This document shows, in pieces, positions 1 to 59,991 of a DNA stretch of 59,991 nt. Each line of letters starts with the position of its first letter. Positions within the stretch are counted from its first letter, which is position 1. Under the pieces are notes generated by a model, which saw only the letters and a list, made by a program, of their open reading frames with translations, was not told where the DNA came from and did no database searches. The stretch is from a virus, in the IMG/VR virus record IMGVR_UViG_3300038426_000231, positions 1 to 59,991 of that record. One strand, given 5' to 3'. Position numbers and translations under genes: made by a program.

Positions 1-441
1 ATGACTTTCTTCAAGGCCCAAAAGCCACAGGCCACGTCGATCTCGTTCACGGTTCTCGGCCATCCAGAGCCCCAAGGCTCCACGCGCGCCTTCCTGATGG
101 CAGGACGCCCCCGTGTCACCAGCGACAACGCCAAAATGAAGCCTTGGCGTCAGCAGGTCGGCTGGACAGCACTTCGTGTGCGGCCTGGTGCGCAGATTTT
201 CGCAGCACAGCACGTTCCCGTCAAAGCGCGTTTCGAGTTTTATTTGGCTCCTCCCATCAAGATGCCCAAAGGCCGTTCTTGGCCAGCCGTCAAACCTGAT
301 CTGGACAAACTCTGCCGGGCCACGTTTGATGCCTTGACGGGCATTCTTTGGATCGACGATGGCCAAGTCGTCGATCTTGCTGCTGTCAAGCAATATGGCT
401 TGCCGGAACGTACTGAAATCACCGTAGAAATCGCGGCATAA
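1..441 (+). CDS. rusA: RusA-family Holliday junction resolvase
   Basis: This 146-residue protein matches the RusA endodeoxyribonuclease family in size and motif order. RusA enzymes cut Holliday junctions as Mg-dependent dimers during phage recombination and before packaging. An N-terminal GHPEPQGSTRAF segment (about residues 20-31) is the usual family start. The catalytic block KPDLDKL (residues 98-104) is followed by FDALTG (109-114) and WIDDGQV (117-123). D100, D102 and D119/D120 fit the conserved acidic residues, and K103 the conserved lysine. The gene opens at the first base of the window, so its ribosome binding site cannot be seen. It precedes the glycosyltransferase cassette by 9 bases and probably ends an early rightward transcript. 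The assignment is confident; activity is inferred from intact acidic residues. Confidence 0.9.
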   Translation: MTFFKAQKPQATSISFTVLGHPEPQGSTRAFLMAGRPRVTSDNAKMKPWRQQVGWTALRVRPGAQIFAAQHVPVKARFEFYLAPPIKMPKGRSWPAVKPDLDKLCRATFDALTGILWIDDGQVVDLAAVKQYGLPERTEITVEIAA

Positions 442-450
442 AGGATTTCC

Positions 451-1686
451 ATGACAAATAAAAAACCGTTTCCTCTTCTGATTTTGAGTGATGCGCCTTC
501 GGCCACCAGCGGCCTCGGCCGCATTACCAAAGACTTGGCGATGCATATTCACGAACACATGGGCGACGTGTGCCGCGTGGCAACCTTGGGCTACGGAGGC
601 CCCGGTTCCAACAAACTTGGCTTCTCTCAATATGTGATTGAAGGCATGAGCGATTGGGTCATTCCCACTCTGCCGCAAGTCTGGGAAGACTTTGCCGGAC
701 AGGAAATTGGCGCCATTCTTACCATCTGGGATGCCAGTCGGCTCACTTGGTTTTCCCAACCAGGTCGTTGCGAACTCTTAGCCTCAAATCCTGTTTTGCG
801 CACATGGCTCCAACAGACACCCTTTCAGCGCTGGGGATATTTCCCACTCGATGCCGAGGGACACGGCGGCAAGCTGAGTTTCCCCCTCCAGCAAACGCTG
901 CTCGGCTTTGATCGCATTCTTGCCTATGGTCATTGGGCCAAAGATCTCATCGAGCAGTCCATCGGTTCAACAGAAGCAGCCAAGCGCGATCTTGATTCCC
1001 TGCCCCACGGCATCGATACAGAGGTTTTCTACGAAGAAAATCGTCTCCTCTGCCGCCAGCTTTTCTATAAACTCACTGGCGCGCAAACCATGAAACAGAC
1101 GCATCCTCCCATCACCGAAGACACTTTGCTAATCGGCATCGTAGCCACCAATCAAAACCGGAAAGATTGGGCATTAGGGATTGAAACCGTAGCCTTGGAG
1201 GCAAAGAACCGCAAGGTCCTGCTCTGGATTCACACCGATCAACTAGAGCGTTCTTGTTCGATTCCGGCGTTGTTGATCGATCATGGCCTGTTGGATAAGG
1301 CTGTCGTCTCTCTCGGCTATCTCTCCGACGAAAGAATGGCGCAGGCATATTCAGCCTGCAATGTAACGCTCGGCATCGGTTCCGGCGAAGGTTTTGGTTA
1401 TCCACTCGCGGAGTCTCTGGCTTGCGGAACGCCCGTCCTCCACGGCAATTACGGTGGCGGTGCCGAAATCATTCCGGAAGAGATGCGGATTGAGCCCATT
1501 GCCTATCGGTCAGAGGGCTTGTACAGCTCAAGACGCCCAGTCTTCGATCCACAAGACTGGGCTGATCGGGTGGAACAATACTCCGATCAAAGAACCGCAC
1601 TCGATGCGCAATACGCGTGGTCGAATCTCTGGCCACGGTGGCATGCCTGGATCGAGCGAGGAATGGAGCACAAACATGAGTCTTGA
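451..1686 (+). CDS. GT-B glycosyltransferase (GT4-like)
   Basis: The 411-residue protein looks like a GT-B fold, family-4-type glycosyltransferase that moves a sugar from a nucleotide-sugar donor. Residues near 8-22 (ILSDAPSATSGLGRIT) form the N-terminal glycine-rich loop. The C-terminal donor-site block around residues 308-335 reads GIGSGEGFGYPLAESLACG then TPVLHGNYGGGAEI, with the typical E-x7-E arrangement. The start at 451 follows AAGGATTTCC. The 3' end overlaps the next gene by 11 bases, suggesting translational coupling in one operon with two methyltransferase-like genes, an acetyltransferase and more glycosyltransferases. The acceptor is unknown: phage DNA, a virion protein or host envelope sugar are all possible. 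Confidence 0.85.
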   Translation: MTNKKPFPLLILSDAPSATSGLGRITKDLAMHIHEHMGDVCRVATLGYGGPGSNKLGFSQYVIEGMSDWVIPTLPQVWEDFAGQEIGAILTIWDASRLTWFSQPGRCELLASNPVLRTWLQQTPFQRWGYFPLDAEGHGGKLSFPLQQTLLGFDRILAYGHWAKDLIEQSIGSTEAAKRDLDSLPHGIDTEVFYEENRLLCRQLFYKLTGAQTMKQTHPPITEDTLLIGIVATNQNRKDWALGIETVALEAKNRKVLLWIHTDQLERSCSIPALLIDHGLLDKAVVSLGYLSDERMAQAYSACNVTLGIGSGEGFGYPLAESLACGTPVLHGNYGGGAEIIPEEMRIEPIAYRSEGLYSSRRPVFDPQDWADRVEQYSDQRTALDAQYAWSNLWPRWHAWIERGMEHKHES

Positions 1687-2227
1687 ACGTGCACTTGCAA
1701 TCTCCGGTTGGATGACAGAAGCCGAACTGTTCTATCTGGCCACGACCGCATCCCGCAGTCAGCAAATTGCTGAAATTGGTTCCTGGCAAGGCCGCAGCAC
1801 GCGTGCTCTGGCTGATCATACGTGCGGCATTGTCTGTGCCGTCGATACCTGGAAGGGATCGGCGGAAGAATGGCATATTGCGGAGCTGAAAGACAAACCT
1901 CTCAACTGGCTCTTCAACACTTTTTGCGCCAACATGTCCGATCTGTCCAACGTTCTGCCTTATCAGATGACTTCGCTTGAAGCGGCAGAGCATTTCCTCA
2001 CTGCGGGCACCCGCTTTGACTTCATCTTTCTCGATGCCAGCCACGATTACGAGAATGTAGCGGCAGATATTCGTGCCTGGCAACCATTGCTTTGTCCGGA
2101 CGGCATCTTTGCTGGCCACGATTACAATCCGCCCACCTTTCCCGGCGTCGTTCAAGCCGTTCATGAGCTGGTTCCCCGCTTTCGCGTTCTCGAAGGCACC
2201 GCACTCTGGACTACGGAGGCAGCATGA
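1676..2227 (+). CDS. Class I SAM-dependent methyltransferase
   Basis: This is a 183-residue Rossmann-fold methyltransferase of the small Methyltransf_24 type. Motif I is AEIGSWQGRSTRALA (residues 32-46), the acidic end of strand 2 is VCAVDTWKG (53-61), and the strand 4 region is FDFIFLDASHDYENV (114-128). A late GHDY (147-150) is usual for this family, which often acts on sugars. I placed the start at the ATG at 1676, overlapping the upstream gene, because the longer in-frame extension runs back through the glycosyltransferase. It sits between sugar-transfer genes, so methylation of a transferred sugar is the simplest role. The substrate is inferred from context only. Confidence 0.8.
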   Translation: MSLERALAISGWMTEAELFYLATTASRSQQIAEIGSWQGRSTRALADHTCGIVCAVDTWKGSAEEWHIAELKDKPLNWLFNTFCANMSDLSNVLPYQMTSLEAAEHFLTAGTRFDFIFLDASHDYENVAADIRAWQPLLCPDGIFAGHDYNPPTFPGVVQAVHELVPRFRVLEGTALWTTEAA

Positions 2228-2844
2228 TCGAAATCCTCGATTTTACTCTCGACAATTCCTATCTCGATGGCGCTTTGCCCGTTCCTCCCTTCCCTCAGGA
2301 GCCAATCTATCCGGATTGGCCCTCGGCTTGGAAAGGGCTTGAAAGCGTTCTGCCCGCCCTGCTCACCCGATTTCATGTCGGGTGTGATCGTGCGCTTGAA
2401 TTTGGCGTGGAATATGGCTACTCCACCGCTGCCCTGGCACAGCTCTTCCAGTCCGTTCTTGGCATTGACACTTTTGTTGGCGATCAACACTCCGATCTTC
2501 AGCTCGGTGGCGGTCAAACTCTGGCCCGGTCAGATTTTTATGCCTACACCCAAAAAAATCTGGAGCGCTGGCCCAACATCAAACTCGTACAAACCGACTA
2601 TCAAACCTGGACGGAAACCGATGATAGCCGCTATGACCTGATCCACGTCGACATCGTCCACACCTTTGAAGACACCTTCGCCTGTGGCCGCTGGGCTGTC
2701 GATCACGCGCCTGTAGTCATCTTTCACGACACTGAAAGTTTTTCTGAAGTCAAGCATGCCGTCGCAGCCATTGCGGAAGAAGCTGGTCGCCAATTCTACA
2801 ACTATCCCTATTGCTACGGGCTAGGAATCCTGGTGAACGAATGA
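2224..2844 (+). CDS. Second SAM methyltransferase-like protein
   Basis: This 206-residue protein has a methyltransferase-type Rossmann core. ALEFGVEYGYSTAALA (about residues 57-72) resembles motif I, LGIDTF (79-84) carries the strand 2 acid, YDLIHVDIVHTFEDT (139-153) is the strand 4 region, and VVIFHDTES (164-172) resembles the late motif. It shares general architecture with the gene immediately upstream but little identical sequence. Its ATG overlaps the previous stop in an ATGA arrangement, and its own stop overlaps the next start the same way, so the cassette is translationally coupled. Sugar or nucleobase methylation is possible; the target cannot be read from sequence. Confidence 0.7.
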   Translation: MIEILDFTLDNSYLDGALPVPPFPQEPIYPDWPSAWKGLESVLPALLTRFHVGCDRALEFGVEYGYSTAALAQLFQSVLGIDTFVGDQHSDLQLGGGQTLARSDFYAYTQKNLERWPNIKLVQTDYQTWTETDDSRYDLIHVDIVHTFEDTFACGRWAVDHAPVVIFHDTESFSEVKHAVAAIAEEAGRQFYNYPYCYGLGILVNE

Positions 2845-3623
2845 CGTTGAATGTCTGTGCCATCTTCCGCAACGAGGCGCTTTATCTGCGCGAGTGGATC
2901 GAGTTCCACCGCCTTGTCGGTGTTGACAAGTTTTTTCTTTACCACAATCGTTCCGCCGACAATTGGCAAACCATTCTGCAACCCTACATCGCAAGCGGAG
3001 TCGTCGAAATTACCGAATGGCCTCATCTGCCGCCCTGCCAGGTCAATGCCTATCAGGACTGCATCAACAAACGCCATGGTCAAGACGAATGGATGGCCTT
3101 TATCGATTGCGATGAATTCCTCTGGTCCCCACGCTTCTCTACCCTGCCCGAGGCTCTGGCCACCTTCCCTTCTTCGTGGGGTGCGGTTGGCGTTAATTGG
3201 ATGTGTTTTGGCTCCGGAGGTCAGGCAGAGTGGGAAGACCGCTTGGTCCTTGAGCGTTTCATCTGGCGTCCTGCGGAACAAGGATTCTTCAACCGCCACA
3301 TCAAGAGCATCGTGCGCATGGATCAGGTAGTCAACAACAGCGGCGATCCACACTTCTTTTATGCCGAACGCGGCACCTTCAATGAGGTGGGAGAACCAAT
3401 CACCTACGCTGAATCGCGGCAGCAATCGCAAATCCTTCGCATCAATCACTACTGCACCAAGTCGCGGCAAGAGTGGCTTACGCGCAATCTCTCCGGCAAG
3501 CCCGACCGCAATGGGGAAAATTTCGTTGGCGACGAAAATATCTACAACGTCTTCCAGCCGCAGGATGTTGAAGATCATGAAATCCAGCGCTATCTTCCCG
3601 TGCTGAAAGAGAGATGCGCATGA
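2841..3623 (+). CDS. Glycosyltransferase, GT92/DUF23-like
   Basis: The 260-residue protein fits the GT-A type family often called Glyco_tranf_2_4 or GT92-like. The N-terminal block [19 protein letters not shown] (residues 4-22) followed by [18 protein letters not shown] is the family signature. [12 protein letters not shown] (about 84-95) holds the metal-binding acidic motif (DCDEF). The start at 2841 was chosen over an in-frame ATG 30 bases earlier because it forms the ATGA overlap seen at the other junctions of this cassette. It probably adds a sugar to the same acceptor as its neighbours. Acceptor identity is unknown. Confidence 0.82.
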
Positions 3624-4183
3624 ATCTGAATCACTATGTTGCAACGGGGCTGGCCACCGCTGGACGACACAGTTATTCCGATGAGTTTCTAACGCTACTC
3701 AGTTGGGGTGAGGGCTCTCGTCTCCATGTCGGCAGCTTCACATCGATCGGGGCCGAAGTCGAAATCTTTCTCGGTGGCAATCATCATTATGACTGGGCTA
3801 CCACCTATCCGTTCCCGGCCTTTTCAGCATCTTTTCCGGCAGCAGCCGACATCGGTGGCCATCCCTATTCCAATGGAGATGTGGTAATCGGCAGCGATGT
3901 ATGGATCGGTCGCGGCGTAACCATTCTTTCCGGTATCTCCATCGGCAATGGTGCTGTCATCGCCGCACGTTCGGTCGTAGCCAAAGACGTACCTGCTTAT
4001 ATGGTCGTCGGGGGCAACCCGGCACGACGCATCAAAGACCGGTTCTCGCAAGAAGTTGTAGAAGAGCTGCAACGTCTGCAATGGTGGCAATTTGACGACG
4101 CCACTCTGAATTCCCTGATGCCTTATCTATTGAGCCCAAATGTAGAGGCGCTGCTATCAGCAGCTAGGAGAATCACGCAATGA
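3620..4183 (+). CDS. Left-handed beta-helix acetyltransferase (CatB-like)
   Basis: This is a 187-residue hexapeptide-repeat acyltransferase resembling the xenobiotic/CatB group, which usually moves an acetyl group from acetyl-CoA to a sugar or small hydroxylated acceptor. [12 protein letters not shown] (about residues 53-64) contains the likely catalytic histidine region. Repeats run through [20 protein letters not shown] then [20 protein letters not shown], ending in [12 protein letters not shown], the common family end. The length is close to the usual 200 or so residues. Start 3620 gives an ATGA overlap; an ATG at 3614 is also in frame. In a phage glycosylation cassette, O-acetylation of a transferred sugar is the natural inference. 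Confidence 0.85.
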
Positions 4184-4779
4184 AACTGTCTTTTATTATT
4201 GGCGCTTTTAATCGTCCCGGTCGACTGCGTACCTGTCTGGCGTCGCTAGCCGATCAAACCTTCACCGATTGGGAAGCAGTTGTGGTCGACAACTCTGATC
4301 AGCCCGAAGCGATTGAACTGCAGCGGGAGTATGCCAAAGTCGATCCACGCATTCGTTACGAACACATCGGCGAACGCGCCTTCGATCCACGCATCGGTAT
4401 CCGTTCTCTTTACACGGCCACTGAAATCGGCGTCGAAATGACCACCGGAGAATGGCTCTGTTATCCCAACGATGATTCCTACTACTGTCCCTGGTTTGCC
4501 GAACGAATGCTGGCGCACGCCGAGGCCAACAATCTGGAATTCGTTTATTGCGATATTGTGATTGGTCGGCCAGACATTGCGCACTATCCCCTAAGCTGCC
4601 AGCCGTGGGCCTGTGCTGTCGACAAAACCTGCTACATGTTTAAGCGGGAGTGGTTCCAACCCTTCCCCGAGCAATTTACCGGGCAATACGGCGTAGCAGA
4701 CGGTCTGCTGGTCAATGCCCTGGCCGCACGCGGCATCCGCCACGGCAAACTACCTCAACTGCTTGTTGTCCACAACTAA
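4180..4779 (+). CDS. GT2 family glycosyltransferase
   Basis: This 199-residue GT-A glycosyltransferase begins [20 protein letters not shown], the classic family-2 N-terminus, with [11 protein letters not shown] at about residues 35-45 and CYPNDDSYY (about 88-96) as the acidic metal-binding motif. It is shorter than many GT2 enzymes but the core is complete. The start overlaps the upstream acetyltransferase stop as ATGA. It is followed by a strong Shine-Dalgarno sequence for another GT2 gene. Together these imply stepwise assembly of a short modified glycan. The sugar donor is unknown. Confidence 0.82.
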
Positions 4780-4789
4780 AGGAGGTGTG

Positions 4790-5500
4790 ATGAATCCGGT
4801 CTTGATTCTCACCCACAATTGCCTGGATCTGACCAAAAAATGCGTTGCAAGCGTGCGGGCGCAAGACATTGAAACTGCCGTCGAAATCATTGATAATGGC
4901 TCCACAGATGGAACGGAAAACTGGCTAGCGGAAAACAGTCCAACCGCCACCGACGATTGGAAGATGACGGCGATTCTGAACCATGCAAACCTCGGCGTAA
5001 GTTCTCAGTGGAATCGTGGCTTGGACTTCTTTTTCAATGGCGTACGTGCCGAGCATGTGCTGATCGTGAATAACGACACGATTTTACCTAGTTGGTTCTA
5101 CCGTGAATTGCTGAGTTACGAGGTGCCATTCATCAGCGGCACCACTGTCGACCAGATGGAACAGATCGCCACCCCACGCCATCCGCAGGCGGCAGCGGAT
5201 GCACCTGACTTTTCCGCATTCTTGATTCGCCGTGAAGCTTGGCAGAAGGTCGGTTCCTTCGATGAGCGCATGAAGAATTATTATTCTGATAATGACTGGC
5301 ATGTGCGTGCGCATCGAGCAGGCATCACGCTCTGGAATAGCGGCATTCCGTTTTATCATGAGCGCAGTTCTACGCTCAAGCAGGCATCGGAAAAAGAGCG
5401 CCGCATGCTTGAGTTGCAATCGTTGGCAGATGAAGAAGTATTTGTTTCCATTTACGGCTGTTCTACCTGGCAACCAGCCTATGCGGAGTTGTTCCAGTAG
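4790..5500 (+). CDS. GT2 family glycosyltransferase, end of cassette
   Basis: The 236-residue protein is another GT-A glycosyltransferase. It starts MNPVLILTHNCLDLTKKCV, has EIIDNGSTDGTENWL (about residues 32-46), and VLIVNNDTILPSWFY (about 89-103) with the NND acidic motif. SYSD/NYYSDNDWHVRAHRAG-type residues near 165 fit the acceptor side. The ATG at 4790 is preceded by AAAGGAGGTGTG, the strongest ribosome binding site of the cassette, and the in-frame extension upstream is rejected for that reason. A 14-bp perfect hairpin begins 3 bases after the stop, so this is the last gene of the transcript. Confidence 0.85.
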   Translation: MNPVLILTHNCLDLTKKCVASVRAQDIETAVEIIDNGSTDGTENWLAENSPTATDDWKMTAILNHANLGVSSQWNRGLDFFFNGVRAEHVLIVNNDTILPSWFYRELLSYEVPFISGTTVDQMEQIATPRHPQAAADAPDFSAFLIRREAWQKVGSFDERMKNYYSDNDWHVRAHRAGITLWNSGIPFYHERSSTLKQASEKERRMLELQSLADEEVFVSIYGCSTWQPAYAELFQ

Positions 5501-5502
5501 CC

Positions 5503-5554
5503 AAACAGCGCGAACCAGCAGTGAGCAGAATCTGCCAAGAGGTTCGCGCTGTTT
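5503..5554 (+). terminator. Hairpin ending the glycosylation operon
   Basis: AAACAGCGCGAACC (5503-5516) pairs perfectly with GGTTCGCGCTGTTT (5541-5554) around a 24-base loop. It starts three bases after the last glycosyltransferase stop. There is no long T run after it, so it may be a Rho-assisted end or an RNA-stabilising hairpin rather than a textbook intrinsic terminator. Confidence 0.55.
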
Positions 5555-5686
5555 GCAAATAGATGATTCAGAAGAAGATTTGCGATGGTGCGTGACCGCT
5601 GTCACAATAAAATTCGAATCCGTAAGGCCGGTACGCGAAAAACTGTACCTATCTTCTTTGAATGCAGCACGCTAGAATGGATAGGG
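5555..5686 (+). promoter_or_regulatory. Leader-like segment before the repeat array
   Basis: This 132-base segment lies between the operon-ending hairpin and the first repeat and holds no convincing gene. It contains a small dyad GTGAC-CGCT-GTCAC (5592-5605) whose right arm, GTCACAAT, copies the first eight bases of the repeat. A TAGAAT hexamer at 5673-5678 would place a transcription start close to the first repeat, but no good -35 box is visible at normal spacing. Because the first four repeats downstream are identical and later ones decay, this is the side where a CRISPR leader would be expected. Confidence 0.4.
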
Positions 5687-6152
5687 GTCACAATGGAGTT
5701 GAAGTGCATCGAGCAGATGCAACTGATGTCCTGGTACAACACGTCTTTGCGGGACGGGGTCACAATGGAGTTGAAGTGCATCGAGCAGATGCAACGCTAC
5801 CCGAGCTGAACGGTACCCGCAGCCAACGGAGTCACAATGGAGTTGAAGTGCATCGAGCAGATGCAACGCGCGTCAGCCTCCGCAGTTTCTCAGCGGTTTC
5901 CGTCACAATGGAGTTGAAGTGCATCGAGCAGATGCAACCGCCACGAAGACAGTGCCGTATTGATCCACCGCAGTCGCAATGGAGTTGAAGTGCATCGAGC
6001 AGATGCAACGGGTGGCAGATACTGTGGGGCTGGCCCCATACTGTTGCAACGGAGTTGAAGTGCATCGAGCAGATGCAACATTGCTATAGCTTGCAGCTCA
6101 AGCAAAGGATCACCAGTCGCAACGGAGTCGAAGTGCATCGTGCAGATGCAAC
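5687..6152 (+). CRISPR. Seven-repeat CRISPR-like array, no cas genes
   Basis: Seven copies of a 37-nt repeat begin at 5687, 5759, 5831, 5902, 5973, 6043 and 6116. They start GTCACAATGG and end GCAGATGCAAC. Six unique spacers of 35, 35, 34, 34, 33 and 36 nt separate them. Repeats 1-4 are identical. Repeat 5 has one change, repeat 6 three, and repeat 7 four, so decay runs left to right as in a leader-to-trailer array. The 3' part of each repeat folds as TGCATC-GAGCA-GATGCA. In repeat 6 the ends are GTTGCA and TGCAAC, the terminal inverted pair familiar from several type V repeats. No Cas effector or adaptation gene is visible in the window. The array could work with a host effector in trans, act as decoy RNA, or be an unrelated repeat RNA. 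Confidence 0.75.
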
Positions 6153-6279
6153 CGAGTTTCTGCTGGTTGTTGGCCATGGATGCATGAATCGTTACATCGG
6201 ACAGAGCCATTTAGATAATAAATTGCGAACTGTCGGTGTACCAACACGGGCAAAGTAAGAAGATGCGGGGAGGCCAGTC

Positions 6280-6558
6280 GTGGACGAACCGAAGATACCA
6301 GAAGACCTGAAAGACATCTACAAAGAAGCACAGATGAATACCGAGTGCGAAGGAACTTTCAACGATGGGTTTGTAGCTGAACTGATCGAGCGCATCGCGA
6401 AGTTGCAGGCCGAGAGAGATGCACTGTTGGTGGCGCTGAAAGAAGCAAAGGGATGGACAACGAATCCTGTTGTGCTTATCAATACGCTTGCGCATCAAGA
6501 GTGTCTGGATATGCACGCTAAGGTTGATGCAGCAATTTTACAGACCAAGAGCCACTAA
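6280..6558 (+). CDS. Small coiled-coil protein between the two arrays
   Basis: This 92-residue protein starts at GTG 6280 behind GGGGAGG, a good ribosome binding site, which supports it as a real gene. It is acidic at the N-terminus (MDEPKIPEDLKDIYKEAQ). A heptad-like stretch around residues 29-55 (VAELIERIAKLQAERDALLV) suggests a short coiled coil. I do not recognise the family; similar small proteins are common in phage early regions. It separates the intact array from the decayed repeats, so it may have inserted into a once continuous array, or the flanking RNA may control it. Confidence 0.6.
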   Translation: MDEPKIPEDLKDIYKEAQMNTECEGTFNDGFVAELIERIAKLQAERDALLVALKEAKGWTTNPVVLINTLAHQECLDMHAKVDAAILQTKSH

Positions 6559-6564
6559 CCAACG

Positions 6565-6855
6565 ATGGAGTGTCGCGGCAAGTGCGCTGCATAAGCGCAA
6601 CGACTTCAATTGCAGCCAAAAGTGCATCGAGCAGATGCAACTTAGTTCGTCATTATGTATGCTGAATGTATTTATGTCTTAATTCAGTTTGAGTGCATCG
6701 AGCAGATGCAACCTGCTTCAGGGTTTCAAACCCGTCAGCCACCACGGATCTCAACGCAGGTAAAGTGCATCGTGAAGATGCAACTGGTCAATGTTCAAAC
6801 TCACGTTCTGAATCGTCAGTAGCAATACGGTCTAAGTGCATCGAACAGATGCAAC
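6565..6855 (+). CRISPR. Decayed second array with the same repeat
   Basis: Repeat-like 37-mers end at 6641, 6712, 6784 and 6855, keeping the 71-72 base period of the first array. The copy at 6676-6712 differs from the intact repeat at 6 positions; those at 6748-6784 and 6819-6855 differ at about 8 each. The copy ending at 6641 keeps only its 3' 22 bases. Spacer-like intervals are 34, 35 and 34 nt and unique. The hairpin stem TGCATC/GATGCA is kept in all four while loop bases vary (GAGCA, GTGAA, GAACA). A further look-alike ends at 6601 with stem TGCGCT/AGCGCA, a compensated version, but it is out of period. This looks like the old end of the first array, split off by a gene. Confidence 0.6.
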
Positions 6856-6894
6856 TGGTTATAGCTATCCACCTTTCCTTTCCATAAGCAGTTG

Positions 6895-7241
6895 GCCCCA
6901 CCGCAGGGCATTGCATGCAGCCACTGCCGATTCATCCTGCACAACGCTTCGCCCAGTCAAGGCGAAGCCTATTAGCCCCACCGCAGGGCATTGCATGCAG
7001 CAGACCTTCCGAGCCATTGCCACAACCAATAGCCCAGTCAAGGCGAAGCCCATTGGCCCCACCGCAGGGCATTGCATGCAGCCACTACTAGCTCATCCTG
7101 CCACAACGCTCTGCTCAGTCAAGCGAAGCAGTTAGCCCCACCGCAGGTGGTGCATGCAGCAGACTTTCCCAGCGGTTGCCACAACCGATAGCCCAGTCAA
7201 GGCGAAGCCCATTGGCCCCACCGCAGGTGGAGGTTGCATTT
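6895..7241 (+). repeat. 80-bp tandem repeat, about 4.3 units
   Basis: Units start at 6895, 6975, 7056, 7135 and 7215, each opening GCCCCACCGCAGG. Each full unit has a conserved block ending in TGCATGCAGC, a variable stretch of about 29-30 bases, and CAGTCAAGGCGAAGC-type sequence. Units 1 and 3 resemble each other in the variable part, as do 2 and 4, so the real duplication unit may be 160 bp. Hairpins recur: CTTCGCC-CAGTCAA-GGCGAAG in unit 1, and a shifted CTGCT/AGCAG stem in unit 3. Unit 4 forms CGGTTG-CCA-CAACCG. The period is not a multiple of three and open frames through it look accidental, so a structured RNA or a protein-binding repeat is more likely than protein. Confidence 0.7.
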
Positions 7242-7268
7242 TTGCTGGCATTCGGTCAGGATGCTGGC

Positions 7269-7892
7269 ATGGAAGAAATTTCGGAAGTTTTCAAAAAGGA
7301 TATTCCGGCTGGCACGCCTGCATCCAAGGGCGGAAAAGCTCGGATGCAGAGTCTTTCTCCCCAGCAAAAAAAGATGTTGGGAATGAAGGCTGCCAAAGCG
7401 CGTTGGGGTAAAACAAAAAAGAGCGGAAAAGAAGCTGGCATTCCTCTCCAAGCAATTGCAGGAACCCGCAAAACGCGTACAAAAGAAACCCGTGTCTTTA
7501 GCATTGCATTGACGGCTGCGGAAAAGCGTCTAGCCAAGGCAATCGAGGAGCGGGCTCGTGCGGCCTCTACCTGGGCCGTGTTGAATGCCGAAATCCCCAG
7601 CCTGCAGCGCACCATTGCCGCCTTGCGCAACCAGCAGAATCCCGACGCTCCCCAGGTAGCTTACCCAATGCAGCTCCCCGATGGTTCTCCAGTAACATAC
7701 GCGTTGAATTCTGGCCCCAGCGCCTACGATCTCAACACCGTTCTGTCGGATGCGCCCGCACCCGCATTGTCTCCCCGCCCGCTTGCTGCTTCGCGTGCTG
7801 GGGGTGGAGCGATGAACATCAATTTGGGCGACGACGACGAGGAAGATAAATTCCTCAATGATAGCAACGTAGCCGGCGGTCAATGGCACTAA
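7269..7892 (+). CDS. Hypothetical basic protein with AAKARWG motif
   Basis: From the ATG at 7269 this encodes 207 residues; the frame is open upstream through the tandem repeat, but that extension is repeat-derived. An AGGATG sequence lies just before the chosen start. The N-terminal third is basic and contains GGKARMQSLSPQQKKML followed by GMKAAKARWGK (about residues 21-48), a motif seen in many small bacterial proteins of unknown function. The middle is helical and coiled-coil-like (EKRLAKAIEERARAAST), then a Pro/Ala-rich linker and an acidic tail (GDDDEEDKF). Function is unknown; nucleic-acid contact by the basic part is a guess. Confidence 0.6.
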   Translation: MEEISEVFKKDIPAGTPASKGGKARMQSLSPQQKKMLGMKAAKARWGKTKKSGKEAGIPLQAIAGTRKTRTKETRVFSIALTAAEKRLAKAIEERARAASTWAVLNAEIPSLQRTIAALRNQQNPDAPQVAYPMQLPDGSPVTYALNSGPSAYDLNTVLSDAPAPALSPRPLAASRAGGGAMNINLGDDDEEDKFLNDSNVAGGQWH

Positions 7893-7918
7893 GAATGGCA
7901 CTAAGAGCAGAGCTAGCG

Positions 7919-8197
7919 ATGAAAAACCAAAACAATATCGGTCAGTGGGTCCGCAGAATCTTCAAAAAGGATTCTATCGATTTTGAAGAGGAAGTCGACC
8001 AGAATCTTGTTACGGATGAAAACTGCCGCAGCCATACGTATACTGTGACGCTCTATGATGAAGACATGCACGTAATCCGCACCTTCACCAAATGCATGGG
8101 TGCAGAAACCATCAACAACGGTGTGCAATTTGAAGATGAGTTCGGTTTGCTCAAATATTTTGAAGCGCCATGGATCAGCATTGAAGAACAACCCTAA
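7919..8197 (+). CDS. Hypothetical 92-residue protein
   Basis: I start this gene at ATG 7919 (MKNQNNIGQWVRRIFKKDS), because the extra in-frame residues upstream come from a duplicated AATGGCACTAAGA at the end of the previous gene. It is a small soluble mixed alpha/beta-looking protein with no membrane segment or motif I recognise. It follows the preceding gene by 26 bases, so the two are probably co-transcribed. Its stop overlaps by 4 bases the stop of the converging nuclease-like gene on the other strand. Function unknown. Confidence 0.55.
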   Translation: MKNQNNIGQWVRRIFKKDSIDFEEEVDQNLVTDENCRSHTYTVTLYDEDMHVIRTFTKCMGAETINNGVQFEDEFGLLKYFEAPWISIEEQP

Positions 8198-9105
8198 AGC
8201 TTCTCCACTACTTCAAACACCCCGCGTTGTGGTGCTCTGCCGCCATGGCAAGGCACGCGGAAGATGCACGGTCGTGGCCAGTCACACCCAGTCAACTGCG
8301 GGTCAGGCAAAGAGTCCAGATTCTGGACTTTTTCTAGTTTGCGTGCCGCCATCTCCAGAATAGCTTGGCGCGCAGATTTCTCCGGCACTGGAATGTCTAG
8401 GTTAAAACAAACATCTTGCAACACGCCATCCGCCAGCATGGCTTGCAGCCAATCGTGGGTTGAAATATCGTCAAAATCTTCGCGCCATACTTGTAGCCAG
8501 GTGTTTTTAAAACCTTCACTTACATCGTTTTTTTTGCGGAAGCGCAATTTTTTGTTTGCCGGATGTCTTAGTCCTTTGGCCCAAGGGGAGTGCCGTTTCC
8601 CATTGCGATTTTGGCCCAAAACAATCACCACCTGCTGCATCGGCAAACCATAAGCACAAACCTCTCCAAGAGAGAACCAGCTTCGGCATTCTGAATAGTG
8701 CCGGTCGTCGCTCCAACTGGTAACCAGCACAATGCGCCGCAAGTGCGATCCATCGGGAGATAGAAAGCAAGAAGAGCGCCAATTTTCAAGTTTTTCTGGA
8801 ACCTTCCAAGGCGATTCCGTTGGTTTGCGGATTGCGGAAGTAATCACGTCGGCTAAAGCAGAGAGGTGGCATACTTCGCCATGCACATCGTAGGAATCGG
8901 TATCCAGCCCTGGTTCAATCCCCATTCCATAGCATTCTTCGCCAGCCGCCTCGCCAAAGTCCGCACGGTCTGACAAAAGGCCAGCGCGGATCGCACGCTG
9001 CAACATGGTGTTTCCATCTATCTTGATGTGTTCCCAAAAACGCAGCCAATAGGCTTTGCGCGGGCATTGTTCAAAAGCAGTCAGCAGTTCGGCAGTCCCC
9101 AACAT
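8194..9105 (-). CDS. PD-(D/E)XK-like protein with Cas4-style cysteines
   Basis: The 303-residue protein begins MLGTAELLTAFEQCPRKAYW, the opening shared by RecB/Cas4/AddB-type PD-(D/E)XK nucleases. It ends with three spaced cysteines in CDWPRPCIFRVPC. One N-terminal cysteine plus three C-terminal ones is the pattern that holds a 4Fe-4S cluster in Cas4, AddB and Dna2. I cannot point to a clear catalytic E-x-K motif in the middle, so it may be divergent or inactive. I recall similar proteins of unknown role in Acidobacteriota. It lies alone on this strand, with a 15-bp palindrome just upstream (9118-9132) and another copy inside its 3' coding part (8314-8328), suggesting its own transcriptional control. 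Confidence 0.6.
   Translation of the reverse strand: MLGTAELLTAFEQCPRKAYWLRFWEHIKIDGNTMLQRAIRAGLLSDRADFGEAAGEECYGMGIEPGLDTDSYDVHGEVCHLSALADVITSAIRKPTESPWKVPEKLENWRSSCFLSPDGSHLRRIVLVTSWSDDRHYSECRSWFSLGEVCAYGLPMQQVVIVLGQNRNGKRHSPWAKGLRHPANKKLRFRKKNDVSEGFKNTWLQVWREDFDDISTHDWLQAMLADGVLQDVCFNLDIPVPEKSARQAILEMAARKLEKVQNLDSLPDPQLTGCDWPRPCIFRVPCHGGRAPQRGVFEVVEKL
8314..8328. promoter_or_regulatory. 15-bp palindrome GTCCAGATTCTGGAC, copy 1
   Basis: Perfect dyad GTCCAGA-T-TCTGGAC. It lies inside the 3' coding region of the nuclease-like gene. Other copies are at 9118-9132, 53013-53027 and 57467-57481, so a sequence-specific regulator is likely. Confidence 0.55.
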
Positions 9106-9117
9106 GGTGCATCCCCA

Positions 9118-9132
9118 ATCCAGAATCTGGAC
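9118..9132. promoter_or_regulatory. 15-bp palindrome, copy 2, before nuclease-like gene
   Basis: ATCCAGAATCTGGAC, one base from the reverse complement of the perfect dyad. It sits 13-27 bases upstream of the start of the minus-strand nuclease-like gene, a natural operator position. Confidence 0.6.
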
Positions 9133-9190
9133 TGGTTTCTAAAATATGTCGATCCCTATTTGAGGACGTATAAGCCTAAGGTTTATCGAA

Positions 9191-9228
9191 GCGCTAGTTT
9201 TGTCATCAAATGATGATAAAATAAGCGC
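9191..9228. promoter_or_regulatory. VapBC operator palindrome
   Basis: A 38-bp imperfect dyad: outer arms GCGCT/AGCGC, middle arms TTTT/AAAA, and inner arms TCATCA/TGATGA around a central AA. It ends 13 bases before the antitoxin start. VapBC complexes normally repress their own promoter through such dyads. Confidence 0.75.
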
Positions 9229-9241
9229 AATAGGAGGAACC

Positions 9242-9439
9242 ATGAGAACAACCGTTGTTCTGGACGATGATTTGGTAAAGACGGCGCAAGAATACAGTGG
9301 TGAAAAAGAGAGGACAGCGTTGTTGCGTTTGGCGCTCAAATCTCTGATTCATTTGGAAGCATCGCGGAGACTGGCCGCGCTTGGAGGCACTATGCCTGAA
9401 CTGGAAGATATTTTTCGCACCCGAGTTGATGCGCTATGA
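9242..9439 (+). CDS. vapB: VapB-type antitoxin
   Basis: This 65-residue protein begins MRTTVVLDDDLVKTAQEY, a ribbon-helix-helix N-terminus, with KERTALLRLALKSLIHLE as the helical part. It matches the small VapB antitoxin group (DUF2191-like) that neutralises a PIN-domain toxin and represses the operon. The ATG at 9242 follows AGGAGGAACC, a near-perfect ribosome binding site; the frame extends upstream through the operator but is unlikely to be translated. It overlaps the toxin gene by 4 bases (ATGA). On a phage such a module can aid maintenance or exclude competing phages. Confidence 0.85.
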   Translation: MRTTVVLDDDLVKTAQEYSGEKERTALLRLALKSLIHLEASRRLAALGGTMPELEDIFRTRVDAL

Positions 9440-9795
9440 TCCTTGCCGATACTTCAATTTGGATTGACTATCTTCGGGGCCGGAACCAGGAGATGGAGAA
9501 GCTACTAAATTCTGGCCAGATCATCATGCATCCATTTGTTCTCGCAGAGATTTCTCTTGGGTCGTTGCGGAACCGTGATAAGACACTCGCAACAATGGAA
9601 AAACTTTTGCAGATAGGAGTTGCGCAACTGAGCGAGGTACGGCAAATGATTGAGGCAAACGGACTTTATTCAAAGGGTATCGGCCTTGTCGATGCACACT
9701 TGATAGCTTCTTGTCTTTTGTCTCCTGGAATGCGCTTATGGACGCGTGACGCACGGCTCGAAGCTATCGCGCGCACCATGGGCATTTCTGTCTGA
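9436..9795 (+). CDS. vapC: VapC PIN-domain toxin
   Basis: This 119-residue PIN-domain protein is a VapC-type ribonuclease toxin, a family that cleaves tRNA or rRNA. The acidic metal-binding residues are recognisable: D5 in MILADTSIWIDYLRG, E38 in VLAEISLG, D85 region in GIGLVDAHLIAS, and D103 in LWTRDARL. Length and order are typical of full-length VapC. It overlaps the antitoxin gene by 4 bases and ends 2 bases before a converging late gene on the other strand. The toxin appears intact. Confidence 0.87.
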   Translation: MILADTSIWIDYLRGRNQEMEKLLNSGQIIMHPFVLAEISLGSLRNRDKTLATMEKLLQIGVAQLSEVRQMIEANGLYSKGIGLVDAHLIASCLLSPGMRLWTRDARLEAIARTMGISV

Positions 9796-9796
9796 C

Positions 9797-10039
9797 TTAT
9801 TTCTCTTCGTCCTCGTCTTCCTCGTTTTCTTCTTCTTTTTCTTCCTCGTCTTCCTCTTCGTTCATTCCGTCCATAATTTCCTGTGCCAATTCAAGTGCAT
9901 TCCGTTTGATAACGAATCCGTCCAGCGCCGATTGGCCGTCCACATAAAGCACAGATTTTTTCTTGTCCGCCGCCTTCACAAGCGTCACCTTCCACGGATT
10001 CACAAAAATGCCGTCGTCAATCTCGATCATGTTAGGCAT
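9797..10039 (-). CDS. Small protein with long acidic tail
   Basis: The 80-residue protein has a compact N-terminal part (MPNMIEIDDGIFVNPWKVTL...) and a C-terminus made almost entirely of Glu and Asp from about residue 59. GAGGGT precedes the ATG at 10039. It is the last gene of the leftward late region. I do not recognise it. Acidic tails occur in phage DNA-mimic and chaperone-like proteins, but nothing here proves either. Confidence 0.65.
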   Translation of the reverse strand: MPNMIEIDDGIFVNPWKVTLVKAADKKKSVLYVDGQSALDGFVIKRNALELAQEIMDGMNEEEDEEEKEEENEEDEDEEK

Positions 10040-10052
10040 TTTTACCCTCGTA

Positions 10053-10697
10053 TTACGGCTTTTGCCGAACTGCTCTCTGCTTCATCCCCACCAGATTCGT
10101 CCACGCTTCTATAGGCGGTACCGGCGCTCGCACGGTTGTATTCAAAGTCTTGTTGCTTGGGCTCGTTGCGTTCATCACCGACAAAGGTGTTTTGTTCATA
10201 TCGTCGATCCACAACTGCAGCCGTTTGCGGCTGGATGGATCGGCAATATACGTTTGGACGATGGTTGCAGCTTGCTCCTCTGGAATAGTCGCTAGGGTGT
10301 AGCCTTTGGCTCGCAGAGCGTCAATCTTCGAAATGTTGTAGGGATTCTGCGGATTATCCGGCAGCGCCTTAGCCTGAATCGGTCCCGGCAGGTTGCTGCG
10401 CCATAGATGCACAATTTCATGGCCACGCGTTTGTTGAACACCCTGTTTGAATTTTGCCAGATCGTTGATTTCCACCACATGCGGCTCGTGTTCACCTACA
10501 CTGGCAATGGCCGGCTCACGGTAAGATCCAGGCAACGCAGGCCCTAGCACATAGCGCACCCCAATCGCATGTTCTACGCGGCTTACCGCTGGCGGCAGCG
10601 AAGTATCCACACTTTCAGTGATCTGGCTTGGTTGCCGTCGTTTCGCTTCTTCGCGCAGTTCGCCAATCGTTTTCATGCGAGGCGGATTGGTGGCCAT
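10053..10697 (-). CDS. Zincin-like protein with HEIVH motif
   Basis: The 214-residue protein contains RGHEIVHLW at about residues 91-99, an HExxH zinc-binding motif as in metallopeptidases. No clear third zinc ligand is obvious. The N-terminal 40 residues look disordered. GAGGTTT precedes the ATG at 10697. It lies after the large internal virion proteins, so it could be a virion-borne protease or an injected protein. It is also divergent from a small membrane protein gene, and a TTGCGC-type operator (10725-10741) lies between the two starts, so it may be controlled separately from the structural genes. Confidence 0.6.
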   Translation of the reverse strand: MATNPPRMKTIGELREEAKRRQPSQITESVDTSLPPAVSRVEHAIGVRYVLGPALPGSYREPAIASVGEHEPHVVEINDLAKFKQGVQQTRGHEIVHLWRSNLPGPIQAKALPDNPQNPYNISKIDALRAKGYTLATIPEEQAATIVQTYIADPSSRKRLQLWIDDMNKTPLSVMNATSPSNKTLNTTVRAPVPPIEAWTNLVGMKQRAVRQKP

Positions 10698-10724
10698 TTT
10701 GAAACCTCAAATCCTTTGACAACT

Positions 10725-10741
10725 GCGCAATTTATGCGCAA
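10725..10741 (-). promoter_or_regulatory. Distant copy of the TTGCGC-N5-TTGCGC operator
   Basis: Read on the minus strand this is TTGCGC-ATAAA-TTGCGC, with 11-bp centre spacing exactly as in four copies beside the XRE regulator at 48.9-49.1 kb. It lies between two divergent starts (10697 minus, 10765 plus). Confidence 0.65.
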
Positions 10742-10764
10742 ACTAATTCATAAAGGCAGCCGCT

Positions 10765-10980
10765 ATGGAATGGATCTTCGCGTTTTTCTTTCTCGTGCTT
10801 CTCACCGGGTTGCTGCGCATTCTGCCCGGCAAACAGATAACCATCCCGATGATCGCGATTGCAAGTGGCCTCATCGTGGCAATTTTTCTGTTCGTCACCC
10901 GCAATTTTGTCCTCTCGTTCGTGCTTTCTACGGTTGGCGGCTTGCTCGTTGCTTTTGTCCCGTCCTACAAAAAGCTTTAG
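10765..10980 (+). CDS. Two-helix small membrane protein
   Basis: This 71-residue protein has two hydrophobic segments, about residues 3-20 (FAFFFLVLLTGLLRIL) and 27-62 (IPMIAIASGLIVAIFLF then VLSFVLSTVGGLLVAFV), and ends in a basic PSYKKL. AAAGG sits upstream of the ATG. It runs against the surrounding late genes and fills an otherwise empty 300-base gap. An operator-like repeat lies 24 bases before it. It could be a prophage-expressed exclusion protein or holin-like; neither can be proven. Confidence 0.55.
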   Translation: MEWIFAFFFLVLLTGLLRILPGKQITIPMIAIASGLIVAIFLFVTRNFVLSFVLSTVGGLLVAFVPSYKKL

Positions 10981-10994
10981 TCCAACTGTCCAGT

Positions 10995-13781
10995 TTATGG
11001 CTCAGAGGATTCTGGCTCCTCCGGTTCGGTTTCGGCCGGTTCTTCCGGAGTCGTTGTTTCCGGTGTTTGCATTTCTTGCTGTCGCTGTTGCGCAGTTTCC
11101 CGCAGTTGCTTCAGCGTCTTCGGGCTTGTTGCCGTAATCGCCACACTCGTTGCATACCGGGCAAGCGTTGGAGAAATCGGAATGCGTCGTTGCTGAGCCG
11201 CCTTCGCTACCTCTCCCAGATTCTGCGCAAAAACAGCTCTTTCTTCTGGTGGCATCTTTTCAATTGCCGCCAAATCTTTTGGTGTAACTCTCGCAATCCA
11301 GTTCACCACTTCCGGGCGTTCAAACAGATTTGCCAGCACATGAGAACCACCAAGAATCACGGGTGCCATCGCTACTTCTGTCAATGCGTAGCCAGGATGT
11401 CCTAGCAGCGTAGAAAGCACCGCTGTCGGCACTGTGTAGTAAAGAGCATTGATGGCACGCCGCACACCTTGTTCGCGCAATCTTCTCGCAGCAGTTTTCT
11501 GAACAGCTTCTGCTCGTTCCGCCTGAATCTCTTCTGGCGTAATCACCTTGCGCTCTGCCTGAACTTCTTCCGGCCGGGTCGGCAAAGCCGCACGTTCCGG
11601 TTGTGCCACTGTTTCTGCAGCAGGCGCAGGCGGTGTAGGTTCCGACTGCAACCGATAGCCCTCGCGCATATCGTTGACCGATGGGGGTGCTGGCACTTCT
11701 TCCAGTTTGGGAGGCGCTGGCAGCGGCTTTAATTTTTCGCGCAGGGGCGCTTCTTCCGGAAGTGCCTTCAAACCTTCCCGCAAATTGTTGATGTGTTCGG
11801 CCAATTGCGGAATCGAAGGGTCGTAGTTGCCCACCATCTTCAACCGTTCTGCGCGTTCCTGCTCTCGCGCATATTCCGGCGAAGTTTCTGCCAAAGATTT
11901 TCCTGCCACTGTCTGCGGACGGGTCGGCGGATTCACAAATGTGTCTTTGTAGGGACCGTGCAAGGCACGCGCTTTTTCAAGTTCCTTGCCTGCTCCCGCC
12001 TCTTCTGAAAGCTGGTCTTCTGTTTTCCGCACCGCATCCAGCACCTGCCCGATGGCATAGCGGACGTTGCCTCGCGTAGCACTGCGCACAGCGTATTCCA
12101 GCTGCGTCTTCCATACATGCAGCCGGGTCGCATCCACTGGTTTTGTTGCTTCGGCCTCTGTTTCGTCCACGTCCAAGCCCAAACGATTGACAATTTCGTC
12201 AATTGCTTTTTTGTTCTCTGGCGAAGCCTTGTCGTAGTTTTCTCCAAGTCCGTTCTGCTTGGCAATGCTGTCCCGCGTACTCTGCAATTCAGAAACCTCT
12301 GCACCGGTCGGTTTGGTTTCTTTCAGCACTTTGCGGAACTCGGCTACATCTTCCGGGTCCATCACAGACTTCGAAGCGTTGATCTGGTTAACGATTTCGC
12401 CGGAAGGAGTCTCGGTCGTTCCTACTTTCTCTCTCCAATCGTTCCAGGCAGCATCATCTTCAGCTTTCGCCTTTTTGTGTGCTGTTTCAATCTTCTCCTG
12501 CATTTGCTTTGAAGCATCGTTCAGCTTCTGTTCCGTGCTCTTGCGCTTCTCCACGTCTCGCAACACATCGGAGTTTTCCTTTTGAACCCTTCTAACTTCA
12601 TCTTCATAGTGAGCCAACGTTTGTTTATTTTTCTTCATCGCATTCAGGCGCTGTTCTGCATGGCGTGCTTGGATGCGCGCGTTATGCTCCTGCACTTTGG
12701 CAACGTCGCCCGCGTGCTTTTCCCGTGCGGCCTCGTCCGCCGTCTTCACCTCAGTTGCGTATTTTTTCTCCCGTCCCGCCGTTTCGTGAAGAGCTTTCTG
12801 CGTCTTCTCCAAGTGCTGTTGAGCTAACTTTGTGTTTTCCGCAGCGGCTTTCTCCGCTGCCTCGGCATTGGCCTTTACCGTCTTCTTGGCCATCTCTCTC
12901 AATCCGCGTGGTCCGGTTTCTGTCAATGCTTCGGCTACACCGCGCGCCGCTCCCGGAACCACCCTCGCAACACCCCCTGCAATATGGGGTGCCTCATACA
13001 AGGCCACGTTACCAGCGGCAGTTCCCGCAGCGCCGGCAATGTCTCCTGTTCCAATCTGCGTGCCAAGCTGTTCACCCAACTGTGCTGCTGCCGGTCCTAC
13101 GCCAGGAATCACAGTTGCCAGAGCATGACCGGCCGCTCTCATTCCATGTGCGCCTCGTTGCCATGGTGTCTTCGCTTGCTGCGCTGCGGTATATTCTTTC
13201 CCCGCTGCCTGCGCCTGTTGTTGCGCAGGAGCAATGGCCATTCGGTAGGTAGTCAATAATCCACGATCTGCCCACTTCGCTTCTTCAGGGTTCTGCGGAC
13301 CTTCTACCACGGCATGGTAAAGTCCAGAAGCAGCGCCACCAATAGCGCCTCCAAAACTAGACAACAATCTTGAAGCCGCACCGCCTTCAGGCGCTGCGGG
13401 CTTTTCTGGGGCAAGAATCGGCTCTCCCGCTGCATTCCGGCCTACAATGCGAACACCTCCGCCCTTGGCAAGGGTGTTGATGTTTGGATCAGCAGCCGTA
13501 TCCGCCACATACTTTCTGATCTGCCCCAAATCCGCCATCTTGTAACCGAGTTGCGCTGCGGTGCGGACCTTGCTATATGGAATCGGGCGTGTCCCTTCCT
13601 TTCCCGTCATCTGGTAAGTGCCTTCTGTCGGATACGCCTTCACCGTAAAATCGGTTTTGCTCTTGCGCGTTTTAATCTCGCTCAGCAGCTTATCCTGCTT
13701 GTCAGGCGCGAGTTGTTGCAGCGTTTGCAACTGCTGGTCTTTGGGCAAGGCAATAAATTCGTCAATGGGGTCTTGTGCCAT
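10995..13781 (-). CDS. Large internal virion / ejection-type protein
   Basis: The 928-residue protein has the composition of podovirus internal virion proteins. A soluble N-terminal region is followed by an Ala/Gly-rich stretch with hydrophobic segments (about residues 130-300). Next comes a long charged coiled-coil (about 300-620), a Pro-rich section, and near residues 795-850 hydrophobic stretches (YYTVPTAVLSTLLGHPGYAL). The C-terminus is Pro/Glu-rich. The start overlaps the stop of the upstream gene as TAATG, so the two are coupled. A role in DNA ejection through the cell envelope is inferred from composition and position only. Confidence 0.65.
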   Translation of the reverse strand: MAQDPIDEFIALPKDQQLQTLQQLAPDKQDKLLSEIKTRKSKTDFTVKAYPTEGTYQMTGKEGTRPIPYSKVRTAAQLGYKMADLGQIRKYVADTAADPNINTLAKGGGVRIVGRNAAGEPILAPEKPAAPEGGAASRLLSSFGGAIGGAASGLYHAVVEGPQNPEEAKWADRGLLTTYRMAIAPAQQQAQAAGKEYTAAQQAKTPWQRGAHGMRAAGHALATVIPGVGPAAAQLGEQLGTQIGTGDIAGAAGTAAGNVALYEAPHIAGGVARVVPGAARGVAEALTETGPRGLREMAKKTVKANAEAAEKAAAENTKLAQQHLEKTQKALHETAGREKKYATEVKTADEAAREKHAGDVAKVQEHNARIQARHAEQRLNAMKKNKQTLAHYEDEVRRVQKENSDVLRDVEKRKSTEQKLNDASKQMQEKIETAHKKAKAEDDAAWNDWREKVGTTETPSGEIVNQINASKSVMDPEDVAEFRKVLKETKPTGAEVSELQSTRDSIAKQNGLGENYDKASPENKKAIDEIVNRLGLDVDETEAEATKPVDATRLHVWKTQLEYAVRSATRGNVRYAIGQVLDAVRKTEDQLSEEAGAGKELEKARALHGPYKDTFVNPPTRPQTVAGKSLAETSPEYAREQERAERLKMVGNYDPSIPQLAEHINNLREGLKALPEEAPLREKLKPLPAPPKLEEVPAPPSVNDMREGYRLQSEPTPPAPAAETVAQPERAALPTRPEEVQAERKVITPEEIQAERAEAVQKTAARRLREQGVRRAINALYYTVPTAVLSTLLGHPGYALTEVAMAPVILGGSHVLANLFERPEVVNWIARVTPKDLAAIEKMPPEERAVFAQNLGEVAKAAQQRRIPISPTLARYATSVAITATSPKTLKQLRETAQQRQQEMQTPETTTPEEPAETEPEEPESSEP

Positions 13782-15574
13782 TATTTGCCTCCCAAAGCAT
13801 TATTCAACCGATCCGCTAACGACTGTCCACCGGTAGGTGCTACTGCACCTCCTGCTGTCCGCTCCGAATTCAGTCGGTCCAAATGCTGTTTCAGCACGTT
13901 CACTTTTTCGTGTGCCAATCTGTCCATCTGTCGCATCTGTTCAGAAGTCAGCGTCACTCCAGAGAGAAAACCGCGACTGTCGAATCGAGCACCTGATCTT
14001 GAGAGCCAAGGAGCCGATTCCACAGCTTCATTCCATACCGCCTGATTAATGCGAGCACCCTTTTGCGCTCCCAGCGTCATACCAATGTGGTTAGCCACTA
14101 GAGAAATCATGGCCTGCTGATCACCCTGCAAGGCATTCTTCAGGTTCTCGTCCATCGTCTTGGTTCTATCAACAGCCGCTTCGTAGGCCGTTTTGGTGTC
14201 AATGTAGTCCTTGGTGCCCTTGTTCCCAATTACGCGGCCTGGCTGAGCGGCTCCTGGTGCCGCGCCGCCAGCCGCAGAGGGCTGTTGCTGCGCTCTGCGC
14301 TTCGCTTCTCCCGGAGTCTTTGGCACAGACGGAGCACCCGGCGCAGCAGGTGTCGCTGCACCTCCAGCCGGTGTTGGCGCAGGAGCTGCGGCACCACCTC
14401 CACCAGCACCCACGGGAACAGAAACATGCGTCTCCGGAATCTGATACACATTTCCAGTCGTCGGATCGGTGTAGTGATAAAAACCGCTCGTGATTCTTCC
14501 CGTCAACGATGCTGGAGGAACCAAACCGTAGTTACGCGTTCCCGGAATTTCCTGATGCGTTCTCGCATCCAGATTGACTGAATAGATCTTTCCCTTGGCA
14601 TCTCGTGCCCATGCGGTTTTTGGTTGCAACTCTTTCGGAGCACTTTTGGCTCCTTCCAACAACTCACCAGGAATCGGCTTTTTATTCAAATAAAACCAAT
14701 CCCCGCTTTTCGTGTTTTGTTGAGCGGTAATCGTCGTTCCATCCGACAAAATAATGCTCTGCGTTTTAAAACTTTCTGCTTCAGCTTTGGGTTCTGTCAC
14801 CCTGCCCGTCCGTGCGAACTCCTCTTTCACTTCCTCTGGAGGCTCACTCTCTTTCCCCAAAACCTCTTTCCAATTCGCACGGTATTTTTCCCATGCCGTA
14901 GGAGCAGGAACCGGAGCGGCGGCAGTCAACAATGTCGCTTCCTGCTGCGCTTGCGCCTGTGCTCTTAATTGGCTAAGGGGCAGAGCTGGGCCTTGCACGG
15001 TATATGCACGTCTAGCTGGGAATGCCGGGGCAGCGCCCTCTTCCATCGGTGGCAGTGTCGCGCCGGGTGCTACGCCTGCTTGAGTCGTAGGGCCAGCTGG
15101 TGTAACTCTGGGTGTTCCTGCAGCCGGTTGCTTCGCTCCCGGTTCTACCGTTGCTTGATACTCAGGTTCGGCCGAGAGAGTCACTGGCGCACCAGTTGGT
15201 GCAGACGCGTTCACTGCCTGCGGCTGCACCGTTATCGACTGCGCTTCCGGCTTTTTCGTCAAGTGCAGTGCTTCACCAATCTTCTCGCCAATCTTTCCCC
15301 CAACACCCGGCGTCTTCTGTTGGCCTAGCAAAGCATCCCGCTGTTGCATCGCTTGAGTAAGGGCGTACTTCGCCTTCCACGATTCGAGAGTATCTTCTCC
15401 TTTTGGCCCCAAGAGCGATGAGTATTTTTGCTGTAGATTGCTGATATTTTGTTCGAGTTCTCCAAGGTGTGTTTCGCGTTCTTCATCAGAAAGAGCCTGC
15501 TTGCGCGCACGTTGTTCCCGTGCCAAGCCGGCTCCTATCGCCCAACCCTGGTTCCACGCACCCTCGTTGGCCAC
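13781..15574 (-). CDS. Virion protein with AW-x2-GW N-terminus
   Basis: The 597-residue protein starts MANEGAWNQGWAIGAG, then has a heptad-rich segment (about residues 22-80: LGELEQNISNLQQKYSSLL). A long Ala/Pro/Thr-rich low-complexity middle follows, and then a folded-looking C-terminal domain from about 460. Its N-terminal dozen residues resemble those of the neighbouring 111-residue protein (MANPDAWAAGWSKG), hinting at a shared targeting or docking signal. It is translationally coupled to the 928-residue protein. Probably an internal virion or tail-associated protein. Confidence 0.6.
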   Translation of the reverse strand: MANEGAWNQGWAIGAGLAREQRARKQALSDEERETHLGELEQNISNLQQKYSSLLGPKGEDTLESWKAKYALTQAMQQRDALLGQQKTPGVGGKIGEKIGEALHLTKKPEAQSITVQPQAVNASAPTGAPVTLSAEPEYQATVEPGAKQPAAGTPRVTPAGPTTQAGVAPGATLPPMEEGAAPAFPARRAYTVQGPALPLSQLRAQAQAQQEATLLTAAAPVPAPTAWEKYRANWKEVLGKESEPPEEVKEEFARTGRVTEPKAEAESFKTQSIILSDGTTITAQQNTKSGDWFYLNKKPIPGELLEGAKSAPKELQPKTAWARDAKGKIYSVNLDARTHQEIPGTRNYGLVPPASLTGRITSGFYHYTDPTTGNVYQIPETHVSVPVGAGGGGAAAPAPTPAGGAATPAAPGAPSVPKTPGEAKRRAQQQPSAAGGAAPGAAQPGRVIGNKGTKDYIDTKTAYEAAVDRTKTMDENLKNALQGDQQAMISLVANHIGMTLGAQKGARINQAVWNEAVESAPWLSRSGARFDSRGFLSGVTLTSEQMRQMDRLAHEKVNVLKQHLDRLNSERTAGGAVAPTGGQSLADRLNNALGGK

Positions 15575-15577
15575 AAT

Positions 15578-15913
15578 CTACCCCTTCTTTGCTGAAACTT
15601 TCTTGCGCGTTTTGCCCTTGCCTTTGCCTGCTTTTTGCGCACACATCTTAGCCTGTGCCGCCGTCAGCACGATCTCGCCCTTATGCACTTTGGCCATTCC
15701 AGTCTTCTTGACCTTGCCACCCTTTTTGTAAGAAGACTTAGTTGTCTTGGAACCAAATCCTACTGACCAAGCACTTTTTCCCGCACCATCCTCAGACGAG
15801 CTGCCCTTGCCGTTGCCTTTTTTCTTGCTGTCCTCGGACGAGCTGTCCTTGCCCTTGCCTTTTTTCTTGCTGCCCTTGGACCATCCCGCTGCCCACGCAT
15901 CTGGGTTTGCCAT
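15578..15913 (-). CDS. Lys/Ser-rich small virion-type protein
   Basis: This 111-residue protein is Lys, Gly and Ser rich with a repeated KGKGKDSSSEDSKKKGNGK-type tract. It begins MANPDAWAAGWSKG and has a second AWSVGFGSK near residue 49. The C-terminal KVKKTGMAKVHKGEIVL motif occurs in many phage structural or minor tail proteins. A stop lies 3 bases upstream of the 597-residue gene, so both belong to one transcript. Function unknown; DNA or head-interior binding is plausible from its charge. Confidence 0.6.
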   Translation of the reverse strand: MANPDAWAAGWSKGSKKKGKGKDSSSEDSKKKGNGKGSSSEDGAGKSAWSVGFGSKTTKSSYKKGGKVKKTGMAKVHKGEIVLTAAQAKMCAQKAGKGKGKTRKKVSAKKG

Positions 15914-15934
15914 TTTCCACCTCCGCCATTCGTT

Positions 15935-16453
15935 TTACAATCCCAACTTACCCAATCCATACGATTCTGCTGCACCCGCACCGCTGGTAGCGCCCATACC
16001 CAAAATGCTGTTGGACCAGTTCGACATTTGCTGCTGTGATAAATTCGCCTGCTGGCCATAAGCCTGCATTCCCTGGCCCAGACTGCTTGTGCCCAAACTT
16101 CCCAAGTTACTTGCAGAACTTCCAAGCAACGAAGCAACCATGTTGCTGATGTTGCCGCGGGTAGACGCACCAATGCCTGCAGCAGCGGAAGCTGTTCCTC
16201 CGGATCGAGTGCCAAACTGTCCTAGCTGTTCTTTTTGCTGTTGCCCTTGTTGCTGCATTGCGTTGACTTCAGGAGCAAGCGTCTGACTGATTTTGGCTTG
16301 GTTGCCAGAAAGGATGGAGGAATAAAAATCACTGGCCTTGCTCAGATTCGACTCTCCCAAGTTGGTGGCAAAACTACCAATCGCACCAAAGTTTTTCACA
16401 TCGCTTGAAAGCGTCGGATTTGAGCCACCGAACAGAGAACTCCAGAAACTCAT
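15935..16453 (-). CDS. Gly/Ser/Gln-rich virion protein
   Basis: The 172-residue protein begins MSFWSSLFGGSN, a common opening of podovirus internal or tail-associated proteins, and is rich in Ser, Gly, Ala and Gln. A region at about residues 95-120 (TRGNISNMVASLLGSSAS) is amphipathic. It is the first gene after a promoter-leader-hairpin module (16465-16621) and probably starts the transcript encoding the internal virion proteins. No specific family is claimed. Confidence 0.6.
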   Translation of the reverse strand: MSFWSSLFGGSNPTLSSDVKNFGAIGSFATNLGESNLSKASDFYSSILSGNQAKISQTLAPEVNAMQQQGQQQKEQLGQFGTRSGGTASAAAGIGASTRGNISNMVASLLGSSASNLGSLGTSSLGQGMQAYGQQANLSQQQMSNWSNSILGMGATSGAGAAESYGLGKLGL

Positions 16454-16464
16454 GCGCCTCTCCT

Positions 16465-16621
16465 TCCGACCAAAGAAAACGGCTCAACCGTTTTCGGTTG
16501 AGCCGTTGCTTGTTTCCCTACGGGGTCCTCAACGGTAGGTCTTCGCCGTTGGGGTCAAAAAAGGGAGGGCACGCTGCTCGTGATTCTCGTTCAGAATACT
16601 GCTAAAAGCCTTTCTGTACAA
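16465..16621 (-). promoter_or_regulatory. Late promoter-leader-hairpin module, copy A
   Basis: Read leftwards: -35 TTGTAC (16621-16616), 17-bp spacer, -10 TATTCT (16598-16593), then a GC-rich leader, and a perfect 13-bp hairpin with a four-base loop (AACGGCTCAACCG 16478-16490, CGGTTGAGCCGTT 16495-16507) just before the 172-residue virion gene. Four related modules occur at 24.4, 38.5, 40.1 and 45.4 kb. The hairpin could be an attenuator for readthrough transcripts or a 5' stabiliser. This accounts for the 181-base gap. Confidence 0.65.
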
Positions 16622-16634
16622 TGAGTTTTCAAAC

Positions 16635-18302
16635 TCAATGCACCACACAAACGGGGTCAGGGTTTGCGCCTGTTCTGTAAAAGTCTCCCGCCGCTAACCC
16701 GCCCGAAATCGCAGCAGCATTATTGGCATAAACCGGCAGACCAACTACAGACAACGTACTATTGGGAGAACTGGTGCCGATGCCGACGTTACCGCCATTT
16801 GGCTGAAGCAAAAGTTTTGCATTGCCCCAGCTACCATTTTGTATAAATGATTGGATATAACTCGAACCGCTTGTAGTGGCCGAGCGTCCAAAAGCTAAAG
16901 TCGTATAGTTGCCTGTCGTATAAGATCCAGAACCTTGACCTAAAAGTATATCGGCATAACCAGCACCCGGAAAACCTGGCGAAGTTGAAGTCCAAAACTG
17001 TGCTACATTCGCGGAACTTGTTACTGTAAGTGGTTGTTGCGGCCCTGTCGTTCCAATCCCAACGTTGCCGCTGCTTAACAAGGTAACTTGGGGAGTAGTT
17101 CCACCCGCTGAAAGATACAAAGGTTGTCCGTTAATTCTTGATGCAAGAGTTACTGCATTCGGATTCACTGCTCCGGAATTTGCATAGTACAACGATCCCC
17201 CGAGCGTACTAGAGCTGTTATACAGGTCAATTCCAGAATATCCGTTTGAATTTGTATTCTGTAAAAGCATTACATTAGTTGCAGTTTGGCTACTAATAAC
17301 TTCTAACGCCTCTTGGGGACTCAACGTCCCAATACCAACATTGCCTTGGCCTGAAGGATTGAGCAACACATAAGCATTTGAAGGGGAACCATTCGACGTG
17401 CCGTCTAATGTGAGCGTAGAACCTGCTGCCGATCCACCATAGACGACCGGCGACGTGATAGAAGTCGTGAACGTCGGGCTGGTGCCAAGAACGGCAGTGG
17501 TTCCACTCCCGGTTGTTGAAGCCGCAATCAACTGCGAACTGCTGTTCGATCCCAAAACCGTTGCCGACGCAGGAATCGTCGCTCCATTCACCTCTGAAAC
17601 AGTAACTGCCGTCAAAGTTCCAGAAGAAACGGTAATCGTAGTATTATCCGGCTTGACGATGCCCAAGGCGGAGGAAGTAGCGGTCGGAACGCTGATCACA
17701 CCAGAAGACACATCAACCGTAACGCCATCCGGCATTACCAAACCAAACTGGCTTGTTGTGGCAATTGGAATCATGGCTGCCCAAAAATTTGTGCCATCAA
17801 AAGAAACAATGCAAAAACTTCCGCCAAACAAATTAACAGAGGTCGTATCATTCACCGTACCGCTCGACGGAGTCAATGTCGCCGTACTCGTGCCTAAATT
17901 GTAAATCGTCGTAAACCATGGAGTAGATACATTAAAATTAAGCGTAATCGCCACAGGGGATGCATCATCAATTAAAAGCAATGCACCATTATCGGCAGTC
18001 TGAGTTGTGTAACTCGTAACACCGGTTTGATTATCAACAGTACCCAGATTGCTGAAAAATGAAACAGCGCCCGTATTTCCATTAAACGATGTTACTCCGC
18101 TCGATGTGGATGAACTTGTCGAGGTGGTCGTTTCAGTAATCGTTGTGGTTGTACTGCTCGTGCCATTTGCATACATCGTATTGATTGCTTGGTCATGATC
18201 ATTGAGCGTATTAAAGACTCTTCGCAAATTGAGCGCAACTTCCGATGACGATGGATTATCGTCTAATGCGGGCCATTTTTTTGGTGCAATATAAACACTC
18301 AT
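16635..18302 (-). CDS. Tail-fibre-like protein with pyocin-type repeats
   Basis: The 555-residue protein (from the ATG at 18302) is Ser/Thr/Gly-rich and has repeated NVGIGT-S/T-P segments near its C-terminal half (GNVGIGTLSPQEALEV, GNVGIGTTGPQQPLTV, GNVGIGTSSPNSTLSV). That motif is typical of phage tail-fibre and chaperone-associated C-termini. A Thr/Ser tract near residue 50 forms a linker. The start was chosen because AAAGGTGATGAA precedes it and it overlaps the upstream stop as ATGA; the frame extends 17 codons further. It has no signal peptide, unlike the fibre-like proteins at 28-34 kb. Likely receptor binding. Confidence 0.7.
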   Translation of the reverse strand: MSVYIAPKKWPALDDNPSSSEVALNLRRVFNTLNDHDQAINTMYANGTSSTTTTITETTTSTSSSTSSGVTSFNGNTGAVSFFSNLGTVDNQTGVTSYTTQTADNGALLLIDDASPVAITLNFNVSTPWFTTIYNLGTSTATLTPSSGTVNDTTSVNLFGGSFCIVSFDGTNFWAAMIPIATTSQFGLVMPDGVTVDVSSGVISVPTATSSALGIVKPDNTTITVSSGTLTAVTVSEVNGATIPASATVLGSNSSSQLIAASTTGSGTTAVLGTSPTFTTSITSPVVYGGSAAGSTLTLDGTSNGSPSNAYVLLNPSGQGNVGIGTLSPQEALEVISSQTATNVMLLQNTNSNGYSGIDLYNSSSTLGGSLYYANSGAVNPNAVTLASRINGQPLYLSAGGTTPQVTLLSSGNVGIGTTGPQQPLTVTSSANVAQFWTSTSPGFPGAGYADILLGQGSGSYTTGNYTTLAFGRSATTSGSSYIQSFIQNGSWGNAKLLLQPNGGNVGIGTSSPNSTLSVVGLPVYANNAAAISGGLAAGDFYRTGANPDPVCVVH

Positions 18303-18439
18303 TTCATCACCTTTGTCGCCTTCGCTGGATTTTTCTTCGCCCATACTGCGCAATCAGGACACCAGCCCGTGGGCCATGGCATAGTCCCAATTTTTTCGCA
18401 CCGTTTACATCTGCGCTCGGTAATCGTAATTTTTGGCAT
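18299..18439 (-). CDS. 46-residue zinc-ribbon protein
   Basis: This tiny protein starts MPKITITERRCKRCEKIG and has CKRC and CPDC pairs about 16 residues apart, a likely zinc ribbon, followed by a basic tail. Its ATG overlaps the stop of the 1326-residue gene by one base (TAATG) and its stop overlaps the fibre gene start (ATGA), so it is placed for coupled translation between two virion genes. Function unknown. Confidence 0.7.
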   Translation of the reverse strand: MPKITITERRCKRCEKIGTMPWPTGWCPDCAVWAKKNPAKATKVMK

Positions 18440-21400
18440 TACACTACTGCTCCTGCATTTCCACCGGTACCACCAAACGGTTTCAAAACTGTGTATGCAT
18501 CTGTTCTTCCCCATTGTCCAATCCAAACTTCAACATCTTTTCCAAACAAGTAAAACGGAGCCGTTGAACTCAGTCTGTAACTCACCAATTTGGATTTGTT
18601 TGCTGGAATCTGCACCTTTTGCTTCACAAAAGATCCGCTGGTGCTCGGAATGGTCAAAGTGATGGTTGGCCACGCATCAAACACCAGTGTCATAGTGATG
18701 TTTGCCGTTGAAATCGTCGGGATGTTCATCATGCGTAAATGAAACCATCCATTCAAACCATGAGAAAGCATTTCCGTTTGCCACTCAACGGTGGATTCCG
18801 GATAAGGAAGACTTACCCAGTTCACACCCCATAATTTCCATGGAACTCCATCACTCGACACAATTCTTCCAATATGACTCGTAAACGGAGGCGTAAATGT
18901 CAATGGAATTTTCTGCTGTCCATTCAGCGTAAACGGCGATTCATTGGGCACATGAAGATTTCCCAACTCATCTTCAACCGAAATAGCCTTTGCTGCGTTG
19001 GCAGTATCAGCCTCGATAATTAATCCCTGCACGAAATTCAAGCCAGCATTTCCCAAATCCCCCCAGTCTGTAGGCCGGTCCTGCGTGGATTCTGGCAAAA
19101 AAATAAACGTTGGTTGCCAAAGATCCACATACGTCGAAGAATTTGTTGGCCAGCTTAAAACAGTTTCAACATCGATGATGTCTTTCGCATAACCGGAAGT
19201 AAAGTCAATGATGTAGGGTTTGATGGTTCCAGTTCCCGTCAAACTCGTCGGACTATATCCGCTCAGCGCAGTTTGATAGCGATCTGTATACAGTGCTACC
19301 GTAATCGGGTTGCTGGCCTGCACCAATGCCTTGATGAAAATATCTCCAACCCGCTTGAATCCTCGTGCATCGCCATCATTGACTGCACCCGTAGCAACTA
19401 CGGAAGTAGCAGTTTCCGTTCCGCTGGTCACCAGCTCGCGCACGGTATTGTCTGTGCATCCCACCAAAGTATCGTTAACACCTTCTCCTTCTTCAAGCGC
19501 ATGGCACGTGACCGTTGTTCCATAAACATCAACAATCCATCCCTTAGCCACTACGTCATACACCAGCGTTCTAGGATTTCCATTGACGTCTTCATAGTCG
19601 TAATACAGATATCCGTTCGCAAAAGACAGCGTTTGCTTCTCAGGTAAAGAATCATTCGGCGGATAGATGGTGTAGCCCGCAATCGTAATTGCGGAGGGCG
19701 TTGATCCTTCGTGCGGAAACAAATTAAACAGCTGTGCATCCGTAATCGATTGGCTTCCCGATCCTTTGGGCGAAATGTAAATTCCATCCTTGGCCCGGAA
19801 AAAGGCATTCATGCCAGCTTCCGTGCAAAGACAACTGCGAATATACAAACCACGATTGGTAATTGATTCAATCAGGTTAAATGCACTCCCAGATACGCCG
19901 CTCACAGTAGCCAATGCGGAGGTATAGGTCGGATCAATAATCCAGGCGCGTTCCGTAGAAAACACCATTCCCACACCATTGACAATGCAGCCGTTCAAAA
20001 GCGGTTCAGAAGGCGAAGTAACTTCAATCTGGTTTGTATCCGGCGCAGAATCTGGATTGTTTCCTTTGGTAAAATAAAGTGTTCCTGGCCGATATTCATC
20101 ATTACACGCAAACATGTAGGCGGTATTGTCGGTCGGACCCCACATGGAAGACATCGGCTGCGCTGCAAGAATGGGTTCAGCAATGTTGTAGACAAGATTG
20201 GTTCCATCCGGCGCATCCGGCAGATACATCGTAGTCGTTGAAGTCGGACGCGAATAAAGCGAATAAGCCAATTGGGTCGGCGATCCAATCAGAATGACCG
20301 TTCCAGGAAGCCAACGCACGTTAAAGGTATCTCCGCTTACCCAGGTAATCGTTCCTCCAGAAACATTGATGACTCCACTTTTCGGTGTATCGATCGACGG
20401 AAATGGTTCAAAGTTGTCCGTGCTGATAGTGCTGTTCGCCTCTGCTGCCGAATCAGTGACAACATCCTGAATCGAAGTGTTGTATCCGCTTGTCGCATTC
20501 CCATTATCATTCGGTCCAGTAGCAATATACGTGTAGCTCGACAAACTGGAATCCTGCCGGTAATAATCGACCTTATCCACTTGTGGATCGGTGGAATAAG
20601 CTGACGTTACCGTGTTTGCGAGTACAGGAATATCTTCTACGGAAGATGCCGGAGAAGGATTTGACACTGCACCTGTTTTTGAAGATCGATAAACGTATTC
20701 ATACGTAACGCTTGTGCGTACATTTGTAGACAGTGGCGGAATGGTCGTAACAGCAGCCCCTGGTGTCGGTGCACACTTAATGACTAATGTACGTCCACTG
20801 TGATACCAATAATCCCAATCAACTTCAAAACTGTATGTCCCCGATTCACTGAATGTAACATTAAAATTTGTTGTTACACCCGTTCCTTCACCATTGGGCG
20901 TGCTTACCGCCATCAGTGGCAATGCGCTAACAACCGTCTCCGTTTGTGCGTTGTATCCCTTAACGGTCCCCAGTGAAGTGGTCGCACCTCCTCCAATGCC
21001 AAACATTGCTTGATCTTTATTGACCATTTGAAATGCGTATACTCCGGCTTCGGGAACATACATACTTCCCACAATGCAAACATTAAAGTCCTGATAGCCT
21101 TCGGATTCCAGCGCTGTGGCAAAAAGATCAATGGTGCCTTCAACCGTTGAGTCCGTATTCAGTGTGGTCCAATAGACCGGATAACTCGGGTTTCCTTCCG
21201 TGCTGCTTGGATTCGGATCAAAAATCAGTGAGTTATTGGTTGATGATCCAGCAGCGGTACTGCTTGTGCGCGCAGTACCCGATCCGGAATCTTCAGGATT
21301 TTTCCAGATATAACATGCGACTGATCCGGAATGCGGTGAATCACCCCAGTAATATGCGGTAATGGTGCTGTAAAGAGAAACCACGGTCGCAGTTGCCGGT

Positions 21401-22419
21401 GTTACAACCGTCCAGGCCAATGTAAAATTTCCGCTGTTTGCCGAAAAATTTCCTCCAGATGAGTTGATTCCCACATGCAACTGCACGGCATTGACCGGAA
21501 CTGTTAAAGTTATGCCTGCTCCAACGTCATAGATGTATCCTGTTGTCGTCGATGATACTTCTCCAACAACAACTCCAGTCGAATCTGTAAATGCGGCAAC
21601 AACCACTGAACACGAAGTAGCACCAGACTTCAAAAAATGGCCAGGATACGTCGAGCCAACCCAACTTGAACTTGAAGTTGAAGGAGAGACGTTGCTTTCC
21701 CCATTGATTTCTGTTGCCGTACCCGTGACTGTAAGGGTCACCGTGGAATTTTCCACGGGAGTATCAATCACCACGGCATTTGTATCTGCGGCAGTTTCTG
21801 TTCCACCAAAATTCCAATTGGAGTTGATTCCGCTACGGTTGTTCCATGGCATCGCCGTGGCGGGCAAATTATCCGTTCCACTTGTTTCATAACTTCCAAT
21901 GCCTACAATAGGAGCAATTTGCGGTTCTTTAATTCCCGTTTTATAAGTCAGGCCATCCGAACGGATTTTGAGCATTCCGTCACAAGCAAATGAAGAACTG
22001 GTGATCGTAGCATCGGTAGAAGAATCGCCAATGTACATCCATGGTTGAACAGAAGCATCCGGTCTGAATGGAACCATGGCTACGGGATTTCCACTGAGCC
22101 CGTAAGCAACTTCCGTTGTATTTACATACATTAATCCTGCTGCGCCGATGATTCTTACGTATCCGGAAACAGGTCCTTCCGGAGTTGAATCATTCAACCG
22201 ACGCATGGTATGTGGAATAGCACCGAGAGTAAGCAGTGCGCTTGATTCAGTTGTACGACCGATCAGACGATCCTGAAGGTATCCACGAACATTTTGAAGA
22301 TATGCATATTCGCCCGGCTGGACAAGTTGGTCCACCGCTTTGACGGTATTAATACCGCCCGGCCGGAAACGAAGACCATCTTTTATCCGGTTATAACTTT
22401 GAGGATTCGCCACAGTCAT
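18439..22419 (-). CDS. Very large virion protein (tail-hub/tube-type)
   Basis: At 1326 residues this is the largest protein in the window. The N-terminal GGINTVKAVDQLVQPGEY...LIGRT (about residues 17-55) resembles phage structural proteins that begin with a pattern of asparagine-rich, proline-glycine turns before a beta-rich body. The remainder is Ser/Thr/Gly-rich beta-type sequence without obvious exact repeats, and it ends in a folded region with GLNGWFHLRMMNIP near residue 1235. Its size and position between a putative tail component and the fibre suggest a tail-tube/hub or spike component. The specific role is inferred from position. Confidence 0.6.
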   Translation of the reverse strand: MTVANPQSYNRIKDGLRFRPGGINTVKAVDQLVQPGEYAYLQNVRGYLQDRLIGRTTESSALLTLGAIPHTMRRLNDSTPEGPVSGYVRIIGAAGLMYVNTTEVAYGLSGNPVAMVPFRPDASVQPWMYIGDSSTDATITSSSFACDGMLKIRSDGLTYKTGIKEPQIAPIVGIGSYETSGTDNLPATAMPWNNRSGINSNWNFGGTETAADTNAVVIDTPVENSTVTLTVTGTATEINGESNVSPSTSSSSWVGSTYPGHFLKSGATSCSVVVAAFTDSTGVVVGEVSSTTTGYIYDVGAGITLTVPVNAVQLHVGINSSGGNFSANSGNFTLAWTVVTPATATVVSLYSTITAYYWGDSPHSGSVACYIWKNPEDSGSGTARTSSTAAGSSTNNSLIFDPNPSSTEGNPSYPVYWTTLNTDSTVEGTIDLFATALESEGYQDFNVCIVGSMYVPEAGVYAFQMVNKDQAMFGIGGGATTSLGTVKGYNAQTETVVSALPLMAVSTPNGEGTGVTTNFNVTFSESGTYSFEVDWDYWYHSGRTLVIKCAPTPGAAVTTIPPLSTNVRTSVTYEYVYRSSKTGAVSNPSPASSVEDIPVLANTVTSAYSTDPQVDKVDYYRQDSSLSSYTYIATGPNDNGNATSGYNTSIQDVVTDSAAEANSTISTDNFEPFPSIDTPKSGVINVSGGTITWVSGDTFNVRWLPGTVILIGSPTQLAYSLYSRPTSTTTMYLPDAPDGTNLVYNIAEPILAAQPMSSMWGPTDNTAYMFACNDEYRPGTLYFTKGNNPDSAPDTNQIEVTSPSEPLLNGCIVNGVGMVFSTERAWIIDPTYTSALATVSGVSGSAFNLIESITNRGLYIRSCLCTEAGMNAFFRAKDGIYISPKGSGSQSITDAQLFNLFPHEGSTPSAITIAGYTIYPPNDSLPEKQTLSFANGYLYYDYEDVNGNPRTLVYDVVAKGWIVDVYGTTVTCHALEEGEGVNDTLVGCTDNTVRELVTSGTETATSVVATGAVNDGDARGFKRVGDIFIKALVQASNPITVALYTDRYQTALSGYSPTSLTGTGTIKPYIIDFTSGYAKDIIDVETVLSWPTNSSTYVDLWQPTFIFLPESTQDRPTDWGDLGNAGLNFVQGLIIEADTANAAKAISVEDELGNLHVPNESPFTLNGQQKIPLTFTPPFTSHIGRIVSSDGVPWKLWGVNWVSLPYPESTVEWQTEMLSHGLNGWFHLRMMNIPTISTANITMTLVFDAWPTITLTIPSTSGSFVKQKVQIPANKSKLVSYRLSSTAPFYLFGKDVEVWIGQWGRTDAYTVLKPFGGTGGNAGAVV

Positions 22420-22491
22420 CTCCTGATACGAGATTTGAGCTATGGCTTATTCCTCTTCGGAGGGCATACTGCTCAGTTACATTCCAACGTT

Positions 22492-23814
22492 TTATTGCTT
22501 ATTACTTTGTTTTTTTTGATTCGCATCGTTGAACCGCCCTTGAGTGCGGTCCTGTACTTGTCCTCTCTGCGCCAGAATATCTGAAAATGATCCGGTACTC
22601 TTCAGTCGTGTATTCTCCACTGCACATGCTTGAATTGCTCGGCTTTCCAGTTCTAGCCCCTGCTGAAATTCAGCACCGCCCATTTTGAAGCAAGCCAGAC
22701 TCTGCGCCAGATCAATGACTGTCTCCCAATTTGAACGCGACACCTGCACATAGTCGGTATCCAGCGTCGGCATTGGCGCATTGGCCAGCACAGTAACCCC
22801 AATACCTGAACCTACTGGCGCAGCCAAAAAGTCAATTCCTCCCAGAACCACACACGGACCAAAACTCGTCGGCGTCGAATCCCATTCCGGCAGATACCGG
22901 TCCATCTCTACAATGGACGGCATATCGCAGGCCACTCCGTTTACTTTGCCTAGCATCGCCCAAGGCGTTTTCAGTAGCAGATTCAAACCATCCTGATAGC
23001 GGCGCAAACAATAAGAGGCTCGCTGTCGGTCTGTCGCTTCACTTTCACGTCCCAACAAATCTGCCAACGCACCCCATTCCAACGCCCACGCAAAATCATT
23101 GGGGATTCCCAGCAAGGTTGCCGTAGGCGGATCAAATGGCGCTCCCGATTCCAAAACTACAGCTTCATATGTGCCTGGTTGGTTTGGCGTAATGTCCACA
23201 TCCCAAGACAACGGCGGCTCCGAAGAAAGCATAAAGGTTTGCGGTGTGCCACTCGATGCCTGCAAATAGCCAGCTTCATAAAATTCCTGAGCAACTGTGT
23301 CATCGCGATAAAGGGTGTTGGGCGATCCTGTCACCGGCAAATACCGTACGCGCTCTACATCGATCACCGTATCCGGCAAAGTCGTGCGTCTCGTGTTTGG
23401 CGTCAACGCAATGTTCTGCAAAAGCAGCTGATTGCAGTTGGAAACCTGCAGCATCTCATCGCGCCTGAATTGTAAAGCCTGCGAAAGATCACTGATCGTA
23501 AATTGGCTTGTACCTGTCCATGTTCCACCCGTTGGCGGCTCCAGCAACATATATTCCATCATGGTGTAGGAGTTTGTGTCTGTCAGAGTCCGTAGCCGCG
23601 GTGAAGATGCGAGCAATCCCAACGAGTTCCAAAGACTCGTTGGGTTATACGTGAAATCGGCCTTCCACGTAAAAGTCATGGCATTGAACATGCGCAGCGC
23701 TTTTTGAATGTAAAGTTGGCATTCAGCATAGCTCCAAAAAACATTAGAAGAATCAGCAAGGCGCGATGATAACTGTTGCGTTGCTGTAGAAAATTGGAGC
23801 CAACTATAATTCAT
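22492..23814 (-). CDS. Tail/connector-type structural protein
   Basis: The 440-residue protein begins MNYSWLQFSTATQQLSSRL and has mixed alpha/beta character, with QFRRDEMLQVSNCNQLLLQN near residue 105 and ALEWGALADLLGRESEATDRQRASYCLRRYQDG near 245. That arrangement resembles phage proteins that cap the head-tail connector. The ATG at 23814 follows GGAGAAG; seven more codons are open upstream. It precedes the 1326-residue gene by 72 bases. I infer a tail-adaptor role from context only. Confidence 0.55.
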   Translation of the reverse strand: MNYSWLQFSTATQQLSSRLADSSNVFWSYAECQLYIQKALRMFNAMTFTWKADFTYNPTSLWNSLGLLASSPRLRTLTDTNSYTMMEYMLLEPPTGGTWTGTSQFTISDLSQALQFRRDEMLQVSNCNQLLLQNIALTPNTRRTTLPDTVIDVERVRYLPVTGSPNTLYRDDTVAQEFYEAGYLQASSGTPQTFMLSSEPPLSWDVDITPNQPGTYEAVVLESGAPFDPPTATLLGIPNDFAWALEWGALADLLGRESEATDRQRASYCLRRYQDGLNLLLKTPWAMLGKVNGVACDMPSIVEMDRYLPEWDSTPTSFGPCVVLGGIDFLAAPVGSGIGVTVLANAPMPTLDTDYVQVSRSNWETVIDLAQSLACFKMGGAEFQQGLELESRAIQACAVENTRLKSTGSFSDILAQRGQVQDRTQGRFNDANQKKQSNKQ

Positions 23815-23867
23815 AGCACTTCTCCGTTGACACAAAGTAGGTAAGCCAACTGTAAGAAGCTATCCAT

Positions 23868-24143
23868 TTACCGCTTCGTCATCCGGCTTTTGCTCTTCCC
23901 TGCTTTTGTTTTTTTGCCTTTTGTTTTCAACCCGCAACTTTGAATGTGGGCGGAAGCAATTCGAAGTGCGGCATTGTGATTGGGGGCAACAAAAGTTTTG
24001 CTCTCATAAGATCCATGCGGGCTTTGTCCTTCGCTGCTTGTGCGGACAATGTAACCATTCTCCACACTATCAATGGATGCATTCACCCTTCCCGATCTTT
24101 GCGGCGTACTTTCTGAAGTGCCTTGTGCTTTTTTCTTTGCCAC
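23868..24143 (-). CDS. Small basic protein
   Basis: The 91-residue protein has a Lys-rich start (MAKKKAQG), a central beta-like segment (NGYIVRTSSEGQSPHGSYES), and a very basic C-terminus (KTKGKKTKAGKSKSRMTKR). It lies 3 bases after the upstream basic gene in transcription order. It is one of several small basic proteins in this late region. DNA binding is plausible; no family is assigned. Confidence 0.65.
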   Translation of the reverse strand: MAKKKAQGTSESTPQRSGRVNASIDSVENGYIVRTSSEGQSPHGSYESKTFVAPNHNAALRIASAHIQSCGLKTKGKKTKAGKSKSRMTKR

Positions 24144-24146
24144 AAG

Positions 24147-24404
24147 TCATCCCTTTCTCGCGTACTGTTTCCGCGTGCTCTTCATCTTTTTCCCTGTCTT
24201 TTTCAAACCGCTGACGCCAATGTTGGGGAATTTTGCATGCACTTTGCGACGCACTTCAGCCTTTTCAGCAGACGATCCGTGTTGCGAAACACGGGCCAAA
24301 GCATTTCTGGCATGTTTCACGTCATTAATCGGATAACGACGCCCTTTGATGGCAAATTGCTTTGTTGGCAGTTTTTGCCGCTTTTTGTAAGTCAACCGAG
24401 CCAT
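24147..24404 (-). CDS. DUF6582-like small basic protein
   Basis: This 85-residue protein contains RRYPINDVKHARNALARVSQ then HGSSAEKAEVRRKVHAKFP (about residues 22-60), a pattern I recognise from a widespread family of small phage proteins (DUF6582-like). Both ends are strongly basic. GGAGGATAGGTC precedes its start, and it is the first gene after promoter-leader-hairpin module B. The family has no agreed function. Confidence 0.7.
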   Translation of the reverse strand: MARLTYKKRQKLPTKQFAIKGRRYPINDVKHARNALARVSQHGSSAEKAEVRRKVHAKFPNIGVSGLKKTGKKMKSTRKQYARKG

Positions 24405-24427
24405 GACCTATCCTCCCTGCAACAAAA

Positions 24428-24549
24428 ACAGCAATGGCCCAAGAGCCGTTGCCGGTCTTGAGCCATTGCTTGTTCTCCCCGCAAAGGGGAGAGGGCATGT
24501 CGCTCAGTTGTACTGCATTATTATCTTCGCGATCTTTGCTTGCTGACAA
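24428..24549 (-). promoter_or_regulatory. Late promoter-leader-hairpin module, copy B
   Basis: Leftward: -35 TTGTCA (24549-24544), 18-bp spacer, -10 GATAAT (24525-24520), then a leader with the GGGAGAACAAGCAATGGC-type block and a hairpin around 24432-24465 with one mismatch. It drives the small basic genes at 24.4-23.9 kb and possibly the tail genes beyond. The promoter lies at the end of the upstream 68-residue gene. Confidence 0.6.
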
Positions 24550-24727
24550 CTCTTTTATGTGCCAATCTCTTTGTTTTTTTCCCCTTGCGCGGGCCGATTC
24601 TTCCCTCTTTCCGCAAGTAACTCAACAAGATCGCCTTCGCTTGTTTCTTGTTACGCACAATCTTGCCGCTCCGGCCGGAGTGAAGCGTATGCTGGCGGAA
24701 TTTCTTCATGATCTCACGTGCCGGCAT
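24521..24727 (-). CDS. DUF6496-like small basic protein
   Basis: The 68-residue protein starts MPAREIMKKFRQHTLHSGRS and has GKIVRNKKQAKAILLSYLRK (about 22-41), a pattern of the DUF6496-type phage/bacterial small proteins, then a highly basic tail. GGAGGCACAA precedes the ATG. It lies directly after the endolysin candidate in transcription order. Function unknown. Confidence 0.68.
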   Translation of the reverse strand: MPAREIMKKFRQHTLHSGRSGKIVRNKKQAKAILLSYLRKEGRIGPRKGKKTKRLAHKRVVSKQRSRR

Positions 24728-24740
24728 TTGTGCCTCCCAT

Positions 24741-25184
24741 TTAATTCACTTCTTTAAAAAAATACTGACTACCAATCTCTGCGGTATAGGCAACAGCCTC
24801 TTTATTCCAATCATCCGGAAAAGCAATCACACTTCCATTTGGAAGGGTAAAACGCTGCTTCCATGATTGCCCTTCCGGTGCGTAATAAAGCGTGGCGCCG
24901 TTCGTAATGTCCACAAGAATACCGGCCGCAGCATGAGCGGCAAGATCAAGTGCAGTTTGCCAAGTCGGATCGCTATCCTGTGGCCATAGAGTCAATTCTG
25001 GATCGCCTTTGGCCGTCAGACTCGAAATCTGCAATGGGCGCGTGCATTCCGTGTATTCATTGGTTTTACGTTTTGCCGCACGATTCATCAGCACGTTCCC
25101 TACGCTCTGCATTCCACGCACGCCAGCTTCACGATTCTCTTTCCACATTGCCACTGCAAGAAACACTTGATCTTGAACCCGCAT
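24741..25184 (-). CDS. Endolysin: SleB-type cell wall hydrolase
   Basis: The 147-residue protein matches the SleB/CwlJ hydrolase type that cleaves peptidoglycan. DQVFLAVAMWKENREAGVRG (about residues 4-23) contains the likely catalytic glutamate, GNVLMNRA (about 29-36) is the family block, and the C-terminal NGATLYYAPEG is typical. There is no signal peptide, so export would need the holin encoded just upstream in the transcript. I start at ATG 25184 behind AGAAGAGG. An ATG at 25211 is in frame and overlaps the previous stop as ATGA, so it remains possible. Confidence 0.75.
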   Translation of the reverse strand: MRVQDQVFLAVAMWKENREAGVRGMQSVGNVLMNRAAKRKTNEYTECTRPLQISSLTAKGDPELTLWPQDSDPTWQTALDLAAHAAAGILVDITNGATLYYAPEGQSWKQRFTLPNGSVIAFPDDWNKEAVAYTAEIGSQYFFKEVN

Positions 25185-25207
25185 GATGCTGCCTCTTCTG
25201 CCAAGAA

Positions 25208-25573
25208 TCACTTCTTCGGAAGGACTCCGCTGGTTTCTTCTACCTGCTCGATGTTCAGGGCGCGTTCCTCGTCCCCTGCAACGGCGTGAGCCCCGTGGTC
25301 ACGCTGGAAAAGGTCGAGGAACCAGCTCAGCACAATCCCCCACCGTTTCCCCTGCGTGGCGGCGCGGGCAGAGTGACTGCTGATCGTCTCATCCTCGTCT
25401 CCAAAAAAGAACACCACATTGCAGAAAATATCGAATGCGATCAGACAACGCCGTAAGTAATGTTCCCGCTCAACATCATGGAAGTCTCGTTGTTCCTGAT
25501 TCACATTGATGGGAGTAATCGGACCAGGCATGATTCCTCCAATGAACTCGTTATGGTCGAGGCATTTTGCCAA
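25208..25573 (-). CDS. Conserved phage hypothetical in lysis cassette
   Basis: The 121-residue protein has a hydrophobic stretch (LIAFDIFCNVVFFFG, about residues 44-58) and ETISSHSARAATQGKRWGIV then LSWFLDLFQRDHGAHAVAGDEERA, a pattern I have seen in phage proteins of unknown function next to lysis genes. It overlaps the preceding Pro-rich gene by 23 bases and the endolysin region by 4 if the longer start is used. Membrane association is possible but weak. Confidence 0.6.
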   Translation of the reverse strand: MAKCLDHNEFIGGIMPGPITPINVNQEQRDFHDVEREHYLRRCLIAFDIFCNVVFFFGDEDETISSHSARAATQGKRWGIVLSWFLDLFQRDHGAHAVAGDEERALNIEQVEETSGVLPKK

Positions 25574-25736
25574 AGTCGGGTGAAGGAGGAAAGTCCGGTT
25601 GCGGAGGTTGTGAAGGTTGCGCAGGCGGAGGTTCAGGCCCTGGCAAGGGATTCGGATCAGGTGGCGCCGGTGGATCGAGGATTATATTCTCCGCAATATC
25701 CACAATCGCGTGTCCAATCTTTCCAAAGAAACTCAT
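25551..25736 (-). CDS. Short proline-rich protein
   Basis: This 61-residue protein begins MSFFGKIGHAIVDIAENIIL, an amphipathic helix, followed by a tract that is about half proline. AAGGGGAAAACC precedes the ATG, a good ribosome binding site, supporting a real gene despite its length. It overlaps the next gene by 23 bases. A membrane-touching helix with a stiff Pro tail would suit a spanin-like or scaffold role, but this is a guess. Confidence 0.5.
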   Translation of the reverse strand: MSFFGKIGHAIVDIAENIILDPPAPPDPNPLPGPEPPPAQPSQPPQPDFPPSPDFGKMPRP

Positions 25737-25757
25737 GGTTTTCCCCTTTTGTGAAAT

Positions 25758-25800
25758 GCCCGGGTTACTTTCATCTCACCGATGAAGCAGTTACCCGGGC
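25758..25800 (-). terminator. Hairpin between Tat protein and Pro-rich gene
   Basis: GCCCGGGT (25758-25765) pairs with ACCCGGGC (25793-25800), continued inside by TTCATC/GATGAA after one mismatch. It lies in the 72-base gap between two lysis-cassette genes. Read leftwards it is followed by ATTTCAC, not a long T run, so attenuation or RNA protection are both possible. Confidence 0.45.
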
Positions 25801-25808
25801 AAGCTGAA

Positions 25809-26348
25809 TTACAGCTTTACCTTGGTATACCCGAGGCTGGTGGCAAGTTCATTCCATTGGCTCTTGTATGCGCCAACCTTCGACTGGAAGGCATGTGCTT
25901 TGTTTAACGGCACGCGTCCACGATGAGGATTCGCCTGAGCAAGAGACTTCACCTTAACCGAGGACGATTTAGTGGATACGAACGTAGTCAGAATGGTATC
26001 AATCGCGGTTGTCAGCAAATCGATCAAAGCAGAGTATGCTGAGGTGGTCGGGATAGTCGCCAGAACAGCCTCTACACTATCCAGAGCGCTCACCACCACC
26101 GATACTGCCGTCGATCCATTCCAGTCGCTCTCCGTGTTCTCCAGAGCCGTAATAGCATTGCTGAGAGTCGTGTACCAGCTATCCGTCGAATTGCCAAGGG
26201 CCAAAATGCTTTTAGCAGAATTCAGGACGACGTTCAGGTAGCTCTTGAGGGTCGAACTGTCGCAACCCTCCATCGTGAGTAGAGAAGGCCCAACCAAGGC
26301 CGCTGCACCGCCAAAAGAGGCTGACTTCATAAAATTTCTGCGATTCAT
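25809..26348 (-). CDS. Tat-signal exported protein in lysis cassette
   Basis: The 179-residue protein begins MNRRNFMKSASFGGAAALVG and continues PSLLTMEGCDSS. NRRNFMK is a textbook twin-arginine motif (RR-x-F-x-K), followed by a moderately hydrophobic core and a Cys at residue 29 that might be lipidated, although LTMEGC is not an ideal lipobox. The mature part is helical, Ser/Thr/Ala-rich and beaded (about residues 30-130), then basic. Tat export of a phage protein is unusual. It sits between holin and endolysin candidates. Superinfection exclusion or envelope remodelling are possible roles. Confidence 0.65.
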   Translation of the reverse strand: MNRRNFMKSASFGGAAALVGPSLLTMEGCDSSTLKSYLNVVLNSAKSILALGNSTDSWYTTLSNAITALENTESDWNGSTAVSVVVSALDSVEAVLATIPTTSAYSALIDLLTTAIDTILTTFVSTKSSSVKVKSLAQANPHRGRVPLNKAHAFQSKVGAYKSQWNELATSLGYTKVKL

Positions 26349-26379
26349 TGGTTCTCCCTTTTTTAGACCGGTTCGTTTG

Positions 26380-26631
26380 CTACGGATTCAATTTGAGAGA
26401 ATTCGCACCATCCACAATGTCAGGGCCTGTATCTGGAAGTGGGGACTTCTTCAACAGTGCAAGCACAGGAATCACGGCTCCAGCAAATGCGATTTTGCCA
26501 ATATTCTCCCATCCGGCCAAAGTAAAGTTGAAGGATGACGGAGAAATAAGAACCGCGCCAAGTGCGCTTGCCGCTCCACCAATTGCTGCAGCCACTAGGG
26601 AATGAAGCCAGACTTTCGTATTGTTACTCAT
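26380..26631 (-). CDS. Holin-like two-helix membrane protein
   Basis: From ATG 26631 this encodes 83 residues: MSNNTKVWLHSLVAAAIGGA, then ASALGAVLISPSSFNFTLAG and WENIGKIAFAGAVIPVLALL, ending in a charged KKSPLPDTGPDI tail. Two hydrophobic helices separated by a short loop, with this tail, fit a common phage holin class. The start overlaps the stop of the zinc-cluster protein as ATGA. It is the best holin candidate in the cassette. Confidence 0.65.
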   Translation of the reverse strand: MSNNTKVWLHSLVAAAIGGAASALGAVLISPSSFNFTLAGWENIGKIAFAGAVIPVLALLKKSPLPDTGPDIVDGANSLKLNP

Positions 26632-26771
26632 CGAGTGCTCACTTTCTTTGCTGTTGGTTTGCAACAACTACATGGATAATTTTCGCCATCGGATGTCGTG
26701 AAATAACCTATCCCCTTGCACTCAGGACACCCCCAAAAACGAATGCGCAGTCTTCGTAGCCATCGCAGCAT
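26628..26771 (-). CDS. 47-residue Cys-rich protein
   Basis: The protein begins MLRWLRRLRIRFWGCPECKG and ends with NYPCSCCKPTAKKVSTR. CPEC and CSCC pairs suggest a small zinc site. AAAGGGAAGCG precedes the ATG at 26771, and the stop overlaps the holin-like start. An upstream in-frame extension is rejected because it lacks a ribosome binding site. Function unknown. Confidence 0.6.
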   Translation of the reverse strand: MLRWLRRLRIRFWGCPECKGIGYFTTSDGENYPCSCCKPTAKKVSTR

Positions 26772-26782
26772 CGCTTCCCTTT

Positions 26783-27094
26783 CTATTTGCCAACCAAATG
26801 AAAAAAGGTCAGCACAGATTGAAGAGCGGTAAAAATCACAACAATTGAAACAACAACGTACCAACGATGGTTAGAACGCTTTTCCTGCACTCTGCGTTCA
26901 GCGTCTCTTCCTCGCTGTTCTGCCATGTAAGCGCGAAATTCTTCAACCAGTCCAGCTCTTCCCGTGCTGTCATACAAATCGTTATTGATTCTGTCCATTT
27001 GATTACTGATTGTCGCCATAAAAACGGTTACCTCCTGTCGCCATTTTTCTTCTTCTGCAATTCTGCTTTCTGTACTCATCCTCGGCACCTTCAT
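26783..27094 (-). CDS. Coiled-coil protein with C-terminal membrane anchor
   Basis: The 103-residue protein has a charged helical body (residues 6-70, with EEEKWRQEVTVFMATISNQM and a second coiled segment) and one hydrophobic segment near the C-terminus (WYVVVSIVVIFTALQSVLTF, about 78-97). Small coiled-coil proteins with one anchor are common in phage lysis cassettes as holin-associated or spanin-like proteins. GAAGGATAAAAG precedes the start at 27094; ATG 27079 is an alternative with AAGGTG. Confidence 0.6.
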   Translation of the reverse strand: MKVPRMSTESRIAEEEKWRQEVTVFMATISNQMDRINNDLYDSTGRAGLVEEFRAYMAEQRGRDAERRVQEKRSNHRWYVVVSIVVIFTALQSVLTFFHLVGK

Positions 27095-27170
27095 TTTTCT
27101 TTTATCCTTCAGCTAAATGAAAAATTAAGCAACCGATATTTTTCGACCAGACGATGGTTAGAAAACCGTC

Positions 27171-27539
27171 TTAAACAGCTGTCGCCCCACTCAGCAACGT
27201 GGTCATACTGCTGTGGTTCTTCAATGCCAAATATGCTTGCATTGTCAGCATATCGTTGACATTCGTCGGCTGAGTCCCGAACGGATCAGTCCCTAAAGCA
27301 CAAACAAAATTGTTCGTATACAGCAAGGTATTTCCATCCGAGGAATCGTAGAAGGTACATGAAGCACTTGCCAAAGGAAGGCTCTTCCCATCATCCGCCG
27401 TAGTCGCCGTCGCATAGATCGCATAAGACACAATCGTTTGTTTTAATCTGTGCTCAATATTTGTCGATGTAACACGAAGGTACGCTGCGCTTTGCGCTAC
27501 TCCGTAAACATCCGTATAACCTGAAAGTTGGTACGCCAT
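27171..27539 (-). CDS. Hypothetical 122-residue structural-type protein
   Basis: The protein starts MAYQLSGYTDVYGVAQSAAY and is a beta-rich, Cys-containing small protein with no signal peptide. It is located between the exported fibre-like proteins and the holin. AAAAGGAGAATC precedes the ATG. It may be a decoration or tail-associated protein; no family is recognised. Confidence 0.6.
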   Translation of the reverse strand: MAYQLSGYTDVYGVAQSAAYLRVTSTNIEHRLKQTIVSYAIYATATTADDGKSLPLASASCTFYDSSDGNTLLYTNNFVCALGTDPFGTQPTNVNDMLTMQAYLALKNHSSMTTLLSGATAV

Positions 27540-27549
27540 GATTCTCCTT

Positions 27550-28308
27550 TTATTGTTGACTACCTAGTACATGCTCCTTGGCTCCTAAAGGTCTAAAAGA
27601 CGCCATTGCCGCCGACGTATCATCTCCGGCACTATCTACAAAATCAAATGTGTCATAAAGACCATCAGTTGTTGAATCAATCAAATACAGAGCGCCAATG
27701 TTATTTTGCCAGTCTCCAATATCAACTGATCCAATAATCCAAGCATTAAGGTAAGTAAGATCTGTACAAGAAAAATTAAAATCTAGTCCATTACTGGTTA
27801 ATACCACAAATACCTCTCCCGCTACTGAGGGAAATATTGCGGGAGTAGTAACAGACGTAGAAGTCGAGTCAGAACTTCCTACAGACGAATCCAAAACTGC
27901 ACTGGTAGTCATGGTACCCGAGAAACCAAATACCGAAATCGCCGAATTACTTTGATTAGTGCTCCAAGTGCAGGTAAACGCCTGGCCAATAGCCGATGTA
28001 GTGGGAGAATAGGCATATCCTAGTTGAGAATAATTTGCTCCTGATCCCGAAACGCCATATGCAGTAAGAAGGGTCCAGCTATCCGCAGTACCAGAATTGG
28101 TGATGCTGCTTACGGCCCCAACTCCTGAACATCCTACCACGATAAGACTTGCTCCAGTGGTAACTAGCGAATCACTGCTAATGGTAGTTCCACTTCCATT
28201 GTCCACATAATCCCGAAAAATTTCAGCAATACCTGATGCCTTGGATAGGCTGACTCCAAGAACAAAATAAACAAAAATCATGATTCCAAATATCCGCACA
28301 TTTCTCAT
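27550..28308 (-). CDS. Exported beta-rich protein with signal peptide
   Basis: The 252-residue protein begins MRNVRIFGIMIFVYFVLGVS followed by LSKASG, a Sec-type signal peptide with likely cleavage after ASKA-like residues around 25. The mature part is Ser/Thr/Gly-rich with two or three Cys pairs and resembles adhesin-like or concanavalin-like jelly-roll domains. TAGGAGACCAGA precedes the start. It is the last of four neighbouring genes encoding proteins with signal peptides. Phage structural proteins are normally assembled in the cytoplasm, so export is unexpected. Confidence 0.6.
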   Translation of the reverse strand: MRNVRIFGIMIFVYFVLGVSLSKASGIAEIFRDYVDNGSGTTISSDSLVTTGASLIVVGCSGVGAVSSITNSGTADSWTLLTAYGVSGSGANYSQLGYAYSPTTSAIGQAFTCTWSTNQSNSAISVFGFSGTMTTSAVLDSSVGSSDSTSTSVTTPAIFPSVAGEVFVVLTSNGLDFNFSCTDLTYLNAWIIGSVDIGDWQNNIGALYLIDSTTDGLYDTFDFVDSAGDDTSAAMASFRPLGAKEHVLGSQQ

Positions 28309-28317
28309 TCTGGTCTC

Positions 28318-30996
28318 CTAGTAATAACTGCACAGTCCGCCGTACAAGCCAGCCGCCGTACTATCCGCAGTTGAAGGTGCAGTGATAGTGATAATCCCAC
28401 CAGATGCGATAGATTTAGCGGATGAAATGGTGATCGTTCCGCTGGTTCCAGACGCCGCAAATACAATCGTTCCAAAACTCGTCCCGTTGTCATTGATGTT
28501 GAACGTCGTCGATGCCGTAGCAGCAGTTTTAAGGGTAAACTTCGATGTGCAAGTAATCCCCAATTGTGTGGATGATCCACCCGAAGGAATCGTTTGGGCC
28601 AGGGTACTGGTGATATACACCACTGCTTGGGACGCAGTGTATGCAGTATTCGACTCATCATCAAACCAGAAGGGATGGTTCATAACGCTTACTGAGCAGC
28701 TTGATCCCAGAGTGCATGTAACTCCACTCACTGTGATAGAGTCATAAGCCAGATCAGTATTTGTCACAAGGCCCGTTGCCGTAAAAGACGAAGTCACCGT
28801 TAATCCGGAGACTGAAGGAGATGTTGCCAGCACCACATCCCCACTCCCCGTCGTCGCTAGATCTCCAAGCGTGCCACCGTTGTCATACAAAATATAGCCT
28901 GTTGTACCGCTTGATACTGTAGTTGTGCCTACTGTGATTCCCGTTGCTGCCGCCGTTACCGTGCAACTCGATCCAAGCGTGCAGGTCTGCCCATTTACCG
29001 TTGTCGAAGCATTGGTAAGATAAGTGTTGGTGATATTCCCTGACCCAATAGCTGTAAGAACTTGGGCGCTGGTGGATGCAGTGTCCGCCGAGCCACCATT
29101 TGCGTATCGGATTCCTGTAAGCGTAGTGGTTCCCGTTCCGCCGTAACCAGCACCGATTGCCGTTCCATTCCACACTCCTGTTCCGATGGTTCCTACAGAT
29201 GTAAGGCTGGAACTAACTACGGTAGAATTCAATGTTGTTCCGCTCAACGTTCCTGCTGGGGCAATCACAACGTTGGTGCTCGCTGCTGTAAGTTGTCCTT
29301 CTGCGTTAACGGTAAAGGATGGAATCGCAGTTGACGATCCATAACTTCCTGCTGTTACTGCCGTGCTAGCCAAGTCAGTGCTAGTTACTAAACCAGTTGC
29401 GGTAAAAGAAGATGTAACCGTCAAACCAGAAACTGAAGGGGATGTTGCCAGCACCACATTCCCACTCCCGGTCGTCGCTAGATCACCAAGTGTGCCGCTG
29501 TTGTCGTATAAAATATACCCACTCGTGCCACTGGTCACCGTCGTTGTGCCTACTGTAATTCCCGCTGCTGTTGCCGTCACCGTGCAGCTCGACCCCAGTG
29601 TGCAAGTCTGCCCATTTACCGTCGTTGAAGCATTTGCCAAATAAGTATTGGTAATGTTTCCCGATCCAATTGCCGTTAGTATTTGAGAACTTGTGGATGC
29701 AGTATCTGCCGATCCATCATTTGCGTATCGAATACCTGTGAGGGTAGAAGTCCCCGTTCCGCCGTAACCAGCACCAATGATGGTTCCTTGCCATACACCC
29801 GTACCAATGGTCCCTACCGACGTAAGACTAGAACTGACCACGGTCGAATTAAGCGTTGTCCCCGTCAGCGTCCCTGCAGCCGCCGTTGCGGTACAGCTTC
29901 CACCGAGTGTACAGGTCTGCCCATTCACCGTCGTAGAAGCATTGGCAAGATCAGTATTTGTCACGAGTCCGGTCGCCGTAAAAGACGAAGTTACCGTTAA
30001 TCCGGAGACTGAAGGAGATGTTGCCAGCACCACACTTCCACTCCCCGTCGTCGCCAAATTTCCCAGTGTGCCGCCGTTGTCATACAAAATATAACCCGTT
30101 GTGCCACTCGATACTGTCGTTGTGCCTACCGTGATTCCTGTTGCTGCCGCCGTCACCGTGCAGCTCGATCCAAGCGTACAAGTCTGCCCATTTACCGTTG
30201 TAGAAGCATTCGAAGCTGCTGCGCCCACAGTGTTGTAACTCACAGTTAATGCGGATGCTCCATTGAATGTCGATCCTGATGCCCCACCTGAACCGCCACT
30301 GTTGAAGGTCAAGGAATTTGGCGTTTCCGCCGTTACTGTGCAGCTCGATCCCAAAGTACAAGTCTGGCTATTCACTGCGGTAGAATCGTAGGAAAGTGCA
30401 GCAATGGGAATGGTTGTACTCGCCGTCACAGCACTGCTGCCATTCGCATAAAGATAACCTGTCAAACTTGTGATGGTCATACCCGGTAAGACTAAATCTC
30501 CGGTTAGCGTGCCACCAGACAAATTCAACTTGGCATTGAGAGCAGTTTGCAAATCTGTCTGATTACTAAGAGTTCCGGTAATTCCTCCCCACACTGTACT
30601 TGAAAGTTGCGAAGAAGGATACAATCCCGTCAGAGTGACAGAAGTAGGATAAATGTTGGGAGAAATACCTCCACTCAATACAATGTCATAACCCAGATTA
30701 ATTGCCGCAAAAAAAATCCATTGGCCATTGGCTGTAGCCGTAAATGGATTCGTCAAAGACGTTTCCAAGGCATCTGCATAGATTGTTGCCAAAGTTGTTG
30801 TCCCGGTCAAATAAACTGTTACTGTGCAATCTGGAATAAGTTCTTGCTGATAATTACTCGACTGCAATCCTGAAGTCACTGCTTGAGTCGCGCCTAGAAC
30901 ACAATAATTTGTGATTGCGGCAACCTGTGCGGAAGCCGTAATGGGAAACATCATCAACACCGCAAGTACAAACAAAAAACATATAATTTTTTTCAT
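28318..30996 (-). CDS. Exported fibre-like repeat protein, 892 residues
   Basis: The N-terminus MKKIICFLFVLAVLMMFPIT-ASAQ is a clear Sec signal peptide cleaving after ASA. A short domain (QVAAITNYCVLGATQAVTSG..) follows, shared with the next gene upstream. Then come repeated modules of about 85-90 residues containing TTVNGQTCTLGSSCTVTA, ITVGTTTVSSGTTGYILYD and LATSPSVSGLTVTSSFTATG. The paired Cys in each module could form disulfides outside the cytoplasm. The C-terminal 130 residues differ and may be the head domain. AAGGTGTGAA precedes the ATG. Composition says tail fibre; the signal peptide says secreted or surface protein. Confidence 0.75.
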   Translation of the reverse strand: MKKIICFLFVLAVLMMFPITASAQVAAITNYCVLGATQAVTSGLQSSNYQQELIPDCTVTVYLTGTTTLATIYADALETSLTNPFTATANGQWIFFAAINLGYDIVLSGGISPNIYPTSVTLTGLYPSSQLSSTVWGGITGTLSNQTDLQTALNAKLNLSGGTLTGDLVLPGMTITSLTGYLYANGSSAVTASTTIPIAALSYDSTAVNSQTCTLGSSCTVTAETPNSLTFNSGGSGGASGSTFNGASALTVSYNTVGAAASNASTTVNGQTCTLGSSCTVTAAATGITVGTTTVSSGTTGYILYDNGGTLGNLATTGSGSVVLATSPSVSGLTVTSSFTATGLVTNTDLANASTTVNGQTCTLGGSCTATAAAGTLTGTTLNSTVVSSSLTSVGTIGTGVWQGTIIGAGYGGTGTSTLTGIRYANDGSADTASTSSQILTAIGSGNITNTYLANASTTVNGQTCTLGSSCTVTATAAGITVGTTTVTSGTSGYILYDNSGTLGDLATTGSGNVVLATSPSVSGLTVTSSFTATGLVTSTDLASTAVTAGSYGSSTAIPSFTVNAEGQLTAASTNVVIAPAGTLSGTTLNSTVVSSSLTSVGTIGTGVWNGTAIGAGYGGTGTTTLTGIRYANGGSADTASTSAQVLTAIGSGNITNTYLTNASTTVNGQTCTLGSSCTVTAAATGITVGTTTVSSGTTGYILYDNGGTLGDLATTGSGDVVLATSPSVSGLTVTSSFTATGLVTNTDLAYDSITVSGVTCTLGSSCSVSVMNHPFWFDDESNTAYTASQAVVYITSTLAQTIPSGGSSTQLGITCTSKFTLKTAATASTTFNINDNGTSFGTIVFAASGTSGTITISSAKSIASGGIITITAPSTADSTAAGLYGGLCSYY

Positions 30997-32530
30997 TTCA
31001 CACCTTGCTTAAGTCTCTCCAACATTTACTGACCGCAAAAATAGTTAACGGAATATTCACTACCTGCTGTCCACGCGTTGCCTGTTGGTGCAACTATGGC
31101 TATATAGGCAGCAGCCTCGGTCAGATATGCTGGAACATACACTCCAGTAGCAAGAGTTTCGTTAGTTACGTTATACACACAATTTACGATATTCCCATAA
31201 GGCGAAGCAAACGTAACTGTAAAAACGGTGGCATTTGCTGAAGGAGAAGTCCCCACTGTGACATTCACAACTCCGTTCATGTCCGAACAGTGAAAACCTG
31301 CGCAGGTTGCAGTCCCGCCCGTTCCCGCTCCCGTACCAACAGTTATTGTAGGTGTGGATGATATACCAACTAAATGTGTGGCCGAAACTACTGTGCTGAT
31401 ACTCCAGACGCCCGCACTAACTTGTGCCACTCCCGTGCTTGCACTGGAGTCGATGCCCGTGCCGCCATATGCTGCGCCAATTAGCGTACCGTTCCATACA
31501 CCAGATGTAATCGTCCCCACAGAAGTCAAGCTCGAACTAACCACCGTAGAGTTCAGCGTCGTACCCGTCAGAGTTCCCGCAGCCGCCGTCACCGTGCAGC
31601 TCGATCCCAAAGTACAGGTTGATCCATTCACCGTCGTAGAAGCATTGGCAAGATCAGTATTTGTCACGAGTCCGGTCGCCGTAAAAGACGAAGTTACCGT
31701 TAATCCGGAGACTGAGGGGGATGTTGCCAGCACCACACTGCCACTCCCCGTCGTCGCTAGATCTCCAAGCGTGCCACCGTTGTCATACAAAATATAGCCT
31801 GTCGTGCCACTCGATACTGTCGTTGTACCTACCGTGATTCCTGTTGCTGCCGCCGTCACCGTGCAGCTTCCACCTAGTGTGCAGGTCTGCCCATTTACCG
31901 TCGTAGAAGCATTGGCAAGATCGGTATTTGTTACAAGGCCAATCGCCGTAAAAGACGAAGTTACCGTTAATCCGGAGACTGAGGGGGATGTCATCAGCAC
32001 AACATTTCCTGATCCAGTTGTGCCTAGATTGCCAAGCGTACCGCTGTTATCGTATAAGATATACCCACTCGTGCCACTCGATACTGTGGTTGTGCCAACA
32101 GTTATTCCTGTTGCTGTTACCGTGCAGCTTCCGCCCAAAGTACAAGTCTGTCCATTCACCGTTGTCGAAGCATTGGTAAGATCAGAATTTGTTACCAGAC
32201 CGGTCGCTGTAAAGGACGAAGTTACCATTAATCCGGAGATTGAGGGTGATGTTGCCAGCACCACACTTCCACTCCCCGTCGTTGCCAAATTCCCCAAAAT
32301 GCCAGCATTGTCATACAGAATGTAGCCTGTTGTGCCATTTGATACTGTGGTTGTGCCTACAGAGATTCCCGTTGCGGCCGCCGTTACCGTGCAGCTTCCA
32401 CCTAGTGTGCAAGTCTGCCCATTCACCGTCGTTGAATCGTAGGAAAGTGCGGCAATGGGAATGGTTGTACTCGCCGTTACTGCGCTACTGCCATTCGCAT
32501 AAAGATAACCTGTCAAACTTGTGAGGGTCA
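28735..32530 (-). repeat. Near-identical fibre modules shared by two genes
   Basis: A module of roughly 260 bp recurs in the 892-residue gene (around 28.74-29.0, 29.37-29.63 and 29.92-30.2 kb) and in the 803-residue gene (around 31.63-31.89, 31.89-32.15 and 32.15-32.42 kb). Phrases such as GTTAATCCGGAGACTGA appear almost unchanged. These copies are long enough to recombine within and between the genes. Confidence 0.7.
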
Positions 32531-33437
32531 TACCTGGCAAAATTAAATCTCCAGTCAGCGTGCCACCAGACAGCGGCAGATAATTTCCCACTGTAGCCCC
32601 CACAAAAGCATCCGTGGCCACATCCGTAGAAGTATCACCCGTAGTTTGTGTTGTTGCGGTAGTGCCATCAGCCAAGGCTGTGCTAATGCTCCACACGCCA
32701 GCATCAACTTGTGCTACTCCCGTGCTTGCACTGGAGTTGATGCCCGTGCCTCCATATGCCGTATCGCACACAATTCCTGTAGTGGAACCGCATCCTGAAG
32801 AATAACTTGCCCCCGGAAACAATCCAGTTAATGTCACAGGAACAAGATAAATATTCGGGCTTACACCCCCACTGAGTTTAACGTCATATCCTTTACTGGT
32901 TGCTGCATAAAATAGCCAGGAACCATCACTATTGGCCGTAAATGGATTCGTCAATGCCGTACTGCTCTTGTCTGAATAAATCGTCGCCAGCGCAGGTGTC
33001 ATCACCGCAGAAACTGTCGCTGTGCCGGAGCATGTCGCCGTACCATTACTCAAAGTCGCCGTCGTTGGGGTCGTCGCATAGATGCCACCAGCCGTAATGA
33101 CAAACGCAGTGTTAGCGGCAATCGTGTTAGTTCCTGTCAATGTAATCGTTGCGGTTCCATCCGTGGTTCCTCCAACAAATGTCGCAACGCAAGTTTTACC
33201 ACTCGTCCCTGTAACCGTTCCGCCACTTGTGTACGTCGCGCTTTTGACGGCGTAATAACCATCCAAATAGACCGTGACCGTGCATTGCGGAACAATTCCC
33301 TGCAAATCATTTGAAGATTTCAAACCTGAAACAGATGCTTGTGTAGCACCAAGAACGCAATAATTCGTAATTGCGCCAACCTGCGCAAAGGCCGAGCCAG
33401 AAAATAGAATCAGCAAAATCAGTAATAATTTCTTCAT
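31026..33437 (-). CDS. Exported fibre-like repeat protein, 803 residues
   Basis: I start at ATG 33437, giving MKKLLLILLILFSGSAFAQ, a textbook Sec signal peptide. The frame is open 41 codons further upstream, but that overlaps the previous gene. The following domain QVGAITNYCVLGATQASVSG is homologous to that of the 892-residue protein. An inserted beta-type domain with paired Cys spans about residues 55-170, then four to five TTVNGQTCTLGGSCTVTA-type modules, and a different C-terminal domain with VTFASPYGNIVNCVYNVTNE. Two paralogues with different ends suggest alternative binding heads. Confidence 0.75.
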   Translation of the reverse strand: MKKLLLILLILFSGSAFAQVGAITNYCVLGATQASVSGLKSSNDLQGIVPQCTVTVYLDGYYAVKSATYTSGGTVTGTSGKTCVATFVGGTTDGTATITLTGTNTIAANTAFVITAGGIYATTPTTATLSNGTATCSGTATVSAVMTPALATIYSDKSSTALTNPFTANSDGSWLFYAATSKGYDVKLSGGVSPNIYLVPVTLTGLFPGASYSSGCGSTTGIVCDTAYGGTGINSSASTGVAQVDAGVWSISTALADGTTATTQTTGDTSTDVATDAFVGATVGNYLPLSGGTLTGDLILPGMTLTSLTGYLYANGSSAVTASTTIPIAALSYDSTTVNGQTCTLGGSCTVTAAATGISVGTTTVSNGTTGYILYDNAGILGNLATTGSGSVVLATSPSISGLMVTSSFTATGLVTNSDLTNASTTVNGQTCTLGGSCTVTATGITVGTTTVSSGTSGYILYDNSGTLGNLGTTGSGNVVLMTSPSVSGLTVTSSFTAIGLVTNTDLANASTTVNGQTCTLGGSCTVTAAATGITVGTTTVSSGTTGYILYDNGGTLGDLATTGSGSVVLATSPSVSGLTVTSSFTATGLVTNTDLANASTTVNGSTCTLGSSCTVTAAAGTLTGTTLNSTVVSSSLTSVGTITSGVWNGTLIGAAYGGTGIDSSASTGVAQVSAGVWSISTVVSATHLVGISSTPTITVGTGAGTGGTATCAGFHCSDMNGVVNVTVGTSPSANATVFTVTFASPYGNIVNCVYNVTNETLATGVYVPAYLTEAAAYIAIVAPTGNAWTAGSEYSVNYFCGQ

Positions 33438-33447
33438 CGCAATGCCC

Positions 33448-34686
33448 CTAGATTTTGGTTGTCCAAGTTCCACTGATGCAAGTCGTAGCATGTCCATCTT
33501 GGCTAAAAACCCATACTCCACTCGGCGAACAACTGCCGCTAGGAGCCGTCGCCGGGCCAAAAATAGATTGCGTCGTCGGATAGATCGCTGATCCGCTTAC
33601 TGACGGTACGATTGCGCCTGGAGATAGATACGTATAAGCTGTACCGCATGAAATTCCGTTGTTCATAATCGTTCCATCACCAATAAAATTTGCAGTGGAA
33701 CTCGTTGCTCCATCAGCGCAATTAATGTTGGAACCACTTCCTCCATTGGTTAAATTAGTTTCTTCTATAGATAATTTTCCGCCTGCGCTCATGTTAATGT
33801 TAGGCGAGGACAAAGAATTTGTAAGAGTACTATGATTTTTGATGATTACTGTTGATCCACTTCCTTGCGAGGTAATTGTTCCAGCCAAAGTCACACCGTT
33901 GAATGAGACTGTGGCGCTACTTCCAACATCGATAACTACCGCTCCTGTAAAAGTAGTGTCTCTAAATTCTCCGGTACCTGTTATTGTCAAATTCCCGTTA
34001 AGTGATCCTCCATATCTCGACCATGTTGATGAACTGGTAATCGCCCCTGATGTAAACAAATAAAAAACAACTGTTGGACAAGATATTGCCAGCGTCCCAG
34101 AAACAATTGTGTACGTAGCTTGATTGCCATAAATTTTCAATCCCGTAATGTTAGATGGCAACGTGGGATTTAAATCCGCATACGTAGTCCATGGCGCAAT
34201 AATCATTACATAGGGTTTTGCTTGGGTCATTGCTGCATAGGCTTGCGAAAAACTGGTATAGGGTTTATCTGGCGATCCGTCTGGCGTACCTGAATAGGAA
34301 CTGTTTGAGTTAACAAAAAAAACAGTGCTTGGATTCGTTGTCAAATTGGCAATCGGAACTTCACTGATCGCGCTGATCGCTGTACTTCCGGAATAGGCTG
34401 CAATTTGTCCTGCAGTTCCCGCCGCAATCGTTCCTCCTGAAGCCGTTACAGCTAGATTGCCATTAGCATCACATGCCAAGGCATACCATTGATTGTTATT
34501 AAATCCATAGAGTGCCATACCCGGAGGGTTGGTTGGACTTACCATTCCTGCAGCGCTTGCAACCGGTATCCATCCGGCGGTAGCATTCAAGCAATACGCA
34601 CCAGCGGGTATTGTATTACTTGGTTGCCCGAACAAGATTTCTCGCCCGGTAACAAGAAGAAAAAGTAAAAAAAACATTTTTTTCAT
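33448..34686 (-). CDS. Exported beta-solenoid-like protein
   Basis: The 412-residue protein (ATG 34686) begins MKKMFFLLFLLVTGREILFG, a signal-peptide-like segment. A domain with AGAYCLNATAGWIPVASAAG follows, then PDGSPDKPYTSFSQAYAAM (about 125-143), the typical start of pectate-lyase-like beta-helix proteins. The next ~180 residues have the spaced hydrophobic rhythm of a beta-solenoid. Such folds occur in phage tailspikes that cut polysaccharides, but no catalytic residues can be named. The start is supported by an ATGA-like overlap with the upstream gene. Confidence 0.65.
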   Translation of the reverse strand: MKKMFFLLFLLVTGREILFGQPSNTIPAGAYCLNATAGWIPVASAAGMVSPTNPPGMALYGFNNNQWYALACDANGNLAVTASGGTIAAGTAGQIAAYSGSTAISAISEVPIANLTTNPSTVFFVNSNSSYSGTPDGSPDKPYTSFSQAYAAMTQAKPYVMIIAPWTTYADLNPTLPSNITGLKIYGNQATYTIVSGTLAISCPTVVFYLFTSGAITSSSTWSRYGGSLNGNLTITGTGEFRDTTFTGAVVIDVGSSATVSFNGVTLAGTITSQGSGSTVIIKNHSTLTNSLSSPNINMSAGGKLSIEETNLTNGGSGSNINCADGATSSTANFIGDGTIMNNGISCGTAYTYLSPGAIVPSVSGSAIYPTTQSIFGPATAPSGSCSPSGVWVFSQDGHATTCISGTWTTKI

Positions 34687-35072
34687 CGCGTCACCTGCAA
34701 AGTTACATTCACTGTATTGCCTAGCGATTTTAGATAACCAGCAACATACTTTGGCCATACATTCGTGGGCATATCCCAACGACCGACATAGGCACCGGAA
34801 GTCGAATTGTTTGTTACGGTAATACTCCCGAGTTGGACATAATTAACAGCAAAGTCATTGTTCGCGCCCATGATGTCAATTTCAAATGCACCAGGATTCC
34901 CGGAAAAGATAACTTCGACTGACAATCCCCAGGGATAATACGCACCCAGAACACGGCGCAGTTCATAGGCAACGCTTAAAGTGCTTGTCGCCACGGTTTC
35001 ATTTTGCCAGAAATACTTCTGCGTGTTCTCATAAAGCAGTTGCGCTTGTCCTGTTCCTGCATAACTCGGCAT
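34683..35072 (-). CDS. Small virion protein, 129 residues
   Basis: Begins MPSYAGTGQAQLLYENTQKY with GGGGAGATTAAC ahead of it. It is beta-rich, with SVEVIFSGNPGAFEIDIMGA in the middle, and ends in a basic VTLQVTR. It overlaps the next gene by 4 bases. Position between the connector-like protein and the exported fibres suggests a neck or tail decoration protein. An upstream in-frame extension lies inside the connector gene and is rejected. Confidence 0.6.
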   Translation of the reverse strand: MPSYAGTGQAQLLYENTQKYFWQNETVATSTLSVAYELRRVLGAYYPWGLSVEVIFSGNPGAFEIDIMGANNDFAVNYVQLGSITVTNNSTSGAYVGRWDMPTNVWPKYVAGYLKSLGNTVNVTLQVTR

Positions 35073-35073
35073 G

Positions 35074-36087
35074 TTAATCTCCCCATCCGCCCACGTTGAG
35101 TTGCCCCTCCACAGTCGAATACGGTTCGCCAAATGCTGACGGGAACCGCTGCATCTTCGTGAAGTAAAGATCAACCAGATTTTTGTCCATATTGCGAATC
35201 ATCTGTAAACGGTTCACATATTCACCGCGCGCAGCTTGTACCAAAAATTGCCAGTTAGCTCCAGCTCCGCGCTCCATCTCATCACCCTTCTGCGATTCCT
35301 TCCACAGGTAAAGCATTTCGTAAGCACGCAACTTCACCAACTCTTCCGTCAGCGGAAAAGGCAACGTGTCAGAAGGATTCGTGAGCGCTGGCCAGTTAAC
35401 TTCGCAACCAAAGGTATAAGGCAGTTGCGTAATCGGATGCGGCCACAGTTCAAAGAGCATCTGGCCATACGTTGCCGAACCAGTGCGTGTATCTGGCCCA
35501 TAAGGAACTACGTAAAGTGGTTCATCAAAATCGGTGCGTTCCGCATCTTCGTTCGAAAGATCAATCTGCGTCTTGCTCCACCAATCCAGCTGGTTGTTAT
35601 TGGTGGTGTCGCGGATGTTGTACCAACGCTTGAATCCTGCCGGTGCGGGATAATAAGCCTGATAGGCCATGTAACCGCCATTTACCTGCGCAGGTTCCAT
35701 CCAAGGTCGATCTAGCGTCAACACCGCAGCCGATGGATTGGTCGAATTCAGTGAGACGATATTGTAGAGCGAGTAATAAGGAACGCGGATCTGATATTGC
35801 GTGATGAGCGGTGGGTTTGTGATCGTGGCAATCCAGGCTGCGGAAGCAGTTGCATCGCCCGTTACAGTATTGGTAAAAGGCGTTACTGTAATTGTGCCAG
35901 GACTCAGGAATTCAATCGTAGGGCCACCCAACAAGCCAGGCGTCAGCCATCCATTTGTTTGAAGTTGAAAACTCCAAACATTTTCGTTTTGGATCGCTTG
36001 CAAGGATTCATTGAGCTTTGTTTTCACAAGGCCAAGGTTGCACCCCGGAATGCCAAGCAGCTCCTGAATCATGTTGGTGAACGCCAC
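35074..36087 (-). CDS. Head-tail connector-like protein
   Basis: The 337-residue protein begins MAFTNMIQELLGIPGCNLGL, with a helical N-terminus and a middle domain rich in aromatic and Pro residues. C-terminal helices with LTEELVKLRAYEMLYLWKES and FLVQAARGEYVNRLQMIRNM then follow. This arrangement resembles the adaptor or gatekeeper proteins that sit under the portal. It follows the capsid genes in transcription order, the usual place for such proteins. No specific family name is claimed. Confidence 0.6.
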   Translation of the reverse strand: MAFTNMIQELLGIPGCNLGLVKTKLNESLQAIQNENVWSFQLQTNGWLTPGLLGGPTIEFLSPGTITVTPFTNTVTGDATASAAWIATITNPPLITQYQIRVPYYSLYNIVSLNSTNPSAAVLTLDRPWMEPAQVNGGYMAYQAYYPAPAGFKRWYNIRDTTNNNQLDWWSKTQIDLSNEDAERTDFDEPLYVVPYGPDTRTGSATYGQMLFELWPHPITQLPYTFGCEVNWPALTNPSDTLPFPLTEELVKLRAYEMLYLWKESQKGDEMERGAGANWQFLVQAARGEYVNRLQMIRNMDKNLVDLYFTKMQRFPSAFGEPYSTVEGQLNVGGWGD

Positions 36088-36163
36088 ATTCGCTCCTTAC
36101 CAAAAGCGGCCCCTGCAGATTGCTCCGCAAGAGCCGCTGATGTGCCTTCGGGAGAAGACTCCG

Positions 36164-36505
36164 TTAGAACTGTCCTACAAAAGCAGCGATCTGGAAAGTC
36201 ATTGTTGAAAGATTCCCACTAGCCCGAGCGCCAGTTGACGCAACGTAATAGTAGAGATTCCATGTTTGCCGCGTTCCAGATCCAGAAGGGCCAACGATTG
36301 CATACGTACTGCCATCCGTCGACATCACACCACCACACAATGCATCAATGTAGTAGTTCGGCAGCGCAAGCGTTACCGAATCAGCGGCACCAGCAACATA
36401 GGCTGTTGGTCCCGTGCCAATGCCTACAAACAGCCCGCGCCGTCCAACAAATTCCGGATAGAGCGGACCAGCTCCCGTGCCTTTTCCAAGTGCTGTGAGA
36501 ATCAT
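36164..36505 (-). CDS. Small capsid-associated protein
   Basis: The 113-residue protein (ATG 36505 after GGAGGAGTGATC) is Gly/Ala-rich and beta-type, with GPLYPEFVGRRGLFVGIGTG near the start. A GTG two codons upstream is also open. It lies between the decoration-like and connector-like genes. Probable minor capsid or stabilising protein. Confidence 0.6.
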   Translation of the reverse strand: MILTALGKGTGAGPLYPEFVGRRGLFVGIGTGPTAYVAGAADSVTLALPNYYIDALCGGVMSTDGSTYAIVGPSGSGTRQTWNLYYYVASTGARASGNLSTMTFQIAAFVGQF

Positions 36506-36536
36506 GATCACTCCTCCGCGTGTTACCGCGGTTGTC

Positions 36537-37148
36537 TTACTCCTGGAATGCCGGAGCCGTCAGTTGGCAAACAACCAGAGTTGCTGCTACTGGTGTTTGT
36601 ACAGCCACACCAACCATTGCGGGCGTTTCAGTCTGTGCGGTGAGATCATCAAGACCCGAACTGGTGATCGTCAAAATGTCGCCAATTTGGATCGTGCCCG
36701 AATTTTGCAGAGGCGTCTTCAAGAGCACAGTTGCATCGCCCAATTCCTGCACAAAACCAAAATTGCCAGGTGTCACGGTGTTCAAAAAGACAGCTTTGCG
36801 CGGTGAATTCAGAGTCAAAGCTTTGTCGTAGCTCGTCACATTGTTGATCGGGCCAGCATAGTTCGAACTCGTCAAACTCTTGAACATCGCGATTGTGCCA
36901 GTAGCCACATTGCCAGGAGTTGCACCCGAGTCAACCTGCACAAAGCGATAGCGCCCAGAAAGCAAGGTACCGACAGACGTGTTCGAAAGCGACTTTGCTT
37001 CTTCCCCTGTCAGATCGAAATAATCACCGATGTTGAGTCCGCCAGCAGCGAACGGCAGGCCAGTACGAACATCGGTGAGCGCCGTCGGCGAAGTAAAATT
37101 CGCTGAGTTGAGCGACAACCAAGTGGGTAGAATTTGCTGAAGCGGCAT
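36537..37148 (-). CDS. Head-decoration-like protein
   Basis: The 203-residue protein sits directly downstream of the major capsid gene, the usual location of a head decoration or stabilisation protein. Its sequence is beta-rich and Thr/Ala/Gly-rich with SGRYRFVQVDSGATPGNVAT in the middle and TPAMVGVAVQTPVAATLVVC at the end. AAGGAGAAGCAAG precedes its ATG. Role inferred from position and composition. Confidence 0.6.
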   Translation of the reverse strand: MPLQQILPTWLSLNSANFTSPTALTDVRTGLPFAAGGLNIGDYFDLTGEEAKSLSNTSVGTLLSGRYRFVQVDSGATPGNVATGTIAMFKSLTSSNYAGPINNVTSYDKALTLNSPRKAVFLNTVTPGNFGFVQELGDATVLLKTPLQNSGTIQIGDILTITSSGLDDLTAQTETPAMVGVAVQTPVAATLVVCQLTAPAFQE

Positions 37149-37230
37149 CTTGCTTCTCCTTCAAGTTGTACTGGCCCTCGTCGATTTCAGGGCGAATCCC
37201 TGAAGGCAGTTTCCTGCCTCCAGGGTGGCG

Positions 37231-38463
37231 TTATGCCGAGAATCCAAATGCGTAATCGTTATGGCGCGGCTGCACGTTGTAAAGGTTGGTTCCCAACCGC
37301 ATGAACAGCGCATCGATCGATACGTTGTTCGGCATCGGCGCACGGCGCAGACCAAAGTTCCAACCCTTCTTGTTGGTCGGTCGGATCTTAAAGCTCTCCG
37401 GCTCCAGGAAGTACAGAACTTCCGATGGCTGAATCGTTGTGGTCGAAGGCAATCCAGAGCCAGTCGGCGACGTACTTACTGCCACACCGTTCTTGTAGAA
37501 CTGCGGAGTTGTAAACGAGATGGTTGCCGTGCTCGAACCTACGCCGTCCGCCAAGTTCGTATTACCCGCAGCGCCGTTGGCCGGTGCCAGTTCAATGTAG
37601 TTCTGTGCCTGGGCAGAAGGCGCCAGAGGATCGGCGTAAATATCCACACCGTTAAAGTTCAGGCCATCCCATTTGATGTCATGCTTCGTGTTTGAAATAT
37701 CGCGGCGCTGCGCATCCAGAGCCACCGCCACGGCCTTGAAGCCGAACACATTGGTAATGCCCAGTGTCGGATTGCCACCGGCTACTTTGCACTGCGACCA
37801 AAGCTGCATCAAAGAGGCAAAATCAATCTGGCCAGTACCGCCCGCAGGCGTGCCCAGATAAAGCGGTGTAGTATTCAGCGCCGTGCCAATGTTGCCATTG
37901 CGGGCCTGTCCACCATAGTTGGTGTAGATATTGCCGTAGACGGACGGATCAATACCGTTGTTCAGCGCCTCATCCAGGCCATTGATCGCCTTGATGCGGT
38001 TATCGGTCACCGTGCTTGACGAGGGCTGTCCATGACGGAATGAATCCATCTCCTGCATGGTGTTCATGGTCATCACCATGCATTCCATGTAGAGCTGGTA
38101 CTCGTCCACAATCTTCGACGGACCGGAGTTGATCACACCACCGGTGCCGGAACCGTCATCCATCTCCCAGTCATCCAGCGGATACCAAGTGGCATACGCC
38201 TTCGGCAGGAACTTGATGCCGGTGTTAATCTGCTGACGGGTCACGGTGACAGTCTGGCCGGGATTCACCGCGGCTCCCTGCGTGCGTCCGTAAAGGATGC
38301 CTTCCATCATGCCTGCGCCACCAAGGAATTCATCCCATACACCGGCCCTGCGGAGCTTTGCCTGGAAGGGCGTGTCAACAAAAAGATTGTTAAACACGAC
38401 GTTCTTCCGGACACTTTCCAAGTTCGACGCGTCGATTTCGTTATAGAGCGGATCGGTTGGCAC
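37231..38463 (-). CDS. Major capsid protein
   Basis: The 410-residue protein has the expected length and position for an HK97-fold coat protein: immediately after a coiled-coil scaffold candidate and before a decoration-like protein. TPFQAKLRRAGVWDEFLG near residue 32, TVTVTRQQINTG near 73 and FYKNGVAVS near 320 are consistent with a coat domain. The N-terminus is not a long scaffold extension. It starts at GTG behind AAGAAGGTGAC and after a promoter-leader-hairpin module, which would let it be expressed at high level. It is not placed in a named capsid family here. Confidence 0.78.
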   Translation of the reverse strand: MPTDPLYNEIDASNLESVRKNVVFNNLFVDTPFQAKLRRAGVWDEFLGGAGMMEGILYGRTQGAAVNPGQTVTVTRQQINTGIKFLPKAYATWYPLDDWEMDDGSGTGGVINSGPSKIVDEYQLYMECMVMTMNTMQEMDSFRHGQPSSSTVTDNRIKAINGLDEALNNGIDPSVYGNIYTNYGGQARNGNIGTALNTTPLYLGTPAGGTGQIDFASLMQLWSQCKVAGGNPTLGITNVFGFKAVAVALDAQRRDISNTKHDIKWDGLNFNGVDIYADPLAPSAQAQNYIELAPANGAAGNTNLADGVGSSTATISFTTPQFYKNGVAVSTSPTGSGLPSTTTIQPSEVLYFLEPESFKIRPTNKKGWNFGLRRAPMPNNVSIDALFMRLGTNLYNVQPRHNDYAFGFSA

Positions 38464-38473
38464 TTGTCACCTT

Positions 38474-38560
38474 CTTGGGATTGAAATAGAAATGGCTCAA
38501 GCCATTTCTGGTCTTGAGCCATTGCTGATTCCCAAGAGGGGGGCATGCGTCTCGACGAAA
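38474..38560 (-). promoter_or_regulatory. Leader-hairpin module, copy C, before capsid gene
   Basis: AATGGCTCAAG (38490-38500) pairs with CTTGAGCCATT (38513-38523), an 11-bp perfect stem, flanked by the shared GGGGGGCATGC block. It is almost identical to copy D for about 75 bases. The promoter part is weak: a TATCGA -10 candidate is seen but no good -35. It lies directly before the major capsid start. Confidence 0.65.
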
Positions 38561-38583
38561 CTCGATATGGGCAATTTCGGAAG

Positions 38584-39579
38584 TTAAGCGACTGCCTGTT
38601 CCGAAATTTCATGCTTAATCGCCACCGAAGTTGCTTGGCGGCGTTGCTGCTCGTTCAAATTCAACGGATCGGGCCGTTCATTGGCTTTTACTGCACGCGC
38701 CACATCTGCAAATCGCGATGGCTGTGCAATCCGGACATCTGGATTCGAACCAATCTTTTCAGCCCACTTCCGATCCGTTTCTTCAATAGCTTTCTGCCGC
38801 GCTGTTTCCGCTTCAGCAAGTTTCTGCTCATACGGTGCAGCGGCTTCAGCGCGAATCTTCGCGTCATGCTCTTCCTGCGTCTTGCGAACCAATTCCTGTT
38901 CGCGCGCTTGGAAGTTGAAGCGCTTCTCTGCATAAGCGGCCGGATCAAGCCGCTGAGCTTCGGCTTCTTTCACCAGCTGAGTCGGCGAAATCGGCAATGG
39001 TTCATTGAACAGTCGCTGATACTTCCACTGAATATCGGTCAGTGTGCCAAGCGTGCCGCCCAGTCCATTGCGAATATCTTCCATCGTAAAAGTAGGACTC
39101 CCTGGTGTACTGCCTGGTGCAGCCGCTACATAGCGCCCTTGCTGGTCTCTTGGCTGTACGCCACTTGCTTGAGGCTGAAATGCAGGAGCTTCAGACGGAA
39201 TAAATCCAGCCGCTTTCGCACCTTCCAACTGCGTTCTGTAAAAAGCCAGTTCGGCATCCTTCTGCACTTTTTCGTTGCCCCAGTTATTCAGTGCAGGCGC
39301 AATCTCGTTTGCATAGAACTGTTCATTTGAGCGTTTTGCCAGTTCAGCAGCTTCTTTGGCCGCTGCAATCGCTTGGCGTTCCTGTTCAATTTCTCCCTGC
39401 GTCTTTTGAACAGTCTGTCGTTCTTGTTCAGCTTTTGCTACTGCTTCCTGTGCCGCTTGGCGTTCCTGTTCCGCAGTCGTCAAAACACCAGTAAACGCAG
39501 TAATCGCCTTCGCATCAAGCGTTGCAATCTGCTCATCAGTCAAACCGGATTGCTTCAAAATTTCATGAACCGTCGGCAT
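38584..39579 (-). CDS. Scaffold-like coiled-coil protein
   Basis: The 331-residue protein opens with a small helical domain (MPTVHEILKQSGLTDEQIAT) and then a long Gln/Glu/Ala coiled coil (about residues 30-125: AEQERQAAQEAVAKAEQERQ). A Pro-rich linker and a second charged helix (about 215-285) follow. It sits directly before the major capsid gene. High charge, coiled coil, low Cys and this position are the standard signs of a capsid assembly scaffold. AGAACATGTAAAATG gives a weak ribosome binding site. Confidence 0.72.
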   Translation of the reverse strand: MPTVHEILKQSGLTDEQIATLDAKAITAFTGVLTTAEQERQAAQEAVAKAEQERQTVQKTQGEIEQERQAIAAAKEAAELAKRSNEQFYANEIAPALNNWGNEKVQKDAELAFYRTQLEGAKAAGFIPSEAPAFQPQASGVQPRDQQGRYVAAAPGSTPGSPTFTMEDIRNGLGGTLGTLTDIQWKYQRLFNEPLPISPTQLVKEAEAQRLDPAAYAEKRFNFQAREQELVRKTQEEHDAKIRAEAAAPYEQKLAEAETARQKAIEETDRKWAEKIGSNPDVRIAQPSRFADVARAVKANERPDPLNLNEQQRRQATSVAIKHEISEQAVA

Positions 39580-39600
39580 TTTACATGTTCTCCCGAAGCA

Positions 39601-39915
39601 TTAATATTGCGGTTGCTGTCCCATAGGCGTCGGCTGTGCAGGTGTCACCAAAGCTGTTTGCATCTCTTGAATGCCTTGCGATACTTTTTCTGCACCTGAA
39701 GCCAAACGCGGATCTGCGGCAGCCATCTGTTTGGCTGTCTGAAACCAACGTGCAAGCAGCATTTGCAAAGGATTGGCAGGAGCCTGCGAAGGTGCACCCT
39801 GCTGGGGTGCTGCGCCTTGATCGGGCGGCGGCGCACCCTGAGGCGGTGCTCCACCCTGTGGAGGTGCTGCACCTTGGTCTTGCTGGTCCGGCATAGGTTG
39901 TGGAGTTGTAGCCAT
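39601..39915 (-). CDS. Pro/Gln-rich small protein
   Basis: The 104-residue protein is half low-complexity Pro/Gln/Gly/Ala (residues 1-50) and half amphipathic helix (NPLQMLLARWFQTAKQMAAA). TTAGGGAGACCCA precedes the ATG. It lies between the small basic gene and the scaffold, so it may assist capsid assembly. Family unknown. Confidence 0.6.
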   Translation of the reverse strand: MATTPQPMPDQQDQGAAPPQGGAPPQGAPPPDQGAAPQQGAPSQAPANPLQMLLARWFQTAKQMAAADPRLASGAEKVSQGIQEMQTALVTPAQPTPMGQQPQY

Positions 39916-39972
39916 TGGGTCTCCCTAAGTTAGGTTCCCAACGGCAGCATAGCTACCGTTGGGAACAGATAG

Positions 39973-40077
39973 CTACGCCTTGATGCTGCTCTTCTTGCTG
40001 CGGGCCTTGCGATGTCCCTTGCGACCCTTCTTCAGGTGGCTGGTCTTCATTGCGCTAACACGATGACGCTTTGCCAT
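39973..40077 (-). CDS. 34-residue highly basic protein
   Basis: A very short gene reads MAKRHRVSAMKTSHLKKGRK then GHRKARSKKSSIKA. CAAGGAGAAACGTC precedes the ATG. About half of the residues are Lys or Arg. It follows promoter-leader-hairpin module D directly, like the 37-residue basic gene after module E, so these mini-proteins are probably real and made in quantity. DNA neutralisation in the head or RNA binding are possible. Confidence 0.65.
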   Translation of the reverse strand: MAKRHRVSAMKTSHLKKGRKGHRKARSKKSSIKA

Positions 40078-40088
40078 GACGTTTCTCC

Positions 40089-40216
40089 TTGGGATTGAAA
40101 TAGAAATGGCTCAAGAGCCATTTCTGGTCTTGAGCCATTGCTGATTCCCCAAGGAGGGGGGGCATGCCGCTCAGTGATTCTTTTAGAGCTATAGGCCGAA
40201 TCTTTTTTCGAGTCAA
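40089..40216 (-). promoter_or_regulatory. Late promoter-leader-hairpin module, copy D
   Basis: Leftward: -35 TTGACT (40216-40211), 17-bp spacer, -10 TATAGC (40193-40188), leader with GGCATGCCCCCC, and the stem AATGGCTCAAGA/TCTTGAGCCATT before the 34-residue gene. This is a good sigma70-like promoter and the clearest of the set together with copy E. Confidence 0.75.
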
Positions 40217-40225
40217 GAGTTATTT

Positions 40226-40465
40226 TTACAAAACTTTTTCGCCGATATCAAGTGCAGGTCGAATTTCTGCCGCTTGCGCATCAGAAATCTTGGTGCGTTG
40301 CTCAATATTGACGCCTTGCACAGAGCCTTGGTTGTATTGAATCACCATTTTTCCTGTTGTTTTTGTCACTTTCAGAATTTCATTCAGTTGTTCCACATCC
40401 ACAGGCAATTCAATGCTTGCTTCCGTCAAGTAATAGTCTTTCTGAATCTTGATCTTTGGCTCCAT
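40226..40465 (-). CDS. Small hypothetical protein near portal
   Basis: The 79-residue protein begins MEPKIKIQKDYYLTEASIEL and looks like a compact alpha/beta protein. GGGAGAAGAGC precedes the start. It follows the portal gene by 16 bases in transcription order. Function unknown; many phages encode a small protein here. Confidence 0.6.
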   Translation of the reverse strand: MEPKIKIQKDYYLTEASIELPVDVEQLNEILKVTKTTGKMVIQYNQGSVQGVNIEQRTKISDAQAAEIRPALDIGEKVL

Positions 40466-40481
40466 GCTCTTCTCCCTTTTT

Positions 40482-42554
40482 CTACGATTCTGTTACCACG
40501 GTCCGCGGTTCTCCACCTTGTGCGCCTTTTTGTTTAATGCGTGGCGCTTTTGCTCCTGAAGATGGCCGTCCGCCGCCACCACCTTTTCCGCCGCCTTTTC
40601 CTTTACCACCGCCTCCACCGCCTTCGCCTCCTGGTGGTTGCAATCCCAGTTGCTGCATCAACTGTTGCGCTGCGGCTGCAGCCAGAATCTTCAATTTCTG
40701 CGTTTCCAACTCTTCGTTAAACCATTTCTCGTGTTCCGTATTTCCTGCAATTTCGCCGTAATTTGGAATATCCAGATTTTTCATTACGGTGCACCAGGAA
40801 ATCGGCGCTCCCCCACGCTTCAACTGCAACATCATTAATTGACGCTGCATCTGTGTCACCTTCAGCAATGTGCTTGGCACTGAAGTAAGTCGAATTTGCT
40901 TCGCAAACCACCGTGCACGGGTTAATTGATCATAGCGAGACGGACCCGACGGAAAATTACCACCCACCATTTCATCCGGCATATGGCTCGGCACCAAATC
41001 GTCCGGATTGTAGTCAAAAACTTCACGCGCAATGTTATCTGGTCCTACATACTCCATGATTCGTTTCACATTGAACCATTGCAGAATCAGAAACTTCATC
41101 CGGTATCCAACTGCCTTGTTCGCTTTTTCAATGCGGGCGGCAATTCCCTTCGCAATCGGACCAATCGATTCCAGCATCTTGTCCGCTGTATCATTGGCAA
41201 TATTCATCTTCACGTTTTGCAAATTGCCAAGGTCTGTCAGTCCAAGCTGGGCCTGTTTGGCTTCCTTCAAATACTTCAAAAACGTAAAATGCTCTGATCG
41301 AACGTTTACGCCTTCCGGCAAAAGCGATTGCAAAATGTCTTTCGGTTTTCCATCCACACCATAGCGAACATCTTGTTCAAAAATGTCAAAATGCTCAATC
41401 TTTGCGCCACCCGTAGCTGTGTGGTCATAGCCAATCGGCGGATTCAAGGTAATCGTAATTACGTCATCAATCTTGCGTTCAATCTTCCGCGTTGTAGTTT
41501 CAATCGAAGAAACATCACCTACCAAAGACCGTCCCAGCGGTTCCCAGGCCCAATCGTCTACGGTGTACTGAATCACCGGAATCTTTCCGTCCCAATCAAA
41601 GGTTGGCCCGTCATACATCGGTCGATCCAACCCTGTTGAGGTAATAATGAGCCGCAAGTTCGGATACACGCGGCAATCTTCCACAGTCGCCGGACGCATA
41701 TACGGAAGTCCATTGCGCATTCCGCCAAAGATATCTTGGCCAACCGTAGGCACTTTATAAAACCAGCTTGTGTTCGGATCGCCCATCGGCAATTCGTAGC
41801 CCGTATTATTGATGCGCAGATCGCGCACAAAGGTATAACGGATTTCCGTATAGAGATTGCCGAAGTTTCTTCCCTCTTCTCCATAGCGATAGCGCTCGGC
41901 ATAATCCATACGCCGGGCTTGCACGCGTGTCTTATAACTTCGCGGCCCCACAGTCTGCAAGTGACCCTGGAAAAGCGGAAAACGCCCATGCGCTTCTGCA
42001 ATCGGCATGTAGTCGTATACAGTTACGGCATAGGCATCCTGCACATCGTTGCTTCTTGGCATCTGCACAGGAATTACATCCAAAAGTCCAAGCGCATCAA
42101 ACACCATCTTGCGTTCGCCATAGCCGTATTCATCCGCGCGCACTTTCGGCCATAAATAGCCAATGCCCATCACTGCGGCATACTGCAAAACTTTTAAAAT
42201 TTGGAACGGAAAATCAGATTCCAGATAAACGGCCTTTGATACTTTCGTCAGCATCTCCGCCATTTGTTTATAAGCCGAAATATCCGATCCAAAACCAGCA
42301 ATTTCACGCACTTCCGCCAACGTTTCGCAGAATTTTCTGATGTCGTATTTCAGCTCGTTGGTAACCAGATTCGAACGCGATTTATCCCGGAAAATCGCAT
42401 CAAAAACACGCAAATTTGTGCCTAGATTTTTGTAACAAGACTGCCCTTCAAGGAAGCCTTCTCCTTCCTCGATCTGCTCTTCAATCCAACCGATTCGTGC
42501 ACTCGGCGTACTTTCAAATTTCGGTACTTGCCACGCAATAGTTTCCAGTTCCAC
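40482..42554 (-). CDS. Portal protein
   Basis: This 690-residue protein follows the terminase in transcription order and has portal-like composition. The N-terminal helical clip/stem region (GWIEEQIEEGEGFLEGQ) leads into a long wing domain, with IQYTVDDWAWEPLGRSLVGD near residue 320. Helical blocks near 415-500 (FLKYLKEAKQAQLGLTDLGN) are typical of the stem, and the C-terminus is a low-complexity Gly/Pro/Lys tail (GGEGGGGGGKGKGGGKGGGG). It starts at GTG behind AATAGGTACCAC. Assignment rests on size, position and general pattern. Confidence 0.75.
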   Translation of the reverse strand: MELETIAWQVPKFESTPSARIGWIEEQIEEGEGFLEGQSCYKNLGTNLRVFDAIFRDKSRSNLVTNELKYDIRKFCETLAEVREIAGFGSDISAYKQMAEMLTKVSKAVYLESDFPFQILKVLQYAAVMGIGYLWPKVRADEYGYGERKMVFDALGLLDVIPVQMPRSNDVQDAYAVTVYDYMPIAEAHGRFPLFQGHLQTVGPRSYKTRVQARRMDYAERYRYGEEGRNFGNLYTEIRYTFVRDLRINNTGYELPMGDPNTSWFYKVPTVGQDIFGGMRNGLPYMRPATVEDCRVYPNLRLIITSTGLDRPMYDGPTFDWDGKIPVIQYTVDDWAWEPLGRSLVGDVSSIETTTRKIERKIDDVITITLNPPIGYDHTATGGAKIEHFDIFEQDVRYGVDGKPKDILQSLLPEGVNVRSEHFTFLKYLKEAKQAQLGLTDLGNLQNVKMNIANDTADKMLESIGPIAKGIAARIEKANKAVGYRMKFLILQWFNVKRIMEYVGPDNIAREVFDYNPDDLVPSHMPDEMVGGNFPSGPSRYDQLTRARWFAKQIRLTSVPSTLLKVTQMQRQLMMLQLKRGGAPISWCTVMKNLDIPNYGEIAGNTEHEKWFNEELETQKLKILAAAAAQQLMQQLGLQPPGGEGGGGGGKGKGGGKGGGGGRPSSGAKAPRIKQKGAQGGEPRTVVTES

Positions 42555-42708
42555 GTGGTACCTATTTCTTTTTCATTGAAATCCTGAACTATGAGCGCAT
42601 AGTAGGCGAAACTTGTTTTACCGTCTATGCCAATTTCTTTTCATCTCATTCCATAAATCCAATAAGTTCAGTTAGAACATAAACGTGTCCATTGAACGAT
42701 TACATACA
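42555..42708. other. Short intergenic gap before portal
   Basis: This 154-base gap is AT-rich and contains no gene. I see only the portal ribosome binding site and no clear promoter or hairpin. Confidence 0.5.
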
Positions 42709-43098
42709 TCAATGTCCATGCTCATAGCCCTCCGCATGAAGATAACTTTCGCGCTTCCATTTCCACTTAGCTTGCCGCTGATCATAAAGTTCAAGATGGC
42801 GCTGCAAAAACTCGCGATTCTTCCAGTCACGCGCTTTAGCAATCTGCGCATGGATGTGGCCACGCAAGTTGCGCACTAATTCAGCTTCGATATATTCGCG
42901 ATTTTCGTCTTCCATCGCTTCGCGCTCGGCTTCCTGTTCGCGCATGCGTTGTGAAAGCCGCTCGGCATCGTGCGCGGTATTGCACACAATCTTTTCGTAG
43001 AAAGTTGGTGCCGGATATTCTTCAGGCAATCCCATCACAAGCTGACCATTCGTGGTATTCAGCCAAAAAACAATTTTGCGACTCAATTGCGCGTTCAA
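42709..43098 (-). CDS. Charged helical protein between terminase and portal
   Basis: The 129-residue protein is likely to start at TTG 43098 (LNAQLSRKIVFWLNTTNGQL): AGTAGGAG lies seven bases ahead and TTG overlaps the terminase stop as TTGA. An ATG at 43134 would overlap the terminase by 40 bases without a good ribosome binding site. It is mostly charged helix (AERLSQRMREQEAEREAMED) and ends His/Lys-rich. Function unknown. Confidence 0.6.
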   Translation of the reverse strand: MNAQLSRKIVFWLNTTNGQLVMGLPEEYPAPTFYEKIVCNTAHDAERLSQRMREQEAEREAMEDENREYIEAELVRNLRGHIHAQIAKARDWKNREFLQRHLELYDQRQAKWKWKRESYLHAEGYEHGH

Positions 43099-45242
43099 TC
43101 GAATACTCCTACTGAAACCATGTTGAGTGAGCAAACTGCTTTGCTCAACGGAGGCATCTTTTCTTGCGGCAATGCATAACGTTTTTGTGACCGTTCAGCA
43201 AGAATGTCAAAGTCGTGCGCGGTAAAGAAGGATTGCGCCGCCGCTCGCACGCGATCATCGTGCTGACCGCTGCGATGCGTCATCTTGCTTTTGCCAGCCG
43301 CTTCATGTCGTTCCAAAGTTTTCAGTTCTTCAATCAGCCACTTCGATGCCGGTCGATACCAGCCGCCATTCACAGCTTCTGTAAAACGCGTCATCAAAAT
43401 CGGCACGCTCCACACATTCGAGTACCATCCCTGCTTTTTCCCGGATTCATCCTTGATCTTTTTGCTGTCGTAGCGGCGTGGAATGTGATGCCAATGAAAG
43501 CCCATCAGCTTCAGCTGGTGCTGGCATGTATCGCCAGGTCGCGTAATCTGCTCCACACAAAATTTCACGCCTCGCGCATCGTGCGCATGCTGGCCATACC
43601 ACGCGGCCATGCAAGCTGCAAAGCCCACTACTTGCGCAGAGTTGATGCGGTTCGATACCAGCTCGGCCACTTGATAGTCGTATTCATCCCCAAACCGATT
43701 GCGCGTCATCGATACGCAAGTACGGTCTTCATCCTCTTTGCCCAAACCATCCGCAGTATCAATACCGCAGCTATACGTGTAACCCTGTTTTGGTTCTTCA
43801 TAAACCAGCAACTTATCAAAAGTTTCAGATTCCACGTCTTCGTCTACAGGCAAAAGCGGAACCAGAATCCAGTCAAAATATTGGCCTCTATCCGATTTCC
43901 AGTTCACGCGAATATGCGGTTTGTCATAATCGACAATCGTTTCATTGGGTTCAAAACCTTCATCGATGGAATCGCCCGTAATCGCATAAGCCTGCACCGG
44001 CTTTTTTCTTTCTTTAGAATCGCTGCGCACTTCATAAATGTGATCTTCAATCTCCTGGATCACATCAGGTTCAAACACGCTGTCATACAAGCCCGTCAAG
44101 GCTTCAAAATCATCCGCTGGCATCTGTGCCAGCCAGATTTTTTGACTATGGTTCTTGCAGGATTTGTCGTAGTTGAACTGCCAAAACCATTGCTGTTCGA
44201 GCGGCATTCGCCAGTTGGTGCCAACTACGCGAGATAAAAACGGCGTATTGCGAACAAACAATTCTGCGCGAGCTACATGTTTCCGTGTCGCTTCAAGACG
44301 CTTTTCATAAAAACGTTCTGGCACCGGAAATTGACTGATCCAATCCTTTTCCGGATACAGATCCGTTGCCATCGGCCAAGGAATGAACACCGGACAAAGA
44401 TCATGCAACCCTTTCGGAAAGTCTTCTTTGGCCGCACGCCATGTTTCAGCCAACCATCCGGTATTGCCGCCACCCGTGCCTTCAAACACCATGAAGAGGT
44501 TTTTCGTGCTGTGCGTTGCACGCAGCAGTCCCTCTTCAATCACTTTTTTGGGCTTCGGAATGTCAGCAAGTTCCGATACATGAATGCAGGTCGGCGTCCA
44601 GCCTTGCGCGATGCCGGTTGCCTGCATACCCGATTGAATCGAAAGAACCGATCCATTATCGAAGGCACCCTTGGGCAAACGCCGTGGCACCAGCCACCAA
44701 GGGCAGCGATTGTAGGCAATATCCAGAATGCGGCCGATCAACTCAGACTTATCTGCCTGCACAGAAGCCATCACGGCCTGCGTGTGTGGAATAAACAGCA
44801 TTCTGTGAAGGAATTTCAGAGCGGTTTTTGTGGTGATGCCAACCTGCCGCGCTTTCAAAATCAGCAAACGAATAGCAACTTGCCGTTCGTCAAAGTCTGC
44901 AATCACAGAATCGAAAATCTCCTGCGATTTGCGATTTCTGAATTTGAAGATCTCACCGCCTTCATTGCACACAAATCCATAGCGGCTTTCAAAATAGTCG
45001 CTATTTAAAGCGCAAAGAGCTTGCTCATTCTCAATCCAGCGCCAGATTTCCTTTTGTCGTTTCTGAGTGATCGCACGAACAAGCGTGATATAGGAAGAGC
45101 GGGAGTTTGTTTCAATTTTTACGAGAGAGTCGATGTAATGTTTAAATTCATCAACCTGATCAAGCGTATGAGGAGTAGGCATCCACCCCTCACGCGCGGC
45201 AAATTCATCCAAGTTACGGAGAATAATCTTTTCGGAGTACAT
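43095..45242 (-). CDS. terL: Terminase large subunit
   Basis: The 715-residue protein is the DNA-packaging ATPase and nuclease. LILKARQVGITTKTAL (about residues 126-141) is the Walker A-type motif with the ARQ-G-T signature of terminases. CIHVSELADI (about 215-224) matches the Walker B region, with S-E in place of the usual D-E. CGIDTADGLGKEDED (about 493-507) begins the RNase H-like nuclease domain with its first acidic residue, and HDDRVRAAA near 673 carries the late acidic site. GGAGGGCG precedes the ATG. It packages genome into the procapsid through the portal encoded downstream. Confidence 0.88.
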   Translation of the reverse strand: MYSEKIILRNLDEFAAREGWMPTPHTLDQVDEFKHYIDSLVKIETNSRSSYITLVRAITQKRQKEIWRWIENEQALCALNSDYFESRYGFVCNEGGEIFKFRNRKSQEIFDSVIADFDERQVAIRLLILKARQVGITTKTALKFLHRMLFIPHTQAVMASVQADKSELIGRILDIAYNRCPWWLVPRRLPKGAFDNGSVLSIQSGMQATGIAQGWTPTCIHVSELADIPKPKKVIEEGLLRATHSTKNLFMVFEGTGGGNTGWLAETWRAAKEDFPKGLHDLCPVFIPWPMATDLYPEKDWISQFPVPERFYEKRLEATRKHVARAELFVRNTPFLSRVVGTNWRMPLEQQWFWQFNYDKSCKNHSQKIWLAQMPADDFEALTGLYDSVFEPDVIQEIEDHIYEVRSDSKERKKPVQAYAITGDSIDEGFEPNETIVDYDKPHIRVNWKSDRGQYFDWILVPLLPVDEDVESETFDKLLVYEEPKQGYTYSCGIDTADGLGKEDEDRTCVSMTRNRFGDEYDYQVAELVSNRINSAQVVGFAACMAAWYGQHAHDARGVKFCVEQITRPGDTCQHQLKLMGFHWHHIPRRYDSKKIKDESGKKQGWYSNVWSVPILMTRFTEAVNGGWYRPASKWLIEELKTLERHEAAGKSKMTHRSGQHDDRVRAAAQSFFTAHDFDILAERSQKRYALPQEKMPPLSKAVCSLNMVSVGVFD

Positions 45243-45253
45243 CGCCCTCCGAG

Positions 45254-45367
45254 CTAGCCTTTGACAGCAGTCGTCTTGGCAGCTCTCTTACCGAGCTTGT
45301 TCACCCGCGGCGTCATCTTTTTCAGTTGCACCAGCGTGGTCTTGGTAACGCGCTTCGTTTTTGCCAT
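45254..45367 (-). CDS. 37-residue highly basic protein
   Basis: Reads MAKTKRVTKTTLVQLKKMTP then RVNKLGKRAAKTTAVKG. AAGGAGGAAGTC is a strong ribosome binding site. It follows module E and ends 11 bases before the terminase start. Longer in-frame starts run back through the hairpin and are rejected. It parallels the 34-residue basic protein at 40 kb. Confidence 0.65.
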   Translation of the reverse strand: MAKTKRVTKTTLVQLKKMTPRVNKLGKRAAKTTAVKG

Positions 45368-45410
45368 GACTTCCTCCTTGGAACGGAATCTATTGCGATG
45401 GACTGGAAAC

Positions 45411-45520
45411 AGAAATGGCTCAGGCCATCTCTGGTCCTGAGCCATTGCTTGTTCCCGTAGAGGGGGGCATGCGTCTCGGTAATTCTTTTTACATGTATTC
45501 CGAATCGAAGTACGTGTCAA
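45411..45520 (-). promoter_or_regulatory. Late promoter-leader-hairpin module, copy E
   Basis: Leftward: -35 TTGACA (45520-45515), a 17-bp spacer, -10 TACATG (45497-45492), leader with ACGCATGCCCCCC, and a hairpin AATGGCTCAGG/CCTGAGCCATT just before the 37-residue gene and terminase. Matches copy D across the promoter, leader and stem, with the paired bases changed together (A-G and T-C). Confidence 0.75.
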
Positions 45521-45568
45521 GCCTAACTTATGCGGCAAAATGAACCATAAAAAATTCCTTTGATCACG

Positions 45569-46435
45569 TCATTCACAAAGTCCATATTTGCTTTCACACG
45601 CTGGGCGCGCAATTCCGTTAAAAATGTTGAACTGTCTGCCGCCACGATCTGTACGCGCCCATTCCACCACTTCATCCACATAGTTGTGGATCGTGAATTT
45701 TCCGCGTGCATCTATGCGTGGCAGGATGCCTGGAACGCAGGGAGCAAAGAACGTGAAACCTGTACGCTGTTCCCAACTTCTGATCTTGTCAATCATCTCC
45801 GGAAATCGGTCGGCCCAAAGACGCATATCCTCCTTGCCGCTGTTAATGCAAGGGGCACATCCGACGCGACCAAAACCAAGGGAATAAAGCGGATTGATGA
45901 GTTCGCCCGCTGCAAGCACATCGTCAAAGCACTGTTGCTTCGCCATTGCCGCAATAGGATGATTCACATAGCAATCAAAGTAATCATCCCACTCGCGCAA
46001 TGGCGTGTCTTTGCGTGCTTCTGATTCTTCACGTCTCAAGCCCGTGTATCGTTCATAATCATCTTGAACGTTGTCGCGCACCCAACGCCGCTGAGGAACT
46101 AACTTCAACTTTTCAGTACAGAATTGCGCTTTGCGCGATGGAGTGCGCTTCTTAATCTCAATCATGGTCGGAAAGTCGAGCGGCGCATTCCCATCGAATC
46201 CTCGATGCTCTGCAAAGCCATCGGTCTCCCACATATCGCGCACAAGATTATCAACCGTAACCACTGGAAATACTTCACGACTATATTGCGCAATGAAAGC
46301 TGTGGTCAGCGGATGCTCATTGCCACCAGCGGGGGAGTTCAACAGGATGATATCTTCAGCAGCAAAACGCTCACGTACCCAAAGAGCTGTGCGTTGCGAA
46401 TCGATTCCCCCGGAAAAGCCAACAATATGTTTCAT
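45569..46435 (-). CDS. PP-loop PAPS-reductase/DndC-like protein
   Basis: The 288-residue protein begins MKHIVGFSGGIDSQRTALWV; SGGIDS is the PP-loop ATP-binding signature of the adenine nucleotide alpha hydrolase family. TPSRKAQFCTEKLKLVPQRR (about 99-118) resembles the CTxxLK region of PAPS reductase-like enzymes, and GRVGCAPCINSGKEDMRLW (about 188-206) gives the CxxC pair seen in DndC/IbrA-type proteins. The reaction would be ATP-dependent activation for sulfur transfer or reduction. In phages these proteins are often annotated only as PAPS reductase-like. The start overlaps the previous stop as ATGA. Confidence 0.75.
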   Translation of the reverse strand: MKHIVGFSGGIDSQRTALWVRERFAAEDIILLNSPAGGNEHPLTTAFIAQYSREVFPVVTVDNLVRDMWETDGFAEHRGFDGNAPLDFPTMIEIKKRTPSRKAQFCTEKLKLVPQRRWVRDNVQDDYERYTGLRREESEARKDTPLREWDDYFDCYVNHPIAAMAKQQCFDDVLAAGELINPLYSLGFGRVGCAPCINSGKEDMRLWADRFPEMIDKIRSWEQRTGFTFFAPCVPGILPRIDARGKFTIHNYVDEVVEWARTDRGGRQFNIFNGIARPACESKYGLCE

Positions 46436-47046
46436 TGTTGGTCTCCGTCTCCCAAGCGTTTCTGCCGGATTGGCACCAGCTTTTCCAGCATGGCGCTAGG
46501 CGATGGAAACAAATCGTCCAAGTCATCTTCACTGCCAAAAACTTCACTTGATTCAGATGATTCTTCTGATTTTTCTGCCGAGCTTCCAAACACCGCTTTA
46601 CCGATGAAGGTTGGCCCCTTCGGAGACGGGAGCGCACCCACCATAATGTCGACTGCCGTGCGATCTTTTTCGCCGCTTGGCATTTTGGCAAATTCAATTC
46701 TCTTTTTCATCAAGCTTGGATGCGCGGTCAAAGCCAGAATTCTTGATGTATTGCCAAAAGAAAGCGTAATCGCATTCATGATTGCGCCGCACAAAGTTCG
46801 TCCATCCAGGTTGGCAGAAAGCGCAATCGCTTCCCATGGAACGCAGCGCCGATCCGTTTCCGGCATGGCATCGTACTTTTTCAAAAATGCTGCAATCACT
46901 TCGTCATGAACACAAAAGCGCATGGCGTCGAGTACCGAGCGCAATCCACCTTCTGCATGTTTGAACATCGAACTGAGCGCCGGCACCTTCGCTAGTTGTT
47001 CAGGCTTCACTTTCAGGCGTTTCAACGCTTCCGCTGTTCTCGTCAT
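46432..47046 (-). CDS. Possible small terminase or packaging partner
   Basis: From ATG 47046 this encodes 204 residues: MTRTAEALKRLKVKPEQLAK, a helical middle with GGLRSVLDAMRFCVHDEVIA, and an acidic/Ser-rich C-terminal tail (SSAEKSEESSESSEVFGSED). The frame is open to 47262 but that would overlap the 110-residue gene almost completely. Position two genes before the large terminase and the size make a small terminase possible. No HTH is certain, so this is a weak inference. Confidence 0.5.
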   Translation of the reverse strand: MTRTAEALKRLKVKPEQLAKVPALSSMFKHAEGGLRSVLDAMRFCVHDEVIAAFLKKYDAMPETDRRCVPWEAIALSANLDGRTLCGAIMNAITLSFGNTSRILALTAHPSLMKKRIEFAKMPSGEKDRTAVDIMVGALPSPKGPTFIGKAVFGSSAEKSEESSESSEVFGSEDDLDDLFPSPSAMLEKLVPIRQKRLGDGDQQ

Positions 47047-47332
47047 CCTTGTTTCCAGTTTTGGCACTGGTAGATTCAAGGAATTCTCTTTCGCGCGGGC
47101 CGACGTACTCTTTAATCGTGAGCCATTCTTCCGTGGTTTCGTCGCTTGCTCCATGCTGCTCACGGAGGATGTCTTCTTCGGTGGGGACGCGAGAGTAAAC
47201 AGCTTCACGGACTTCTTTTCGTTCGGGCCACTGCTTGGCGAATTGTTTTTCTTGTGTGTCATGGATGCCAGTCAAAGCTCCTGCAATCTGTTCAAACGCT
47301 GTGACAAGTCGCTCTTCTTGTTCTTCAGTCAT
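47000..47332 (-). CDS. Hypothetical 110-residue acidic protein
   Basis: Begins MTEEQEERLVTAFEQIAGAL, a typical start of small phage proteins of this region, then a charged body and an acidic Ser/Glu tail. The start overlaps the previous stop by four bases (ATGA). It overlaps the next gene by 47 bases in another frame. Function unknown. Confidence 0.6.
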   Translation of the reverse strand: MTEEQEERLVTAFEQIAGALTGIHDTQEKQFAKQWPERKEVREAVYSRVPTEEDILREQHGASDETTEEWLTIKEYVGPREREFLESTSAKTGNKDDENSGSVETPESEA

Positions 47333-47649
47333 TGAATCTTCTCCTGAGGAACTTCGCCATAGCTCGGAAAAATATTGCCATCCACAATAGGCAAATCGAT
47401 CGGATCAAGATCATCGAACGGCAATTCCGGCATCAGCCGCTGCGCCAGTTGGTAGGGCGTTTCCAAGGTTGGGTTCTTGCAGTTCTTGTGTTCTGTCTGA
47501 TCCACCCACCACGGCCCTACCTTCACATGGCGATATTTGTGCGTCTTCAGAATCCGCTTGTGGCAGAGTCTGCAAGTGCGATGATGAACTTCTTCAAGGT
47601 TGAAGAGCCCGATCAATCTTTCAAACCAGGTTTGCTTTTTCTCTTTCAT
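47329..47649 (-). CDS. Small zinc-binding hypothetical protein
   Basis: The 106-residue protein begins MKEKKQTWFERLIGLFNLEE and contains TCRLCHKRILKTHKYRHVKV then a C-x-N-C-like HKNCKN at about 55-60. The CxxC-H/H pattern suggests a zinc site. GAAAGG precedes the ATG. Function unknown. Confidence 0.6.
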   Translation of the reverse strand: MKEKKQTWFERLIGLFNLEEVHHRTCRLCHKRILKTHKYRHVKVGPWWVDQTEHKNCKNPTLETPYQLAQRLMPELPFDDLDPIDLPIVDGNIFPSYGEVPQEKIQ

Positions 47650-47658
47650 CCCACAAAC

Positions 47659-47991
47659 CTACTTTTTTTCTGATGCAGGGAGTGCTGGCTTGACAGTAGG
47701 AGTGGGCTGCTTCGGTTGATCCGCTTCCACAATAAACGTCGTTGGATTGATGTGGAAGCCGGAATGCTCTGCGGCAAATTCCGAAAGCACCGCTTGTTCC
47801 TCTTGACTTGCATCCTGCCATTGTTTCTGCGCACTCTGTTTTGTTTGCTGACAGCTTTGCAACGCAATCCGAACAGTAGTGCTCAATTGCGGCACAGGTT
47901 TTGAATCAGGCACTGGTGCAGGCGGCTGTTGTGCAAAAGCCGCCAGCAACATGATTCCAAGAAACACCAAAATCACAAGAATCTTTTTCAT
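47659..47991 (-). CDS. Small exported protein with signal peptide
   Basis: The 110-residue protein begins MKKILVILVFLGIMLLAAFA followed by QQPPAPVPDS, a clear Sec signal peptide with an AFA cleavage site. The mature part has a helical QQTKQSAQKQWQDASQEEQA segment and Pro/Lys-rich ends. GGAAAAGCA precedes its start. It is far from the lysis cassette, so an envelope role early in infection or lysogeny is possible. Confidence 0.65.
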   Translation of the reverse strand: MKKILVILVFLGIMLLAAFAQQPPAPVPDSKPVPQLSTTVRIALQSCQQTKQSAQKQWQDASQEEQAVLSEFAAEHSGFHINPTTFIVEADQPKQPTPTVKPALPASEKK

Positions 47992-48012
47992 TGCTTTTCC
48001 TGTTCATCCTCG

Positions 48013-48435
48013 TTATTCCAAACTGTCTGCGGCATTCTTTCTTGCATAGCGCCGCTTCTTGATTACTTCATGACCACTTTCATCCTTGCTCAGCGTCGGC
48101 ACTTCTTGGCCGCTGCGCTCCCGCACAAGATTCAAACGCGGCTCCAGCGCAATCACAATCTCCGCATCCACGGTCTTCTCTGTGATCTGAGCACCTGACA
48201 AGTCTTGATTGGCAGGGCGATTTACAGCAATGTCCTGCTTGATCTCAACAATGTCCACCCCGTGCAGATTCAAATGCACATGCACGTTCCCGTCGTAGCC
48301 CGCTTGGTAACTGTCCGTCTCCCGCAAATTGCAATCAGCCCGGAGCTTTGCTTCCACCTGATCCAAAATGTCGTTGATGATCTCTTCGCCCGTCAGCCCT
48401 TCCACATATTCCGTTGTCTCCACCTTATCCTCCAC
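48013..48435 (-). CDS. Hypothetical 140-residue acidic protein
   Basis: Begins MEDKVETTEYVEGLTGEEII; acidic and mixed alpha/beta, ending with a basic KKRRYARKNAADSLE. It contains a GYDGNVHVHLNLHGVDIVEI stretch with alternating hydrophobics. It overlaps the preceding gene by 11 bases. I do not recognise the family. Confidence 0.6.
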   Translation of the reverse strand: MEDKVETTEYVEGLTGEEIINDILDQVEAKLRADCNLRETDSYQAGYDGNVHVHLNLHGVDIVEIKQDIAVNRPANQDLSGAQITEKTVDAEIVIALEPRLNLVRERSGQEVPTLSKDESGHEVIKKRRYARKNAADSLE

Positions 48436-48652
48436 CGTTTCTAGATTTCACTTTTTCCAGATACCAAATCTCTGTCAACCGCAGCAACCCAATAAAATGC
48501 GAATTCGCATCTATGTTCGTTTGCCAAGCCAGATCGCCACTCTTGGTTCTATACGTCACAACTACTTCCAATGGCTCATCGTTACCGAAATCTTCCAGAC
48601 AGTCAATCAGCACTTGACTCGGCGAACGCTTTGTATCACTTTGCTCGTCCAC
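48425..48652 (-). CDS. Hypothetical 75-residue protein
   Basis: Begins MDEQSDTKRSPSQVLIDCLE and contains EPLEVVVTYRTKSGDLAWQT, a small beta-type domain similar in feel to phage proteins that respond to query-like small ligands, but no function is known. It directly follows the regulator gene (1 base between stop and start) and is co-transcribed with it. Confidence 0.6.
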   Translation of the reverse strand: MDEQSDTKRSPSQVLIDCLEDFGNDEPLEVVVTYRTKSGDLAWQTNIDANSHFIGLLRLTEIWYLEKVKSRNGGG

Positions 48653-48886
48653 TTACATCTCCTCGTCATGACTGTATTTTGCCTTCAACGCCAGAAACTT
48701 TCTCAGTGTGTTCTGAATCGGGGAAACCTTGCCCTTCTCAATCAGCTGTACCTCGCGCCGACTCATCCCTAAAACCTCAGCCAGTCTCACCTGCGTGAAC
48801 AGATGATCCTTGCGAAATGCCCGCCACTCCTGGCTGCGCACTTCCCGCTCTTTCAACTCCTCGTCAGTGACCGCTGGCTTTGGCAT
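48653..48886 (-). CDS. XRE-family helix-turn-helix regulator
   Basis: The 77-residue protein has a Cro/CI-type helix-turn-helix: FTQVRLAEVLGMSRREVQLI then EKGKVSP (about residues 32-58), with the usual Q, A and S positions. It lacks the peptidase domain of CI-type repressors, so it is Cro-like or of the small antitoxin type. Start ATG 48886 follows GGAGAGAATT; an ATG 8 codons earlier lacks a good site. Four TTGCGC-N5-TTGCGC repeats lie 15-223 bases upstream, the nearest next to its own ribosome binding site, which implies autoregulation. Confidence 0.8.
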   Translation of the reverse strand: MPKPAVTDEELKEREVRSQEWRAFRKDHLFTQVRLAEVLGMSRREVQLIEKGKVSPIQNTLRKFLALKAKYSHDEEM

Positions 48887-48900
48887 AATTCTCTCCGTCT

Positions 48901-49109
48901 TTGCGCACAACTTACGCCTAACTCAATTTCCTGTCTATGCTAATTTTTCATTGCGCTACGATTGCGCTTCTCATCGATCTATAGCGAATTTAGCCAAATT
49001 ATCCTCTATCCCTATAACCGCAATAATTTCGATATAAATTGCGCCTGAATTGCGCACGGCTCAACCCATTTCAAATTTTCTATGTTTTATCTTTGCGCTT
49101 AAATTGCGC
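48901..49109. promoter_or_regulatory. Four-copy TTGCGC-N5-TTGCGC operator cluster
   Basis: Direct repeats with 11-bp spacing lie at 48901-48917 (TTGCGC/TTACGC), 48951-48967, 49039-49055 and 49093-49109. One helical turn between half-sites suits two protein subunits on the same DNA face. A leftward promoter candidate TTGCGG (49023-49018), 16-bp spacer, TAATTT (49001-48996) lies among them. Confidence 0.7.
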
Positions 49110-49511
49110 TTCGACTTTTTCCCTGCTGTGGGTTTCTATGGACGAGTAAGGCGTCGACGACGACGCGCACCCCCCCTCCCCCGGACAACTCCCGGACCGC
49201 TGCGAGACAAGCCGAGCCGCATCCCGGGCCGGACATACGTTGACCATGCATCCGGCGCCCCCCAGCGCTGCTAAATCTACAGATTTAGCTGCAGCATCCC
49301 CATTTACAGCGTTTTTAGGGGGGACTACAGGACTTTGGACAGCTTGCCCATGCCCGACCATCACCGCGCCCAACGTGCACCATGCGCACCTGGCAACAGC
49401 CCCGCGCGCCTCACAATGCAACAATTGCGCCCGATTCCCCATTTTGATAGGTGACCGAAAAACAATCCTGATCCTTGAAGGCTTCACTTTCTGCGAATCA
49501 TCCGCGCACTA
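49110..49511. other. Gene-free part of the divergent control region
   Basis: About 400 bases without a supported gene. It is GC-rich around 49150-49430. It holds a copy of the early leader element (TTTTGATAGGTGACCG at 49442-49457) that is not followed by a gene, and a lone AATTGCGC near 49424. Open frames across it lack ribosome binding sites and coding character. It may be a replication origin or a remnant of a lost early gene. Confidence 0.45.
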
Positions 49512-49805
49512 TCACCATGGTGCAGTTACAGCCCTCTTGTTTCCGCCCGGGGGCGCATCGCACTAGACTAGCCTCACCACAGTGCAGACTGCGCAGAATA
49601 TCGGGATGGATGTGTTTCATTTTTCATCACATCGGCGGTTAGCGCAGCAGTGCGTACAACTCACCACGATGCAATATATATCGTGCACCACAGTGCAACG
49701 TGCCGTTATCCTATATACAACGGCGTCCAGTTTGATCAGATAGGGCATGCACCACAGTTACAAATTTCACACCACAGTACATTTTTTTGTTGCACTATGG
49801 TGTGA
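49512..49805. promoter_or_regulatory. Cluster of TGCACCACAGTGCA-type dyads
   Basis: At least seven related sites: 49513-49522 (CACCATGGTG), 49575-49586, 49662-49673, 49684-49697 (perfect TGCACCACAGTGCA), 49748-49761, 49768-49781 and 49791-49805 (inverted). The last overlaps the -35 of a rightward promoter candidate TTGCAC (49790-49795), 18-bp spacer, TAGAGT (49814-49819). An eighth copy is at 57500-57513. A regulator distinct from the XRE protein is implied. Confidence 0.65.
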
Positions 49806-49862
49806 AAGTAGGATAGAGTGATTAAGTAAGGTCATTCAAGCCTTACACACAGAGGGGGTCTA

Positions 49863-50063
49863 ATGAGTATTGAGAACGGTTTGTGTGGATACGTTGCGTT
49901 TTATCAAGGTAAGCGGATAGAAGTCTATGCGCCTTCCTTGTATGCAGCACAGAACAAGGTAGCGGAACAGTTGAAAGTCCCTGCCAAGAAACAGCATTTA
50001 ATCTCTGTTACGCTTTGCGAACATGAAGACGGTTCAGAAGTCATTCACACGGCAACCTTTTAA
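49863..50063 (+). CDS. Small early protein, 66 residues
   Basis: Begins MSIENGLCGYVAFYQGKRIE with AGAGGGGGTCT ahead of it. It resembles small proteins of phages and plasmids that open with a short beta sheet and YAAQNKVAEQLKV helix. It is the first gene of the rightward early region, just after the operator cluster and a promoter candidate. A small GTAAGG/CCTTAC hairpin lies in its leader. Function unknown. Confidence 0.7.
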   Translation: MSIENGLCGYVAFYQGKRIEVYAPSLYAAQNKVAEQLKVPAKKQHLISVTLCEHEDGSEVIHTATF

Positions 50064-50170
50064 CACGGGTTTTTCCCGTCTATCGGGTAATCGGTCCCGA
50101 TACTGAATGAGCGCGGCCAGCGGCCAAAGCGCGAAACGGGAACATAGTTCCGAGAATCAGAGGATTCAGA

Positions 50171-51118
50171 ATGAACACTTTTGCACATAATTTTAATATC
50201 GGCGCTGCAATCAATCCCGGCGTACTTCTTCGCCAGCAAACTCCACTTACCTTGGACGCGTTGCGCCACTTTGCGCCTAGCGCTTTCGCCACAGAGGCGC
50301 ATGAATCCCGTTCTGCCCGGTATACCTATATTCCTACCTCCGAGATTATCGCCGGGCTTATGAAAGAAGGCTTTCAGCCTTTCAAGGCCACTCAAAGCCG
50401 CTGCAGGATTGCAGGCAAGGAAGATTTTACAAAGCATCTGATTCGTTTTCGTCACCCCGATTCTTTTAACGCAATTCAGCGTGTTGGCGATTCCGTTCCT
50501 GAAGTGGTTTTAGTCAATTCGCACGATGGCACAAGCGCTTACAAGCTTTCTGCCGGCTTGTTCCGGCTGGTTTGCTCAAACGGGCTTATGGTCTCTGATT
50601 CAACCGTTCAGATGCTTTCCGTACAACACAAGGGCGATATCGTGCACGATGTGATTGAGGGATCTTTCCAGATCGTTCAGCAGTCGGAAAAGTCTCTTGC
50701 GCGCGCCGATGAGTGGAATCAGCTCCAGTTAACAGCGGGCGAACAAGGCGCATTCGCCGATGCTGCCCGCCAGCTCCGTTTCGCGGATGCGGAAGGCGAA
50801 ATTAAGACGCCGATTACCGCCGAGCAACTTTTGCGCCCGCGCCGTGAAGCCGATGCAGCGGCCGCTATTGACTGGCGTCGACCCACGAACCCAAAGCCGG
50901 ATCTTTGGCACACTCTGAATGTGGTGCAGGAAAATGTGATTCGCGGCGGGCTGCACGGTTTTGCTCAAGGCGTTGACGCACAGACAGGGCGCAAGACTGC
51001 CCGCCGCGTCACTACGCGCGAAGTAAAGGGCATTGATCAAGACGTAAAGCTGAATCGGGCTTTGTGGATGCTGGCGGAACGTATGGCAGAACTCAAGGGC
51101 CAGACCGTAGCGGCGTAA
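50171..51118 (+). CDS. DUF932-family protein
   Basis: The 315-residue protein matches the DUF932 family of phages and plasmids: YIPTSEIIAGLMKEGFQPF (about 52-70), then HLIRFRHPD (about 93-101), and KLSAGLFRLVCSNGLMVSDS (about 125-144), the family hallmark. Its C-terminus has RALWMLAERMAELKG. A GAGGATTC ribosome binding site precedes the ATG. The family has no proven activity but is frequent in early regions of phages and conjugative plasmids. A GCGCGGCC-type hairpin lies in the leader. Confidence 0.8.
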   Translation: MNTFAHNFNIGAAINPGVLLRQQTPLTLDALRHFAPSAFATEAHESRSARYTYIPTSEIIAGLMKEGFQPFKATQSRCRIAGKEDFTKHLIRFRHPDSFNAIQRVGDSVPEVVLVNSHDGTSAYKLSAGLFRLVCSNGLMVSDSTVQMLSVQHKGDIVHDVIEGSFQIVQQSEKSLARADEWNQLQLTAGEQGAFADAARQLRFADAEGEIKTPITAEQLLRPRREADAAAAIDWRRPTNPKPDLWHTLNVVQENVIRGGLHGFAQGVDAQTGRKTARRVTTREVKGIDQDVKLNRALWMLAERMAELKGQTVAA

Positions 51119-51120
51119 CT

Positions 51121-51160
51121 TCCGCATCGGGGGCGGGCGCAATGCCCGCCCATTCCTTCA
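51121..51160 (+). terminator. GC-rich hairpin between early genes
   Basis: GGGCGGGC (51131-51138) pairs with GCCCGCCC (51144-51151) around GCAAT. No T run follows, so it may act as a leader stem like those before other early genes rather than a terminator. Confidence 0.4.
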
Positions 51161-51185
51161 GCCACAAAACCGAAAGGATGCGCCC

Positions 51186-51977
51186 ATGTTCAGGATTGAA
51201 TTTCATCTAAGTTATCAGGACCAAGTCTGTTTTGATGTTTTCGGGCACGATACTATACGCCAGATTGAAACCTATTCCGCGCCTAAGCATACGCTTGATT
51301 ACATGCGTTCAACGTTCAACCACAACGGCGACGATACAGCTTTCGAGCGCAACATTTTGAGCCGTCAAGGCGGCGCCGTAATTTGTTCTGTGCATGGTGA
51401 CCGGGACCGCTACCCTTATCGCTGGACGCCGGAAGCCTACGCACTATTCGTGGGCGAGCGCTACCGCATGCACGCCGATTACATGGTAGAGCATGCCAAG
51501 AGGGCCAAAAAATACGGGGCAGACTGGCCAGACGCGGAACCGATGCGCCCAATCCCGCGCCCCATCTACTTTGATAGGGATTTAAACCGCTATCAGCTTG
51601 AGCCGTGGTTTAACTCGGCGGTTCGCGCCAGCATGAAAAACGCGGCCATCCTCACCGAGCGTATGCGTGCCTATGATGCGATACGCGGGGCGCGTGTTGG
51701 AGATTGGATCGATACTCCCGCAGGCCAATTCAGGATTGCACACGACTGGGGGGAATCTGTTCAACCTACCATGTACACGGCAGAAGAGAATCAAGGCTTT
51801 TACCTTGGCAGTGCTATTTCCTACAGTGGCAGTCTAGGCAACTCAATCCCGCTTGCACAGCTCCAGCCCACGGAAGAAACGCGCCCGGCCCTCGTTTGGT
51901 TTTTCAGCGAAGACGAGGTGCGCGCCCATAACGGCGTGTATTTGCGGGCAGACTTCCGCGTCTTCCGGCTGGCATAA
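51186..51977 (+). CDS. Hypothetical 263-residue early protein
   Basis: Begins MFRIEFHLSYQDQVCFDVFG. It has a mixed alpha/beta N-terminal domain, a central helical section (YRMHADYMVEHAKRAKKYGA) and a C-terminal domain with ARVGDWIDTPAGQFRIAHDW and GFYLGSAISYSGSLG, resembling proteins of plasmid origin. AAAGGATGCG precedes the ATG. A perfect GGGCGGGC/GCCCGCCC hairpin lies upstream of it. Function unknown. Confidence 0.65.
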   Translation: MFRIEFHLSYQDQVCFDVFGHDTIRQIETYSAPKHTLDYMRSTFNHNGDDTAFERNILSRQGGAVICSVHGDRDRYPYRWTPEAYALFVGERYRMHADYMVEHAKRAKKYGADWPDAEPMRPIPRPIYFDRDLNRYQLEPWFNSAVRASMKNAAILTERMRAYDAIRGARVGDWIDTPAGQFRIAHDWGESVQPTMYTAEENQGFYLGSAISYSGSLGNSIPLAQLQPTEETRPALVWFFSEDEVRAHNGVYLRADFRVFRLA

Positions 51978-51988
51978 CCCACAGCCTA

Positions 51989-52030
51989 TTTGATAGCGTG
52001 ACCAACTTTTAACCGGCGCATGGCGCCAAG
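51989..52030 (+). promoter_or_regulatory. Early leader element, copy 2, with hairpin
   Basis: TTTGATAGCGTGACCAAC followed by AACCGGCGCATGGCGCCAAGA-type sequence; the GGCGC/GCGCC stem precedes a GGAG ribosome binding site. Other copies lie at 49443, 53029, 54256, 55177, 56255, 57565 and 58340. Confidence 0.6.
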
Positions 52031-52045
52031 ACCCGGAGCAAAAAA

Positions 52046-52282
52046 ATGTACACAACTTTCGAAGATGAACGCGCGGTATACGTCCACCCAAACGGTGAGG
52101 CGTTAGTAACGGCAACGATCAACGGAAAGCGCTCATATGTTGCCGCAACAAAAGACGGATTCCGCACCGATTACCCGATTGATTACGGTACCGGGCAAGT
52201 GGGCTGGGATAATCCGGAGTGGTTCACGGAAGGATTCAAGAGCAAGGCCCGCAAGGCCATTCTTGCCGGAAAGGGGCTTTAG
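52046..52282 (+). CDS. Small early protein, 78 residues
   Basis: Begins MYTTFEDERAVYVHPNGEAL and has a beta-type body with YVAATKDGFRTDYPIDYGTG, then a basic helical end. CGGAGCAAAA precedes the ATG and the shared leader element lies 57 bases upstream. Function unknown. Confidence 0.6.
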   Translation: MYTTFEDERAVYVHPNGEALVTATINGKRSYVAATKDGFRTDYPIDYGTGQVGWDNPEWFTEGFKSKARKAILAGKGL

Positions 52283-52294
52283 GTGGAATACAGA

Positions 52295-52489
52295 ATGAAC
52301 GTCCAATGCAGAGACCGTATCAGCGGGCGAACGGGCTGTTTCATCGCAGATACAAACCATGAGGCACTATCGCCTGTTTTTAACGATCTATCAGGGCTGT
52401 ACCCGTGGATGCACGAAAACGGATGGAAGTCTGAAGAACGTTACGGGAACGAGTTCACACCGTGGCGAGTGGTCAGAACAAGAAACTAA
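52295..52489 (+). CDS. Small early protein, 64 residues
   Basis: ATG 52295 behind AGGTGG gives MNVQCRDRISGRTGCFIADT. A GTG 12 bases earlier, at the end of the previous gene, is also in frame. It is a compact domain with NDLSGLYPWMHENGW. Function unknown. Confidence 0.55.
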   Translation: MNVQCRDRISGRTGCFIADTNHEALSPVFNDLSGLYPWMHENGWKSEERYGNEFTPWRVVRTRN

Positions 52490-52535
52490 CCTTGTGCCTG
52501 TCCGTGGGCATGGTACGCGGGCAGAACAGGAAAAC

Positions 52536-52721
52536 ATGCCTATATACCGTGTCAAAGTCACCTGTGAAGCGTGGGTTAGCGCTTTCGTCGAAGTCAACGC
52601 GCCAAACGAAACGAGCGCCAACAAACTAGCACCGGCACAGGCTCAAGAAAATGCGGGCGAAATGCAATGGAGCTATGACGGATTAGTCGACGGATCTGAA
52701 TTTACCGCATTGCCCGAGTAA
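52536..52721 (+). CDS. Small early protein, 61 residues
   Basis: ATG 52536 behind CAGGAAAAC gives MPIYRVKVTCEAWVSAFVEV then a Gln/Glu-rich helix and SYDGLVDGSEFTALPE. Small folded beta protein. The longer in-frame start lies in a different gene and is rejected. Function unknown. Confidence 0.55.
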   Translation: MPIYRVKVTCEAWVSAFVEVNAPNETSANKLAPAQAQENAGEMQWSYDGLVDGSEFTALPE

Positions 52722-52768
52722 GAACAGTTGCCCACCCATGGGCCGGTACGTGGGCAAAGGAAGGAAAC

Positions 52769-53005
52769 ATGCTGAACACTGAAACCAACACTCCCGCAAT
52801 AGAGGCGCGCATTTTGAAAGCCGCAAACGGAAAGCTAGTCAATCCAGCCCGCCGTTACACGGAATTTCGCGCCTTCTTCGAGCATGGCCAATGGTGGATA
52901 GAACATTTGCCGAGTGGCGCACAGTGGTCTGTCTGCGATGCGTCTGGCCCCAGCTGCCCCGATGGATTCGACTTCGAGCAAGTCACACGGGGCGATGAAG
53001 ATTAG
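52769..53005 (+). CDS. Small early protein, 78 residues
   Basis: Begins MLNTETNTPAIEARILKAAN; contains HGQWWIEHLPSGAQWSVCDA, reminiscent of a small single-domain protein of the early regions of plasmids. AAGGAAGGAAAC precedes the start. A GCCCAC/GTGGGC hairpin lies in the leader. Function unknown. Confidence 0.6.
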   Translation: MLNTETNTPAIEARILKAANGKLVNPARRYTEFRAFFEHGQWWIEHLPSGAQWSVCDASGPSCPDGFDFEQVTRGDED

Positions 53006-53012
53006 GCGCAAA

Positions 53013-53027
53013 GTCTAGATTCTGGAC
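53013..53027. promoter_or_regulatory. 15-bp palindrome, copy 3
   Basis: GTCTAGATTCTGGAC, one mismatch from the perfect dyad, immediately before the early leader element at 53029. Its location between early genes fits an operator for the downstream transcript. Confidence 0.55.
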
Positions 53028-53028
53028 T

Positions 53029-53046
53029 TTTGATAGTGTGACCAAA
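53029..53046 (+). promoter_or_regulatory. Early leader element, copy 3
   Basis: TTTGATAGTGTGACCAAA directly after palindrome copy 3. It is followed by a GGGTACCC-containing stem and the AACCGGCGCATAGCGCCAAGA-type hairpin before the DUF6573 gene. Confidence 0.6.
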
Positions 53047-53128
53047 ATTTTGAACCTGGCCGGGTACCCGGTCGGACTGAGGAGTACATTTCAACCGGCG
53101 CATAGCGCCAAGAGTGGAGCAAAAAGCA

Positions 53129-53578
53129 ATGCCCGAACAAGATGATTTTTTTGGCGAAGTAATTTCCAGCTATACGCGTGCGGAAGCAATCAAGGATGGT
53201 GTTTTGGTGGATCTTTCGGACTCGTCTTGTAATTTCCGCCCTGGACTGAACATCCTGCAAGAAGCAGGAATCAAATTTCCCGTTGCCATGACGCGCGCTG
53301 CTTTTGATCGTACCGTACAAAAGCTGGGCGAGCCCTTGCCGCCTGCCCAAGACGTAAGCGGGCGGCTGTGGGACGTGCTGACTATGCTTAAATACGCCAT
53401 CCGCACCAGCGCGGGCGGTGACCTGCTTTTCTTTACCGTGCGCGTCTGGAATTGGGTTTATATCAAAGGTGACCGCACGAATCGCTTTAAACATGAAGAC
53501 GTTCGTCTGAAGGCTGTTTGCGGCCCCGGCGACAACGCAGAGCCCGTGATTACGATCATGCTCCCGGATGAGGATTAG
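53129..53578 (+). CDS. DUF6573-like early protein
   Basis: ATG 53129 gives 149 residues beginning MPEQDDFFGEVISSYTRAEA, matching the DUF6573-like proteins found in phages and plasmids: IKDGVLVDLSDS at about 22-33 and FPVAMTRAAFDRTVQKLGEP at about 52-71. GTGGAG lies upstream. A GTG five codons earlier is in frame. The function of the family is unknown; its place in plasmid leading regions suggests an early establishment role. Confidence 0.7.
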   Translation: MPEQDDFFGEVISSYTRAEAIKDGVLVDLSDSSCNFRPGLNILQEAGIKFPVAMTRAAFDRTVQKLGEPLPPAQDVSGRLWDVLTMLKYAIRTSAGGDLLFFTVRVWNWVYIKGDRTNRFKHEDVRLKAVCGPGDNAEPVITIMLPDED

Positions 53579-53581
53579 GCC

Positions 53582-53800
53582 ATGGGAGGCAATCGCAAAT
53601 ACGGCTTCAGGCGTGGTGCTCACCACGTAAAAAACTGGTGGGAGGTTCCATTTTTCTGTGACGGTTGCCAGAAAACGCACGGGCCGAAAGTCGAGCGCAA
53701 CAAACTGTTAGACGGTCGCGTTCTTTGCAATCGTCAGTATTACAAGGAACTAGACAAGCAACAGGCTAATGCGCAGAAACGCGCCGTACAGGAAAGGTGA
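53582..53800 (+). CDS. Small zinc-finger-like protein
   Basis: The 72-residue protein has CDGCQKTHGPKVERNKLLDG then RVLC (about residues 26-49), a CxxC...C zinc-ribbon half with a further Cys, and a charged helical end. It follows the DUF6573 gene by three bases. Possibly a regulator or nucleic acid-binding protein. Confidence 0.6.
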   Translation: MGGNRKYGFRRGAHHVKNWWEVPFFCDGCQKTHGPKVERNKLLDGRVLCNRQYYKELDKQQANAQKRAVQER

Positions 53801-53804
53801 TTCT

Positions 53805-54248
53805 ATGTCTTGCTTTGTCGTTTCGGACGCACACATTCACGCGCTCATTGCAACGGCTATTCATGGCCCAAAGGACGCACAGGAACACGTCCGCCGTGGT
53901 TTGTGGCATGTATGGTTCAGACCTGAACGGAAACATGCGGCTTTGGAATGCGCCGATAAAATCGGCCAGATGCTTTTAGGCGAGAATCTGAAAAGTTACG
54001 GCGTCCACTATCCGAGCGAAGCAGATCCCGAAGGCGATGCAGCGCGCGCGGCCGCCTATCGCTTTCCTGTATCCGTGGAACCGCTCATGCGCGTGCAGAC
54101 GTTGAAGGCTATTTTCTGCCTGGAGTATCAGTCAGATGCCTGTGAGAACTGGAAGGCATCGGACGCAGCACATTTCCTGCAACAGTTGCGTCTGCAAACC
54201 ATTCAATCTTTGCCCGGCTATGAAGAAGCAGTTTACGAAATAAACTAA
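53805..54248 (+). CDS. Hypothetical early protein, 147 residues
   Basis: ATG 53805 behind GAAAGGTG gives MSCFVVSDAHIHALIATAIH, a start I have seen in proteins of plasmids and phages of unknown role. It has RFPVSVEPLMRVQTLKAIFC in the centre and ends helical. In-frame residues upstream overlap the previous gene and are rejected. Confidence 0.65.
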   Translation: MSCFVVSDAHIHALIATAIHGPKDAQEHVRRGLWHVWFRPERKHAALECADKIGQMLLGENLKSYGVHYPSEADPEGDAARAAAYRFPVSVEPLMRVQTLKAIFCLEYQSDACENWKASDAAHFLQQLRLQTIQSLPGYEEAVYEIN

Positions 54249-54255
54249 CTTCTCT

Positions 54256-54275
54256 TTTGATAGCGTGACCAACAT
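54256..54275 (+). promoter_or_regulatory. Early leader element, copy 4
   Basis: TTTGATAGCGTGACCAACAT, followed by ACCCGGCTCAGCCGGAG, a CCGGC/GCCGG stem variant, then CTGAGGAC before the next ATG. Confidence 0.6.
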
Positions 54276-54315
54276 TTCAACCCACACCCGGCTCAGCCGG
54301 AGAACTGAGGACGTA

Positions 54316-54753
54316 ATGAGATTCAGGCTCGAAATTGAACTTGACAACGACGCCATGCAAACCGGAACCGATGTAATCAAGGCTCTGCGGGAAAGCCTCA
54401 AGGATGAAGAAAAGTTGAAATTGGATGATGGAACGGCGGGCAGTCTTTGGGACCGAAATGGAAACACCGTTGGTAAATGGGAAGTCAACGAAAGACGGAG
54501 TCTTTCCGAGATCTTTGCCGCAATCCCCGTTACCACCAGCAACCCCGCTTTGCAGGGCTATTGCATCAGCGAGAACGAACAAGCACCGCTGAGCCCGAAG
54601 GACCGCACCACGCTTGCCGCAATCCCCGCCGCTATGCCTGTCGGCATTCTTAGCCCCGAAGCACCGCACCCGTTCAACGATAAGGATATCGTGGGTTTCT
54701 GCTCCGTTTGTGGCATGAGAAAGCATCATCCCGATGCGAATTATATCGAGTAA
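54316..54753 (+). CDS. Hypothetical early protein with CxxC motif
   Basis: ATG 54316 behind CTGAGGAC gives 145 residues starting MRFRLEIELDNDAMQTGTDV, with a C-terminal GFCSVCGMRKHHPD (about 127-140), likely a zinc site. Function unknown. In-frame upstream residues lie in the leader element. Confidence 0.6.
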   Translation: MRFRLEIELDNDAMQTGTDVIKALRESLKDEEKLKLDDGTAGSLWDRNGNTVGKWEVNERRSLSEIFAAIPVTTSNPALQGYCISENEQAPLSPKDRTTLAAIPAAMPVGILSPEAPHPFNDKDIVGFCSVCGMRKHHPDANYIE

Positions 54754-54831
54754 CCGGCAACTGGTAAGCATTCCTTACCAGTTCAACTACAACCTTTAAC
54801 CGCCGCACAGCGGCAGAATTGAGCGTACATC

Positions 54832-55149
54832 ATGGCACAGGAACCAGAACAGACAATTTCCCTTCCGGCACTCAACAACGAACAAGGCGCGGCACAGCTT
54901 CAACTCACCACAAACAAGTACAGCAATGGTCAGATGGTTTCATCTGCGCACATTTATTTTGTCAGGGATGGACTCATTACATTTGAAGTTTTTGGCGACT
55001 TCCGCAAAGTCCTGTTACGCACCACAGCCCGCGCCACACAAAAAGCGCTCGACCTTCAGCACTCCAGCGTTTTTACTCCCGATGCTATCGAAGCCCTCAA
55101 GTCAGAAGCCATCGTCTTCTATGCTGCCAAGAAAAAATCGGCGGCTTAG
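54832..55149 (+). CDS. Small early protein, 105 residues
   Basis: Begins MAQEPEQTISLPALNNEQGA, with beta strands (HIYFVRDGLITFEVFGDF) and an alpha end with Lys-rich AAKKKSAA. GAGCGTAC precedes the ATG. A CCGCCGCACAGCGGC-type hairpin lies upstream, although this copy lacks the TTTGATAG part. Function unknown. Confidence 0.6.
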   Translation: MAQEPEQTISLPALNNEQGAAQLQLTTNKYSNGQMVSSAHIYFVRDGLITFEVFGDFRKVLLRTTARATQKALDLQHSSVFTPDAIEALKSEAIVFYAAKKKSAA

Positions 55150-55176
55150 TTCAAAATCAGGAGTCTAGTCGCCTAT

Positions 55177-55196
55177 TTGATAGGTGACCAAAAAAC
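55177..55196 (+). promoter_or_regulatory. Early leader element, copy 5
   Basis: TTTGATAGGTGACCAAAAAA, followed by AACCGGCGCACAGCGCCAAG (hairpin) and the methyltransferase start. Confidence 0.6.
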
Positions 55197-55239
55197 AATT
55201 CCTAACCGGCGCACAGCGCCAAGAAAGCAGAGTCTCACC

Positions 55240-56226
55240 ATGGCAACCATGACTATGACCGCCGCAATGCCCGACGCCTCCAAGCTCATCAACCGTTTCC
55301 GCACATGGGCCGATGCCCTGCAAAACCAGATTGATCACTTGGGCCGTCCCATGACAGAGAACCCGACGCCAAAGAGAAACAAACAGTATCAGATGCGTAT
55401 GCACGATTGCCGCAACCTGGAGCGCACACAAAAGGCATTGCGCGCCCTGGCCGATGCCCACGAACGCGGAACCGTTCCCACCGAGTTGGCCGAACTCAAA
55501 AAGAAAGACGAAATACGCCTGCTGGTGCGCAAGTCTATTTCTGGTGAGGGTGGTTATTACTCCTGCATTGAGTCAAAAGACTACGCCGAGACCTCGCCCG
55601 TTGCCCGCTTGCTGCAATCCATGATTGAGGGCAATTCCGCCGAGCGCACCGAGCGGGAGCGCTTGCGCAAAATCGGCGAGCTAGAGGCCGAAATCAAACT
55701 CTCCAGTATTCCCGGATACTTCCCCACACAAGCCCCTGTGATTGAAATCATGCTGCGCCGTGCGCGCATTGAGCCCGGCATGAAGGTACTAGAGCCTGAA
55801 GCCGGAAGCGGGCACATTGCCGACGACGTGCGTGCGGCGGTTCCTGGCGTCATCCTGGAAGTGATTGAGCCGGTGTACAAGCTGCGCGAACTCCTGCGCC
55901 TGAAGGGGTACAAGCTGGTGGGCGATGACTTCCTGCAGTTATCGTGCGCCGATCTGGGCCAGTATGACCGCATTGTGATGAATCCGCCTTTTGAACGGCA
56001 GCAGGATCTTGAACACATCCGCCATGCCTACAAGTTTCTTGCCCCGCGCGGCGTGCTGGTCTCTGTTCTCAGTCCCAGTTTTGAATTCCGCAGTGACCGC
56101 AAGAGCACCGAGTTTCGCGCTTGGCTCGACGAGGTAAACGCCACGTGGGAAAACCTGCCCGATGGTGCTTTCAAGGCTAGCGGTACCGGCGTCAGCACGC
56201 GGCTGCTGCTGATTGAGCGCAGCTAG
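55240..56226 (+). CDS. Adenine-type DNA methyltransferase
   Basis: The 328-residue protein (ATG 55240) has a class I SAM-methyltransferase core: VLEPEAGSGHIADDV (about 183-197) is motif I, EVIEPVYKLRELL is motif II, and MNPPFERQQDLEH (about 246-258) is the NPPF catalytic motif of N6-adenine or N4-cytosine DNA methyltransferases. The N-terminal 100 residues (QYQMRMHDCRNLERTQKALR) form a separate helical region. No restriction partner is visible, so self-protection or gene regulation are likely roles. It follows an early leader element and hairpin. Confidence 0.8.
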   Translation: MATMTMTAAMPDASKLINRFRTWADALQNQIDHLGRPMTENPTPKRNKQYQMRMHDCRNLERTQKALRALADAHERGTVPTELAELKKKDEIRLLVRKSISGEGGYYSCIESKDYAETSPVARLLQSMIEGNSAERTERERLRKIGELEAEIKLSSIPGYFPTQAPVIEIMLRRARIEPGMKVLEPEAGSGHIADDVRAAVPGVILEVIEPVYKLRELLRLKGYKLVGDDFLQLSCADLGQYDRIVMNPPFERQQDLEHIRHAYKFLAPRGVLVSVLSPSFEFRSDRKSTEFRAWLDEVNATWENLPDGAFKASGTGVSTRLLLIERS

Positions 56227-56254
56227 ACAAGCACTCCCACGCCCACGGTCCCCT

Positions 56255-56272
56255 TTTGATAGGGGACCAAAA
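56255..56272 (+). promoter_or_regulatory. Early leader element, copy 6
   Basis: TTTGATAGGGGACCAAAA, a variant with GGGGACC. No hairpin like the others follows; the gene starts 33 bases later. Confidence 0.55.
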
Positions 56273-56304
56273 TTTCAAACGAGAAAACTTTGAGGGATAG
56301 ACCC

Positions 56305-56553
56305 ATGAGCTACACACAGGCCATGAAGTGGCAACGCACCCACCGCAAGGGAACCCGGCAGCCGGTGATCATGTCGACCGGCTCCGGATTCTGGCCTGCG
56401 TATGGCTGGCTGAAAAACGATTTTTGGCCTTATCTTGAACGGTGCAAGGCGGCTGGTATCGAACCGATGGAATGCCAAGCCTATTACAACGCAGGTTTGA
56501 GAGGTGGTGCGGGTGACCCGCGCTTGACCGACGCAGAACAGACAGAGGAGTAA
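56305..56553 (+). CDS. Small early protein, 82 residues
   Basis: ATG 56305 (MSYTQAMKWQRTHRKGTRQP). It has an aromatic centre (FWPAYGWLKNDFWPYLERCK) and an acidic C-terminus. TGAGGGATAG precedes it. Function unknown. Confidence 0.6.
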   Translation: MSYTQAMKWQRTHRKGTRQPVIMSTGSGFWPAYGWLKNDFWPYLERCKAAGIEPMECQAYYNAGLRGGAGDPRLTDAEQTEE

Positions 56554-56558
56554 CCACA

Positions 56559-56780
56559 ATGCCACGCAAACACAATGCCGAACCGGGCGCGCTCATGCAC
56601 GCATCCACTGAAGAAGTTCTCTGGATCTACAGCATGGGGAAGCGCTTTCAGGTTCGCGCCATCACCACCAGCGATGAACAGTCGAACGCTTTCATGAACT
56701 CGCATAGGGATACGGCCCTTATCGCCTGTTATGGACCGTTTCAGATCATCGCCAACGTGTACCAAGGTGTCCGGGAATAA
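56559..56780 (+). CDS. Small early protein, 73 residues
   Basis: Begins MPRKHNAEPGALMHASTEEV; GAGGAG lies eight bases ahead. It contains a beta-type VLWIYSMGKRFQVRAITTSD. Five bases separate it from the previous gene. Function unknown. Confidence 0.6.
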   Translation: MPRKHNAEPGALMHASTEEVLWIYSMGKRFQVRAITTSDEQSNAFMNSHRDTALIACYGPFQIIANVYQGVRE

Positions 56781-56847
56781 GCCCGAACACCTTAGAAAAC
56801 GGACTGCAACTCCCAGCCGGTGCCCAGCACCAGAAAGGTTTTTCTCC

Positions 56848-57456
56848 ATGGCTCTTCTGGCCACACTTCCCGCCCCATTCAGTGAACTGGAGCCGTCCCG
56901 CCATCCTGGACGCCCGCCGCTCAGCCCGGAAGAACGCGAAGCACGCCGGCAAGCGCGCAATCAAGCTCGCCGTGACCAGCGCCGCGCCGTCCGCGAAGCC
57001 AAAACCCCACCAGTGCCCGTGGAACCCGCGCCCCTTCCTCTACCAGCTCCACCGCCCCCGCCTACGCCTGCCAGCGTTGCGCCTACGCCCCGCGTCTATT
57101 TCTCCCTCGGCCAGCGCGCCCGCGCCCTGCTCGGCTTTGGTGTAGGCGCATTCGTTCCCTTGGCAAGCTATACCGTCGTGCACGTGGAAGTCGATCAACG
57201 GCCTGGCATGTGGTTTCTGGTGGCCGGTGGTCTTGTTTATTCGTCCATCAGCGTCTATATGTGGGCCGTCAAAATGTTTCATTGGAAGCTGCGCGCCCTC
57301 GGCTTTGTCGCACTGCTGGAATGCACGCTCACATTTTGTGAAATTCGCTGGCTCAGTCTTGCCGGACTCGTCATTTTGATGCTGTTGAATGCTCTCAATG
57401 CGGCCGTTGCCCTGCAACAGTCTGAACCACCGACGATTCCCAAAAGCGCCGACTAG
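56848..57456 (+). CDS. Pro-rich multi-pass membrane protein
   Basis: ATG 56848 gives 202 residues with an Arg/Glu-rich and then Pro/Ala-rich N-terminal cytosolic part (about 1-82) and about four hydrophobic segments (around 90-112, 121-141, 147-165 and 168-190). A GGTGC/GCACC hairpin sits before the start. It resembles no family I can name. A membrane position next to a membrane diguanylate cyclase invites a link, but this is only proximity. Confidence 0.6.
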   Translation: MALLATLPAPFSELEPSRHPGRPPLSPEEREARRQARNQARRDQRRAVREAKTPPVPVEPAPLPLPAPPPPPTPASVAPTPRVYFSLGQRARALLGFGVGAFVPLASYTVVHVEVDQRPGMWFLVAGGLVYSSISVYMWAVKMFHWKLRALGFVALLECTLTFCEIRWLSLAGLVILMLLNALNAAVALQQSEPPTIPKSAD

Positions 57457-57466
57457 CAGGCGCATA

Positions 57467-57481
57467 GTCCAGATTCTGGAC
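57467..57481. promoter_or_regulatory. 15-bp palindrome, copy 4
   Basis: Perfect GTCCAGATTCTGGAC, placed 173 bases before the cyclase gene and just after the membrane protein stop. Confidence 0.6.
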
Positions 57482-57499
57482 AGGCATCTCTGAATTTAA

Positions 57500-57513
57500 T
57501 GCACCACAGTGCG
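57500..57513. promoter_or_regulatory. TGCACCACAGTGCG dyad before cyclase gene
   Basis: One mismatch from the perfect dyad at 49684-49697. It lies 19 bases after palindrome copy 4. The cyclase region therefore carries two unrelated operator-like sites. Confidence 0.6.
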
Positions 57514-57564
57514 GCTATGACTTGACACTGCGGTAAAGAAAGAAGAAAGTTCTAAAAGGGTCTA

Positions 57565-57582
57565 TTTGATAGAGGACCAAAA
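57565..57582 (+). promoter_or_regulatory. Early leader element, copy 7
   Basis: TTTGATAGAGGACCAAAA, followed by AACCGGCAGAACACGCCATA and a GGAGCACAGCTCC stem before the cyclase start. Confidence 0.6.
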
Positions 57583-57639
57583 TTCTAACCGGCAGAACAC
57601 GCCATAGCCGGAGCACAGCTCCAAGAATCGGAGAATGTT

Positions 57640-58344
57640 TTGGAAAACCATCGCAATTACCGACAGCAAGTGTTCGCCAGCATTCCGCCGTTTCTGGCAA
57701 TCGTTGCTTTGGTGTATGTGGGAAACATTCTTTATTGGTCTTACCGTCAACGTCGAAAATTAGAACGGGAAAAAGCGGAATTGTTGCGGACTTCGATCAA
57801 GCTGCGCAAGCAAGCTGAATGCGATCATCTAACCGACCTGTGGAATCGCCGCATCATTGTTGAGCGTCTACAGCAAGAGGTAGAACGGTCTTACCGTGAC
57901 AATACGCCGCTCAGTGTAATTATGGTGGATCTCGATCACTTCAAGCGGGTCAACGATACCTTTGGCCATCCCGCTGGTGATCAGGTACTGCGGCAGGTAG
58001 GCGCAATCTTTAAAAATTCTCTGCGCTCCTACGATGGCGCAGGCAGGTATGGCGGAGAAGAATTTCTTTTGATTCTTCCTGGCGTCAATCTGCTGAATGC
58101 GGTTGCGCGTGCGGAACAGTTGCGTCAATCGATCGAGTCGGCCCGCTTTCGATATAACGGCACTTCCATTGCCATGACCGCCAGTTTTGGCGTCGTTTCT
58201 GATTTTCCTACTGATCCAGCAGAATTGATCCACGCTGTGGATGCCGCGCTTTATCAAGCCAAAAACAGCGGACGCAACTGCATCATGACGATCAAGCAGA
58301 AATCATCTTCTTTTGATCTTCCGCAGGATTCTATCTCTCTTTGA
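57640..58344 (+). CDS. Membrane-anchored diguanylate cyclase (GGDEF)
   Basis: The 234-residue protein has one membrane helix (about residues 12-34), a charged coiled linker (36-60) and a complete GGDEF domain. DLDHFKRVNDTFGH (97-110) carries the metal Asp97 and Asn105, GDQVL (113-117) the guanine-binding Asp, RYGGEEF (136-142) the active site, and RSYD (129-132) an intact inhibitory I-site. Asp at 114 favours c-di-GMP over hybrid cyclic dinucleotides. Likely start is TTG 57640, seven to eight bases after GGAGA; an ATG at 57635 is out of frame. A phage-encoded cyclase is rare; it could alter host biofilm, motility or CBASS-type signalling. Confidence 0.88.
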   Translation: MENHRNYRQQVFASIPPFLAIVALVYVGNILYWSYRQRRKLEREKAELLRTSIKLRKQAECDHLTDLWNRRIIVERLQQEVERSYRDNTPLSVIMVDLDHFKRVNDTFGHPAGDQVLRQVGAIFKNSLRSYDGAGRYGGEEFLLILPGVNLLNAVARAEQLRQSIESARFRYNGTSIAMTASFGVVSDFPTDPAELIHAVDAALYQAKNSGRNCIMTIKQKSSSFDLPQDSISL

Positions 58345-58358
58345 TAGAGGACCAAAAA
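58340..58358 (+). promoter_or_regulatory. Early leader element, copy 8
   Basis: TTTGATAGAGGACCAAAAA. It overlaps the stop codon of the cyclase gene and precedes the Cys-rich protein by 36 bases. Confidence 0.6.
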
Positions 58359-58393
58359 TTTAAACCCATTTTCCATTGAAAAGGAAGAACGCT

Positions 58394-58825
58394 ATGAGCG
58401 TCGAAAAAATTACCAAAGTTGTTAACCGTTGCGTCTGTGAATTGCCCGACTGTATTGGAAAAGGCCGACCGTGGGACTCCAAGGATGAGAAAATTCCCAA
58501 GCGTTGCTCTTGGTGCAAGCGCACCGGCTGGAATGGTCAAGACCGCCGCCGCAAAGATGGACAATACGAATGGGTGCGCGTGCGGCAGTGCTCCACCTGC
58601 GGCGGTACCCAATGGATTCAGAACGCCGAGGGCATTGAAGTCTGTGCGCATTGCTCCGCTGCTGCCCTCCAGCCTTCGCCCGCCGCCGCACCGGCAAAGA
58701 AGACCGCAGCTGCTCACACTCCTGGCTGTAAATGCACGCTCTGTCAAATCAAGCGCGCCAAAAAGTCCAAACCCGCAGTCGTCAAGCTGCCCAAACCACG
58801 CAAGGTCAAGAGGATTGAAGAATGA
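58394..58825 (+). CDS. Multi-zinc-ribbon protein
   Basis: ATG 58394 behind AAGGAAGAACGC gives 143 residues with CSWCKRTGWNG (about 33-43), CSTCGG (about 62-67), CAHC (about 80-83) and CKCTLC (about 110-115), and a basic Ala/Lys tail. Several zinc ribbons in a small basic protein suggest nucleic acid binding, for example transcription or RNA polymerase control. Its stop overlaps the next start as ATGA. Confidence 0.65.
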   Translation: MSVEKITKVVNRCVCELPDCIGKGRPWDSKDEKIPKRCSWCKRTGWNGQDRRRKDGQYEWVRVRQCSTCGGTQWIQNAEGIEVCAHCSAAALQPSPAAAPAKKTAAAHTPGCKCTLCQIKRAKKSKPAVVKLPKPRKVKRIEE

Positions 58826-59046
58826 ACATGAAACCGATTCTTCGCATGCTTTCGACCGAGGATTTTCTAAAGATGCTCACCGCCTGCCAGAACGCACGGG
58901 AGCGCTTCTACCTGCAGCTCGGCCGCAATGACCCGGATTTTGAGTACCACATCGATCTGCCGACAGAAGATGGAAAAGGATTGATCGAACCACTCGTCGA
59001 TATGCCTGCATGGCTCGACGATGAAACGAGGTTTCCCAATGGCTGA
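58822..59046 (+). CDS. Small hypothetical protein, 74 residues
   Basis: Begins MNMKPILRMLSTEDFLKMLT, helical then acidic, ending WLDDETRFPNG. GAGGATTGAAG precedes it and the start overlaps the zinc-ribbon gene stop. Function unknown. Confidence 0.58.
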   Translation: MNMKPILRMLSTEDFLKMLTACQNARERFYLQLGRNDPDFEYHIDLPTEDGKGLIEPLVDMPAWLDDETRFPNG

Positions 59047-59332
59047 AAATCCGCAAGGCGTTCGTATTTCGGTATCAAAGTACAAGAATCTTGCCGGTGA
59101 CCTCGCCGAGAATCTTTCCGGCCAGAACCCGGTTTTCTACGGACTTTATCGCAATGGGGAAGGCTGCTGCCTGGAAGAAGAAAAACTTTATGCCTACGAG
59201 CCTCAGCATGATTATCGCTCCGGCGCAATTGTGATGAGGGATGGAACACGCATGGCCATCTCTCAGGCCAAGGCACGTCAAGCTGGATGGAATGACCTGG
59301 CCGAAAAAATGGCGTTGAAAGGGATTCAATGA
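59039..59332 (+). CDS. Small hypothetical protein, 97 residues
   Basis: ATG 59039 (MAENPQGVRISVSKYKNLAG) with CGAGGTTTCC ahead of it. It overlaps the preceding gene by eight bases and its stop overlaps the recombinase start as ATGA. It contains a CCLEEEKLYAYE stretch. Function unknown. Confidence 0.6.
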   Translation: MAENPQGVRISVSKYKNLAGDLAENLSGQNPVFYGLYRNGEGCCLEEEKLYAYEPQHDYRSGAIVMRDGTRMAISQAKARQAGWNDLAEKMALKGIQ

Positions 59333-59991
59333 TCAAGGCTTTTGTCTATCTCCGCGTCAGCGGCAAAGGGCAGATTGAAGGCGACGGCTTCGACCGTCAA
59401 CTGCTCGCCTGCGAACAATACGCAGCCAGCAATGAAATTGAAATTGTTGAAGTCTTTCGGGAAGAAGGCATCTCCGGCACCAAAGAACTCGATGACCGGC
59501 CGGCGCTTTCCGAGCTTTTTGCCGCACTGGAAGAGAACGGCATCAAAACCGTGATTGTCGAAAAGTTGGATCGTGTGGCCCGCGATCTGATGGTGCAAGA
59601 AACCATCCTTGCCGACATGCAAAAACACGGCTACACCCTTCTATCCACAGCCGAGCCGGATCTATGCTCACAAGACCCCAGCCGTGTTTTAATGCGGCAA
59701 ATCTTTGGTGCCCTGGCTCAATGGGAACGGGCCATGATCGTGATGAAGCTGCGTGGCGCGCGCCAGCGTAAAAAGGCGAGGGGTGAGCGCGGAGATGGGC
59801 GCCATGCCTTCGGCGAAAAGCCCGGCGAAGAGCAGATCCTCACCAGGATTCATGCCCTCGGCCTTCAAGGAGAAAGCACGCAATCCATCGCACAGATACT
59901 GAACAAAGAAGGCATTCCTACCAGGATGGGAAGGGCTTGGAACCGCGGAACGATCGCCAAGATCCTGGCACGGAAACAAAAGTCCACATAA
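59329..59991 (+). CDS. Serine recombinase / resolvase
   Basis: The 220-residue protein is a serine recombinase. YLRVSGKGQ (7-15) holds the likely catalytic Ser11. EGISGTKELDDRPALSELF and VIVEKLDRVARDL (about 75-87) are the family blocks, with R83 in the active-site cluster. The C-terminus has a helix-turn-helix-like QSIAQILNKEGIPTRMGRAW. It is shorter than large serine integrases and fits a resolvase/invertase or small integrase. It may mediate integration, dimer resolution or segment inversion. It ends at the last base of the window. Confidence 0.85.
   Translation: MIKAFVYLRVSGKGQIEGDGFDRQLLACEQYAASNEIEIVEVFREEGISGTKELDDRPALSELFAALEENGIKTVIVEKLDRVARDLMVQETILADMQKHGYTLLSTAEPDLCSQDPSRVLMRQIFGALAQWERAMIVMKLRGARQRKKARGERGDGRHAFGEKPGEEQILTRIHALGLQGESTQSIAQILNKEGIPTRMGRAWNRGTIAKILARKQKST

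Follow-up and report, generated by a model that had tools for sequence, protein, structure and literature searches.

Four repeat units at positions 6605-6855 of the window (the whole stretch of 59,991 nt analysed, virus record IMGVR_UViG_3300038426_000231) keep an intact hairpin while their 5' halves have changed, and are separated by a small gene from seven similar repeats. The locus raises the questions of what these repeats are, why the hairpin is unaltered, and whether the distal units are still of use. The finding of the first-pass annotation did not name a CRISPR array; the effector lies outside the window. The distal units are very probably the old, leader-distal part of a CRISPR array that a large soil phage carries together with its own V-M-like system; the conserved hairpin would be the crRNA handle, and the guides would be directed against competing phages.

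Array layout and identity of the repeat

The features of the window at this locus were as follows.

5630-5686 (+): leader of the array, containing GGTACGCG (5630-5637) and the -10-like box TAGAAT (5673-5678)
5687-6152 (+): array segment 1, seven 37-nt repeats and spacers; the four leader-side repeats are identical and the later ones drift
6280-6558 (+): 92-aa ORF between the array segments
6605-6855 (+): array segment 2, four repeats of older appearance with the predicted crRNA handle hairpins intact
6621-6641 (+): handle hairpin of relic 1, with its 5' half destroyed, adjoining the apparently inserted gene
6692-6712 (+): handle hairpin of relic 2
6764-6784 (+): handle hairpin of relic 3, loop GTGAA
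6785-6818 (+): spacer after relic 3; its match is in a likely structural gene on phage contig IMGVR_UViG_3300050034_000025
6835-6855 (+): handle hairpin of relic 4, loop GAACA, the last repeat of the array
6892-7227 (+): repeated element of about 80 nt, directly 3' of the array

The 37-nt repeat was present in eleven copies between 5687 and 6855, seven in segment 1 and four in segment 2, with a repeat-to-repeat spacing of 70-73 nt, which leaves about 34 nt of unique sequence between neighbouring repeats. The last 21 nt on the 3' side of the repeat, AGTGCATC-GAGCA-GATGCAAC, make up a hairpin of 6 bp closed by a 5-nt loop, and a scan allowing up to 3 mismatches found 11 copies of this half in the window (0.00 expected), which rules out chance. 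Each unit of segment 2 terminates in AGTGCATC-GNNNA-GATGCAAC. The handles at 6621, 6692, 6764 and 6835 were spaced 71, 72 and 71 nt, in agreement with the four relics with a 71-72-nt period and a retained 3' half described by the first-pass annotation. The extent that it gave, 6565-6855, held at its 3' end; the recognisable repeat begins at 6605 (handle at 6621), not at 6565.

The motif GGT[TA][CA]GCG was located 54-57 nt 5' of the first repeat in 7 arrays from 7 different records, most of them also with TATAAT-like boxes close to the repeat. The leader motif precedes segment 1, which is therefore the leader side, segment 2 being distal. Leader and gap sequences gave no convincing homologue with blastn. 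The GTG start of the ORF at 6280-6558 is preceded by the ribosome-site-like sequence GGGGAGG; its 92-aa product was assigned to no confident family and had no homologue among the array phages examined.

Positions 31479-59991 of the window matched positions 1-28513 of IMG/VR contig 3300017940_000554 (G019) at 99.98% identity (28.5 kb), and a further contig, G016, matched the window at 99.99%; both represent the phage of the window itself. G019 extends about 40 kb past the end of the window and contains further features of this phage:

28676-30251, 30629-31222, 36509-37027 and 56212-56873 of G019: further arrays
56950-59184 of G019: 745-aa effector, with an array 77 nt downstream

All arrays of the window phage together hold about 60 repeats. 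The element of about 80 nt at 6892-7227 of the window recurs in G019 at 28545-28624, 36272-36470 and 67888-68049, and is placed directly 3' of three arrays of this phage and at one site elsewhere. It contains a GCTTCGCC/GGCGAAGC hairpin that folded no better than shuffled sequences (z -1.1), and was not found in the other phages examined.

The exact handle was detected in 27 stretches from about 17 viral contigs, many of which have long arrays, and once in the cellular genome set, at an isolated site in an Ideonella genome and not in an array. Most spacings in the array contigs were 70-74 nt, and 356 different spacers were collected, unique and mostly of 33-37 nt. Direct repeats, unique spacers of similar length and a leader are the features of a CRISPR array. 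Searches of the array DNA against phage records gave weak matches only, and Rfam yielded no match at the gathering threshold. High divergence is unusual for CRISPR repeats, and the divergence found here would favour tandem structured RNAs or protein-binding sites of another kind. That the repeats are not CRISPR is nevertheless extremely improbable given the spacer lengths, the leader, the adjacent cas12 and the cas4-cas1-cas2 genes of relatives; the cas neighbourhood already contradicts it.

Handle conservation and history of the distal units

Single-strand hairpins of the repeat handle had a folding energy of -8 kcal/mol (z about -4 to -5). The loops of the four distal units were, in order, GAGCA, GAGCA, GTGAA and GAACA, and the six-pair stem with its flanking AG and AC was the same in all four. 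Relative to the consensus of the upstream array, 31 of 64 positions were changed in the 5' half, 3 of 20 in the loop, and none of 64 in the stem and flanks, which bears out the earlier observation of variable loops on an untouched stem.

Pairing was evaluated in 242 units that had been picked solely on AGTGC...GCAAC and on period, whether or not they paired. Of the 726 cells for the three inner stem pairs, 720 were paired (shuffles: mean 640, maximum 659), and the stem types comprised ATC/GAT, ACT/AGT, ACC/GGT and GCT/AGC. In an alignment of 60 sequences, 97.5% of the cells were paired and 45 cells had changed on both sides (18 in shuffles); the 242-unit test is the fair one, because the repeat set of this alignment was partly filtered on pairing. 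The covariation counts are inflated by relatedness, yet compensated stems of several types are found in different phages. The results support selection on the RNA structure of the handle, as the first-pass annotation had proposed, and do so with more force than the window by itself could; the covariation check that it suggested for the repeats, here extended to related phages, revealed stem changes by compensation.

A pseudoknot of the 5' half with the loop was also considered and was given no support by covariation (62.5% of cells paired, with hardly any double changes). In one phage (L083 1697-6337), an effector has arrays on both flanks, with the loop TGTTC rather than GNNYA and with GGAAC upstream; the upstream GAAC and the loop GTTC are disposed as for a pseudoknot.

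The distal units lie behind the apparently inserted gene and far from the leader, the first lacks its 5' half, and units with broken stems occur in several arrays of the family. These observations would agree with dead relics that have lost transcription or processing and whose stems are intact merely through recency. This reading is unlikely: all 64 positions of stem and flanks are unchanged, whereas changes affect 31/64 positions of the 5' half and 3/20 of the loop; double changes maintain stem pairing across the family; and the spacer of the third distal unit retains its match to a phage gene, with a TTC PAM.

Compared with repeats in the other arrays of the phage, the 5' halves at 6692, 6764 and 6835 had 3, 1 and 3 mismatches; compared with segment 1, each had 6. 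Being closer to the other arrays than to segment 1, they resemble an earlier form of the repeat more than the product of free drift. The destroyed 5' half of the unit at 6621, beside the gene, is as expected of a break point. The description of segment 2 as a decayed continuation therefore holds in part: the 5' half is lost in the unit at 6621 alone, and the other three 5' halves resemble those of the other arrays.

The statement that the gene at 6280-6558 parts two portions of an array agreed with the presence of the ORF and with the destroyed 5' half of the adjoining unit. The comparison with a relative free of the intervening gene, also proposed earlier, was provided by G001, which has at the corresponding place (1554-1981) an array unsplit by such a gene. 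Segments 1 and 2 likely share a common origin, which is unproven because no relative has their spacers. Separate arrays of independent origin that later came near each other are the less probable but still serious alternative, given the unshared spacers and the three distal 5' halves that are closer to other arrays of the phage than to segment 1. Against it, the two segments agree in strand and period, no leader motif was seen ahead of segment 2, G001 has one array without such a gene at the corresponding locus, and another array pair of the window phage is likewise parted by a different small gene. The latter, at G019 30252-30628 (minus strand), is BrnA-antitoxin-like and is positioned between two array segments similarly to the 92-aa gene of the window.

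A rise in repeat divergence from leader to trailer was clear in the arrays of the window, L083, G029 and L131, and was absent or reversed in other arrays of the family. Related phages with otherwise identical arrays had spacers replaced in mid-array (G012 40894 vs. G001 62296; G012 13756 vs. G001 88904-88833), so that array change is not confined to the leader end.

Effector, adaptation genes and spacer targets

The effector gene is absent from the window record itself and is linked to it through the overlapping contig G019. Its product has RuvC I-III and Zn motifs, as expected of type V, and PF07282 was matched above the cut-off in 3 of the 19 array contigs, G019 and G016 among them. Six distinct effectors were collected (745-774 aa), 54-70% identical to that of the window phage and each with an array downstream. 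The nearest relatives of the effector were Cas12u1 in PADLOC (E 2e-26), with PADLOC Cas12f nearly as good (E 2e-25), and Cas12m in the PDB (E 6.5e-13). In a fold search, the four best matches of the effector model were all Cas12m, with Cas12j far lower; these matches count as support only, the mean pLDDT of the model being 58. As judged from these sequence and model matches, V-M (Cas12m), a subtype formerly called V-U1 or C2c4, is the nearest known relative of the effector, membership itself being unproven. The RuvC residues were E-E-D in the window phage and one relative, and D-E-D in four relatives, in which they would permit cleavage. The effector had no match in 50,697 phage records, and only TnpB-like or partial matches in plasmids. 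A CRISPR-like repeat was observed in Pelobacter propionicus plasmid pPRO1 (L230 6217-6473) beside a distant relative of the effector annotated only as a zinc ribbon protein.

The order cas12-cas4-cas1-cas2-array was found in two relatives, G020 (78.6 kb), which also carries the major head gene of the family, and the contig of L131; their Cas1 proteins belong to the I-C kind. In G000, G016 and G019 no cas1 was found; there the array starts directly after the effector. The only well-supported pairing in the family trees joined the effectors of the window phage and G020 (95/99 support). Because the G020 effector is the sister of that of the window phage, loss of the adaptation module in the latter would be the simpler reading, although its genome may be incomplete. 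Of the arrays beside cas1-cas2, that of G020 has 11 identical repeats, and that of L131 has the same 5' half in 8 leader-end repeats, with variation at the trailer end; arrays remote from cas1-cas2 were mostly divergent. G004 has 22 identical repeats at its contig end, with no cas1 in its record.

Known phage mini-arrays employ host Cas proteins (PMC11656645), and the I-C kind of Cas1 in the relatives could similarly point to a host-encoded effector, with the arrays acting as mini-arrays or as decoys against host CRISPR. We regard this as very improbable: the window phage has an effector gene of its own, next to which lies an array with the same repeat, its arrays are long, and the exact handle had a single, isolated match outside any array in the cellular genome set.

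Other genes of the window were also noted. A 303-aa protein (8194-9105, minus strand) with an N-terminal TAFEQCPRKAYW and three C-terminal cysteines is reminiscent of Cas4/RecB nucleases; it had no family match, its structure model was unusable (pLDDT 32), and it is conserved beside arrays in G001 (71%) and G015 (56%). Two small genes at 9200-9795, the second like a VapC-type PIN toxin (MILADTSIWIDYLRG), have 50-65% homologues in other array phages. Long, mutually matching proteins with internal repeats (267-nt period at 31582-32436) are encoded at 28318-33560, and are possibly variable tail-type proteins.

The spacer at 6785-6818 matched positions 13835-13802 of IMGVR_UViG_3300050034_000025 (G006) in 30 of 34 bases, with the first 10 perfect and a TTC PAM, the matched site being in a likely structural gene of another phage. 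A spacer of G012 matched G013 6939-6906 in 29 of 34 bases, also with a TTC PAM, over the start of a gene reading like a primase zinc-binding protein. Both protospacers were significant (E 2e-6 and 1.9e-5; best of 5 shuffled controls, 2.5e-4). They were the only convincing ones for 356 spacers and neither was perfect; TTC at both fits a TTN PAM (n = 2), a number of matches too small to settle either PAM or purpose. An exact scan for the spacer target found one contig alone, and spacers gave no additional convincing match in 59 further contigs with the targeted gene. Each of the two target phages itself has a repeat of this kind, which suggests a common host.

Proposed working and comparison with known systems

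In the proposed working, the array would be transcribed from the leader promoter, and the effector would bind each handle, composed of AG, the 6-bp stem with its 5-nt loop, and AC. The array RNA would be cut 5' of the handle, leaving the 5' half of an old repeat free to change; old units would stay useful, since of the repeat only the handle would be part of the mature crRNA. The crRNA may then direct the effector to the DNA of competing phages at a TTN PAM. Transcription block would be the likelier outcome, rather than DNA cutting, because the nearest relatives (Cas12m) bind DNA without cutting it (PMC11013384, PMC10442227) and because Glu occupies RuvC-I in the window phage, although four relatives keep D-E-D. 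The Cas4-Cas1-Cas2 module, kept in relatives, would have added the leader-end repeats last, which would explain their identity, and the small gene would have split the array later. The window phage probably carries dozens of guides, some apparently against rival viruses, with a presumable benefit in phage competition.

A broader interpretation is possible but tentative, and a little short of probable: a type V lineage of its own, carried by phages and sister to V-M, with an I-C-like adaptation module in some members, in which several long arrays spread over the genome form a guide arsenal acting on rival phages by DNA binding, and in which members that have lost the module keep old guides with their handles under selection.

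Type V effectors on phages are already known, and a landfill survey of viral Cas12m-like effectors found acquisition genes with none of them (PMC12607003). The phage family described here has a complete operon in some members and an apparent loss in others. Old arrays that keep the 3' handles while the 5' halves change separate the needs of the repeat for acquisition from those for the guide RNA. For a Cas12m-like handle, the stem and loop variants that occur naturally offer a comparative series ready for use, and phage-on-phage CRISPR competition becomes testable.

The system resembles V-M in its single Cas12 effector, with best profile, PDB and fold matches to Cas12m, and in the register of its handle, which is that of the Cas12m2 crRNA (AG, a 6-bp stem with its 3' strand at -8 to -3, then A(-2) and C(-1); PMC10442227). 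The TTC at the protospacers is compared with the TTN PAM of V-M effectors (PMC11013384). It differs from V-M in effector length (745-774 aa vs. about 596-600 in Cas12m, beyond the compact size), in the loop (5 nt vs. 8 in Cas12m2), and in the change of the RuvC-I Asp to Glu in the window phage. For the loop-to-5'-half pseudoknot of the Cas12m2 crRNA, covariation gave no support here. V-M has been recorded as more frequent in plasmids and as occurring in some prophages (PMC11656645), and the present system is phage-borne with several dispersed arrays. With other phage type V systems (Cas12j, Cas12l and the landfill Cas12m-like effectors; PMC12607003) it shares a phage-encoded compact type V effector with arrays; Cas12j was far lower in the fold search, and the landfill effectors are without adaptation genes, unlike the two members here with cas4-cas1-cas2. 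Cas12f (V-F) effectors have 400-700 aa and a tracrRNA, and the effectors described here are outside that size range. As in viral mini-arrays, spacers match other viruses, probably of the same host, but mini-arrays contain just one or two spacers and depend on the Cas proteins of the host (PMC11656645), whereas the arrays here are long and accompanied by their own effector. As in ICP1-type phage CRISPR, which directs a type I-F multi-subunit effector against a host island (PMC11656645), a full system including acquisition is carried on phages, here the relatives of the window phage, and it is of type V instead of type I-F.
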